Assembly (NCBI GenBank): GCA_019428815.1
Contig: JAHYJW010000007.1
Span: 1-44,421 of the forward strand
From: Patescibacteria group bacterium
GTDB taxonomy: Archaea; Nanobdellota; Nanobdellia; Pacearchaeales; GW2011-AR1
Reading direction: 5' to 3'
Length of the DNA stretch: 44,421 nt
Part shown: positions 1 through 44,421 of the stretch, in pieces
Position numbering within the stretch: position 1 is the stretch's first letter
Layout of the letters: each line of letters starts with the position of its first letter
Made by a program: the position numbers and the translations under genes
The notes under the pieces: model-generated
The model's database searches: none
Told to the model about the DNA's origin: nothing
The model's input: the letters and a program-made list of their open reading frames with translations, nothing else

Positions 1-238
1 CAATCGAAGAGCCTTTCTTTTTTTCTTCCATAATCAATTTAGAATACTTTTCAATAAGCCTATTTTCTGCATGAGAATACCAATCTCCATTTATATGAAG
101 TTGATTTCTTCCAACATCAATAAGTTCTCCATTAATTGCCAAAGCACCACCTATTGGAAAATTTCCTTGTTTTCCAGCTTCTTCTGCTTCCTTCAAGGCA
201 AGAGACATGATTTCTTTGTCTTTCTCTGAGAATAGCAT
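1..238 (-). CDS. Cytidine/deoxycytidylate deaminase-like protein, C-terminus outside window
   Basis: Reading leftwards from the ATG at 238, about 79 codons are open to the window edge. A helical N-terminus is followed by a PIGGALAING strand and then SHAEN, with H56-A57-E58. HAE is the first zinc-ligand/catalytic motif of the cytidine, dCMP and guanine deaminase superfamily. The second motif, PCxxC, would lie beyond base 1. Family members hydrolytically deaminate nucleobases or nucleotides; the substrate cannot be told from this half. A TATA-like CTTTAAATAT at about 258-267 (minus strand) suits a leaderless start at 238. The ATG is the first in the open frame. It is the leftmost gene of the accessory island. 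Confidence 0.7.
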   Translation of the reverse strand, partial: MLFSEKDKEIMSLALKEAEEAGKQGNFPIGGALAINGELIDVGRNQLHINGDWYSHAENRLIEKYSKLIMEEKKKGSSI

Positions 239-623
239 ATAAATTAGAATAGTTTTGAATATTTAAAGTTACCTTTTTTGAGTGACTAAAGAATAAAACA
301 AGGATATTTAATCCCTGAGGAGGAAGCAAACCATCCTTTTCATATTAATAATATTGAGAATTTAACATAATTTCATGAAAGATTGTATCTTGTGGACTAA
401 ATATATCTTTAATCCATGACTCAATTTGATTCTGCATTCTGTATCAAACCTGCCACATCCATCCAATTAAAAATATTAAAGTGAACAAACAAATACTACT
501 ACAAACACATTGAAAGCACATAATAATGTATTGCATATGAGAGGTTTTTATTTGAAATTATACTTGAGTACACTTTAATTTTTATTAGAAAATAGAAAGA
601 ATTTTAAGGATTAAAACCTAATA
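239..623. other. Intergenic region, no gene seen
   Basis: The region contains the leftward promoter of the deaminase and presumably the rightward promoter of the nuclease-like gene at 624. A 9-bp inverted repeat, ATTAAAGTG at 475-483 and CACTTTAAT at 571-579, flanks an AT-rich stretch. I see no convincing coding frame, tRNA or terminator here; the 65-codon minus-strand frame at 132-329 only overlaps the deaminase in another frame. Confidence 0.5.
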
Positions 624-1610
624 ATGAGAATGGGAAACCTAATCATCGGTAATAAAAAATATGATGAGTATGCCTTTGAAAGTGAACATGATTTTGAAAA
701 GGCTGTAGTTGAAAATTCAGACCTTCTTTTTGGAAAAGAAACAATATACATAGATGTAAAGAGAAGAATTGGAGAAAAAGATTCTTATCATAAGACTATA
801 CCAGATGGATTTCTAATTGATTTCTCAAATATTAACGAACCTCAATTATATTTCGTAGAAAATGAACTTTCTACTCACGAGTTGTATAAACATATTACTG
901 AACAAATAGGGAGGTTTGCTAGTTCTATAATAAGTTCCGAGCAACAAATCAGAGAGAAATTATTAAAAGAAATTAAAATTAATAAAAAACTCTTACAAAA
1001 AATAGAACAAATAATAAAAAAAAGTAGATTTGATAATATAGATCAATTAATGATTGAGTTAACAGAAAAGAATAATACAAAAATTGTTTTAGTTATCGAC
1101 GAAAGTACCCCGGACTTAGAACTATCATTAAAAATATTTAAAGATGCACCAGACATTGTCTTATTACAAAGATATCTGAATGGTGAACAAATATCCTATT
1201 ATTATGACACCCCCTTTGAAAATATTAAAGAAGCTACAAAGATTGGTTCTTCTACAATAAAAACAAAAGAATTTGATACTGTTGTTTGTTCAGCTTTTGA
1301 GGAGGGATTTAATCATGCATATGTAAAAAATAATGCTTGGTGGGCAGTAAGATTATCTCAAAAAGCTAAAGAACAATTAAAATACTTAGCAATCTACGAG
1401 AAATTTCCCGTTGGCGTCATAAGAAACATAGCAGAAATTGATAGAATTGCGCCTTATAAAGATTCTAATAAGTATATAATCTATCTTAAAAATAAACAAA
1501 AAATAAGCCCTATCAAGTATGATAAAAAAGGATCTGCTCCTCAAAGTCCGAGATTTACAAATTATGATAAAATCACTTCTTCAAAAAAATTAAGTGAATT
1601 GTGGCAATAA
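624..1610 (+). CDS. Putative PD-(D/E)XK nuclease with C-terminal PUA/EVE-like domain
   Basis: 328 aa, no membrane segment. Residues 40-100 read like a PD-(D/E)XK core: a strand, then IPDGFLIDF (D61), a strand with VENEL (E79, E81), then a helix. The usual lysine after the glutamate is not obvious, so the fold call is tentative. Residues 217-328 (AFEEGF, NAWWAVRL, LKYLAIYEKFPVGVI, IAEIDRIAPY, then a GSAPQSPRFT turn) resemble the PUA-like/EVE/ASCH folds used to read modified bases. EVE-nuclease fusions are known in modification-dependent restriction. Sitting beside a type I restriction-modification locus, it may be a type IV-like restriction enzyme, which is inference. An alternative start lies at 630 (M3). 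Confidence 0.5.
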   Translation: MRMGNLIIGNKKYDEYAFESEHDFEKAVVENSDLLFGKETIYIDVKRRIGEKDSYHKTIPDGFLIDFSNINEPQLYFVENELSTHELYKHITEQIGRFASSIISSEQQIREKLLKEIKINKKLLQKIEQIIKKSRFDNIDQLMIELTEKNNTKIVLVIDESTPDLELSLKIFKDAPDIVLLQRYLNGEQISYYYDTPFENIKEATKIGSSTIKTKEFDTVVCSAFEEGFNHAYVKNNAWWAVRLSQKAKEQLKYLAIYEKFPVGVIRNIAEIDRIAPYKDSNKYIIYLKNKQKISPIKYDKKGSAPQSPRFTNYDKITSSKKLSELWQ

Positions 1611-1694
1611 CCCCTAAAACTCATAAAAACCATTAGTATCTTATTTACGATATCAAATTTTTACCTTCAAAAATAAATGAAAGTGGATATAAAA

Positions 1695-1781
1695 ATGGCA
1701 GAAAAAGCTTGGAAAGATGCTCTAAAATTATTAAAAGGAGATTGTCCAACTAAATGTTGTGAGTGGTGTGAGGGAAGATGA
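1695..1781 (+). CDS. 28-aa cysteine-rich microprotein ahead of hsdR
   Basis: A short frame starts at ATG 1695 and ends in a TGA that shares four bases (ATGA) with the hsdR start at 1778, the usual arrangement of translationally coupled genes. The peptide is amphipathic (KAWKDALKLLKGD) and ends CPTKCCEWCEGR, with four cysteines in nine residues, enough to bind one zinc. It matches no family I know. It could be a coupled leader peptide, a small zinc protein of the restriction locus, or chance; the overlap and cysteine clustering favour a real gene. Confidence 0.4.
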   Translation: MAEKAWKDALKLLKGDCPTKCCEWCEGR

Positions 1782-4138
1782 ATAAAAAAGAAATGTCTGA
1801 AACAGATATAAGAACAAAATATATTACTCCTGCAATTTTAAATGCAGGATGGGATCTTCATAAACAAATAAGGGAAGAAAAACCAATCACTGATGGAAGG
1901 ATAACAATTGCTGGAAAAACAATTAAAAGAGGTAAACGAAAAATACCAGATTATATTTTATATTATAAGCCCCATATTCCTTTAGCAATAGTAGAGGCAA
2001 AAGATAACAAGCATAATTTAGGAAACGGAATCCAGCAAGCAGAAGAATATGCGGGATTATTGAAGATTCCTTTTGTATTTAGTTCTAATGGGGACGCTTT
2101 TATTTTTTTAGATACAGAAACTGGAAAAGAAAGAGAAATTACTTTAGATCAATTTCCTTCTCCAAAAGAACTTTGGGAAAAATATAAGGAGTATAATAAA
2201 ATAACTGAAGATATAGAAGAAATTGTAGAATCGGAATATCATATTGAACCTGAAGGAAAAAAACCAAGATATTATCAAGAAATTGCAACAAATAAGGTTG
2301 TTGAAGCAGTTGCAAAAGGTAAAGACAGAGTTCTTTTAGTAATGGCAACAGGAACAGGTAAAACCTACACAGCATTTCAGATACTTTGGAGATTAAGAGA
2401 AGGTTGGAAGAAAAAAGGAAAGAAAAACCCAAGAATTCTTTATTTAGCAGATAGGAATGTTTTGGTTGATGATCCAAAAAGAAAAGATTTTAAGCCACTT
2501 TCAAAAGTTGCAGTTAAAGTTAGCAAGAGAAAAATTGATCCTTCTTACGAATTATATTTTGCATTGTATCAAGGGGTTTCTGGGAATGAAGAACAAATGA
2601 AAATTTATAAAAATTTATCAAAAGACTTTTTTGACATTGTAGTAGTAGATGAATGTCATAGGGGAAGTGCAAGAGAAGATTCTGCTTGGAAAGAAATTTT
2701 GGAATATTTTAGTTCCTCAATTCAAATAGGACTAACAGCAACTCCAAAGGAAACGAAAAATATTTCTAATATTGAGTATTTTGGAGATCCAGTTTACACA
2801 TATTCCTTAAAACAAGGTATTGAAGATGGATTTTTAGCTCCTTATAGGGTTATCAAAGTAGCATTGGATAAAGATGTTCATGGTTATAGGCCAAAAAAAG
2901 GAGAGAAAGATAAATATGGAAATGAAATACCTGATGGAGTTTACACCAATAGAGAATATGATCGAACATTGGTTTTAGAAAAAAGATCTGAAATTGTTGC
3001 AAAGAAAATAACGGAATTTCTAAAGAATACTAACCGAATGGATAAAACTATTGTTTTTTGTGTAGATATAGAACATGCAGATAGAATGAGAAGAGCTTTA
3101 AAAAATGAAAATTCAGACATGTATAAAAAGAACAACAAATATATCAGAAAGATAACGGGGGATGAAAAAAGTGCTCAATCAGATTTATACTCTTTTATGG
3201 ATCCTTCCTCAAATTATCCAGTAATTGTAACAACCTCTAAACTTTTAACAACAGGAGTAGACGTTCAAACTTGTAAATTAATAGTTCTAGATTCCCAAAT
3301 AAATTCTATGACGGAGTTTAAACAAATAATTGGTAGAGGAACAAGAATTGAAGAGTCCTATGAAAAACATTTTTTCACAATAATGGACTTTAGAAATGTT
3401 TCAAATAAGTTTGCAGATCCAGATTTTGATGGAGATCCAGTTCAAGTTAAAACATTTAGTGTTGACGAAGAAATAAAACCAGAAGAAATAGTGGAAGGAA
3501 GTGAAACTTTAGAAGAAGGGGAAAGAATAATTTACCATCAACCTGATGCAACAATTAAAAATGAAGAAAATAAAATAAAGAAATTTTATGTAAAAGAAAC
3601 TGAAGTAAACGTTATAAATGACTCTTATCAATATCTAGACCCGTCTGGAAGACTAATAACTGAATCAATTATTGATTATACTAAAAAAGGAATAAATAAG
3701 AAATTCCGAACAATGGACGAATTTTTACAAAAATGGAATATTCTTGACCAAAAAAGAGCACTCTTTGACGAATTAGAAAAAGAAGGACTTTATTTAGATA
3801 ATTTAAGGGAAGAAATTCCAAATGGAAAAGATTATGATCCTTTTGATTTAATTTTGCATATTGCTTATGGAAAAAAACCTCTTACAAGAAGTGAGAGAGC
3901 AAAAAAAGTAAAGAAAGATTCTTACTTTGATAAATATGGAAAAGAAGCAAGAGAAGTTATTGAATCATTATTGCAAAAATATGAAGATGAAGATTTAGAT
4001 AACTTAGAAGATCCAGAAGTATTAAGGGTTGATCCTTTGAGAAATTTTGGAAGACCTTTGGAGATTATGAAACTCTTCGGAGGAAAATCTGGATACCAAA
4101 CAATGGTTAAAGAAATTGAGGAGAGGTTGTATAAATAA
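1778..4138 (+). CDS. hsdR: Type I restriction enzyme R subunit (HsdR)
   Basis: 786 aa motor and nuclease subunit of a type I restriction-modification complex. With HsdM and HsdS it translocates unmethylated DNA using ATP and cleaves it. The N-terminal PD-(D/E)XK nuclease is visible: KIPDYI (D58), IVEAKD (E73, K75) and QQAEEY. The SF2 helicase follows: Walker A ATGTGKT (190-196), DECH (291-294), GLTATP (about 318-322) and the QIIGRGTR arginine-finger motif (516-523). The last ~200 residues fit the C-terminal domain of EcoEI-like HsdR. Length is typical of short R subunits. The ATG overlaps the upstream microprotein stop. hsdM and hsdS are on the opposite strand downstream, so R and MS are transcribed convergently. 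Confidence 0.93.
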   Translation: MNKKEMSETDIRTKYITPAILNAGWDLHKQIREEKPITDGRITIAGKTIKRGKRKIPDYILYYKPHIPLAIVEAKDNKHNLGNGIQQAEEYAGLLKIPFVFSSNGDAFIFLDTETGKEREITLDQFPSPKELWEKYKEYNKITEDIEEIVESEYHIEPEGKKPRYYQEIATNKVVEAVAKGKDRVLLVMATGTGKTYTAFQILWRLREGWKKKGKKNPRILYLADRNVLVDDPKRKDFKPLSKVAVKVSKRKIDPSYELYFALYQGVSGNEEQMKIYKNLSKDFFDIVVVDECHRGSAREDSAWKEILEYFSSSIQIGLTATPKETKNISNIEYFGDPVYTYSLKQGIEDGFLAPYRVIKVALDKDVHGYRPKKGEKDKYGNEIPDGVYTNREYDRTLVLEKRSEIVAKKITEFLKNTNRMDKTIVFCVDIEHADRMRRALKNENSDMYKKNNKYIRKITGDEKSAQSDLYSFMDPSSNYPVIVTTSKLLTTGVDVQTCKLIVLDSQINSMTEFKQIIGRGTRIEESYEKHFFTIMDFRNVSNKFADPDFDGDPVQVKTFSVDEEIKPEEIVEGSETLEEGERIIYHQPDATIKNEENKIKKFYVKETEVNVINDSYQYLDPSGRLITESIIDYTKKGINKKFRTMDEFLQKWNILDQKRALFDELEKEGLYLDNLREEIPNGKDYDPFDLILHIAYGKKPLTRSERAKKVKKDSYFDKYGKEAREVIESLLQKYEDEDLDNLEDPEVLRVDPLRNFGRPLEIMKLFGGKSGYQTMVKEIEERLYK

Positions 4139-4280
4139 TTACTTGCTAAATTATTTATTATTCTCCAGTGTCAGGAAAATTAGTTAAATTTCAAAAAGTA
4201 TATAGGCGAATGATGAAAAAAAGAGGTTGAAGGCCTCAATAATTCTAGCCTTCTAAAAACTGAGAATTTAGAAAGGCAAA

Positions 4281-5102
4281 ATGAAAAATAGAAAGGCACA
4301 AGCAAAAGTTTTATTATTAATAATTGGAGTAGTAGCTCTAGTGGTAGTTCTTTTTGGAACAATAACTGGCTCAATAATCTCAGGAGGAGAAAATTCTCTT
4401 AATAAAAAACTTCCAATAGAAATTTCCAACTTAAAAGAATTCAGCGAAGAAAACCTTAATTCATATGAATCTTATGAAAAATTTGCAAATTCTTTTAATA
4501 ATATGATAACAATATTAGATAATCAAAAAATGTTTGATATTCCAAAAATGAATATTAATCAAGAAAGCTATGATAAAACTTTGAAATTTTTAACTGAATA
4601 TGGCCCACTAGTAAATAATTATAATGAAGTAATTGAATCTGCAAAAAAATACAATTTAACTCGCTTAGATGAAGATTTAAAATATTTTTATGGTAAGGCG
4701 AGCAATTTTGCTTTAGAACTTATATTAATTGAAGGTGCTGTATTTTATGGTCCTTCTTATAATACAGTCGGGAAAGTTTACAGGGCATCAGGATTACAAA
4801 CTCTCGCATTTAAATGCGGGGGTTGTGTTAAAGTTGCTTTATCTACTGCACACTGGACAATGAGAAATGGTTTAGTAGAATTGTCCTCGCAATTTGCAAA
4901 AGCAATTGATGATGAACCAAAAGGAAAATGGGATTCAATTACTCTTGATTCCTTAATGAAAAAAGGAAATACTTTTTTAGATAAAACCCAAGAAGTTGCA
5001 AATAAAACTCTTGCAGAAGTAAAGAACTATAACTACACCGAAGCTGGAAAAAATCTTGCAAACAAAACTGAAACATTTTTAGGAGGAATTTTTAATAAAT
5101 GA
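4281..5102 (+). CDS. Membrane-anchored protein of unknown function in restriction locus
   Basis: 273 aa. A basic N-terminus (MKNRKAQAK) is followed by one strong transmembrane helix (about 9-31), then a mainly helical, Asn/Lys/Glu-rich domain, with CGGC at about 178-181 inside a hydrophobic stretch (about 150-200) that may be a second membrane-associated segment. The tail is rich in NKT sites (possible N-glycosylation), suggesting an exported C-terminal part. No family recognised. It lies 142 bp after hsdR on the same strand and is followed 22 bp later by another small membrane protein, so the two probably form a unit. A 6-bp stem (GAAGGC at 4229, GCCTTC at 4248) lies in the leader. Confidence 0.7.
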   Translation: MKNRKAQAKVLLLIIGVVALVVVLFGTITGSIISGGENSLNKKLPIEISNLKEFSEENLNSYESYEKFANSFNNMITILDNQKMFDIPKMNINQESYDKTLKFLTEYGPLVNNYNEVIESAKKYNLTRLDEDLKYFYGKASNFALELILIEGAVFYGPSYNTVGKVYRASGLQTLAFKCGGCVKVALSTAHWTMRNGLVELSSQFAKAIDDEPKGKWDSITLDSLMKKGNTFLDKTQEVANKTLAEVKNYNYTEAGKNLANKTETFLGGIFNK

Positions 5103-5124
5103 TAAAAGGAGATAAAAAAAGAAA

Positions 5125-5376
5125 ATGAAGGGAAAACAGGTTGGAGCAGTAATTGCATTAATTGTGATGATTCCTGCTTTATTATGGATAATTAGAATAA
5201 GTTTCAATCCAAATAATCCAGAAGTTTTAGAACAAGGGGTTGAAGTGATTGCAAATTCTGCAGTTCCATGGTGGACAAATTTGCTTACTTGGTTTGCAGG
5301 ATTACCTGGAATTATTGGAGCAGGATTAATAATTGGTTTAATATTTTTTCTTAAGTGGATTGGAGAGATAAATTAG
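5125..5376 (+). CDS. Small two-helix membrane protein
   Basis: 83 aa with transmembrane helices at about 7-27 and 57-77, joined by a loop with FNPNNPEV and PWWTN. No family recognised. It starts 22 bp after the 273-aa membrane protein, with GGAGAT upstream as a possible ribosome-binding site. It ends 1 bp before the stop of convergent hsdS, leaving no room for a separate terminator. Position suggests co-transcription with the preceding gene and an accessory role at the membrane; nothing in the sequence shows what that role is. Confidence 0.65.
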   Translation: MKGKQVGAVIALIVMIPALLWIIRISFNPNNPEVLEQGVEVIANSAVPWWTNLLTWFAGLPGIIGAGLIIGLIFFLKWIGEIN

Positions 5377-5377
5377 T

Positions 5378-6679
5378 TTAATTCTCAAAAACCTCTTTCA
5401 AAACAGCTCCCATCAACCTCTCAGAATTTTCATTATTTTCTTTAATCCTCAACTCCAATTCATCACACATTTTTATAAGAGCATTAACTTTTTCAACAAT
5501 TTTTTTTTGTTCGGGAAGAGGAGGGAGAGGAAACTTCAATTTACTTAATGTAACTCCATTAACATTTGGTTGTCCAGTCCCCATGGAACCTTCAAATAAT
5601 TGATCCCAATACAATCTAGAACCCAAAAATAATTTTATATAATCTTGATTAATCTCTTTGAATGGAACAGCTCTAATTAAATAAGATGCAAAAACAGATT
5701 TAAATTTAACATCTTTAACAAGATAAGATTTACCAATTGTCCCACCAGTTCTTGCTATTAATATATCGTTTTCGTTTAATAAATATTTATCAATTTCAGA
5801 TTCTTTAATCTGACAACTTGGAACTTGTTCCCAATTTACTTTATTATTTTGAATATCAGTTATTCTCAATAATTTTATTCCATTACTATTTTTTATTGCA
5901 GAGGCAGTATAACCATAATGTATCTTTTCACAAACTTCCCCTAACCGACACCACCCCCAACCCTTCGGCAATTCATAAGGCACTTCATCCTCTTCAATCG
6001 GGGGAAGTTCTTTTCCCTTCTTTATTTTCCCTTCTTTAATCAGCTTTTCTTTTTCTGCTTTAATCTTTTTTAATAATTCTTTTGCAAGTTCGTCTTTTGG
6101 ATCTTGAAGAACAAGTTTTCCTTGAACTGCTTCTTGGAGGATTGATTGACGAAGAGAGGTTAGGAGGGATTTGTCTTGAGAGCTTTTATTTTCGAGTTGT
6201 TTAATTTCTTTTTCTATTGATTGGATTTTTTGAACTATTTCTTTTTGTTTTTCAATTGAAGGGAGTTCTAATTCTATATGTAAAAAATGCTTGGGTTTTA
6301 TTTCTGCTTTTATCCCATTTGGAGAATTTTCTTTTAAAAGTTTTCTGAAATAAGGGCTAATTAAAAATATTTTTAAGAACGCTTCACTAATTTTGGAACG
6401 ATCAAGTTCATAAGAAGAATAATGGATTGTTGTTAAGACATTTTCATCCCCTTCATAAATATTTAATGAATTTCCTCCACCTTTCGCAATTCCTATTCCA
6501 GAAAGCACTAAATCTCCGGGTTTAACTAAAATCATATTTGTATTTGACGGCTTATCTGAAATGAAGATTTCACCATTTTGGGTTATTTTCTCAATTCTTT
6601 TAAGATTAAGTTTTTTTGCTTCTTCTGGTTTAAATCTATCTTGTCTTTCTTTTAAGAAATTACTTATTTTAGTTTTCAT
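5378..6679 (-). CDS. hsdS: Type I restriction-modification specificity subunit (HsdS)
   Basis: 433 aa DNA-recognition subunit. Two target-recognition domains (about 1-145 and 235-385) each lead into a conserved helical spacer. The two spacers resemble each other: LPSIEKQKEIVQKI near 150 and LPPLPEQKKIVEKV near 390, both followed by heptad-like helices. This repeat sets the spacing between the two halves of a bipartite DNA target. The ATG at 6679 overlaps the stop of the 84-aa membrane gene by four bases (ATGA), so translation is probably coupled. It is the last gene of the hsdM-50aa-84aa-hsdS minus-strand operon. No second hsdS copy or inverted repeat for phase switching is seen here. Confidence 0.92.
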   Translation of the reverse strand: MKTKISNFLKERQDRFKPEEAKKLNLKRIEKITQNGEIFISDKPSNTNMILVKPGDLVLSGIGIAKGGGNSLNIYEGDENVLTTIHYSSYELDRSKISEAFLKIFLISPYFRKLLKENSPNGIKAEIKPKHFLHIELELPSIEKQKEIVQKIQSIEKEIKQLENKSSQDKSLLTSLRQSILQEAVQGKLVLQDPKDELAKELLKKIKAEKEKLIKEGKIKKGKELPPIEEDEVPYELPKGWGWCRLGEVCEKIHYGYTASAIKNSNGIKLLRITDIQNNKVNWEQVPSCQIKESEIDKYLLNENDILIARTGGTIGKSYLVKDVKFKSVFASYLIRAVPFKEINQDYIKLFLGSRLYWDQLFEGSMGTGQPNVNGVTLSKLKFPLPPLPEQKKIVEKVNALIKMCDELELRIKENNENSERLMGAVLKEVFEN

Positions 6680-6930
6680 TTCTTCTTATGCCTCTTTTTA
6701 CATTTTGGACACTCAAAAATATTATTTCTTAATAACCTATAAAGTGAAATCGAATTTCCAAGAAAATAAATCCAAAGAACAAAAATTATCTGAGTTGGAA
6801 TTGTAAAATTAAAATAATCATTAAAATTATAATAAAAAAAAACTAAAATTAAAGAACAGATCATTAAACCTAATGAACTTCCTTTAACAAAAGGTTTTAT
6901 TGTTTTTTCTATATCGAAATCCAAAGTCAT
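6676..6930 (-). CDS. Membrane protein with C-terminal CxxC, embedded in hsdMS operon
   Basis: 84 aa. Two hydrophobic helices (about 19-36 and 42-62) follow a soluble N-terminus (MTLDFDIEK). The C-terminus ends FECPKCKKRHKKK: one CxxC pair and a run of lysines, which would complete a zinc site only with another cysteine pair. It overlaps the upstream 50-aa zinc-ribbon gene and the downstream hsdS by ATGA, so it is an integral part of the operon. No family recognised. The partner 50-aa protein has two CxxC pairs and one helix, so the two may act together at the membrane; that is inference. Confidence 0.7.
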   Translation of the reverse strand: MTLDFDIEKTIKPFVKGSSLGLMICSLILVFFYYNFNDYFNFTIPTQIIFVLWIYFLGNSISLYRLLRNNIFECPKCKKRHKKK

Positions 6931-7079
6931 TTTTCAACCCCACAATGGGGACATCTTTTTTCAAAAGGAGGAATTATATTTCCACAATTCTTGCATTTAT
7001 TTGATAAGATATCCAAGAGGATAAAACCTCCAACTAATCCCAAGATTATTGTTCCAATTTCTTTTAAATCATCGCCCAT
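6927..7079 (-). CDS. 50-aa membrane-anchored zinc-ribbon microprotein
   Basis: ATG at 7079, TGA at 6927-6929. A hydrophobic glycine-rich helix (about 8-24) is followed by a compact double-knuckle zinc ribbon, CKNC (29-32) and CPHC (43-46). It begins 1 bp after the hsdM stop (7081) and ends with an ATGA overlap on the 84-aa membrane gene. Overlap on one side and abutment on the other strongly support a real gene. Single-helix zinc-ribbon proteins are common in archaea, but I know of none as a standard part of type I restriction operons. Confidence 0.72.
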   Translation of the reverse strand: MGDDLKEIGTIILGLVGGFILLDILSNKCKNCGNIIPPFEKRCPHCGVEK

Positions 7080-7080
7080 C

Positions 7081-8502
7081 CTAAATCTCCCCTTTAATCT
7101 TCTCAATTAACTTTTTACTATCCTCAAAACTCTTTTCTAACTTCTCCAGAATCTCCTTACTACTCAACGACTCTTCCTCTGCTTTTCCATTTGGATTATT
7201 TATATCTAAATTATAATTTCTTTTTTGAATTTCTTCAATTGAAACTTTCCAACAATTATTTTTGAATTTTTCATTTTCTCTATCATTCCACCATTCTTTC
7301 TCAAAATCAAATTCTTTAATCTGGATTGGTTTTCCTTTATTATAAGTTTTATATCCTTCTGGAAGAGGATGTTCAAAATACCAAATCTCTTTTGTAGGTT
7401 TTCCTTTTTCAAAAAATAATAAATTTGTTCTAATTCCTGTATAAGGATTAAAAACTCCATTTGGAAGTCTAACAATTGTATGAAGATTAAACTTTGAAAG
7501 AAGTTCTTCTTTAATTCTAGTCTTTACACCTTCTCCAAATAAAAATCCATCAGGTAAAACTAAACCACATCTACCTTCATCTCTTAATAATTTCATAATC
7601 AAAACTAAAAATAAATCAGCTGTTTCTCTTGTTTGAAATCCTGAAGGAAAATTTTGTTCAATTCCATCTTCCTCTGCTCCACCAAAAGGAGGATTTGTAA
7701 CAACACAATCAATCATGTCTTTTGAAGAGTAATCTCTTAAAGGCCTTGCTAAAGAATTATCGTGTCTAATATTTGGTTCTTCAATATCATGTAAAATTAA
7801 ATTAGTCATACACAATAAATGAGGTAATGGTTTTTTCTCAATTCCTCTCAGATTATTTCCTAATTTCTGCAGATCATCAATACTATCAACTTCTTTTTTC
7901 ATATTTTCTAAAGAAGAAATCAAAAATCCTCCTGTCCCGCAAGCAGGATCTAAAACAATCTCTCCTAGTTTAGGATTAACCATATCAACAATAAACTGAG
8001 TAACTGCCCTAGGAGTATAAAATTCACCTGCACTTCCTGCATTTTGAAGTTCTTTCAAAATTGTTTCATAAATATCATTAAATAAATGCCTATCTTGCTT
8101 TTTTGTAAAATCTATTTTATTTATTTCATTAATGACCTGCCTCATCAAAACCCCATTTTTCATATAGTTGTAAGTATCTTCAAAGACTTGTTTCACAATT
8201 TGGGCTTTACGATTATCTTCAGTTTCAAGATTTTTTATTTTTCCAAATACTTTTTCATTAACAAAATCTAATAATTCATCTCCAGTAATTCCCTCTTCAT
8301 CAGAAGCCCAATTTCTCCACCTAATTTCCTCTGGTAAAGGAGATTTATAGCCGTTTTCTGCTTCTTTTTCTTCTTCCATAGAATCAAATACTTTAAGAAA
8401 AATCATCCAAGTCATTTGAGATATTCTTTGGGCATCTCCATCTACTCCTGGATCTTTTCTCATAATATTCCTTACACTATGAACGATATTTCCTACACTC
8501 AT
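7081..8502 (-). CDS. hsdM: Type I restriction-modification DNA methyltransferase (HsdM)
   Basis: 473 aa N6-adenine methyltransferase subunit; with HsdS it methylates the target and protects host DNA. Residues 1-130 form the helical HsdM N-terminal domain (DPGVDGDAQRISQMTWMIFL). The Rossmann methyltransferase domain shows the SAM-binding motif DPACGTGGF at about 182-190 and the catalytic NPPFGG at about 268-273. The order motif I before IV marks the gamma class. The GEFYTPR segment just before motif I is typical. It leads the minus-strand operon. Just upstream are two tiny frames (8548-8643 and 8499-8546), the second overlapping this start by ATGA. Confidence 0.94.
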   Translation of the reverse strand: MSVGNIVHSVRNIMRKDPGVDGDAQRISQMTWMIFLKVFDSMEEEKEAENGYKSPLPEEIRWRNWASDEEGITGDELLDFVNEKVFGKIKNLETEDNRKAQIVKQVFEDTYNYMKNGVLMRQVINEINKIDFTKKQDRHLFNDIYETILKELQNAGSAGEFYTPRAVTQFIVDMVNPKLGEIVLDPACGTGGFLISSLENMKKEVDSIDDLQKLGNNLRGIEKKPLPHLLCMTNLILHDIEEPNIRHDNSLARPLRDYSSKDMIDCVVTNPPFGGAEEDGIEQNFPSGFQTRETADLFLVLIMKLLRDEGRCGLVLPDGFLFGEGVKTRIKEELLSKFNLHTIVRLPNGVFNPYTGIRTNLLFFEKGKPTKEIWYFEHPLPEGYKTYNKGKPIQIKEFDFEKEWWNDRENEKFKNNCWKVSIEEIQKRNYNLDINNPNGKAEEESLSSKEILEKLEKSFEDSKKLIEKIKGEI

Positions 8503-8547
8503 TCTATTCTAAAAAATCCATTACTTTTAATTATTTCTTTATTCATT

Positions 8548-8643
8548 TCAATCCCCCTTATACACAACCAAACCTTGATCTATAAGGTTTTTCATTTTTA
8601 ATTCAACATCTTTCCAAAATTCTTTTTCTAATTTCTTTTTCAT
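8548..8643 (-). CDS. Possible 31-aa leader peptide upstream of hsdM
   Basis: A 31-codon frame (begins MKKKLEKEFWKDVEL, ends YKGD) stops 1 nt before an ATG that opens a 15-codon frame (8499-8546), whose TGA overlaps the hsdM ATG. The chain of abutting frames resembles translational coupling and the peptide is charged and helical. With this base composition short frames arise easily, so the call is weak. It could be a remnant or leader of the hsdM transcript. Confidence 0.3.
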   Translation of the reverse strand: MKKKLEKEFWKDVELKMKNLIDQGLVVYKGD

Positions 8644-8778
8644 TTCATTTCTATCACCCCAACACCTCTAGAATAAATTACTAAAGAGATTCTTTTATTA
8701 AAACCCTTTTAGAAAATATTTGTTAATAAAGCATCAAAACTTTTAAGAAGTGCAAAATCTACCAATATTCTATAAAAG

Positions 8779-9219
8779 ATGGATGATAAAGACAAGTTAA
8801 TTTTGTTTGAACTACTTCAAGATTGTAGGCAACCTATTTCTAAAATTGCTAAGGCTGTTAAATTACCTCAACAAACAGTAAGTTATAGAATAAGTAAGCT
8901 AGAGAAAGAAAAGGTAATAAAAAAATATACTGCAGATGTTAACTATCCTAAATTAGGTTATAGCAGACATTCTATTTATTTAGATATTAAAGGGGTGTTA
9001 GCTTCAGAGATTGAGAAATATCTTAAAACAATTACCGGAATTAGAGAAGTAAGCTGTTGTTATATGTTGCACGAAGTAAGTCAGTGGAAGGTATATGTTT
9101 CTGTATGGACTAAAACAATCGAAAGGTATGATGAGATACAAACTAAAATTTTAAGTAAATTCAAAAATAAAATAAAAAACTATCTCCCTTTTCAGGAATC
9201 TGAATATCTTCATATCTAA
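8779..9219 (+). CDS. Lrp/AsnC-type winged-helix regulator, probably 3'-truncated
   Basis: 146 aa. Residues 1-60 are an Lrp/AsnC helix-turn-helix (ISKIAKAVKLPQQTVSYRISKLEKEKVI). Residues 62-130 match the following alpha/beta ligand domain (YPKLGYSRHSIYLDI, then CCYMLHEVSQWKVYVSVW). Long DPANN relatives normally continue with a second half. Here the frame runs into antisense integrase sequence: the last ~11 residues (LPFQESEYLHI) are encoded by the complement of the integrase gene. I therefore read it as a truncated gene fused at a recombination junction near 9175-9183. A TATA-like ACTTTTAAG lies at about 8738-8747. Whether the shortened protein functions is unknown. Confidence 0.7.
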   Translation: MDDKDKLILFELLQDCRQPISKIAKAVKLPQQTVSYRISKLEKEKVIKKYTADVNYPKLGYSRHSIYLDIKGVLASEIEKYLKTITGIREVSCCYMLHEVSQWKVYVSVWTKTIERYDEIQTKILSKFKNKIKNYLPFQESEYLHI

Positions 9220-9763
9220 TATTCAAAAATTCCTCTGCTCTTGCTCCAGAATCAAATAATAAAGCCAGAAGATACCTTTCTCTGTTAGATTTACAAGATT
9301 TGAATAGTTTGATTATCTCTTGTTCTTTCAAGTAATCTGGAGTTTTAGTAATCCTTCTTGTGTCAAGCCATCCAGCAAGTTCTGTTGCTTTTGCTTCTCC
9401 TAATTTCCATTTCAAATAAATCTTCAAAGCAATTTTAATATCTCTCTTGCTTTCATGAGAATAAGGTTTATTTTTGAAAGATAAAATTGAATCAGAACTA
9501 ATTGCTTTTTCAAATTTCTCAATATCTTTTAATTCAAGTTCAGAAATTGGTTTATTCCAGAAAACAAAAGGAACTTTCAATAAATCAAGATATTTCAACT
9601 GCCTTCCAACTGAAACTCTTCTTCCCCTGTTTACTTTTCCAATCTCTAAATCATGCAAAAACTTAACAATATCTTCCTTGTTTTCTTCTGCTGTTTTCCA
9701 ATCTTTCAAGGATTTTAGTCTTGCTTCTATGTTTCTATTGTGTATTGAAATCTTTTCTGCCAT
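9161..9763 (-). pseudogene. Truncated tyrosine recombinase (integrase) next to tRNA-Glu
   Basis: 200 codons from the ATG at 9763. I prefer this start to the upstream in-frame ATG at 9886, which lies inside tRNA-Glu, because a TATA-like TTTTTATATT lies about 25 nt before 9763. The N-terminal SAM-like DNA-binding domain (about 20-115) is intact and the catalytic domain has begun: SGARAEEFLNIRYEDIQ, with the first catalytic arginine (R175). The frame then ends after about 25 residues, so the lysine, HxxR and nucleophilic tyrosine are absent. It cannot be an active recombinase. It lies just downstream of the tRNA-Glu 3' end, the classic place for archaeal integrated elements, and overlaps the Lrp-like gene tail to tail. 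Confidence 0.78.
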
Positions 9764-9856
9764 TTCTTTATTTTGAATGCAGAATATAAAAATGCGTGGA
9801 TACACTGTATACACTTTTCGTCGGTATAATTGCATCGATGTAGCACTAAAAATATA

Positions 9857-9929
9857 CGCCCCGACCGGGATTCGAACCCGGGTCACGGCCGTGAAAGGGC
9901 CGCATTCTTGGCCTCTGAACTATCGGGGC
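9857..9929 (-). tRNA. tRNA-Glu(UUC)
   Basis: Cloverleaf on the minus strand: acceptor GCCCCGA with TCGGGGC, anticodon stem CGGCC/GGCCG around loop CTTTCAC (anticodon TTC), T-arm CCGGG/CCCGG around TTCGAAT, discriminator G at 9857. There is no intron, unlike the other four tRNAs here. No CCA is encoded. The broken integrase begins 94 bp beyond its 3' end, making this the probable attachment site of the adjacent island. The tRNA looks intact. Confidence 0.95.
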
Positions 9930-10089
9930 AAAACGCTCTTTTATTCAGAAATTAAGAGATACTTAAAATTTTCCCTTTATTAAGAATTTATGAAAGAGGA
10001 GTTTTCTCTTTTTAAATCTTATTTGAGAAGCAAAGAGGTAGATAATTGTGAAAATAGCTTTTAATACTGTTAAAGGAAAAAATTAAAAT

Positions 10090-10827
10090 TTATTCTTTTA
10101 TTTTTATCTCGGCAACAACCGGATTATGATCTGAAATGTGATTGTTTGTACATTCTACACTTATAAATTTGAATTTTTCTTTATCAATGATTATATAATC
10201 CAAGGTAACTGGGACTTTATCGTGCGAAAAATCATTTGGCATAAAAGATTTATATGGTTTAATTGAATATGAGATCTCATAATCTTTCTCTGCAATTTCT
10301 TTTAAATCCCTTACAATTTTCATATTAAAATCCCCCGCAATTATCGATTTTATCTTTTTTTCTTTGCACCAATTTAATGTTTGTTTTAGGTGTTCTTTTG
10401 AGCCCTTGTTTGTGTTCTCAAAATGAACATTAATTAAATTAATATTTCCTTTTGGAGTTTCTATAACTATGTGCATAAAACCAGATTTTTTATTCTTTTC
10501 AACAGGTGGCAAGATAATTACTTCTGAACATTTGATAGGGTATTTTGATAAAATTCCAAAACCATAAAATATCACCCAATCAACTGGTTTATTGTGCCAC
10601 TTATTCATCTCCATAAGCTTACCAAATTTTGAAGAGGGGTATTTAACTTTTTTATTTATCTCTTCAACTTGATTTTCCCATTTATCTTTTAATCTTTCAT
10701 CATATGCAACTTCTTGTAAAAAAATAATGTCTGCATTTTCTTTTTTTAGAAAACTAATTATCTTCTTCTTTCTTTTTTCCCATTCATAATATCTACATAT
10801 ATTTATCGTTAAAATTTTAATTTTCAT
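10090..10827 (-). CDS. Endonuclease/exonuclease/phosphatase (EEP) family protein
   Basis: 245 aa, no signal peptide. EEP-fold metal-dependent phosphoesterase: N-terminal KILTINI, catalytic/metal glutamate in FLQEV (about residue 58), NVHFEN, AGDFNM (D and N), LDYI, and the terminal SDHNPV with the catalytic histidine pair. Members include ExoIII/APE1 AP-endonucleases, nucleases and sphingomyelinases. This one is shorter and lacks the clear AP-endonuclease signatures, so I leave the substrate open. An AT-rich TATA-like stretch about 20-25 nt before the ATG suggests a leaderless transcript. It is preceded by a gene remnant and tRNA-Ile on the same strand. Confidence 0.8.
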   Translation of the reverse strand: MKIKILTINICRYYEWEKRKKKIISFLKKENADIIFLQEVAYDERLKDKWENQVEEINKKVKYPSSKFGKLMEMNKWHNKPVDWVIFYGFGILSKYPIKCSEVIILPPVEKNKKSGFMHIVIETPKGNINLINVHFENTNKGSKEHLKQTLNWCKEKKIKSIIAGDFNMKIVRDLKEIAEKDYEISYSIKPYKSFMPNDFSHDKVPVTLDYIIIDKEKFKFISVECTNNHISDHNPVVAEIKIKE

Positions 10828-10851
10828 AATATCCTAAAAATTATATTTTAT

Positions 10852-11118
10852 TTAAATCTGATGATTTGCAGCTCTCTTTCCGTGTTCGAGAGCTACTTTT
10901 GCACATTGAGTATATCTTGGTTCTACATTAGGGTCATTTGCGATAGATTCTAAAGTTTCATGTTTAACATTAGGATTTCTACTAACAATCCTTAATATAT
11001 AGCCATAACCAATTTCTTTTCCTATACCTGTTGCAATATGGTGTAAATAGTTTGGGTTGCAATGTGGGCTTGTGACTAATGAAGCTTGAATTTCCCAAGA
11101 GTCTGAATCTTTCTCTTT
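10852..11118 (-). pseudogene. Remnant of an LRV/HEAT-like repeat protein
   Basis: An open frame of about 88 codons lies between a TAA at 11119-11121 and a TAA at 10852-10854, with no ATG, GTG or TTG near its start. The peptide is clearly protein-like: repeated units such as SRNPNVKHETLESIANDP and NDPNVEPRYTQCAKVAL match the leucine-rich-variant/HEAT style in which an NPN turn precedes two short helices. Codon use is like neighbouring genes. It is probably the 3' end of a repeat protein whose 5' part was lost, its upstream boundary lying 29 bp from tRNA-Ile. Confidence 0.6.
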
Positions 11119-11149
11119 TTAAATCTTATTTGAATAAAATTCTAGAAAA

Positions 11150-11268
11150 TGAGCCTGCACGGATTTGAACCGTGGACCCCTGCCTCTCTTAGAAAACCAA
11201 GAGATACTAACCCTTACGAATCAGCTTCTTATAAGAGCAGTGCTCTGACCCGGCTGAGCTACAGGCTC
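11150..11268 (-). tRNA. tRNA-Ile(UAU) with a 44-nt intron
   Basis: Acceptor GAGCCTG pairs with CAGGCTC, discriminator A; D-arm GCTC/GAGC; T-arm CACGG/CCGTG around TTCAAAT. The anticodon stem is CTGCT/GGCAG with the loop split by an intron at the canonical 37/38 position (intron 11186-11229). The bulge-helix-bulge is textbook: loop CTTA pairs with intron TAAG, 3-nt bulges TA|A and AG|A hold the cut sites, and GAAG pairs with the TTTTC run inside the intron. The spliced loop is CTTATAA, so the anticodon is UAU. A TATA box (ATATTTATAAATAT, about 11289-11303) is centred ~28 nt before the 5' end. UAU is unusual in archaea. Confidence 0.88.
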
Positions 11269-11393
11269 ATTTACATTTGATACTGGATTAAAATATTTAT
11301 AAATATGTCTTTTTAAACTTAATAATTCAATAAATTCCTTATTTTTCCTTATTTTTCAGATTTTCTCTTTAATAACTCCTAATTTTCAAATAA

Positions 11394-11403
11394 GTTTATA
11401 AAA
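11394..11403 (+). promoter_or_regulatory. TATA box of the YchF gene
   Basis: GTTTATAAAA is centred about 25.5 nt before the ATG at 11424, placing the transcription start at or next to the start codon. The message should therefore be leaderless, the arrangement also seen at 25049, 29845 and 30404. Confidence 0.7.
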
Positions 11404-11423
11404 ATGTTTTTTTTACAATCTTT

Positions 11424-12614
11424 ATGTTATTAGCTTTTGTAGGTAAGCCCAATGTTGGAAAAAGTACTTTTTTTAAAGCAATAACCACATTAGATATAGC
11501 TATTGCTAATTATCCTTTTACAACCATTAAATCTAATCATGGGGTAGGTTATGTTAAAATTAATTGCCCAGATAAAGAATTTAACCTAAATTGTAACCCT
11601 AGCCATGGGTTTTGTGTTAATCATAACAGATTTGTTCCAATTGAGATTATGGATTTAGCAGGTTTAGTTCCAGGTGCGAGTGAAGGAAAGGGGTTGGGAA
11701 ACCAATTTTTAGATGATTTAAGACAAGCAGATGCCTTTGTTCATATAGTTGATATCTCAGGGACAACAGATTCAGAAGGAAAATCAACTGAAAATCATGA
11801 CCCTTTAGAGGATATTAAATTTCTAGAAGAAGAGTTAGACAAATGGTTTCTTAATATTCTCCTAAAAGCATGGAAAATTTTTGTTAAAAAGATAGAAACA
11901 GAACCTAAAGAGAACTTTTCAAAAACAATTGCTAAACAATTTTCTGGTTTAAAGGTAACTGAAGAAAATGTAAAAGATGTGATTAGAAAAGAAAATCTTC
12001 CAGAAAAAATAAGTCTTTGGGATAATGATGTTTTAATGAGATTTGCATCTTCCTTAAGGAAAGAAAGTAAGCCAACAGTAATTATTGCAAATAAAATTGA
12101 TAAAGAAAAAAGTAAAGAAAACTATCAAAAGCTTAAATTAGAATTCCCTAATTCAGTGATTATCCCTTGCTCTGCTGATTCAGAATTAGCTTTAAGAGAA
12201 GCTCAAAAAGCTGGATTAATAGAATACATCCCTGGAGAAAAAGGCTTTAAGATTACTGGAAATTTAAACGAAAAACAAAAACTAGCCTTAGATAAGATAA
12301 AAAAAGAGATTCTGGATAAATTTGAAAACGGTACGGGGGTTCAGGAAGTATTAAATTATGTTGTTTTAGACTTATTGAAATACATTGCAATTTATCCTAT
12401 CAGAAGCGTGAATAAATTAATAGACGGAAAAGGGAATATTTTACCAGATTGTTTTCTTATGCCACAAGGAAGTACCTCTCTTGATTTAGCTTTTTTATTA
12501 CATACTGATTTTGGAAATAATTTTATTAAAGCAATAGATGCTAGGACTAAAAAAGTACTTGGAAAAGACTATGTCTTAAAGCACCAAGATGTAATAGAGA
12601 TAGTAACTAAGTAA
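11424..12614 (+). CDS. ychF: YchF/Obg-family P-loop GTPase/ATPase with TGS domain
   Basis: 396 aa. P-loop GKPNVGKST (7-15), G2 region NYPFTT, DLAGLVPGA (G3, D77 onward), NKID (223-226) and a C-terminal TGS fold (ISxxDLAF-type HTDFGNNFIKAIDARTK, ending KHQDVIEIV). NYPFTTI and the SEGKGLGNQFL segment are typical of the OBG/YchF class. YchF proteins bind ribosomes and may prefer ATP in bacteria. Archaeal members, as here, carry a longer helical insertion in the middle and are sometimes annotated simply as GTP-binding protein. The start is fixed by the leaderless TATA box. Transcribed rightwards, away from the divergent tRNA-Ile. Confidence 0.88.
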   Translation: MLLAFVGKPNVGKSTFFKAITTLDIAIANYPFTTIKSNHGVGYVKINCPDKEFNLNCNPSHGFCVNHNRFVPIEIMDLAGLVPGASEGKGLGNQFLDDLRQADAFVHIVDISGTTDSEGKSTENHDPLEDIKFLEEELDKWFLNILLKAWKIFVKKIETEPKENFSKTIAKQFSGLKVTEENVKDVIRKENLPEKISLWDNDVLMRFASSLRKESKPTVIIANKIDKEKSKENYQKLKLEFPNSVIIPCSADSELALREAQKAGLIEYIPGEKGFKITGNLNEKQKLALDKIKKEILDKFENGTGVQEVLNYVVLDLLKYIAIYPIRSVNKLIDGKGNILPDCFLMPQGSTSLDLAFLLHTDFGNNFIKAIDARTKKVLGKDYVLKHQDVIEIVTK

Positions 12615-12718
12615 AATAGACTTATTTGAGTTTTATTTAATAATAATGATTATATCTAAGACCTCTGATGTTTATACAAAATAGGAAAATTTTAATATCT
12701 AGGAATAAGAGATTATAC

Positions 12719-13966
12719 ATGGGTTTAAGTAATTTTTTTAAAAAAATTTTTTTAAATGCTAAAAAAATTAAGAAAAATGAAAAGCCAAAAATTCTAAAAG
12801 AAGTTTCATTTGAAAATTTAGAAGATTGGATTAGAGATAAAGAAATAGAAATTAGAGAAGATGAACAAAAAATCATTAAAAACATCTCAATAATAATATC
12901 TGAACAATTAAAGCACCTAGATGAAAAAATAAAAATTCTAAATTCTGTTGATGTAAAATCAATAAAAGCAGAAGAAAAAATCAAGCTTGTTGTAAACGAG
13001 AACCTTAAAAAATACTTAGAAGATGTCTTAAAACTAAAAAACGATTTATTAAAAGAAATTAGGATAGAAGAAAATAACGAATCTTTTAAGGGAAAAGAAA
13101 AAAAGAATCTAAAAGAGTATTTTATGGGTTTAGACCAAATTTTTAAAGATTTTGAAAAAAGAACTTATACAAACTATCAAAAAGCAACAATTCTTGTGGG
13201 TAAAGAAATTGCAGAGGTAAATGAGATATTTAAGAAAATCTCAAAACAATTAAAAGATCTTTTTGAATTAAAGAAAGAACTTATTGATTCTCAAGAAAAA
13301 ATCATTGATGTCCAGACAGAATTATCTAATATTAAAAAAATTGATGTTTTTAACTCAGATATGGAAAAAAAGATTAAGGATGCTGATAAGAAAATTGAAG
13401 AAATAAAAAAAGAAAATTTAAAGATTTCTCAGGAAATTGAAGAAATAAAAAAAAGTCCAAAGTATTTAGATAGCTTAGAAAAAAAGAAAGAAGTTGAAAA
13501 ATTAGAAAATAATCTTGAAAGAGAGATTTATTCTTTAAAAAATAAAATTGATTTTAAAGAGTTAGGGAATGTTTTTCATTCTGATGAAAAAAGAATGATG
13601 ATTCTCAAAGACGCCAAAGAAAATTTTTTAGATCATTTCGAAAAAGACAGATGTGATGCACTTCTTAAATTAATCAATGAAATTGAAAATAAATCAATGT
13701 ATCAAGAGATTTCAGAGATAATAGATAACTTAAAAGAGAAACGAGAAAAAATAAAAGAAATTGAAAAGTTAATTGATGAAGATGCCTTAGGAAAAAGGGT
13801 GTTTAAACAAGATAAAAACCTTGTAGAGATTAATAATTTAGAAATAGAAAAAGAAAAGCAGCTTAAAAATACTGAAAAATCAAAAGGGAAAAGAAAGGAG
13901 AAAGTTGAGGAAATAATAAAGAATTCTAAAGATTTAGGTGCTATAGTTCAAGTAAATGAACCTTAA
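12719..13966 (+). CDS. Long coiled-coil protein, unknown function
   Basis: About 415 aa from the ATG at 12719 (MGLSNFFKKIF). A longer frame from 12668 exists, but a TATA-like TTTTAATAT about 30 nt before 12719 makes the internal start likelier. The protein is almost entirely charged helix rich in Lys/Glu/Ile, with heptads over about residues 60-390 and no membrane segment. The N-terminal amphipathic helix could touch membrane. No family recognised; its architecture recalls structural or SMC-like accessory coiled coils. It starts 104 bp after the YchF stop on the same strand but appears to have its own promoter. Confidence 0.65.
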   Translation: MGLSNFFKKIFLNAKKIKKNEKPKILKEVSFENLEDWIRDKEIEIREDEQKIIKNISIIISEQLKHLDEKIKILNSVDVKSIKAEEKIKLVVNENLKKYLEDVLKLKNDLLKEIRIEENNESFKGKEKKNLKEYFMGLDQIFKDFEKRTYTNYQKATILVGKEIAEVNEIFKKISKQLKDLFELKKELIDSQEKIIDVQTELSNIKKIDVFNSDMEKKIKDADKKIEEIKKENLKISQEIEEIKKSPKYLDSLEKKKEVEKLENNLEREIYSLKNKIDFKELGNVFHSDEKRMMILKDAKENFLDHFEKDRCDALLKLINEIENKSMYQEISEIIDNLKEKREKIKEIEKLIDEDALGKRVFKQDKNLVEINNLEIEKEKQLKNTEKSKGKRKEKVEEIIKNSKDLGAIVQVNEP

Positions 13967-14044
13967 GAATAATACCTGCAAATGAATTTAATTTTTAGAC
14001 GATTTTAAAGAGTTAAATTAAAGAGTTAAATGATTTATTAAAAC

Positions 14045-14701
14045 TTAAACACAGAGATTAGTACTCTGTTCATTAAGAAGAGAATTAGATATGTATATCG
14101 GAGAGTTAGTTCTTACTGCAATAGCAATTCCATCGCTGGGCCTAATATCTAAGTTAAGGATTTTTTCTTCAGTAGTTAAAATAATCCTTCCTAAATAAGC
14201 CCCGCCTTTTATTTCAGTTATTTTAACCATAAGAACTTGTATTTCATAATGATCCAAGATATCTCTTATAGTATCATGGCTTGTTGGTCTAAAACTAAAC
14301 TTTGATTCAATTCCTTGTTGAATTGAGATTGCCTGGCTAGATTCTATTGCTACGATCATTCCATTACAAGGGTTCTCTTTTTCTTTGAGAACTATAAACC
14401 CCTCTTTTGAAAAGTCAATATTTATTTCAGTAAAATTTTCCAATGAAAGAATCTCTGTATCATTTATCTTCCCTATGAATTCCGGAATTTCTTCTTTATT
14501 TTTTTCATTTAGATAACTGTTCAAATTATCAAAATTAAATGATTTTAAAAGACCAAAGTATAAGACTGAAAAGGTTAGATTAGCAATAAGTAAAATGATT
14601 AACAGGAATGAAGCCCAAAATAATCTTTTACTCGATTCTTTTTCTTTATTTGTCTTTTTCTTTATTTGTCTTTTTTTTATTTTTTTATTTTTTTCTTTCA
14701 T
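14045..14701 (-). CDS. Membrane-anchored DUF151 (bifunctional nuclease-like) protein
   Basis: 218 aa. A very basic N-terminus (MKEKNKKIKKRQIKKK) and one transmembrane helix (about 29-50) are followed by a linker and a DUF151 domain (about 95-218). The visible signatures are MIVAIESSQAISIQQGI, RPTSHDTIRDIL and the terminal LDIRPSDGIAIAVRTNSPIYIS. DUF151 proteins include a Thermotoga dimer with DNase/RNase activity and plant bifunctional nucleases; enzymatic activity here is not shown. It starts 16 bp after the Lon-like protease gene and is the last gene of the suf-led minus-strand cluster. Confidence 0.82.
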   Translation of the reverse strand: MKEKNKKIKKRQIKKKTNKEKESSKRLFWASFLLIILLIANLTFSVLYFGLLKSFNFDNLNSYLNEKNKEEIPEFIGKINDTEILSLENFTEINIDFSKEGFIVLKEKENPCNGMIVAIESSQAISIQQGIESKFSFRPTSHDTIRDILDHYEIQVLMVKITEIKGGAYLGRIILTTEEKILNLDIRPSDGIAIAVRTNSPIYISNSLLNEQSTNLCV

Positions 14702-14716
14702 TTTCTTTCATTTTTT

Positions 14717-15490
14717 TTATTCAAAAATTTCTCCATAAAAATACCCCATTGCTTCTTCCAAATCTTTCACAGGAATAATTGTAACCCCTGAGATTATTAC
14801 TTTCCCTTCTGCAATGTAATTTACTTCACAATATTCCAATCCATTAATAAAACCACAAGATTCTTTCTTTACATAATCTCTTGGGAGAGAGATTTGATCT
14901 GAAACGAGTAAAATTTCAATTCCCTCTGCCTTTAAAGCAGAAGCTTTTTGCTCAATACCTGAGGCAGGGCCAATAGTTCCATCTTCATCTACAAAACCTG
15001 TTATTGCTACTGTTTTATTTAGAGGTTTATCTTCAAGAAGCGAGACTAAAGAAACCGCCATTGCTGCTCCTGCAGAGGGCCCATCAATAAATCCCGCATT
15101 TGTTTTTATACTGTAAATAACATCAAGGTTTTCATCATTATCTAGACCTAGATAATCTTTTGCAGTTCTAACTGCAACCCTTGCAGAATTTTGGGTACTT
15201 GAACCTGCTGTTAACTCATTAATATTTACAAGTGTAAATCCCGAACCTTCTCTAATAGTTGTTTCTAAAAATGCTGCAACGCCTTTTCCATCATTATCCA
15301 CTCCAGGAATAGGGAGTAATGATTTTTTAATTTCTACATCTGAAAAATTAAAATTACTAACATTTTTAGACAATCCATTATTGTTGTTTAAGTCCTCAAA
15401 TTGAAATACAGATCCTATTGATATGCCTAGAGTAAAAAATAGTGCAATTGTAAAAAGGATTATAATGTAATATTCTGGTTTAAACTCCAT
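14717..15490 (-). CDS. Membrane-anchored Lon-like (S16) protease
   Basis: 257 aa. One N-terminal transmembrane helix (about 8-28), a linker, and a peptidase S16 domain without the AAA+ ATPase of Lon. The catalytic pair is visible: Ser139 in DGPSAGAAMA and Lys182 in GIEQKASALKAEG. The KTNAGFIDGPSAG and AITGFVDEDGTIGP segments are standard S16. ATP-independent archaeal S16 proteases of this sort are known; substrates are unknown. It starts 37 bp after sufC ends and is followed within 16 bp by the DUF151 gene. The shared operon suggests linked roles in envelope or iron-sulfur protein quality control, which is inference. Confidence 0.87.
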   Translation of the reverse strand: MEFKPEYYIIILFTIALFFTLGISIGSVFQFEDLNNNNGLSKNVSNFNFSDVEIKKSLLPIPGVDNDGKGVAAFLETTIREGSGFTLVNINELTAGSSTQNSARVAVRTAKDYLGLDNDENLDVIYSIKTNAGFIDGPSAGAAMAVSLVSLLEDKPLNKTVAITGFVDEDGTIGPASGIEQKASALKAEGIEILLVSDQISLPRDYVKKESCGFINGLEYCEVNYIAEGKVIISGVTIIPVKDLEEAMGYFYGEIFE

Positions 15491-15526
15491 GTTTTAAAAA
15501 AAGAATTTTCTCCTTAAATAACTTTT

Positions 15527-16291
15527 CTATTCTTCTAAATTTTTAGATTCTTCTTTTAGCCAACCATAACCTTTTTTTTCAAGTTGGTAAATTAAAGACT
15601 CATCCCCTTCCATGACAATTTTTCCATTAATCATAATAGAAACTTTATCTGGGTGAAGATATTCCAGGATTCTTTTGTAATGGGTTATTATCAAAATGCT
15701 TTTATTTTCATTCGAAGAGTTCTCTTTGATAAAATTTAGAATACCCTTAGAAACAGATTTAAGAGAATCAATGTCTAAACCAGAATCAGTTTCATCTAAA
15801 ATTGCAATACTTGGATTTAAAACTAACATCTGTAAGATCTCTGATTTCTTTTTTTCACCACCAGAAAAACCCTTATTGATATGGTAATCTAAAAATTCTC
15901 TTTTTAGGTCTATCTCCTTAGCTTTCTTTTCTAATAACTCTCTAAATTCTAAAACAGAAAATTTCTTTTCTTTTATTGAATTGTAGGCTTTTCTAATAAA
16001 ATTAGACAAGGTAATTCCGGGAATCTCCAGGGGTGTTTGAAAAGATAAAAAAACTCCTTTTTTTGCCAATTCTTCTGGACTTAGACCAATTATACTTTTA
16101 TTGTATAAAAGAATCTCTCCATGAATTATTTTGTATTTAGGGTGCCCCATTAATACTTTAGCAAGAGTTGTTTTTCCAGAACCATTTGGACCCATGATTA
16201 CATGAATCTTACCTGTTTCTATTTTAAGATTAAGATTATCAAGAATGATTTTTTCTTCACAAGCAACAGAAAGATTTTTTATTTCTAACAT
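15527..16291 (-). CDS. sufC: SUF system ATPase SufC
   Basis: 254 aa ABC-type ATPase of the iron-sulfur assembly scaffold; it binds SufB and powers conformational change of the complex in the cytoplasm. Walker A GPNGSGKTT (34-42), Q-loop FQTPLEIPG, signature FSGGEKKKSEI (about 141-151, with the KKKSE typical of SufC rather than transporters), Walker B IAILDETDSGLD (about 165-176) and the ITHYKRIL switch histidine. The PDKVSIMINGKIV ending is diagnostic of SufC. It starts 14 bp downstream of sufU in the sufB-S-U-C order. Confidence 0.96.
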   Translation of the reverse strand: MLEIKNLSVACEEKIILDNLNLKIETGKIHVIMGPNGSGKTTLAKVLMGHPKYKIIHGEILLYNKSIIGLSPEELAKKGVFLSFQTPLEIPGITLSNFIRKAYNSIKEKKFSVLEFRELLEKKAKEIDLKREFLDYHINKGFSGGEKKKSEILQMLVLNPSIAILDETDSGLDIDSLKSVSKGILNFIKENSSNENKSILIITHYKRILEYLHPDKVSIMINGKIVMEGDESLIYQLEKKGYGWLKEESKNLEE

Positions 16292-16304
16292 TTTTAAAAT
16301 TTTA

Positions 16305-16697
16305 TTAAAAACCTAATGCTTTTTTTGTGGTCTCTAAAGGTAAAAGGGCACATTTTATTCTTGCAGGGGTTATATCTATTTTCAAGAGGTCTAGCATATC
16401 TTTTTTTCCCATTTTCTTAATTTCCTCAAGTTCCATGTTTTTTATTTTCTCAGTTAATAATGATGAAGAAACCATAGAAATAATACAACCGCTTCCACTG
16501 AATTTAGCTTCTTTTACCTTTCCCTTGTCAACAATAAGATTAATTGTTATTTCGTCTCCACAAAGAGAATTATGCTCAGTTGCTTTATGAGTAGAATTTT
16601 CAAGACAACCCAAATTACGCGGACTTTTGTATAATTCAATTATATGCTCTTTGTACATCTCTGAAGGAATCCCTTTTTCCATTTTGTTTTTATTCAA
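16305..16697 (-). CDS. sufU: SufU-type sulfur-transfer/scaffold protein
   Basis: 130 aa, IscU-like fold. The ligand set is complete: C46 and D48 in LCGDEI, C71 in GSGCIIS and C116 in RIKCALLP. An ~18-residue stretch between the second and third cysteine regions matches SufU rather than IscU. SufU binds zinc and accepts persulfide from SufS, as in Gram-positive bacteria. It lies between sufS (31 bp) and sufC (14 bp). The short Lys/Glu-rich N-terminus before EMYKEHIIELYKSPRN is ordinary. Confidence 0.92.
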   Translation of the reverse strand: MNKNKMEKGIPSEMYKEHIIELYKSPRNLGCLENSTHKATEHNSLCGDEITINLIVDKGKVKEAKFSGSGCIISMVSSSLLTEKIKNMELEEIKKMGKKDMLDLLKIDITPARIKCALLPLETTKKALGF

Positions 16698-16727
16698 ACT
16701 TTTATTTTTTATTTTTTGTTCAAGTTT

Positions 16728-17999
16728 TTATTCAAGTTTTTTTGTTATTTCTAAAGATATTTTCTTAAGAATTTTGACTAGATAATCTATATCTTCAAAA
16801 GAGTTATAAAAATAAAAACTTATCCTGCAAGTACCTGGAATATTTAGTTTTTTCATCAGGGGGATATTACAATGATAACCTGCACGAATTGCGATTCCAT
16901 AAAAATCTAACAAAGAAGCAACATCATGAGGGGGGATTTTTTCAAAATTAAATGAAAGAATTCCAGAGATGTTCTTAGAACTGTTATATACTTTAATTCC
17001 CGGAATTTCTTTTAGTTTGTTTAAGGCATATGCTGTAAGCTTTTTTTCCCAAGATTCAATATTCTCAATACCAATGCTTTGTATATATCTAATTGCCCTT
17101 CCTAAGCCAATCGCTGAACTTATATCTGGTGTTCCTGCCTCAAATTTAAATGGAATTTCAGCCCAAGAAGATTTTTTCAATTCAACATCATTTATCATCC
17201 CCCCTCCAAAAAGAAAAGGAGGTAATTTTTTTAGCAATTCCTTTTTACCATAAAGAACCCCAATTCCAGTTGGGCCTAACATTTTATGGCCAGAAAAGGC
17301 TAAGAAATCACAGTTTAAATCTTTAACATTCACTTTCATATGGGGCATTGATTGAGCTGCGTCAACTATAGTAATTGCTTTTTTTGATTTTGCAAACTTA
17401 ATAATCTCCTTAATGGGATTTATCAAACCAAATGAATTTGAAACATGGTTAATTGCTACAATAGCAGTTTTATTTGTTATCTTTTTTAAAGCATCGTCAA
17501 AATCTAGTTCATAATTTTCAGGCTTGATTTCGATAAATTTAATTTTCATGTTATTCCTTTTTGCAAGCTGTTGCCAAGGAATAAGATTTGAGTGGTGTTC
17601 TAATTCAGTTAGAACGATTTCATTCTTTTTTGATTTTCTCTTAGATTTACTTTTAATCTCTCCTTTTGATTCAGAAATTATAAAAGGTAAAGAATAAGAC
17701 AAAAGATTTAAGGATTCTGTTGTATTTTTGGTATAAATTATTTCTTCAGGATCTGAACCGATAAATTCTGCAACTATCTCCTTAGATTTCATATAAAGTT
17801 CTGTTGCTTTTTCACTTAATCTATAAATACCTCGGTGAATATTAGCATAATCTTTTTCGTAGAAATTTTTGAGGGTATTAATCACTTGCTTAGGCTTTTG
17901 ACTTGTAGCTGCATTATCAAGATACACTAATCTTTTATTATTCTTAAAAATTGGGAAATCTTTCTTTATTCGTTTGATAGTTTTATTATTAAGTTCCAT
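16728..17999 (-). CDS. sufS: Cysteine desulfurase SufS
   Basis: 423 aa PLP enzyme that takes sulfur from cysteine as a persulfide for iron-sulfur clusters. LDNAATSQKP start, EHHSNLIPW (His on the PLP ring), VDAAQS, Schiff-base lysine K239 in FSGHKMLGPTG, and the catalytic Cys377 in IRAGYHCNIP, the group II (SufS/CsdA) motif. An odd basic insertion, SKGEIKSKSKRKSKKNE at about 110-127, sits between two conserved strands; SufS proteins usually have only a short loop there. It lies 134 bp after sufB, with a T-rich spacer, and 30 bp before sufU. Confidence 0.95.
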   Translation of the reverse strand: MELNNKTIKRIKKDFPIFKNNKRLVYLDNAATSQKPKQVINTLKNFYEKDYANIHRGIYRLSEKATELYMKSKEIVAEFIGSDPEEIIYTKNTTESLNLLSYSLPFIISESKGEIKSKSKRKSKKNEIVLTELEHHSNLIPWQQLAKRNNMKIKFIEIKPENYELDFDDALKKITNKTAIVAINHVSNSFGLINPIKEIIKFAKSKKAITIVDAAQSMPHMKVNVKDLNCDFLAFSGHKMLGPTGIGVLYGKKELLKKLPPFLFGGGMINDVELKKSSWAEIPFKFEAGTPDISSAIGLGRAIRYIQSIGIENIESWEKKLTAYALNKLKEIPGIKVYNSSKNISGILSFNFEKIPPHDVASLLDFYGIAIRAGYHCNIPLMKKLNIPGTCRISFYFYNSFEDIDYLVKILKKISLEITKKLE

Positions 18000-18133
18000 A
18001 ATAAAAATGGATAAACAGGCTTTTTAGATTTTTGTATGTCCCTTTTTAATGGGATTTTTTCTAGAACTTTTTTTGATTTTTTTCTAAAATTTTTTCTTTG
18101 ATTTTCGATTAATTTTAAAAGTTTTTATTTTGT

Positions 18134-19558
18134 TTAGATACTACTATTTTCAATTTCTAGCTCGATAAGTCGATTAATCTCAATTGCATATTCTATTGGA
18201 AGTTCTTTTATAAGAGGTTCTATAAATCCTGAAACAAGAAGGTTAATTGCATCTTTTTTAGGCAAACCTCTACTAGTTAGGTAAAATATCTCTTCTTCAC
18301 CAATCTTTCCTACTGTTGCTTCATGAGAAACTTTAACATCTTTTTCTTCTACCTCCATACTTGGAAAAGTTTTAATTTTACTTTTATCATCTAACATTAA
18401 ACCTTCACAAGTAACACTTGATTTTGAATTTTTACATCCTTTTTTAAGATTTACAAAACCTCTATAACTTGTGGTTCCACCACCTGAAGAAAGACTTTTA
18501 CTTACCACATGAGAATTAGTATCAGGAGCTAAATGATAAACCTTACAACCTGTGTCTTGGTTTTGATTAGTTGAGGCATAAGTAATCCCTAAATAGTCTA
18601 CTTTTGCACCTTTTTCTAAAAGGATACTACAGGGGTATAACATAGTTACTTTACTTCCCAGATTAGAATTAATCCACTCTATTTTTCCGTTTTCGTAAAC
18701 TACTGCTTTTTTAGTATTTAGGTTATAAGTATTCTTACTCCAATTTTCAAGGCTACTATACCTTACCTTAGCACCCTTTAATACATAAATCTCAACACAT
18801 CCTGAATGTAAACCTGAACTTTTATCTTCATAATTAGGGCTTGAACAACCTTCAATGTAATGAACTTCTGAGTTTTCATCTGCAATAATTAGTGTATGTT
18901 CAAATTGACCGCTGTTTTTAGAATTCATCCTAAAATAGGCTTGAAGGGGAAATTCAACTTTAACCCCTTTAGGAACATAAATAAATGTTCCTCCAGACCA
19001 AAAGGCTCCATGAAGAGCTGCAAATTTGTGAGATTTTGGTGAGACGCATTCTGTCATAAAATATTTTTTGAATAAATCAGGGTATTTTTTTAATCCCTCA
19101 TCACAATTAATAAAAATAATCCCTTGGTTTTCTAAATCTTTTTTTAGATTATGATATAACATCTCAGATTCATACTGAGCTCCAACCCCTCCAAGAGTTT
19201 TTTTTTCTGCTTCTGGTATCCCTAAGTTTTCATAAACTTGCCTTATCTCTGTTGGAATCTCTTCCCAACTTGTTAAATTTTTTTTTGAGTCTGGTTTTAA
19301 AAAAAGATGTATTTCATTAAGATTTAAGTCTTTTAAACTTGGCCCGAAATTTGGCATTTTCATTTCCTTAAAAATTTGAAGAGATTCTAATCTTTTTTGT
19401 AACATCCATTCAGGTTCTGATTTATCTTCTGAGATTTTCCTAACTAAATCTTCAGATATTCCCGGTAAAGATTTAAACAAAAGTCTTTCGGGATTAGGTT
19501 GATCATTACCTCCCTGAGTTTTGTTTGTATTTAAAGAACTTAAAAATTCATTGTTCAT
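18134..19558 (-). CDS. sufB: Fe-S cluster assembly scaffold SufB
   Basis: 474 aa. The right-handed beta-helix core of SufB is recognisable: FIYVPKGVKVEFPLQAYFR, GCSSPNY, SVTCEGLMLDD with the scaffold cysteine, VSHEATVGKIGEEEIFYL with the conserved histidine, and the terminal SGFIEP helix pair that contacts SufC. It receives sulfur and builds the nascent cluster in the SufBC complex. No sufD appears in the cluster, so SufB probably pairs with itself (SufB2C2), as proposed for minimal SUF systems. It is the first gene of the operon. The N-terminal ~30 residues are Asn/Gln rich and poorly conserved. Confidence 0.95.
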   Translation of the reverse strand: MNNEFLSSLNTNKTQGGNDQPNPERLLFKSLPGISEDLVRKISEDKSEPEWMLQKRLESLQIFKEMKMPNFGPSLKDLNLNEIHLFLKPDSKKNLTSWEEIPTEIRQVYENLGIPEAEKKTLGGVGAQYESEMLYHNLKKDLENQGIIFINCDEGLKKYPDLFKKYFMTECVSPKSHKFAALHGAFWSGGTFIYVPKGVKVEFPLQAYFRMNSKNSGQFEHTLIIADENSEVHYIEGCSSPNYEDKSSGLHSGCVEIYVLKGAKVRYSSLENWSKNTYNLNTKKAVVYENGKIEWINSNLGSKVTMLYPCSILLEKGAKVDYLGITYASTNQNQDTGCKVYHLAPDTNSHVVSKSLSSGGGTTSYRGFVNLKKGCKNSKSSVTCEGLMLDDKSKIKTFPSMEVEEKDVKVSHEATVGKIGEEEIFYLTSRGLPKKDAINLLVSGFIEPLIKELPIEYAIEINRLIELEIENSSI

Positions 19559-19650
19559 TTTATGTTGTAAGTTATTTTAAAGCGATTTTAAAGCTATTTT
19601 AAAGTTGCTTAAAGATTATTTATAACTTTTTTCAGTTATCTTAAGAAGTT

Positions 19651-20601
19651 TTACATTCTTTCAAGTTTATTGATTCTATCATCTATATCTGGATGTGTTG
19701 AAAAAAGCCCAGTAATCTTTTTTTTAAAGGGATCTGAAATGAACAGTGGAGCCATAGATTTTGCTACCTTCTGTTTTTTTTCTGATTCAGGAACATGTTC
19801 CTTCTTAATCTTTTTCAATGCATTTGCTAAACCTGGGGGATATCTTGTGAATTTTACTCCAGTTGCATCTGCAGCATACTCCCTTTTTCTAGAAATAGCT
19901 AAAGAAACTATTTGTGCTACAATAGGTGCTAAAATTGCAAATAAAACCCCTAATAAAATCAAAATTGCTTGACCTTTACTATCTCTATTTCCTCTTCCCA
20001 TATTTGAAAACCAGAGACTTCTTAAGAATAATTGAGCGATTATAGAAATCATACCAACTAAAACTGCAGTTAGAGTCATGAATCTGATGTCATAATTAGC
20101 TATATGCGACATTTCGTGAGCAACAACACCTTCTAATTCCTGTTTATTTAATTTTTCAAAGGCTGCTGTTGTGATACAAATCACTGCATTTTCAGGGTTT
20201 CTTCCTGAAGCAAAAGCATTTATCTCATTTGATTCCATAACATATAACCTTGGCATTGGTAATCCTGAAGCAATAGAAATTCCTTCAACAGAATGATAAA
20301 ACATCCTATGCTCTGTTTTTGAAGCAGGTTTAGCTCTAACAGACGCAAGAGCAATTTTATCTGAGTTATAATACCCTGCAATAACATAAGTCAAAGAAAA
20401 AATTGTTGCAAAAATCATTATAATGAAAAAATATCCTGGATCAACTGCTAATGAGATAACATATCCTAAAATAATAAAGAAAATGAAAATAACTCCAATC
20501 ATTAATGCAGATTTAATTTTATTTCTTTGGATTTGATCATGAAAAGATAAATGTCCTATTTTTTCTCTTTTAGGATTTCCTTTTTCTATACTATTTTCCA
20601 T
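19651..20601 (-). CDS. htpX: HtpX-type membrane zinc metalloprotease
   Basis: 316 aa M48 protease for membrane-protein quality control. Two transmembrane helices at about 31-52 and 57-78; a conserved MPRLYVMESNEINAFASGRNP; the zinc site HEMSH (162-166) and third ligand glutamate in SRKREYAADATG (about 241-252); two further helices at about 176-196 and 210-235; then the THPDIDDRI terminal motif. Active-site orientation is cytoplasmic in the family. A TATA-like CTTAAAAAC at about 20622-20630 lies 20-30 nt before the start. It is transcribed separately from sufB, which starts 92 bp downstream. Confidence 0.94.
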   Translation of the reverse strand: MENSIEKGNPKREKIGHLSFHDQIQRNKIKSALMIGVIFIFFIILGYVISLAVDPGYFFIIMIFATIFSLTYVIAGYYNSDKIALASVRAKPASKTEHRMFYHSVEGISIASGLPMPRLYVMESNEINAFASGRNPENAVICITTAAFEKLNKQELEGVVAHEMSHIANYDIRFMTLTAVLVGMISIIAQLFLRSLWFSNMGRGNRDSKGQAILILLGVLFAILAPIVAQIVSLAISRKREYAADATGVKFTRYPPGLANALKKIKKEHVPESEKKQKVAKSMAPLFISDPFKKKITGLFSTHPDIDDRINKLERM

Positions 20602-20779
20602 AAGAAGAAGAATGATATGATGTTTTTAAGGGTTTTTGCAATATTGCTTGGTGTGGCTTCCGGGACTTTCACAGGCAAGTATTCGCAAGGAGAAGAAATA
20701 TTTAAACATTCTGGTAAAAACATGAGAATATTTTAGGAATTTTGTTATTAAGATTATGTTCTATGCCTTTTAGAATATT

Positions 20780-21235
20780 TTATTTGATAGTTCCACCAAG
20801 ATAATTTCTAAAATAAATTTGTTCTTCTTTCCAAAATATTTTTTCTTCTCCAGAAAAACTATTTATATCTCCTTTCCATCCGTTTTCATATCTAAAATCT
20901 CCTTCTTCATATTCTTTTGGACCTCTCACAGGAAAATCTTCTGGAAACCTTTGTAAACATCTTTTTAAGAAAGAAAAACATCTGCTTGACAAATCTTCAT
21001 GAGATAACATTCCGCCCCTATATGACATAGACCAAATTGGAGTTCCATTATACCAAACAACCTCTTGCCCAGCATCAGTAAAATATCCAAAATATTTATC
21101 CTTATATAAAAGAGGTCTTTCTCCATAACTATACTCTAAACCATTATCTTTTGTTTTAGTTGGTTTAGTTGTTTTTGAAGCAAAAGTAGCTTTTTTTGCT
21201 CTATGTATAAAATCTATTGTTTCTTTATTTACCAT
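20780..21235 (-). CDS. DUF5680-family protein
   Basis: 151 aa, soluble. FIHRAKKATFAS, YSYGERPLLYKDKYFGYFTDAGQEVVWYNG, PIWSMSYRGG, a helix with FSFLKRCLQ, PVRGPKEY, and the ending FSGEEKIFWKEEQIYFRNYLGG match the DUF5680 pattern as I know it, found alone or attached to XRE regulators. Function unknown. Its start overlaps the radical SAM gene end by 11 bp, so the two are probably co-translated. No catalytic set is obvious; conserved Trp, Gly and Asp suggest a small ligand-binding fold. Confidence 0.7.
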   Translation of the reverse strand: MVNKETIDFIHRAKKATFASKTTKPTKTKDNGLEYSYGERPLLYKDKYFGYFTDAGQEVVWYNGTPIWSMSYRGGMLSHEDLSSRCFSFLKRCLQRFPEDFPVRGPKEYEEGDFRYENGWKGDINSFSGEEKIFWKEEQIYFRNYLGGTIK

Positions 21236-22049
21236 TTTTTTCAGTCCCGTGGTGGAAATAAATTTTATAAGGGATTTTAGATTTTTTACAATATCCAGAT
21301 ATTTCTGTTTCTAAATTATCCCAATAGGAATTATCTTTTTTTTGTATTTGTTCGTAAAGAGGAATTAATTCTGGTTTATTCTCTCTAAGAAAATCGAAAA
21401 TTCTTTTTCTATTATTCGCTCTTATATTTAAATTTTCAAATAGCACTTCATCAGCATAATCTCTTGATAATTCTAACAATTCTCTAAAATCAGTAATTTC
21501 TGGAAACATTGGAGAAATGAATAAGTATGTTTCTACTCCTTCTTCATGTAATTTTTTTAATGCTTCTAATCTTCTTTTTGGAGATGAAGCATAAGGTTCT
21601 AATTTTCTTGAAAGACCCTCATTAAATATTCCCACTGAAATGCCTACTCTTAAATTTTTGAATTGTTTTAATAAGTCTAAATCTCTTAAAACAAGAGGAG
21701 ATTTAGTTAAAATCTCTAATCTTGGTTGAAATTCTAATAGTTTTTCTAAGCATCCTCTTGTAATTTTATACTTGGCTTCTAATGGTTGGTAAGGGTCGGT
21801 TACAGAACCAATTAAAATCACTGACCCTTCTTTAATAGATTTTGAAGTTATTGTTTCTGGAGCATTAATTTTTACATCTACAAAAGAACCCCATTCTTCT
21901 CCGTTATGTCCTGTAAATCTCTTCATAAAATCAGCATAACAATATAGACATGCATGTTGACATCCAGTATAAGGATTCAAAACAAAATCTGCATCCGGTA
22001 AATTACTCTTTGTAATTACTGATTTTACTTTTTTTTCTTTTATTTCCAT
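21225..22049 (-). CDS. Radical SAM protein of the SPL/Rv2578c-like group
   Basis: 274 aa. The cluster motif is C30-x3-C34-x2-C37 in YTGCQHACLYCYA, followed by LIGSVTDPYQPLEAKYK and LEILTKSPLVLRDLDLL; this layout belongs to the group often labelled SPL-family or DNA repair photolyase. True spore photoproduct lyase carries extra features absent here, and sporulation does not exist in archaea, so the repair label should not be taken literally. The SAM site and barrel look complete; the substrate is unknown. Another radical SAM gene lies 24 bp upstream on the same strand, and the DUF5680 gene overlaps its 3' end. Confidence 0.85.
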   Translation of the reverse strand: MEIKEKKVKSVITKSNLPDADFVLNPYTGCQHACLYCYADFMKRFTGHNGEEWGSFVDVKINAPETITSKSIKEGSVILIGSVTDPYQPLEAKYKITRGCLEKLLEFQPRLEILTKSPLVLRDLDLLKQFKNLRVGISVGIFNEGLSRKLEPYASSPKRRLEALKKLHEEGVETYLFISPMFPEITDFRELLELSRDYADEVLFENLNIRANNRKRIFDFLRENKPELIPLYEQIQKKDNSYWDNLETEISGYCKKSKIPYKIYFHHGTEKNGK

Positions 22050-22073
22050 ATGATTTAAATTTTCCCCATATAT

Positions 22074-22937
22074 TTAAAGTTTAGCAATTCCTGAAAATTT
22101 TTGATATCTTAAATCACCCAAAATAGATTCTTCTAATGGCTCTCCATGAGGGTCATAAGCCCAAGGGTCTGAAAGTAACAGACCTCTAAATGTTATATTA
22201 AGATGGCTTGAATTTTTGTCAGAATCTCCTAATGCATTTTGAACATAAACTCTTGGGCCTTCAAACGATTCTAGCTTTTGATATATATCAATAGCAGTTT
22301 GATATTCTTGGTTTGTTAAACTTAAATCTAATCTGTGTGCTCCTCTTCCTACAGGAAAAAATTTCATTAGATGCAATCTTTCCACTCCCGCATCAGTCAA
22401 ATTCCTATAAATATCTTTGATTATTTCTTCATCAACATTTAATTTTGTTAAAGGAATTTGAGCCATTGTTCTCATGCCTCCTATTTGAACAACTTGTTTT
22501 ATCTGTTCTAAATTTGAAGAATTATATCCTTTTGGTCTAAGAGAATTAGGTTCATATGGAGAGTCATAAGTAAATCCAACTTCTCTAATAATATCTTTTA
22601 GAGCATTTTTGTCTACAAGAGCTAATCCTCTTCCTGTTGTTGTAATTGAGATATTATCTCTACCAAATTTTTTACTTAATCTTCTTATTACCTCTACATT
22701 TTCTCTGAAAAGTAATGGTTCTCCTCCAGATATATCAATATCAAAAGATTCTAGGTCTAAATTATCTACAACCTTTAATTTATCTTCTAAAGATAATTCT
22801 ACTCCCTTTCTTTTGATTTTTTCTAATTCAGTTTCTAATGATTCAAAAGAAGGAAGATAATATGCATTAATGCAACAAAAAGAACAATTCCATGGACATG
22901 CTTTAGTGATATTCCAAATTAAGGGTATCCCTTGCAT
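22074..22937 (-). CDS. Radical SAM protein, MoaA/PqqE-like
   Basis: 287 aa. C14-x3-C18-x2-C21 in ACPWNCSFCC binds the 4Fe-4S cluster; ISGGEPLLF (GGEPL at 71-75) binds SAM. The barrel continues through SITTTGRGLAL, GFTYDSPYEPNSLRPKGY and TMAQIPLTKLN. There is no C-terminal cysteine-rich SPASM domain, although the ending DPWAYDPHGEPL recalls SPASM proteins just before such a domain. The reaction is unknown; relatives modify peptides or make cofactors. It forms a probable operon with the second radical SAM gene and the DUF5680 gene. Confidence 0.82.
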   Translation of the reverse strand: MQGIPLIWNITKACPWNCSFCCINAYYLPSFESLETELEKIKRKGVELSLEDKLKVVDNLDLESFDIDISGGEPLLFRENVEVIRRLSKKFGRDNISITTTGRGLALVDKNALKDIIREVGFTYDSPYEPNSLRPKGYNSSNLEQIKQVVQIGGMRTMAQIPLTKLNVDEEIIKDIYRNLTDAGVERLHLMKFFPVGRGAHRLDLSLTNQEYQTAIDIYQKLESFEGPRVYVQNALGDSDKNSSHLNITFRGLLLSDPWAYDPHGEPLEESILGDLRYQKFSGIAKL

Positions 22938-23061
22938 AAAAACTATAAGAAAACCAATCTTATAAATTTTTCTATTGTAGTAACTTTATAGTGATTATTA
23001 ATAGAAAAATGTTAATTCCTCCAAATAATTATTGAGACTTTTGTATAGTTATTTAAAGATT

Positions 23062-23610
23062 CTAGAATTCTACTTTTGGTACTGATCTCTCTTCTTTTGG
23101 TATCTCAAAATACTTCTTAGGTTTTTTTCCGTAAATAGAAGCAAATATAACTCCTGGGAATCTTTTAGTAATGTTATTATATGATAAGATTGAGTCGTTA
23201 TAATGTTGTCTTGCATATGCAACTTTATCTTCGATTGCAGACAATTCTTGTTGAAGATGAAGGAAATTTTCGTTAGCCTTTAATTGAGGGTAATTTTCAG
23301 CTAATGCTAATATCGATTTTAAGGCATGCTGTAATTCTGCCCCTTTAGCAAATTTTTGTTCCATTGTTTTTGCGCCCATAAAAGCTTTTCTTGCATTTGT
23401 CACTTCTGTCATGATACTTTTTTCATGCTTCATATATCCTTTAACAGAATTCATTAAGTTTGGAACAAGATCTACTCTTTTTTTAAGTTGAACATCAATT
23501 TGGCTAAGAGAATTATCAATTCTATTTTCTAGGGTAATAAATCTATTAAAATATCCAATAAAAAATATTGCAATTAAAGCAATCACTCCAACAATAATCC
23601 ATAATACCAT
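23062..23610 (-). CDS. lemA: LemA family protein
   Basis: 182 aa. One N-terminal transmembrane helix (2-22) and then the LemA four-helix domain: NRFITLENRIDNSLSQIDVQLKKR, then VDLVPNLMNSVKGY, TNARKAF, LLALAENYPQLKANENFLHLQ (here SILALAENYPQLK) and the terminal YNNITKRFPGVIFA. Function of LemA is unsettled; it often accompanies membrane proteases such as HtpX, which is in this neighbourhood though not adjacent. The order of helices and the length are normal for the family. Confidence 0.92.
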   Translation of the reverse strand: MVLWIIVGVIALIAIFFIGYFNRFITLENRIDNSLSQIDVQLKKRVDLVPNLMNSVKGYMKHEKSIMTEVTNARKAFMGAKTMEQKFAKGAELQHALKSILALAENYPQLKANENFLHLQQELSAIEDKVAYARQHYNDSILSYNNITKRFPGVIFASIYGKKPKKYFEIPKEERSVPKVEF

Positions 23611-23670
23611 CTTTTATTTTAGTCAAAGTTCTTTATAAACTTTTTTAAGTTTTTGAAATTTGGGGATTTA

Positions 23671-23685
23671 GTTAAAAATATATAC
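23671..23685 (+). promoter_or_regulatory. TATA box of tRNA-Ser(CGA)
   Basis: AAAATATATACC is centred about 26 nt before the tRNA 5' end at 23708, so the primary transcript would start at or very near the mature 5' end and leave little for RNase P to remove. Confidence 0.6.
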
Positions 23686-23707
23686 CTCAAATAATAAGTT
23701 CTTTTAA

Positions 23708-23824
23708 GCCAGTGTGCCAGAGTGGTAATGGAACGGTCTCGAAATTAATGTTGATGTGGTTAGTAATCAAAATCAAGAAAACCGTGCCTTAATCGGCTCC
23801 TAGGTTCGAATCCTAGCGCTGGCG
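23708..23824 (+). tRNA. tRNA-Ser(CGA) with a 36-nt intron
   Basis: Class II tRNA: acceptor GCCAGTG/CGCTGGC, discriminator G; long variable arm GCC...GGC; T-arm CTAGG/CCTAG around TTCGAAT. The anticodon stem is ACGGT/ACCGT with the intron (23744-23779) after position 37. The spliced loop CTCGAAA gives anticodon CGA, a serine anticodon that agrees with the long arm. The central helix of the bulge-helix-bulge is imperfect (CTCG against CAAG, one mismatch), while bulge sizes still fit; the exact splice point could shift by one base. The intron carries TTGAT/ATCAA. Confidence 0.87.
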
Positions 23825-23971
23825 TTTTATTCTTTATTTGTTATTTATTCCTAATCTAATTAATAGCTTAGAAAGAGCACCATTATCCTTGACCAAACTA
23901 AAATACCAAGCATTTAAACACCATTATGGAGAATACATAAAATTTAAATAATCTAACCTTTAATCATTAAT

Positions 23972-24289
23972 ATGGAAAAAGATATTGGAAAGGTAACAAA
24001 AAACGATACAACAGATGTAATAATAAGAATTGATGATTTTGGCGGAAGAAGAGGGGTAACAATTAGGGAATTTGTGACTAGTGATAGGTATACAGGTTTT
24101 ACAAAATCTGGGGTAAGAATATCTGCTGCTGATTTTAGGAAATTTAAGGAGATTATTAATTCTATTGATGAAGAAGAGCTAAAAGAAGAAGTAGCTCAAA
24201 AAGAAGAAGAAAAGTCTGGGCATAAAGATATCTCTAAAAAACCAGCTTCATCAAATAAAGATATAGATGAAGAAATCCCAGATTATTAA
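23972..24289 (+). CDS. PC4-like transcription coactivator/ssDNA-binding protein
   Basis: 105 aa. Residues 1-65 match the PC4/p15 domain: DIGKVTKNDTTDVIIRIDDF, GRRGVTIREFVTS, YTGFTKSGVRISAADFRKFKEII, that is, the four-strand sheet with conserved GVTI-R and KxGVRI, then an alpha helix. The rest is an acidic, Lys-rich disordered tail (EEEKSGHKDISKK). PC4 proteins dimerise and bind single-stranded DNA; archaeal members are thought to act in transcription or repair. A TATA-like AAAATTTAAAT at about 23939-23950 gives a leaderless start. It is a single-gene unit downstream of tRNA-Ser. Confidence 0.8.
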   Translation: MEKDIGKVTKNDTTDVIIRIDDFGGRRGVTIREFVTSDRYTGFTKSGVRISAADFRKFKEIINSIDEEELKEEVAQKEEEKSGHKDISKKPASSNKDIDEEIPDY

Positions 24290-24395
24290 CATAATTAACA
24301 CAAAAACAGATATAAGAAAAGATATCTAAACATTCTTTGTTCTAAATTCTTTGTTCTAAAGATTGGGGCTTGGGTATTTCTAGTAATAACTGATT

Positions 24396-24929
24396 TCACT
24401 TACTCTTTATTTCTTTTGATAGTTTGTTCAATTCTTCAAACCTTTCCTTAAAACCTGTTGACCCAAAACTTTTTTCTCCTCTTTGAGTCACAGAAAGATT
24501 TGACACTTCTTTTACAGATACTCTTCTAACAGGTATTATAACTAATTGCGCGATACGCATTCCTTTTTCAATTTCTATCTGGCCTTCACCAAGATTAACT
24601 AAAACAACAGAAACCTCGCCAGTGTATGCTGAATCAAAAGTTCCTGCTGCAGTATGAACCCCCATCTTACTTACAATTCCCACACGATCCCGTATTAGTC
24701 CAACATGTCCTTCAGGGATCTTAACCGCGATGCCTGTTTTAACTGTTTGTTGTTCTAAAGGATGAATACTAACTGTTTCTTGAGCTCTAAGATCTAATCC
24801 TACGTCCGTATCAAACATGTACTCTGGAAGAAATGCTCCTTCAGAAACTTTCTTAACTTCTAAAACAAATTTTGTTTCCTCTTTCTTTGTTTTTTTTACA
24901 ACCTTTTTTTTCTCAATTTTCTTTTTCAT
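24396..24929 (-). CDS. dut: dUTP diphosphatase
   Basis: 177 aa trimeric-type dUTPase that turns dUTP into dUMP and keeps uracil out of DNA. Motif 1 TDVGLDLRAQE, motif 2 RDRVGIVSKMGVHTAAGTFD (the RSG variant), motif 3 FDSAYTGEVSVVLVN with the catalytic region, motif 4 RIAQLVIIPV, and motif 5 RGEKSFGSTGF, the mobile arm. A lysine-rich N-terminus (MKKKIEKKKVVKKTKKEE) of ~20 residues is extra. In motif 3 the family usually has a tyrosine or aspartate a few residues before G; SAYTG fits. Transcribed leftwards with no obvious partner. Confidence 0.9.
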   Translation of the reverse strand: MKKKIEKKKVVKKTKKEETKFVLEVKKVSEGAFLPEYMFDTDVGLDLRAQETVSIHPLEQQTVKTGIAVKIPEGHVGLIRDRVGIVSKMGVHTAAGTFDSAYTGEVSVVLVNLGEGQIEIEKGMRIAQLVIIPVRRVSVKEVSNLSVTQRGEKSFGSTGFKERFEELNKLSKEIKSK

Positions 24930-25048
24930 AAATTCTTCTTTTTTAATTTAATAGTCAATTCTTTATTTAACTAATAAATTTATGTATATAAATATTATTC
25001 TTTGGATTAAATCCAAAGATTTTAAATTAAATCAAAAAGTTTCGATAA

Positions 25049-25058
25049 GTTTAAAAAT
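25049..25058 (+). promoter_or_regulatory. TATA box of triplicated gene, copy 1
   Basis: GTTTAAAAAT is centred about 25.5 nt before the ATG at 25079. The same box precedes copies 2 and 3 at nearly the same spacing, so each copy should have its own leaderless transcript. Confidence 0.65.
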
Positions 25059-25078
25059 CTCAAAATCATTAATCTTAA

Positions 25079-25870
25079 ATGCAAAAGGAAAAAGGCCAAA
25101 ATAAAAAATGGTTTTTAGTAGCCGGAATATTTATTTTTTTAATTCTTGCGTTTGCATTAAACTTCGTTAATGTTTCTGAACCAACTCAAAAAATTCCTAC
25201 CACAATTACTGGACAAAGTATTATTGGAGATATGTTTACAGATTGGAGTTCTGGTAGTTTAGATGTTACAATTGCAAAATATCTTTTCTGGATTATTGTT
25301 GCGATGTTAGTAACTGCTGCATTAAGTTTTGCCAGATTCCCTCCCAATGGTTTTATACAGTTTATACTTGGGATTATTGTAAGCTTTTTAGCAACAGCTT
25401 ATATAACCCCTGATGAAGTCTTTGTGGTTTTAACTAGTTATACTGCTTTAGGTTTAACCTTAGTTTCAATTCTTCCATTTGTAATAATAATTTTCTTTTC
25501 TGCAATGCTTTTGTCTAATGAAAATATCAATGATCTTTCAATTGGAAGAATAATGATGCAGATAATGCTTTGGTTATTCTTTATTGGGTTCTTAATCTAC
25601 AAACTGGTTGCAGGCTATACTGGAGGAGAAGAGATGTCTCTTGGAGCAAGAATAGTCTTATTTGCAGTATTAGGTCTTTCTGGATTAATCTTGGTATTCA
25701 ATAGGAGATTTAGAACTTGGATTAGGAGATTTGGACTTGAAATCAGAAGTGCTGAACAACAAAGGATTAGACATGATCAAAGAGAAGCTGCAAGACAGCA
25801 AGCAGAAGCAGCAGCTCAAGCTCATGCAGCTACAGTTCAACACAGAAGACAGGATAGAAGACGTAGATAA
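25079..25870 (+). CDS. Six-helix membrane protein, triplicated family copy 1
   Basis: 263 aa. Basic N-terminus MQKEKGQNKKW, then predicted transmembrane helices at about 12-30, 60-80, 87-106, 112-140, 150-170 and 180-198. A PTTITGQSI stretch lies outside helix 1. The last ~55 residues form a charged tail: RRFRTWIRRFGLEIRSAEQQRIRHDQ, then an Ala/Gln block and HAATVQHRRQDRRRR. The tail is basic and probably cytoplasmic. No family recognised; conserved YITPDE sits between helices 3 and 4. It has its own promoter. Copies 1 and 3 are closely similar throughout the membrane part. Confidence 0.75.
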   Translation: MQKEKGQNKKWFLVAGIFIFLILAFALNFVNVSEPTQKIPTTITGQSIIGDMFTDWSSGSLDVTIAKYLFWIIVAMLVTAALSFARFPPNGFIQFILGIIVSFLATAYITPDEVFVVLTSYTALGLTLVSILPFVIIIFFSAMLLSNENINDLSIGRIMMQIMLWLFFIGFLIYKLVAGYTGGEEMSLGARIVLFAVLGLSGLILVFNRRFRTWIRRFGLEIRSAEQQRIRHDQREAARQQAEAAAQAHAATVQHRRQDRRRR

Positions 25871-26022
25871 AGGGATATCTTTAATTTTAGATTATATATT
25901 TTAATGTTGAGTAAAAAATTCTGGGGTTTTTTTTTGATTTATAGAAATTTTAAGCGATGAGATTATAAAAATTTCTATAAAATCTTCGATAAATTTAAAA
26001 ATCTCTGAACTATTAATCTTAA

Positions 26023-26814
26023 ATGCAAAAGGAAAAAGGCCAAAATAAAAAATGGTTTTTAGTAGCCGGAATATTTATTTTTTTAATTCTTGCATTTGCA
26101 TTAAACTTCGTTAATGTTTCTGAACCAACTCAAAAAATTCCTACCACAATTACTGGACAAAGTATTATTGCTGATATGTTCACAGATTGGAGTTCTGGTG
26201 GTTTAAAGGTTAGTATTGCAAAATATTTTTTCTGGATTATTGTTACTATGTTAGTAACTACGATATTAAATTTTGCTAAATTTCCTAAGAATGGTTTTAT
26301 ACAGTTTATACTTGGGCTTATTATAAGCTTTTTAGCAACAGCTTATATAACCCCTGATGAAGTCTTTGCAGCTTTAACTCTTTATACTGCTTTAGGTTTA
26401 ACATTAAGCGTAGTTCTTCCGTTCTTTATAATAATTTTCTTCTCTGCAATGCTTTTGTCTAATGAAAAGATTAGTGATATTTCAATTGGAAGGGTGGTAA
26501 TGCAAGTAATGCTTTGGTTATTCTTTACTGGGTTCATAAGCTACAAACTGATTGCAGGCCATATAGGGGGGGAACAGATATCTCGTGACGCAACGGTAGT
26601 TTTATTTACAGTATTAGTTCTCTCTTTATTAATCTTGATATTCAATAAACAATTTAGATCCTGGATTAGATCTATAGGACTTGAACTCAGAAGTGCTGAA
26701 CAACAAAGGATTAGACATGATCAAAGAGAAGCTGCAAAACAGCAAGCAGAAGCAGCAGCTCAAGCTCATGCAGCTACAGTTCAACACAGAAGACTGGATA
26801 GACGAATTAGATAA
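26023..26814 (+). CDS. Six-helix membrane protein, triplicated family copy 2 (divergent core)
   Basis: 263 aa. The first ~50 residues are almost identical to copy 1, and from RSAEQQRIRHDQREAA onward the tail is nearly so. Between them the membrane core differs at many positions (for example GGLKVSIAKYFFWIIVTMLVT, KISDISIGRVVMQV, GHIGGEQISRDATVV). The pattern, conserved ends around a diverged core, differs from simple drift and resembles gene conversion at the ends or selection for a different core. Function unknown. Confidence 0.72.
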   Translation: MQKEKGQNKKWFLVAGIFIFLILAFALNFVNVSEPTQKIPTTITGQSIIADMFTDWSSGGLKVSIAKYFFWIIVTMLVTTILNFAKFPKNGFIQFILGLIISFLATAYITPDEVFAALTLYTALGLTLSVVLPFFIIIFFSAMLLSNEKISDISIGRVVMQVMLWLFFTGFISYKLIAGHIGGEQISRDATVVLFTVLVLSLLILIFNKQFRSWIRSIGLELRSAEQQRIRHDQREAAKQQAEAAAQAHAATVQHRRLDRRIR

Positions 26815-26963
26815 AGCTGTATCTTTAATTTTAGATTATATATTTTAATGTTGAGTAAAAAATTCTGGGTTTTTTTTGATTTATAGAAATTTTAAGCGAT
26901 GAGATTACGAAATCTTTATAAAATCCTCGATAAGTTTAAAAATCTCAAAATCATTAATCTTAA

Positions 26964-27836
26964 ATGCAAAAGGAAAAAGGCCAAAATAAAAAATGGTTTT
27001 TAGTAGCCGGAATATTTATTTTTTTAATTCTTGCGTTTGCATTAAACTTCGTTAATGTTTCTGAACCAACTCAAAAAATTCCTACCACAATTACTGGACA
27101 AAGTATTATTGCTGATATGTTCACAGATTGGAGTTCTGGTAGTTTAGATGTTACAATTGCAAAATATCTTTTCTGGATTATAGTTGCTATGTTAATAACT
27201 GGTGCATTGAGTTTTGCTAGATTCCCCCCTAATGGTTTTATACAGTTTATACTTGGACTTATTGTAAGCTTTTTAGCAACAGCTTACATAACTCCTGATG
27301 AAGTCTTCGCGGTTTTAACTAGTTATACTGCTTTAGGTTTAACCTTAGTTTCAATTCTTCCATTTGTAATAATAATTTTCTTTTCTGCAATGCTTTTGTC
27401 TAATGAAAATATCAATGATCTTTCAATTGGAAGGATAATGATGCAAATAATGCTTTGGTTATTCTTTATTGGATTCTTAATTTACAAACTGGTTGCAGGA
27501 TATATTGGAGGGGAAGAAATGTCTCTTGGAGCAAGAATAGTCTTATTTGCAGTATTAGGTCTTTCTGGATTAATTTTATTATTCAACAAAAAGTTTAGAA
27601 AGTGGATTAGGAAGTTTGGACTTGAAATCAGAAGTGCTGAACAAGAGAGGATTAGACATGATCGAAGAGAAGCTGCAAGACTGCAAACAGAAGCAGCAGC
27701 TCAAGCTCATGCAGCTACAGTTCAACACAGAGTACAAGATAAACACCGATATAAACCTGTCAAAGGAAAGTATTTTTCTAAGGGGAAATATACTGGCGCA
27801 TTTCCTCAGGGGAAATATCGTTATGAAGAAGAATGA
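26964..27836 (+). CDS. Six-helix membrane protein, triplicated family copy 3 (extended tail)
   Basis: 290 aa, 27 longer than its siblings. Membrane core and N-terminus are close to copy 1. The tail diverges after HAATVQHR: VQDKHRYKPVKGKYFSKGK, continuing with YTGAFPQGKYRYEEE. The extension holds three GKY motifs in short order, a basic-aromatic repeat absent from copies 1 and 2. It is the last copy and its downstream spacer is unrelated to the others. Its own TATA box lies at about 26934-26943. Function unknown. Confidence 0.73.
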   Translation: MQKEKGQNKKWFLVAGIFIFLILAFALNFVNVSEPTQKIPTTITGQSIIADMFTDWSSGSLDVTIAKYLFWIIVAMLITGALSFARFPPNGFIQFILGLIVSFLATAYITPDEVFAVLTSYTALGLTLVSILPFVIIIFFSAMLLSNENINDLSIGRIMMQIMLWLFFIGFLIYKLVAGYIGGEEMSLGARIVLFAVLGLSGLILLFNKKFRKWIRKFGLEIRSAEQERIRHDRREAARLQTEAAAQAHAATVQHRVQDKHRYKPVKGKYFSKGKYTGAFPQGKYRYEEE

Positions 27837-27985
27837 TAAATACCCCGTTAATTTTATTCTTTATTTCTTTCTAGATCATTATAAATTATTTCTTTTTAAT
27901 ATCTAAAAAATTGTTTTATCTTAGATTATCTTTATAAATAGTTTTTTCCTTTATTCTTATTATCAATTAAAACTTAATAAATAAA

Positions 27986-29740
27986 ATGAATAACCCAAAT
28001 ATTCGTCAGCCAATAGTAACAGTTTGCGGGCATGTTGATCATGGAAAAACAAGCCTGCTTGATAAACTTAGACAAAGCTCTATTCAAGAAGAAGAAGCAG
28101 GAGGAATAACTCAGAAGATTTCTTTTACACTATACCCTTCAGGTCAATTAAGAGCATCATGCCCTTTAATTGATAAAAAAAAGATTAAATTAGATATCCC
28201 AGGTTTTTTATTCATTGATACCCCTGGGCATACTGCGTTTACAAATTTAAGAAAAAGAGGAGGTAGCCTTGCAGATCTTGCAGTTCTTGTAATTGATATC
28301 AATGATGGGATTAAGCCTCAAACAGCCGAAGTAATTCAAATATTAAAACATAACCAAACTCCTTTTATAATTGCTTTAAATAAAATTGATAATATTTCTA
28401 GTTGGAAAACTAATCTCAATATTGAATTAAAGAATAGTATTGAAGATCAACAACAAAATGTGAAGCAAAATTTTAATGAAAAATATCTTACCCTTGTTGG
28501 AGCTCTTCAGAGTCATGGTTTTGATTCTGATTTGTTTTACAATATTGAAGATTTTACAAAAAAAATAGCTCTTGTTCCCTGTTCCGCAAAAACTGGAGAG
28601 GGAATCCCTGAACTAATCATGGTTTTATGCGGTTTAAGTCAGAAATATCTTGTAGGAAAACTAACTATTAAAAAAGAAGGTAAGGGGGTCATATTAGAGA
28701 TAAAAAAAGAGAAAGATAATTCTTACTTTGAATCAATTCTTTATGAGGGAGAACTTTCAAAAAAAGATTCAATTGCGGTTTCAGATATTAATGGTAAAGC
28801 AATAATAACAAGAATAAGAGTTCTTGAAGAGATACTCCCTTTATCAAAAAGATTCAGCCCAAAAGAGAAGATTACTGCTTCAACTGGGTTAAGGATGCAG
28901 GTTATTGAAAAAGCAGATATATTACCGGGTATGCCTTTTATTGTTTTTAATGAAAATAAAGAAGAGATTGAAAAAATCTTCAAACAACAATTAATAGAAA
29001 GCATAAAAACCGAAAAGCAGGGAATAATTGTAAAAGCAGATTCTTTAGGAAGTTTAGAAGCACTTCTTTCAATATTGAGCGATGAAAAAATACCTGTTGT
29101 TAAAGCTGGAATTGGAAGTATAAACAAAACTGATATTGCTAGTGCAAAAGCTAATCTTCAGATTAATGAACTTGACTCAATAATAATTGGTTTCAATATT
29201 GATATTGATGAAGAAGCAAGTGAATTAGCAAAACAAACTAGTTCTATAAAAATACTCACAGAAGAAGTTATTTACAAACTTATTGATGACTTAAAAGAAT
29301 TTCGTTTAGAAAAAAGAAGAGAAATTGAAAAAAGAAGACTTATGGAGCTAAGCCCCTTAGCAAAGATAAAAATTCTCCCGCAATATGTTTTTAGAAATAC
29401 CAATCCCTCTATTTTTGGAGTAAGAGTTGAAGCAGGAAGAGTTATTCCTAGAATGAGTTTAATAGATGAAAATAATGAAAAATTAAACCCAATTAGTGGG
29501 ATTCAGTTAGAAAATCAATCTCAAAAAGAAGTATCTGAAGGGCAGGAACCTGCAATTGCGATTCAAGGTATAAACTTTGAACGAAGATTAAAAGATATAA
29601 ACTTTCTTTATTCTGACATGTCAGAATCTCAATTTAAAAATTTTAAAAAGAATAAGGATCTTTTGTCTTCTAAAGAAATTTCTTTAATACAAGAAATTGC
29701 AGAAATAAAGAGACAAAAAAAAGCTGATTGGGGTATGTAA
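27986..29740 (+). CDS. infB: Translation initiation factor aIF5B
   Basis: 584 aa, near the usual archaeal ~600. GTPase that promotes subunit joining with initiator Met-tRNA. G1 GHVDHGKT (15-22), G2 GGITQKIS, DTPGHTAF and NKIDNI (G3/G4), then domain II, an alpha/beta domain III (IIVKADSLGSLEALLSIL), and domain IV at the C-terminus (FGVRVEAGRVIPRMSL). The archaeal insert LRASCPLIDKKKIKL between G2 and G3 is present. It leads the block of translation genes with S6e and aIF2-gamma downstream. Upstream is AT-rich with a TATA-like element. Confidence 0.95.
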   Translation: MNNPNIRQPIVTVCGHVDHGKTSLLDKLRQSSIQEEEAGGITQKISFTLYPSGQLRASCPLIDKKKIKLDIPGFLFIDTPGHTAFTNLRKRGGSLADLAVLVIDINDGIKPQTAEVIQILKHNQTPFIIALNKIDNISSWKTNLNIELKNSIEDQQQNVKQNFNEKYLTLVGALQSHGFDSDLFYNIEDFTKKIALVPCSAKTGEGIPELIMVLCGLSQKYLVGKLTIKKEGKGVILEIKKEKDNSYFESILYEGELSKKDSIAVSDINGKAIITRIRVLEEILPLSKRFSPKEKITASTGLRMQVIEKADILPGMPFIVFNENKEEIEKIFKQQLIESIKTEKQGIIVKADSLGSLEALLSILSDEKIPVVKAGIGSINKTDIASAKANLQINELDSIIIGFNIDIDEEASELAKQTSSIKILTEEVIYKLIDDLKEFRLEKRREIEKRRLMELSPLAKIKILPQYVFRNTNPSIFGVRVEAGRVIPRMSLIDENNEKLNPISGIQLENQSQKEVSEGQEPAIAIQGINFERRLKDINFLYSDMSESQFKNFKKNKDLLSSKEISLIQEIAEIKRQKKADWGM

Positions 29741-29844
29741 ATCACATTTATACCCTAAGATTATTTTACCTTTCAATAAAGATTCTTTATGATAAAACAT
29801 CATCCAAAAATAAATATAAACTTAAAAGAAAGAAGAGCATAAAG

Positions 29845-29854
29845 CTTTATAAAT
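29845..29854 (+). promoter_or_regulatory. TATA box of ribosomal protein S6e gene
   Basis: CTTTATAAAT is centred about 25-26 nt before the ATG at 29875, so the S6e message is probably leaderless. Confidence 0.7.
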
Positions 29855-29874
29855 TAACATTTCAATAATTTACT

Positions 29875-30342
29875 ATGCCTTTTAAAATTAATATAGCTGA
29901 TGAATCTGGAAAAACATATCACTTCGAATTAGAAAGCGAAGAGCTTCTAGGAAAAGAACTTCATGATAAGATTCAAGGTTCAGAATTATTACCTGGTCTT
30001 GAAGGATATGAACTTGAGATTACAGGAGCTAGTGATAAGTCTGGATTTACTGCTCATGAAGAAGTTACCGGTATGGGACTTAAAAAGATTTTACTTAGCT
30101 ATGGGAAAGCTATGAAAATAAAGCCTAGAAAAGAAGGAAAGAAAAAAACTTCAAATCCAAAACCTAAGGGGTTGCGTTTAAGAAAAACAGTTAGAGGGAA
30201 GGCAATCTCTTCAGAAATTACACAAATAAACTTCAAGGTTAAGAAAGAAGGCTCAAAGAAATTATCTGAAATTTTTCCTGAGCAGAACAAACCTAAAGAA
30301 GAAATTAAAAAAAATCAAGATTCAGAAAAAAAAGGCGTTTAG
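29875..30342 (+). CDS. rps6e: Small-subunit ribosomal protein S6e
   Basis: 155 aa. The S6e core (about 1-118) shows FKINIADESGKTYHFELESEE, GSELLPGLEGYELEITGASDKSGF and RGKAISSEITQINFKV, the archaeal/eukaryotic S6 fold of the 30S subunit. A Lys/Glu/Ser-rich tail of some 30 residues (KKNQDSEKKGV end) is longer than in typical archaeal S6e of about 125-130 aa. The tail could bind rRNA. It lies between aIF5B and a small lipoprotein-like gene, with its own promoter. Confidence 0.93.
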   Translation: MPFKINIADESGKTYHFELESEELLGKELHDKIQGSELLPGLEGYELEITGASDKSGFTAHEEVTGMGLKKILLSYGKAMKIKPRKEGKKKTSNPKPKGLRLRKTVRGKAISSEITQINFKVKKEGSKKLSEIFPEQNKPKEEIKKNQDSEKKGV

Positions 30343-30403
30343 AATAATTCTTTAAATTTAGTTTCCTATTTTGAATCTCTTAAGAGTGGTAACAAATAGA
30401 AAG

Positions 30404-30413
30404 GTTTATAAAT
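30404..30413 (+). promoter_or_regulatory. TATA box of the 122-aa exported-protein gene
   Basis: GTTTATAAAT is centred about 25.5 nt before the ATG at 30434, again implying a leaderless transcript. Confidence 0.65.
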
Positions 30414-30433
30414 AACCCTTTTTTAAAAAAACC

Positions 30434-30802
30434 ATGGTAGCAATTCAAGATGTTTATAGGAATAAAAATCAGAAAAAAACAAGTAAGTTAAAAAGAGTAG
30501 TAGGAGGTATCTTAGGACTAGGCGCTCTTATAGGGACTACTTATTCCTGTACAGATGGTATAGCTAAAAAGATATATTCTGGAAATCTTAGAGATCAAGA
30601 TTTTCAAAATTCAGAATGGATACTTTATAATAATCCTAGCGGAACAATCTGGCACGGATATATGAATGAGAATATTGAACGTAGTGTTCATAACTGGGGA
30701 ATATATGCGGAGAAAGTAAGAGAGAAGAATGATAATAAATTAGAAGGACTTATTCTTTTACCAGACTTAGATAAAGATAATCAGGTTGGAAGAGAAAAAT
30801 AA
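30434..30802 (+). CDS. Small predicted exported or lipid-anchored protein, unknown
   Basis: 122 aa. Basic N-terminus (YRNKNQKKTSKLKR), a glycine-rich hydrophobic stretch at about 21-36 (VVGGILGLGALIGTT), then YSC at about 37-39, which resembles a lipobox, although archaeal lipobox rules are less well defined. The remainder has aromatic patches (SEWILYNN, SGTIWHGYM, NWGIYA) and no cysteines. No family recognised. Neighbours are translation genes, but its own promoter suggests independent expression. The stop is followed 76 bp later by aIF2-gamma. Confidence 0.6.
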   Translation: MVAIQDVYRNKNQKKTSKLKRVVGGILGLGALIGTTYSCTDGIAKKIYSGNLRDQDFQNSEWILYNNPSGTIWHGYMNENIERSVHNWGIYAEKVREKNDNKLEGLILLPDLDKDNQVGREK

Positions 30803-30878
30803 AATCTCGGAGTGTTATTTCTTAAAATTTTATTTCTAAAAAGAGAATACTTAAAAAGTATTTTTATCATGATATCAT

Positions 30879-32159
30879 ATGGTAAAAGAAGAAACAAAAG
30901 AAATTAACGGAGAAACTAAAGGGGTAGAAAAAGAAATCTTTAATGTAAAAGGGGACACCCAAAAAAGAGATAATTTACCTGAAATAAATGTGGGGGTGGT
31001 GGGCCATATTGATCATGGAAAAACAACCCTCTTAAGTAGTTTAACTGGAAAATTTACTGATACTCACTCTGAAGAATTAAAAAGGGGGATCTCTATTAGG
31101 CTTGGCTATACTGAGATAATCATATCTAAAGAGGGGGAAGAATATAATACCAAGGGGGAGGGAAAGCCCTTGAGATATGTAAGCTTTATTGATACTCCAG
31201 GACACGAGATGTTAATGGCTACAATGCTTTCTGGTGCTGCACTTATTGATGCGGCGATTATTGTTGTTGCTGCAAATGAGGGGATAAAACCTCAAACAAG
31301 AGAACACTTTATAGCATTACAAGCAAAAAAAATAAAGAATGTAATAATAGTTCAAAATAAAGTAGACGTTGTTTCTAAAGAACAAGCATTAAAAAACTAT
31401 CAAGAAATTAAAGAATTTGTTAAAGGAACAATTGCAGAGAATTCTCCTATAATCCCTATTTCTGCACAACAGGGTGTAAACATTGAAAAAGTTTTAGAAG
31501 CAATAGCAAAATTAGAAATTCCTCAGAGAGATATTAATTCTAAACCTATTTTTCTTGTTGCAAGAAGTTTTGATATAAACCGACCTGGAACCAAGATTAA
31601 TGAACTTCAGGGGGGTGTTATTGGGGGAATTTTAAAAAAGGGTTCAATAAAAGTGGGAGATATTATTGAAATAAAACCCGGAATAAGCATTAAAAAATCT
31701 CATGGAAAGGTGGAGTATAAAACTCTTAATGCAGAGGTATTATCTTTACATAAAGGAAAAAATTTAACAAATGAAGTATTGCCTGGGGCAAGTATTTCAA
31801 TTGAAACCTCTTTAGATCCTTTTTTAACAAAAGCAGATGCTTTGAGAGGTTGTGTTGTTTCAAAAAAAGGAATTTTACCAGGTATAACTTATAAAACTAA
31901 AATAAAAACAGAAACTTTTAAAGAAGTTTTTGGATTAAAAAAACCTCAAAAAGTAGAACCAATAAAAACAAAAGAGCTCTTAATGTTAAGCATTAATACC
32001 AACATAACTGTGGGAATAGTTGAAAAAATTTCAGATTCTGATATAGAAGTTTCACTAAACATTCCTGTAATTGCTTTAAAAGATGATAATGTTGGAATAG
32101 CAAGGAATATTGAAGGTCATTGGAGATTGATAGGTTGGGGTAAAATAATAGAAGAATAA
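30879..32159 (+). CDS. eif2g: Translation initiation factor aIF2 subunit gamma
   Basis: 426 aa GTPase subunit that carries initiator Met-tRNA to the 30S subunit. G1 GHIDHGKT (42-49), RGISIRLGYTE, DTPGHE (105-110), NKVD, SAQQG. Domains II and III follow (SFDINRPGTKINEL, SGKVEYK-type loop as KSHGKVEYKTLNAE, and the ending HWRLIGWGKI). The segment between RLGYTE and DTPGHE, which in other aIF2-gamma carries a four-cysteine zinc knuckle, here reads IIISKEGEEYNTKGEGKPLRYVS with no cysteine. An N-terminal acidic extension of about 35 residues is also unusual. The aIF2 alpha and beta genes are not in this window. Confidence 0.94.
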   Translation: MVKEETKEINGETKGVEKEIFNVKGDTQKRDNLPEINVGVVGHIDHGKTTLLSSLTGKFTDTHSEELKRGISIRLGYTEIIISKEGEEYNTKGEGKPLRYVSFIDTPGHEMLMATMLSGAALIDAAIIVVAANEGIKPQTREHFIALQAKKIKNVIIVQNKVDVVSKEQALKNYQEIKEFVKGTIAENSPIIPISAQQGVNIEKVLEAIAKLEIPQRDINSKPIFLVARSFDINRPGTKINELQGGVIGGILKKGSIKVGDIIEIKPGISIKKSHGKVEYKTLNAEVLSLHKGKNLTNEVLPGASISIETSLDPFLTKADALRGCVVSKKGILPGITYKTKIKTETFKEVFGLKKPQKVEPIKTKELLMLSINTNITVGIVEKISDSDIEVSLNIPVIALKDDNVGIARNIEGHWRLIGWGKIIEE

Positions 32160-32207
32160 ACAAAATAAAAAATAAGAGATAAGAAAGATAAAAATTAATT
32201 TTTTGAG

Positions 32208-34742
32208 TTAGTCTTCCCCATTCTCTGTTTCTTGAACTTTAATTAAGTCTGTAACATGATCTCCTGGAGAAAGCTTTACTATTCTTACTCCTTGTGTAGC
32301 TCTACCCATAACTCTAATATTTTTTAAAGTGGTTCTGAGAACTAAACCCTTTGCTGTAGTAATTATTATAGAGTCTTTAGGATTTACAGAAACAGTTGTA
32401 ACCACATTACCCGTTTTTTCTGTAGACTTGAGATTTATTACCCCTTTTCCAGCTCTTGAGGTTTTTCTATAATCTTTAACACCAGTTCTTTTTCCATAGC
32501 CATTCTTTGTTATTGTTAAAACTTCTTCAGTCTGTAAAATTTCTAAACTTACAACTTCATCATCTTTCTCGAGTTTGATTCCAGTAACTCCATAACTAGA
32601 TCTCCCCATCTCACGAACATCTTTTGCATTAAATCTAATTGCCTGCCCTTTTTTAGTTGCAAGTAAAACTTCTTCACCTTTTTTTAATACACCTACTCCA
32701 ATTAAAAGATCAGAGTTATTTCCTGGTAAATTAATTGCTTTTACTCCTGAAGCTCTTGGTTTTGAAAAATTAGCTAAAGAAATTTTTTTAACTATCCCAT
32801 TCTTAGTTGCCATAAATAATGAATCCTCAAAGTTATTCACAGAGATAACATTTGTAATCGTCTCTTCCTTAAGACTTAAGAGATTAGCTAAGGACTTTCC
32901 TTTACTGTATTTTTCTGCTTCAGGGATATCATATGTCTTAAGCCAAAGCACCTTACCTTTTGAAGTGAAAAACATAAGATAATTGTGGGTTGAGCAGGTT
33001 ATCAACTGTTTTACAAAGTCTCCTGTAGCAAGATTACTCCCAATCACACCTTTCCCACCTCTTCTTTGTTCCTTATAAGACTTAAGATCAATTCTCTTGC
33101 AGTACCCTTTTTCTGTTATTGTAACTACAACCTCTTTTTTTTGAACTAAATCTTTTTCTGAAAATTCTCCAATTCTTTGAAGCACATATGTTCTTCTTGA
33201 ATCACCATAATTCTTTTTGATTTCAGAAATTTCTTTAACAATTACTTTTAAAATTTCTTTTTCATCACCTAAAATTTTCTTAAGAGATTCAATTTTTTCT
33301 TTGAGGTCTTTCTCTTCTTTTTTTAACTTATCTTGTTCTAAAGAAGTCAATTGTTGAAGTTTAGTCTCTAAAACCGCTTGTGCTTGTTTTCTAGTTAAAT
33401 TAAACTTTTTTATAAGTCCTTCTAAGGCTTCTGTAACATTTTTAGATGACTTAATGAATTTTATAACTTCATCAATATTTTTTAATGCTATTAACAATCC
33501 TTCAACAATCTCAAGTCTTTCTTCTGCGACTCTAAGTTCAAATTTTGTACGGTTTGTTATAATCTTTTTTCGGTAATTGACATATTCTTTTAGAACAGCT
33601 TTAAGATTTAGAACATGAGGCTGACCCCTAACTAAAGCTAAAAGATTAACATTGAATGAATCTTGTAAACGGGTGTATTTGTAAAGGGTATTTGTGACAA
33701 GTTTAGAATTTGCCCCCTTTCTTAATTCAAGAACAATCCTTATCTTACCTTTTGAGCTTTCATCTCTCAAATCAGAAACATCCCTTATTTTTTTATTCTG
33801 AACCATCTCTGCGATTTGTTGAATAAGATTAGACTTATTGACCATATAAGGGATCTCAGTTATAACTACCGCATCTTTTGACCTGATGTTTTCTGTTGTT
33901 GTTTTACCCCTAAGAATAAGCCTTCCTTTTCCAGTTTTATAAAGCTCTAACATATCCCCTGAAACATAACCCCCTGTAGGGAAATCAGGACCAGTAACTA
34001 TTTTTGTTAATTCTTCAAAACTTATCTCCGGATTTTTTATATAAGAAGTAATCGCCTCACAAATTTCTGTTAAATTGTGAGGGGGGATATTCGTAGCCAT
34101 CCCAACTGCAATCCCAGATGCACCATTTAAAATAAGCGCAGGTAATTTTCCTGGAAAAAGTTCTGGTTCTTTAAGAGAATTATCAAAATTAGGGATAAAT
34201 TTTACTGTTTCTTTATCAATATCCTCTAAAATTTCTTTAGAAATTGCTGCTAGTTTAGCCTCAGTATATCTCTGAGCTGCAGGGGGGTCTCCATCAATTG
34301 AACCAAAGTTTCCTTGACCAAAAACAAGAGGATATCTCATTGAAAAATCTTGAGCTAGTCTTACTAAGGCATCATAAACAGCGGTGTCTCCATGAGGATG
34401 GAACTTTCCTAAAACATCTCCTACAATTCTGGCACTTTTTCTAGTAGGTTTATTAGATTGTAATCCTAAAAGGTGCATTGCATAGAGAATCCTCCTATGA
34501 ACAGGTTTTAACCCATCTTCTATAGAAGGTAAAGCTCTTGAAACTATAACAGACATTGCATAATCAAGATAAGACTTCTTCATCTCATTAGAAATTTCAG
34601 TATTAAAAACATCTTTAGATAAAGCTTCTCCATTGTTATCTGAATTTTTTTCTGACTTTAAATTTTGTTTTTCGTTTTCATCTATTTCTTTTGTTTCTTC
34701 TTTTACCTTGTCTATTTTTTCTTCTGTTGTTTTATCTGTCAT
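32208..34742 (-). CDS. gyrA: DNA gyrase subunit A
   Basis: 844 aa. Type IIA topoisomerase subunit that breaks and rejoins [27 protein letters not shown] (the Ser83 position of E. coli is Thr120 here, Asp87 is Asp124), and PPAAQRYTE with the catalytic Tyr159. The six-bladed beta-pinwheel domain carries the GyrA-box QRRGGKG (near residue 560), which marks it as supercoiling gyrase rather than topoisomerase IV. A charged N-terminal extension of ~45 residues is extra. Bacterial-type gyrase occurs in some archaea by transfer. Its ATG overlaps the zinc-ribbon gene stop by four bases, placing it last in the gyrB-zinc ribbon-gyrA operon. Confidence 0.96.
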
Positions 34743-35026
34743 TTTTCTTCTTTTTCTAAGTATTCGAGGAATTCTTCTTCACTTAGTTCTTTTTCTTCTG
34801 GAGATTTCCCCTTCCATTTACATTTTAAGCATTCCCATCCCTGAGAACCTTTACCCTCTTCATTCCCAAGGATAACTTTAACATCTGTATCTTTACATTT
34901 TGGGCAAATTTTAATTTTGAAATTTTTTTTAGATTTCTTTTTATCGTTTACTCCTTTTGATTTCTCCCAATCAGCTTTAGAGTCATATCCTTCCCTAATC
35001 CAATCCGGTGTTTGAAGTTTTCCCAT
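34739..35026 (-). CDS. Zinc-ribbon protein between gyrB and gyrA
   Basis: 95 aa. The N-terminus has [20 protein letters not shown] and a lysine-rich segment, then one zinc ribbon: CPKC, a loop ([14 protein letters not shown]), CLKCKWKG; the tail is acidic ([14 protein letters not shown]). CxxC pairs about 25 residues apart suit a classic TFIIS/ribosomal-style ribbon. No family recognised. It overlaps gyrA (ATGA) and follows gyrB within the same operon, so it is probably expressed at the same level as gyrase and might modify or bind it; that is inference. Confidence 0.78.
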
Positions 35027-35055
35027 ATTCTAATTTTTATCTTTTGTAGGCTATA

Positions 35056-35115
35056 TTTAATTTAACTTAATTTAACTTAATTTAACTTAATTTAACTTAA
35101 TTTAACTTAATTTAA
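35056..35115. repeat. Decamer tandem repeat, TTTAACTTAA x5
   Basis: Five exact copies of the 10-bp TTTAACTTAA at 35061-35110, with partial copies each side. It lies in the 109-bp gap between the gyrB stop and the zinc-ribbon start of the same operon. The decamer is close to one helical turn and could vary in copy number by slippage. Confidence 0.9.
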
Positions 35116-35135
35116 TTATTCAAAACCCCTAAACT

Positions 35136-37040
35136 TTAAATGTCAAGTATTGCCTCCTTTGCATTTTCTTGTATAAACTGCCTTCTTGCGGGAACATCAT
35201 CCCCCATTAACATGGAAAATGTTTGATCTGCATCAACAGCATCTTCTATGAATATTTTTTTTATTTTTCTTGTTTTAGGGTTCATAGTTGTTTCCCAAAG
35301 TTGATTGGAAGACATTTCTCCTAAACCTTTAAACCTTGTTACATTAACTGATCCAATCTTATCTGTTAATTTTTTAAGTTCTTCATCTGAATAAATGTAA
35401 TAATCTGATTTTCCCTTTCTTGCTCTATACAAGGGAGGCATTGCGGCATAAATATTCCCATTTTCAATAAGCTCTCTCATATATCTAAAGAAGAAGGTTA
35501 ATAATAATGTCTTTATGTGTTCTCCGTCAACATCTGCATCTGTCATTATTACAACTTTTTTGTATCTCAATTTATTCAAATCAAATTGATCTCCCACCCC
35601 GGTTCCTATTACAGTTATGATATTTGCAACTTCTTCACTAGAAAGTGCCTTAATAGGGTTAGATTTTTCAACATTTAGAATTTTACCCCTTAATGGAAGA
35701 ATTGCCTGGGTCTCTTTATTTCTAGCCATTTTAGCACTGCCTCCTGCGCTTTCTCCTTCAACTAAATACAATTCAGTATTATCTGATTTTTTACTTGAAC
35801 AATCTGCAAGTTTCCCCGGTAAACCAGATAAAGAAAAAGCATTTTTTCTTCTTACAAGGTCTTTAGCTCTTTTTGCTGCAAGCCTAGCTTTAGAAGATTC
35901 AATCGCTTTAGTTGTTATTTTTCTTGCAATAGCAGGATTTTCTTCAAAAAATTCACTTAATGCTTGAGAAACAATAGAATCCATCAAACCTCTTATTTCT
36001 GAATTACCCAATTTAGTTTTTGTTTGACCTTCAAACTGGGGGTTTGGCATTTTTAAGCTGATTATTGCTGTAAGTCCTTCTCTAACATCGTCTCCATAAA
36101 ATGAACCATTTTTTAAAAGCCCCTTTTTCTTGGCATAATCATTAATTACCCTTGTAAGAGCTATTTTAAAACCAGAAACATGGGTTCCCCCTTCAACGGT
36201 ATTGATAGTGTTAACAAAACCAAAGATATTCTCTTGATACCCTTGATTATATTGAATTGAAGCTTCTGCAATAACCCCCTTAGATTCTTTTTTAAAATAA
36301 ATAGGTTTAGTATGAAGTACTTCTTTAGATTTGTTTATCCATTTGACAAATTCTATGATTCCCCCTGAAGAAAAAAATTCTTCTTTCTTTCCTTTTTTTT
36401 CATCATTTAGGATAATCTTTAAACCGGGATTTAAGAATGTTATCTCTCTAAATCGATTTTCTAATATTTTATATTCAAATTCTACTGTAGAAAAAATTTC
36501 TTCATCTGGCCAAAAGGTTATTTTAGTTCCCCTTTGTTCTGATTTACCCATAACCTTTAGTTTAGTCATAGGTTTTCCTCTAGAATACTCTTGTTCAAAC
36601 ATTTTCCCCTCTCTACCAATTTCAACAATTAGTTTCTTTGACAAAGCATTTACTACACTAACCCCAACACCATGAAGCCCCCCAGAGATTAAATAAGATT
36701 TTTTATCAAATTTACCTCCTGCATGAAGTTTAGTTAAAGCTATCTCAACCGCAGGGATTTTTTTTATTGGATGAATATCTACAGGAATACCCCTCCCGTT
36801 ATCTGTGATAGTTACAGATCCATCTTTATTCAAAGTAACATCAATTTTAGTACAATAACCAGATAAAGCTTCATCAACAGAATTGTCTACAACTTCATAA
36901 ATTAAGTGATGTAAACCTTCTTTGCTAGTATTTCCAATATACATACTTGGGCGGCGCCTTACACCTTCAAGGCCCTCCATTATTTGGATTTGCTTTCCCG
37001 TATACTCCTCTTTTTCATCTTTTTTAGATTCTTCTGTCAT
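35136..37040 (-). CDS. gyrB: DNA gyrase subunit B
   Basis: 634 aa. GHKL ATPase and TOPRIM subunit of gyrase. VRRRPSMYIGN, EVVDNSVDEAL (catalytic glutamate region), ITDNGRGIPVD, GGLHGVGVSVVNALS (ATP lid), then the transducer with QTKTKLGN, EGESAGGSAKMARN (TOPRIM start) and TDADVDGEHIKTLLL (DxD), and the terminal RFKGLGEMSSNQLWETTMNP. The short ~630-640 aa form is the Gram-positive and archaeal type, without the extra insert of E. coli GyrB. It is the promoter-proximal gene of the gyr operon; a 17-nt palindrome at 37113 lies in the upstream region. Confidence 0.96.
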   Translation of the reverse strand: MTEESKKDEKEEYTGKQIQIMEGLEGVRRRPSMYIGNTSKEGLHHLIYEVVDNSVDEALSGYCTKIDVTLNKDGSVTITDNGRGIPVDIHPIKKIPAVEIALTKLHAGGKFDKKSYLISGGLHGVGVSVVNALSKKLIVEIGREGKMFEQEYSRGKPMTKLKVMGKSEQRGTKITFWPDEEIFSTVEFEYKILENRFREITFLNPGLKIILNDEKKGKKEEFFSSGGIIEFVKWINKSKEVLHTKPIYFKKESKGVIAEASIQYNQGYQENIFGFVNTINTVEGGTHVSGFKIALTRVINDYAKKKGLLKNGSFYGDDVREGLTAIISLKMPNPQFEGQTKTKLGNSEIRGLMDSIVSQALSEFFEENPAIARKITTKAIESSKARLAAKRAKDLVRRKNAFSLSGLPGKLADCSSKKSDNTELYLVEGESAGGSAKMARNKETQAILPLRGKILNVEKSNPIKALSSEEVANIITVIGTGVGDQFDLNKLRYKKVVIMTDADVDGEHIKTLLLTFFFRYMRELIENGNIYAAMPPLYRARKGKSDYYIYSDEELKKLTDKIGSVNVTRFKGLGEMSSNQLWETTMNPKTRKIKKIFIEDAVDADQTFSMLMGDDVPARRQFIQENAKEAILDI

Positions 37041-37112
37041 TTTAACTTTTATTTTTTAATTTTTAATTTACTGAAAGCTTCGCTAACTGATGTATAAATT
37101 TTTAAAAATTTG

Positions 37113-37129
37113 GAACAGAATTTCTGTTC
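37113..37129. promoter_or_regulatory. 17-nt perfect palindrome upstream of gyrB
   Basis: GAACAGAA at 37113-37120, T at 37121 and TTCTGTTC at 37122-37129 form an 8-bp inverted repeat around a single base. It lies 73-89 bp before the gyrB ATG, just upstream of TATA-like AT runs at about 37090-37110. The shape suits a dimeric regulator, possibly for supercoiling homeostasis. No family of regulator is assigned. Confidence 0.55.
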
Positions 37130-37238
37130 AATTTTACCATCAAGAAAAGTTGTCTTGCTTTATAAAACTTTCTCTCGTAAAAAGCCTTCTACCGTCGATA
37201 AAAGGGGATTATTTTTTTTATTTTTTGTATGTAAAAAT

Positions 37239-37541
37239 CTATAAAAAAATGATTTTTTTGGTTGATTTTTTAGTTCCTTTTTTATGATTTAATCGCTTTT
37301 TATTATTTTTTCCAAGACATCGACTAGTGATAATCATGATAAACAGAAATGTAAAAAGTAAATAATCGTTTTTTAATATTAAACTTATAAATACTCCCAA
37401 AATACTAAAAAAGATTATTAATTTAAACCAAATTTTTCCTGAGTTTAATTCCTCTTTTGTAATTTTTGCTAAAAAATTTCCAAGCGGAAACCCTAATACC
37501 AAAAAGATTATTCCTAAAAGAAACTTAAATATCATTTCCAT
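37239..37541 (-). CDS. Small membrane protein, unknown
   Basis: 100 aa with hydrophobic helices at about 3-25, 39-57 and 61-77; the C-terminus is strongly basic (GKNNKKRLNHKKGTKKSTKK) and probably cytoplasmic. No family recognised. The gene lies between gyrB and the divergent dtdA and appears single. AT-rich sequence with a T-rich end makes a terminator hard to place. An overlapping + strand frame (37090-37287) looks spurious. Confidence 0.6.
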   Translation of the reverse strand: MEMIFKFLLGIIFLVLGFPLGNFLAKITKEELNSGKIWFKLIIFFSILGVFISLILKNDYLLFTFLFIMIITSRCLGKNNKKRLNHKKGTKKSTKKIIFL

Positions 37542-37656
37542 ATAACAGATTAACAGATTAGCATTAATAAACTATTTGGAATTTTTTAATTATCTGAATT
37601 TATGACCCTCTAAATAAACTAAAAAAATTTTTATAGGGGAAGTTCTTTTATTAGTT

Positions 37657-38451
37657 ATGGTTTACTCGAAATTTTTAATTGTCGCTAGTAAAGAAGATAA
37701 AGCAGGGATAAATATTACGACACAATTATCTCAGTTTGGAGATTTTAAATTCTACCTCCCAGAAAAAGAGATAATATACACTGAAAACTTAGATTTAGAA
37801 AAATTAGAACCTTTTGATTTTATTATCTTTGCTTCAAAACATGAGTCTCAAAATAAAGAAAGAACTCTTTCTGTCCACCCCCCAGGTAATTGGCGTTCTC
37901 CAGATTTTGGTGGAGAAAAATTAATAGCTTGTAAAAGTTCTGCACTTTTCTTTAAACAATTATTTGCAAAAATTAATGAGAACAAAACTAACTATAAATT
38001 GGATAAATATGCCTTGTCTATGGAAGCAACTCATCACGGTCCACTTATAGATAAACCTTGTATTTTTGTAGAGATTGGTTCTACAGAAGAAGAATGGAAA
38101 GACAGAAAGGCGGCGTTTGTTATAGCTAAATCAATTTCTGAAACAATTTCAGAATTTAAAGAGAACCCCTATAATGAAATAGCAATTGCAATTGGAGGAC
38201 CACATTATTGCCCAAATTTTAATAAAATTCAACTAACCTCGAATGTTGCAATTTCTCATATAATCCCTTCTTATGTAATCCCGGTATCAGAGGATATGAT
38301 TAAAGAAGCGATAAATAAAACAGAAGAAGAAGTAGACTTAGTTCTTTTAGATTGGAAAGGACTTGGTAAAGCAGAACAAAGAAATGAGCTACTAAAAATT
38401 TTAGATAATCTTTACTTACAATATAAGAAAACAGGTGAAATAAACAAATAA
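37657..38451 (+). CDS. dtdA: D-aminoacyl-tRNA deacylase (DtdA/GEK1 type)
   Basis: 264 aa. DtdA hydrolyses D-aminoacyl-tRNA in archaea and plants. Typical stretches: FLIVASKEDKAGINITTQL, DFIIFASKHES, RTLSVHPPGNW, SMEATHHGPLIDKPCIFVEIGSTEEEW, AIAIGGPHYCPNFNKI, and YVIPVSEDM. The conserved histidines are in HHGP and GPHYCP, which fits the metal-dependent (zinc) enzyme. Length is normal (about 265-280). It has its own TATA-like element (AAATTTTTATAGG, about 37626-37638). Confidence 0.93.
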   Translation: MVYSKFLIVASKEDKAGINITTQLSQFGDFKFYLPEKEIIYTENLDLEKLEPFDFIIFASKHESQNKERTLSVHPPGNWRSPDFGGEKLIACKSSALFFKQLFAKINENKTNYKLDKYALSMEATHHGPLIDKPCIFVEIGSTEEEWKDRKAAFVIAKSISETISEFKENPYNEIAIAIGGPHYCPNFNKIQLTSNVAISHIIPSYVIPVSEDMIKEAINKTEEEVDLVLLDWKGLGKAEQRNELLKILDNLYLQYKKTGEINK

Positions 38452-38510
38452 GAATTAATAATTTTAAATAATTACTAAAAAATCATCCAAAAGTTTAAGG
38501 ACTTTTTCAT

Positions 38511-39029
38511 TTATTTTTTAATTCTTTTTTTAGATCTTCTAATAAGGACTCTTTTAGATCTTTTAGGGGATAAGTTAATTATGGTCTCTTTTTTCCATGA
38601 AATGATCCCAATAATAACTAGATAAATTACAAAGGATACCTCTGCAATAGTTGGTACAAACATTGCGGGGAAGAATAAAGAAAGCCATCCGAAATAACCT
38701 CTCTTTTCAAATATTCTCCAAGTTGCTACTGTTAAAAAAATGAAAAGTATTATCCATCCAACAACAGGTACTAAAACTAAAAAAATCCACGCCCAATGGA
38801 TATTTCCTAAATGAAGTCTCATTGCCCACTCTCCAAGAGGAATCCAAGCAAGCCAAGAATTTTTGTATTTAAATTTCTTAGCAATGTTCATCCACGTGAT
38901 AGAATGATACACATAAATCCCTAAAAAAATAAAAACAGAAATTATTCCCAAAGCTAAAATTGTAGCAAATGCCATTCCTTGAAAAATTGTGTCTCCATAT
39001 GAGAATATAGTTTCAAAATAATTACCCAT
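38511..39029 (-). CDS. Integral membrane protein, DUF5684-like
   Basis: 172 aa, five or so hydrophobic helices (about 16-40, 76-98, 116-128, 130-146). The motif ITWMNIAKKFKYKNSWLAWIPLGEWAM with a following GNIHWAWIFLVLVPVVGWI recalls small DUF5684-type membrane proteins. The C-terminus is basic (RSKRVLIRRSKKRIKK). Function unknown. It lies between dtdA and the GGDEF gene and is transcribed leftwards, away from the GGDEF gene. Confidence 0.62.
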   Translation of the reverse strand: MGNYFETIFSYGDTIFQGMAFATILALGIISVFIFLGIYVYHSITWMNIAKKFKYKNSWLAWIPLGEWAMRLHLGNIHWAWIFLVLVPVVGWIILFIFLTVATWRIFEKRGYFGWLSLFFPAMFVPTIAEVSFVIYLVIIGIISWKKETIINLSPKRSKRVLIRRSKKRIKK

Positions 39030-39129
39030 TTCTGAATATCCCTCTTTTAAATTACAATAATTAGTTCAAGATTAATCTATTTATAAATTTTTTCAAAAGA
39101 TTTATTAATAAAAATTAGTTTTTTTTATT

Positions 39130-39720
39130 ATGGATGAAAATTCAAAAGAAAAATTGTCAATATTTAGTCCTTTATTCAAAAAGAAAATTTTAAAAAAATA
39201 TGGAGAGAATGAAGACTCTATACCTCTATTGTATGAAATGGCAACTCATGATTATAAGACTGGATTACACAATCATTTTTTCTTTGATAATGTTTTAGAT
39301 CTTGAAATTAATCAGAATAAAAGAACTAAACAAAGTCTTTCAGTAGTTCTAATCGATATTGATAATTTTAAAGAAGTAAACGATAAGTATGGGCATATAA
39401 AAGGCGATGAAATTCTTAAACGTTTAGGGAAGATTATAAAAGACAAAATTAGGCAATCTGATTTAGCGGCAAGATTTGGAGGCGATGAATTTGCAATGTT
39501 ATTCCCCCAAACAACACTAAACAAAACAAGAGGTTTTATTTTGAGAATAAAAAGATTAATCCAAAAAGATCCTTTTTTGAGTAAATATCAAATAACAGTT
39601 TCAGGGGGTTTAGCTGAGTATAAGATGGGGGATAATAAAAAAAGACTGAAAGAAAGAGCTGATAAAGCACTCTACAAAGCTAAAAAGCTTGGTGGGAATA
39701 GATTTGTTTCTTCTGACTAA
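39130..39720 (+). CDS. Cytosolic GGDEF-domain protein (putative diguanylate cyclase)
   Basis: 196 aa. A short N-terminus (about 40 residues, no membrane segment or recognisable sensor domain) precedes a full GGDEF domain: DYKTGLHNHFFF, LIDIDNFKEVNDKYGH (metal-binding D76/D78), the GGDEF signature at 117-121 and GLAEYK, then RADKALYKAKKLGGNR. The inhibitory c-di-GMP site RxxD is present at 108-111, exactly five residues before GGDEF. All features needed for cyclase activity are there, but activity in an archaeon is not shown. The end overlaps the methyltransferase stop by 4 bp on the opposite strand. A TATA-like GATTTATTAATA lies about 30 nt upstream. Confidence 0.9.
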   Translation: MDENSKEKLSIFSPLFKKKILKKYGENEDSIPLLYEMATHDYKTGLHNHFFFDNVLDLEINQNKRTKQSLSVVLIDIDNFKEVNDKYGHIKGDEILKRLGKIIKDKIRQSDLAARFGGDEFAMLFPQTTLNKTRGFILRIKRLIQKDPFLSKYQITVSGGLAEYKMGDNKKRLKERADKALYKAKKLGGNRFVSSD

Positions 39721-40277
39721 AGAAAAGGCTTTAGTTTTAATTCCCAAAGAGTTATTTTTTCAAAAAATAGTTTTTTAGAGTCTAATTCCCTTAAAGTATA
39801 GCCAAATTTTTTTATGTTTGTTTTATTTGATAAAGAACTTGTAATGAGTAGTATTACGCCACCGGGTCTTAGATAATTTTTAGCTTGTTTTAAAAATTTG
39901 ATAATTAATTCATCCCCTTTTTTTCCTCCAGTAGTTATAATTCTGGAATCTTTTGGTTCTAGCCTATCTAAAGGCAAATAAGGGGGGTTAAAGGTGATAA
40001 TGTCAAATTTTCCTTTTATGTTATCAAACAAGTTTGAAAAAACGCATTGAAATCCTTCTTTTTTACACGTTTTAACTGCGTCAAGATTAATGTCTGTTCC
40101 AAGAATGTTCTCTTTTTTTATGCCGGAATTAAAAGCGGAATTTAAGATTATCCCCGAACCTGCACCTATTTCTAAAAATTTTAAATCTAAATTTTTCTTG
40201 ATTAATTCAGGTAATGTTTTTTCTAAGTAATTAGACATAAGGTAAGAATCTTCTTCTGGGGAATAAATTTCTGACAT
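39717..40277 (-). CDS. HemK/PrmC-like class I methyltransferase
   Basis: 186 aa. SAM-binding LEIGAGSGIIL (36-44), acidic GTDINLDAV and the N-glutamine methyltransferase signature NPPY at 97-100. Archaeal members of this group (Mtq2/PrmC-like) usually methylate the GGQ glutamine of release factor aRF1; the partner Trm112 subunit is not visible here. The N-terminal domain typical of bacterial PrmC is absent, as in the archaeal and eukaryotic form. Convergent with the GGDEF gene. Confidence 0.82.
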   Translation of the reverse strand: MSEIYSPEEDSYLMSNYLEKTLPELIKKNLDLKFLEIGAGSGIILNSAFNSGIKKENILGTDINLDAVKTCKKEGFQCVFSNLFDNIKGKFDIITFNPPYLPLDRLEPKDSRIITTGGKKGDELIIKFLKQAKNYLRPGGVILLITSSLSNKTNIKKFGYTLRELDSKKLFFEKITLWELKLKPFL

Positions 40278-40457
40278 TGTGAGATTAATTAAAACAAACT
40301 TTTTCTAGATTTTTTTATTACTTTTACTATCCTGTTTACTACCCTATTTATCATCATACTTATTATCATACTTATTGTCTTCTTTAAGAATTTACAAAGA
40401 TCTTTCGATATTTATACTTAAACTAAAGATAAAAAATTTAAGAGAGTATCCCAAAAA

Positions 40458-40563
40458 CGCCCTGGGCAGGAATCGAACCTGCGAGCCCAAAGGGCGTGGA
40501 TATTTGCGAACAAATCAAACAAATTCGTAGCAATCCACTGCAATACCATTATGCGACCAGGGC
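40458..40563 (-). tRNA. tRNA-Ser(GCU) with a 26-nt intron
   Basis: Acceptor GCCCTGG/CCAGGGC, discriminator G at 40458; anticodon stem GTGGA/TCCAC; class II variable arm GCCC-TTT-GGGC; T-arm GCAGG/CCTGC around TTCGATT. The intron (40502-40527) is after position 37. The bulge-helix-bulge is perfect: loop TTGC pairs with GCAA, bulges TA|C and AT|A, then GAA pairs with TTC inside the intron. The spliced loop is TTGCTAA, so the anticodon is GCU. An AT-rich TATA-like element lies at about 40585-40595. Confidence 0.93.
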
Positions 40564-40634
40564 ATGGAATAACTCCTGTATATTAGAAAATTTTACCTTT
40601 TTTAAAATTATAGTGAATGAAAAAATCTTTGGGA

Positions 40635-41342
40635 TTAAGAACCTTTAAAATTTCTTTCGTATTTTTTTAAATAGTTACGAGTTTCTGAAGGTAATTTTTG
40701 AATTGCGGCCTCTTTTAAATTTCCATATTCATCTAATACTCCCCCCATTTTTCGATTTAGTCTTGAGACATTCCCTGGACCCCAATTGTAAGCAATAAGA
40801 ACTGTTTCTTTTGTTACTTGAACATCATTACTCCTTAAAATCTGGGGCATTCTTTTATCTAAAAGCCATCTACCAACTTCTCTATTTTTATTTGGATCTT
40901 TCATATCTTCCATAGTATATCTTTTATGAGGGTGAAAATTATTCCAGTCTTCCACAGCTTGGGGAATGGTTTGGTATAACCCTGTACCTCTAGAACTACG
41001 GTTATATGCTGAAGCGTTTCCCCCAGATTCAATAAACTCTATTGTTCCGTAATGAATCCCTAAAGGGTTGTATTCTTTAGATAAAGCAACCATCCTTTTT
41101 GGATCAGGTTTATACTGAGAATTTTTTTCTTTACCATCATTACCATCTTTACCATTCTGAATGCTATATTCCTTTAAGGTATCTGTTAATACAGGTGAAG
41201 TAACTTTTGTTTCAAGTACTTTTTCTTCTAATCCAGAATTTTTTTTTGAATCATAGAGCCCTGAACTTCCAAAAGGCGCAGCTAATGATAAAGCACCCAC
41301 TGCAAGTACCATTGCTAACATTGATTTATCTTTATTTTTCAT
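40635..41342 (-). CDS. Secreted lytic transglycosylase-like (SLT/lysozyme-fold) protein
   Basis: 235 aa. Signal peptide or anchor at about 8-24 (MLAMVLAVGALSLAAPFGSS), then a linker rich in Lys/Gly/Asn, then an SLT domain from about residue 92. IHYGTIEFIESGGNAS gives the catalytic glutamate E105, and GTGLYQTIPQAVEDW, and IAYNWGPGNVSRL with the conserved N-W-G complete the fold. Such enzymes cleave peptidoglycan (MurNAc-GlcNAc). Archaea have no murein, so the target would be a bacterium, or the fold is reused. Domain integrity looks full. It is single, leftwards, 71 bp downstream (3') of which is tRNA-Ser(GCU). Confidence 0.85.
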   Translation of the reverse strand: MKNKDKSMLAMVLAVGALSLAAPFGSSGLYDSKKNSGLEEKVLETKVTSPVLTDTLKEYSIQNGKDGNDGKEKNSQYKPDPKRMVALSKEYNPLGIHYGTIEFIESGGNASAYNRSSRGTGLYQTIPQAVEDWNNFHPHKRYTMEDMKDPNKNREVGRWLLDKRMPQILRSNDVQVTKETVLIAYNWGPGNVSRLNRKMGGVLDEYGNLKEAAIQKLPSETRNYLKKYERNFKGS

Positions 41343-41597
41343 TTTAAGTTTTTTATTAATTGACGGAGTTTAACTTTTCTCTTTTTATTTCTCCTTTATT
41401 TGTTACTACCCTAAAGGAACAATAATAAAAGAGATGAGTGTATTTAGTTGAGTTTGTTGCTTTATAAATCTTTCTCTTGTGTTTTATACGATTATTATAA
41501 AGAATAAAGATTGAGAAAATCTGAGTCGCCTTGTCTTAAATTGTAAAAAGAGAATAATAAGAGAAGAATAATAAGAGATAAAAGAGAGGTTAAAAAA

Positions 41598-41709
41598 TAG
41601 CGGGGGTGGGATTTGAACCACACGATCTCAGGGTTATGGGCCTTTCGCGTTTTTATAACATTTATGCCATTAAAAACTCTGCGAGGACTCCAGACTCCTC
41701 CACCCCGCT
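41598..41709 (-). tRNA. Initiator tRNA-Met(CAU) with a noncanonical intron
   Basis: Acceptor AGCGGGG/CCCCGCT with A1-U72 and discriminator A, as in archaeal initiators. D-arm GAGG/CCTC. After removing 41643-41678 (36 nt) the anticodon stem is CAGGG/CCCTG with the three G-C pairs that mark initiators, and the loop is CCCATAA: anticodon CAU and C33 rather than U33. The intron interrupts the stem at 29/30. The bulge-helix-bulge places the cuts: TCGC pairs with GCGA, bulges AG|A and AA|G, then GTTTTTA pairs with TAAAAAC within the intron. T-arm GTG(T)GG/CCCAC has one extra bulged T. A TATA box at about 41768-41778 (GTTTTATAAG) lies some 60 nt upstream. Confidence 0.85.
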
Positions 41710-41917
41710 ATAAGACTAATGGTTATTCTGAAGTCATTCCATAACGCCTAGTAACTCTTAATAAAAAATGCTTATAAAACTTTCTTATCCCTTTTTTTTA
41801 AAAAAATTATGTAAAAATTTCTAGGAGGGGTGTATTAAAAAAATTATTGTTAATTTTTTCTTTAATCTAGATTTTATTAAATCAAAAAATAAACATAAAA
41901 ATTAGGTTAAGTTTATT

Positions 41918-41985
41918 AAAAAATAAGTGCAGGAGGAAAAACACCGAAGTGTTCAATATTAACCGAAGTTAATAGCTCCTCCTAC
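41918..41985 (-). ncRNA. Novel small structured RNA with two UUCG hairpins
   Basis: On the minus strand a 6-bp closing helix (AGGAGG 41983-41978 with CCTCCT 41936-41931) encloses two hairpins. The first is TATTAAC-TTCG-GTTAATA (41974-41957). The second is AACAC-TTCG-GTGTT (41953-41940), extendable by a G-T pair. Both loops are cUUCGg, the exceptionally stable tetraloop, but only in this orientation; the plus strand would give CGAA. A TATA box (TTTATAAAT, 42007-42015) is centred ~26 nt before 41985, and a T6 tract at 41923-41918 could end the transcript. No known family recognised. It may instead be a 3' structure of the surface-protein mRNA. Confidence 0.6.
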
Positions 41986-42006
41986 TTTTCATTGAGATTT
42001 TAATGA

Positions 42007-42015
42007 TTTATAAAT
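42007..42015 (-). promoter_or_regulatory. TATA box of the UUCG-hairpin RNA
   Basis: The palindromic TTTATAAAT lies in the gap between the surface-protein stop (42057) and the RNA. Its centre is about 26 nt before the predicted 5' end near 41985, the same spacing seen at the protein-gene promoters of this window. Confidence 0.5.
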
Positions 42016-42056
42016 GTTTTGTTTTTTAAATTTTTTAAATTTTTTTAAATTAATTT

Positions 42057-44421
42057 TTAGTATTTATTGAAACTTGTAGTTTGAGGTATGTTTTGATTTT
42101 GATCCTTCAGTTTTGGTTTTTTAATAAGACCACCTCCCTTTTTATTAATTAAATATCTAACAATCAAAATTATTATAACCAGAATTATGGCCATTATAAG
42201 AAAAATAGTAATATTAAGAAAAATATTAGAAAAAGAATTTCCTAATTCTAAAACAATACTCTTTTTGATGACGTCTTCCCCATATTCCACTTCTAAATAA
42301 AGGGTATATTCCCCTCTTTTAAGATTTTTTGGAAGAGAGATATTTTTTAGATATCTTTTCAATTGAAATACCTCTACAGTTTCTGATTGACTTAAGACTT
42401 CTTCTCCTTCTTCGTTTAATATTTTGTACCAGACTAAAAAACTTTGAGTTTGATTTGAAATTTTCTCGCTTAATATCTCTACCTCGAATAAAAGTTCTTC
42501 TTCTGATAAATTTTGCTCGTCCCCCTCTAGAAGGTTAATATTGATCTCTAAAACATAAGTTTCAATTAAAATAAAAACTTCTTTTTCAAGATTATTTGTA
42601 CTAACTACAATCTTACCGGGGTATGTATTTAGTTTTGTTCCATTTCCAACAAAAAAATCTAAAAATATTGTTTCTTGCTCATTTTCTTCTAAATGAAGTT
42701 CTTGTTTATTTAAAGTTAAAATATCCCAAATGGTAACATTTTTTTCTAAAGAGATATTCAATGGAGTTTCACCTTCATTTTTGATTATTAACTCTTTTCT
42801 TTTGGTTTCTCCCTGCCTTAATGTAATGTTTATTTCTTCTAAACTTACAGAAAAATTCTCTATTAAATCGGGAGTAGGGGGAGATGGGGGAGGTGAAATC
42901 CAACCTCCACTTGGAGGATCATCTTCAGTTTCTTCCTCCTCTTCCTCTTCTTCAGAATCTGTTTTTAATGAGAATGCTAATGTTGAATTTAGGTTTCCAA
43001 AATTATCTGTTGCATACCATTTGTAACCAATAGTTTTATCAAAACTAGAATTTAATGTTTTCGTAACATTTGTCCATTCTGGTGTTTCTGTAAAATTAAC
43101 TTCAGAATCATTCACCCAAATCCCAGAATTATTTGTAGAAAAAATCCATTGACCTTTTGGATGTAAAAATAAATTATCGTCCCATCTCATTGAAAAGAGA
43201 ACAGTTTTTCCTGGTTCTGTATTATTATGACCTATACTAATCATTGAATAATTAGGGGGGATGGTATCTGGAAGAAATTGAAAAGATAATTTAGGATAAT
43301 CTAATCCCTCTTCTATAATCCATGTCTCATTATTCCAATCTTCTATTTTTGAAATATTCCACCCTTCATTATAAAAAGTTGAAAAATTTTTCATATCTGA
43401 AGTATTCATTCCAGTAGCATTTCCAGTAGTAGAATTTTGCCCAGAAGTTTCCATATCAAAAAAGTTTCCAATATCTTCCCAACCTCCCCCAGTATCTTGA
43501 CATCCAACAAAACCTTTATCTGTGGGGTCAGTACCTCCATAATAATACACGGGGCCTGTAGAATAGGAATTTGTAATTGAACCGTGGTAATTAGAACCTA
43601 CAAAACCAGCAAGAGCTGTTTCAATTCCTGAGGTTCTATTTACGCTTCCTTGAGAATAAGAATTTGTAATTGAACCTTCATTCCAACCAACAAAGCCCGC
43701 AACGAAATTTAAACCGGAGATATCTCCAGTAGAATAAGAGGTTGAGATTGAACCCTGAGTCGTCCCTGCGAGGCCGCCGACATAAGATGAGCCAGAAATA
43801 TCCCCAGTAGAATAAGAGGTTGAGATTGAACCGGAGTTAAGACCTGCGAGGCCGCCGACACTTAATGAGCCAGAAACGGGAATTAAAGAATAAGAATTTG
43901 AAATTGAACCGTAATTATAACCTACTAGGCCCCCGACAATGGTTGAGCCAAACACCTGGCCCCATCTACCTTTTGTTAAACCTAAATTTTTTATTTCAGA
44001 CCCTGAACCAGCATACCCAAATAATCCTTGATAATCCCCTGAACTCCTGTTTATAAACAAATTTGAGATAGTATAATTCTGTCCATCAAGTGTCCCTTTA
44101 AAAGGACTGGAAAGATTTCCTATTGGAAACCACCCACTTGTTGCACCTTCTTCTTCGCAAAAATCACTTATTCCAGGGAATGAAGAATGATTATCATAAC
44201 TTTCATTTTCACAAAAGTCTAAACTTCTATTTAAAATAAAAGAAGAGGTTAAATTACCACTAATGTTGTACAAGTGTTCAATATAGTTAATAACATAAGG
44301 ATTTTGAGGAGAGCCATCTCCACCACCAAAACTTCCAAGAATCCACATTCTCATGTTATTTTCTTCATCAAGGCTGCTATTAATGTAAAAGATTAAGGGA
44401 ACTTCTGTATCTGAAGGAATC
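42057..44421 (-). CDS. GLUG-repeat surface protein with C-terminal anchor, 5' end outside window
   Basis: At least 787 codons, open to the window edge, so the ATG at 44354 (MRMWILG) is probably internal: upstream codons in frame read PLIFYINSSLDEEN with no stop. Several ~28-residue GLUG-type repeats (GGLAGLNSGSISTSYSTGDISG and variants) follow, of the parallel beta-helix kind. Then come beta-rich domains, one with NATDNFGN-like loop, a glutamate run and a PPSPPTP linker. A NEW3/COG1361-like segment (TLRQGETKRKELIIKNEGETPL) follows, and near 725-748 a membrane helix with a short basic tail. Many N-x-S/T sites suggest S-layer-like glycoprotein. Cell-surface anchored, likely adhesion or envelope. 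Confidence 0.85.
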   Translation of the reverse strand, partial: IPSDTEVPLIFYINSSLDEENNMRMWILGSFGGGDGSPQNPYVINYIEHLYNISGNLTSSFILNRSLDFCENESYDNHSSFPGISDFCEEEGATSGWFPIGNLSSPFKGTLDGQNYTISNLFINRSSGDYQGLFGYAGSGSEIKNLGLTKGRWGQVFGSTIVGGLVGYNYGSISNSYSLIPVSGSLSVGGLAGLNSGSISTSYSTGDISGSSYVGGLAGTTQGSISTSYSTGDISGLNFVAGFVGWNEGSITNSYSQGSVNRTSGIETALAGFVGSNYHGSITNSYSTGPVYYYGGTDPTDKGFVGCQDTGGGWEDIGNFFDMETSGQNSTTGNATGMNTSDMKNFSTFYNEGWNISKIEDWNNETWIIEEGLDYPKLSFQFLPDTIPPNYSMISIGHNNTEPGKTVLFSMRWDDNLFLHPKGQWIFSTNNSGIWVNDSEVNFTETPEWTNVTKTLNSSFDKTIGYKWYATDNFGNLNSTLAFSLKTDSEEEEEEEETEDDPPSGGWISPPPSPPTPDLIENFSVSLEEINITLRQGETKRKELIIKNEGETPLNISLEKNVTIWDILTLNKQELHLEENEQETIFLDFFVGNGTKLNTYPGKIVVSTNNLEKEVFILIETYVLEININLLEGDEQNLSEEELLFEVEILSEKISNQTQSFLVWYKILNEEGEEVLSQSETVEVFQLKRYLKNISLPKNLKRGEYTLYLEVEYGEDVIKKSIVLELGNSFSNIFLNITIFLIMAIILVIIILIVRYLINKKGGGLIKKPKLKDQNQNIPQTTSFNKY

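Follow-up and report, generated by a model that had tools for sequence, protein, structure and literature searches.

Identification of a predicted closed two-hairpin RNA in the window

On the minus strand of the window (the whole 44,421-nt stretch of DNA that was analysed), two neighbouring hairpins capped by UUCG loops follow the end of a surface-protein gene. The question raised by this locus is whether these hairpins belong to a small RNA gene of their own or to one of the genes that flank them. A sequence-only reading had described two TTCG-capped hairpins within a closing helix, accompanied by a TATA box and a T-tract, and all of these features are present on the minus strand (Table 1). 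In the RNA, a closing helix P1 of 9-10 bp encloses the two hairpins P2 and P3 and is followed by the tail ACUUAUUUUUU.

Table 1. Positions of the predicted small RNA gene and of its parts in the window
Feature	Position	Strand	Remarks
TATA box TTTATAAA	42007-42014	minus	starts at -29 from the first helix base; read directly
Predicted small RNA, 66-68 nt	41918-41985	minus	41985-41918 reads GTAGGAGGAGCTATTAACTTCGGTTAATATTGAACACTTCGGTGTTTTTCCTCCTGCACTTATTTTTT; putative 5' end G41985, from promoter spacing, fold and homologues
P1 closing helix, 5' arm GUAGGAGGA	41977-41985	minus	from the fold; P1 covaries across homologues; pairs as GTAGGAGGA (41985-41977) with TCCTCCTGC (41937-41929)
P1 closing helix, 3' arm UCCUCCUGC	41929-41937	minus	from the fold
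P2 hairpin TATTAAC-TTCG-GTTAATA	41974-41957	minus	7 bp, cUUCGg loop
P3 hairpin (hairpin 2) GAACAC-TTCG-GTGTTT	41954-41939	minus	5 bp and one G-U, cUUCGg loop
Single-stranded tail ACUUAUUUUUU	41918-41928	minus	putative terminator and possible Lsm site; mostly ACUUAUWUU-like across homologues; T6 tract at 41923-41918, read directly

The MFE of the window RNA is -24.1 kcal/mol, compared with -10.65 ± 2.47 kcal/mol for shuffled sequences (z -5.45), and none of 200 shuffles equalled it. The opposite strand of the same segment folds more weakly, with a z of -3.15. Only four TTCG hairpins of at least 5 bp occur in the window, of which P2 and P3 are the sole adjacent pair.

Homologues and distribution

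A blastn search of 187 related genomes with a 73-nt query matched the RNA in 10 of them. Since a first alignment (A1) had misregistered P1 of the window, only two-hairpin members went into the covariance models. Model R1 found the RNA in 20 of 181 genomes of the family. Model R2, run on 200 genomes of the order, found it in 21, every one of them in family f1. The weakest R2 match counted (L035 in genome G089, E 1.8e-4) consists of a simple-sequence repeat and is probably false, so that 20 genomes is a safer figure than 21. Outside family f1, a covariance-model search of a 371-genome phylum sample, a coarse first look that may miss divergent members, gave none of the RNAs of this type, hereafter called class A. 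Weak model matches (E 0.04-0.7) were mostly chance, and three of them (L036, L040, L041) pointed to the class B described below.

The true matches in the named genome collection lie in MAGs that are called Candidatus Pacearchaeota for the most part, and otherwise Nanoarchaeota or just archaeon. One further match is on a contig labelled bacterium (L106), on which the RNA has an archaeal TATA box; the contig also encodes a pilin-like protein and another that looks like a CHC2 zinc-finger primase. The promoter and the pilin-like protein suggest that this contig is archaeal in origin, and it may be an archaeal or mobile-element contig that was binned wrongly. Three viral contigs showing the pattern are without closing helix or TATA box and look like chance matches.

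The genome of the window holds a single copy of the RNA. Tandem gene copies were observed at L016 in genome G081, 217 bp apart, and at L024 in genome G088, about 200 bp apart and diverged in sequence. Within the window's own genus the distribution is patchy: the RNA occurs in 5 of 11 genomes and is absent from the single-contig genome G007, which indicates that its gene is dispensable. It is probably ancestral to the family and would have been lost repeatedly.

Covariation and conservation of the fold

In an alignment of 16 members, 98.4% of cells were paired, against 39-61% in slid controls. Two-sided changes were found at 16 of the 20 base pairs, while shuffled controls gave a mean of 4.5 and slid controls at most 8. 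Across the family, such changes affect all seven pairs of P2 and five of the six pairs of P3. As the alignment used for pair counting had been fitted to the covariance model, an alignment-free check was added, in which each of 23 members was folded singly. All 23 folded unaided, with P1 closing on the first base around two (19 members) or three (4 members) hairpins and a mean z of -4.7. The close-relative alignment A2 alone varied too little for a covariation test. The sequence-only reading had proposed a selected structured RNA and a covariance model on relatives as the way to check it; this check, once run, revealed the compensatory changes given above, conserved folds and kept UUCG loops, and the proposal is thus upheld. 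In a few members GCAA, UUUU and other loops replace UUCG, so that stability, and not the loop letters, seems to be under constraint. Given its homologues, the predicted RNA locus is beyond chance, and the window RNA is a predicted member of an RNA family conserved in one family of Pacearchaeota.

The same data bear on the more speculative suggestion of a ribosome-directed RNA, whose GGAGG and CCUCC would mimic the Shine-Dalgarno (SD) and anti-SD sequences. GGAG is indeed found in the 5' arm of 14 of the 23 members, but there it is base-paired and its SD-like letters are buried in the helix, whereas the other nine members do without GGAG and still pair fully. Nine distinct versions of the P1 arm pair, all fully paired, occur among the 23 members: the arms become GUAGAAG/CUUCUAC, GUAGGGA/UCCCUAC, GUGGGGA/UCCCCAC and others, so that the SD-like letters are lost while P1 covaries. 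Because the letters of P1 vary while its pairing is kept, the SD/anti-SD idea fails, and we regard such a role as extremely improbable.

Promoter and predicted transcript ends

A TTTAWAWA-like 8-mer with a score of at least 7/8 stands exactly at -29 from the first P1 base in 18 of 22 loci, and in the remaining four the TATA 8-mer is at -30. At all loci checked, the TATA box falls within -29 to -31 of the first helix base. In the window, where a further A/T run lies at -45, the box at -29 was identified by direct reading. From this spacing we infer that the transcript starts at the first base of P1, which is 41985 in the window. The sequence-only reading had placed the 5' end at this position and had postulated an own promoter, in agreement with the spacing fixed in the homologues. 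Termination would take place at the T-tract; pairing of the 5' end and the loop caps would make the RNA stable and let it accumulate.

The RNA lies about 70 nt past the stop of the surface-protein gene and ends in a U-tract, as expected if it served the gene upstream, which is the surface-protein gene here and tRNA-Leu elsewhere, as a 3' terminator or 3'-UTR structure. This explanation is hard to reconcile with a TATA box located directly upstream at fixed spacing in all homologues checked, or with an upstream gene that varies between genomes. Moreover, archaeal U-tract termination is not known to need a closed multibranch helix, and one containing two or three hairpins would be superfluous for it. 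We thus consider a terminator structure highly improbable.

Genomic context

In 8 of 19 relatives, the RNA gene follows tRNA-Leu(UAA) in the same orientation at a distance of 57-137 nt, and in many relatives argS, identified by N-terminal similarity and not by family search, is near. The next gene encodes either a membrane-anchored SNase (PF00565) or, in the opposite orientation, a PRPP synthetase. The usual locus of the predicted RNA is thus one adjoining tRNA-Leu(UAA), argS and a secreted nuclease gene. The window RNA is not at this tRNA-Leu/SNase locus: it has a GLUG-repeat surface protein on one side and a split tRNA-Met on the other, and SNase was not found in its genome, which is 85% complete.

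The presence of SNase in the neighbourhood of the RNA in many genomes, with its start codon following the RNA by 25-63 nt in the same orientation in several relatives, would suit a cis-regulatory leader (riboswitch or attenuator) that decides between a stop at the U-tract and read-through into the SNase gene. However, the RNA is followed by a tRNA in the window, and by an opposite gene in G023, G053, G093, G088, G024 and G017; the latter gene is PRPP synthetase, according to Pfam in G053 and to N-terminal similarity in the others. In several genomes, including that of the window, the RNA has no consistent same-strand position upstream of one coding gene. A TATA-like sequence also precedes most SNase starts, which is weak evidence in AT-rich DNA. 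SNase genes moreover exist without the RNA in G004 and G007, which together with the differing context indicates that the RNA gene is separate and dispensable. A leader function is accordingly highly improbable.

The location of the window copy away from the usual locus and the tandem duplicates in G081 and G088 could also be those of a mobile palindromic repeat or of a structure at the DNA level. This is very hard to accept for an element with a single copy in its own genome, a synteny conserved across genera and a fixed promoter. In addition, about 30 of the 312 paired cells in the 16-member alignment are G-U, which points to an RNA made from the minus strand of the window; on the other strand such pairs would be A-C mismatches. 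Taken together, we consider it very probable that the window carries an independent gene for a structured small RNA acting in trans.

Other RNA genes were noted in these contexts. In the window, 41601-41708 (minus strand) is an initiator-like tRNA-Met (CAT) with a 36-nt intron placed between positions 29 and 30; ARAGORN and Rfam miss it, and without the insert it is called as tRNA-Met. Rfam tRNAs of 106-119 nt at 11150-11268 (minus), 40458-40563 (minus) and 23708-23824 (plus), which ARAGORN misses, probably contain introns. In three other genomes, the small RNA is followed after about 0.9-1.3 kb by a match to SRP RNA that scores below the Rfam cut-off (L022:2444-2706, L025:2454-2718 and L023:2858-3062).

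Comparison with known RNA families

No Rfam 15 family matched the RNA in cmscan searches at gathering and permissive thresholds, the only match being a chance one to STnc480 outside the RNA (E 2.8), and no class A or B RNA in 20 loci was matched by Rfam. Likewise, nothing similar was found in open-access papers on small RNAs of DPANN archaea or Pacearchaeota, subscription journals being outside this search.

Several described RNAs share part of its features. The STAXI and psaA motifs, both orphan RNAs (Weinberg et al. 2010, PMC2864571), also combine several hairpins, frequent UUCG/UNCG tetraloops and covarying stems; in contrast to the present RNA, STAXI is linked to genes of DNA-manipulation proteins and psaA is found in cyanobacterial 5' UTRs (PMC2864571). 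The H/ACA and C/D guide sRNAs of Nanoarchaeum equitans (PMC3491384) are likewise small and archaeal; some of them neighbour tRNAs, and some have promoters of their own. Unlike C/D box sRNAs, the 68-nt sequence contains neither C (RUGAUGA) nor D (CUGA) boxes and no kink-turn. It differs from H/ACA sRNAs in having no pseudouridylation or guide pocket, few unpaired junction nucleotides and a tail that starts with ACUU, not ACA; an apparent ACA box proved to be an artefact of counting the last AC of P1 as tail. Archaeal SRP RNA (RF01857) is also an RNA gene and shares the neighbourhood in L022, L023 and L025, but its gene is a separate one, about 260-320 nt long and different in architecture.

A second class of predicted RNAs with tandem UUCG hairpins

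A search of 165 genomes of the family for tandem UUCG hairpins matched 55 of them, far more than its reversed-pattern control did; in the rest of the phylum the matches did not exceed this control. In most of the 39 loci that were read, at least two UUCG hairpins stand in series and lead to a U-rich end, and the first stem is preceded by a TATA box at a distance of about 28 nt. These class B RNAs resemble class A in their archaeal family, TATA position (about -28), UUCG caps and U-rich tails, and differ from it in that their hairpins follow each other without an enclosing helix. Some genomes (G023, G024, G043, G053, G081) contain both. Some class B loci among L068-L096 and L160-L179 have three to six hairpins or repeated units; five (L077, L092, L094, L095, L096) are upstream of an aIF5B-like gene (RQPIVT...GHVDHGKT), and two precede argS, again identified by N-terminal similarity.

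Class B is thus a sibling-looking class, whose common ancestry with class A is putative. That both would form one superfamily specific to Pacearchaeota, making up an abundant dedicated RNA-protein particle without counterpart in other archaea, is a further-reaching idea that we hold to be unlikely.

Proposed mode of action

Beyond junction nucleotides and the U-rich tail, the RNA contains hardly any unpaired sequence and no conserved antisense seed. As almost nothing is left for antisense pairing, a protein-bound scaffold or decoy is the more likely role in trans for this presumably stable RNA, and a genome-encoded Lsm protein would most plausibly dock at its U-rich tail. Archaeal Lsm proteins bind U-rich RNA and sRNAs (PMC10779274). 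A U-rich single-stranded site and an Lsm gene are both present, but almost all genomes of the family encode Lsm: the gene was found in 36 of 37 genomes tested, that of the window included, and equally in genomes without the RNA, so that its presence does not separate carriers from non-carriers. Termination alone would also account for the U-rich tail. The step from a small RNA gene to an Lsm-bound scaffold is therefore proposed tentatively, as a possible but rather doubtful one.

No catalogued small-RNA family was found to match this RNA in these reduced, largely uncultured DPANN archaea, and its presence indicates that genomes of about 0.6 Mb retain lineage-specific RNA genes. Being compact, supported by covariation and provided with a start that its promoter defines, this RNA can serve as a probe for metatranscriptomes and for a protein partner.
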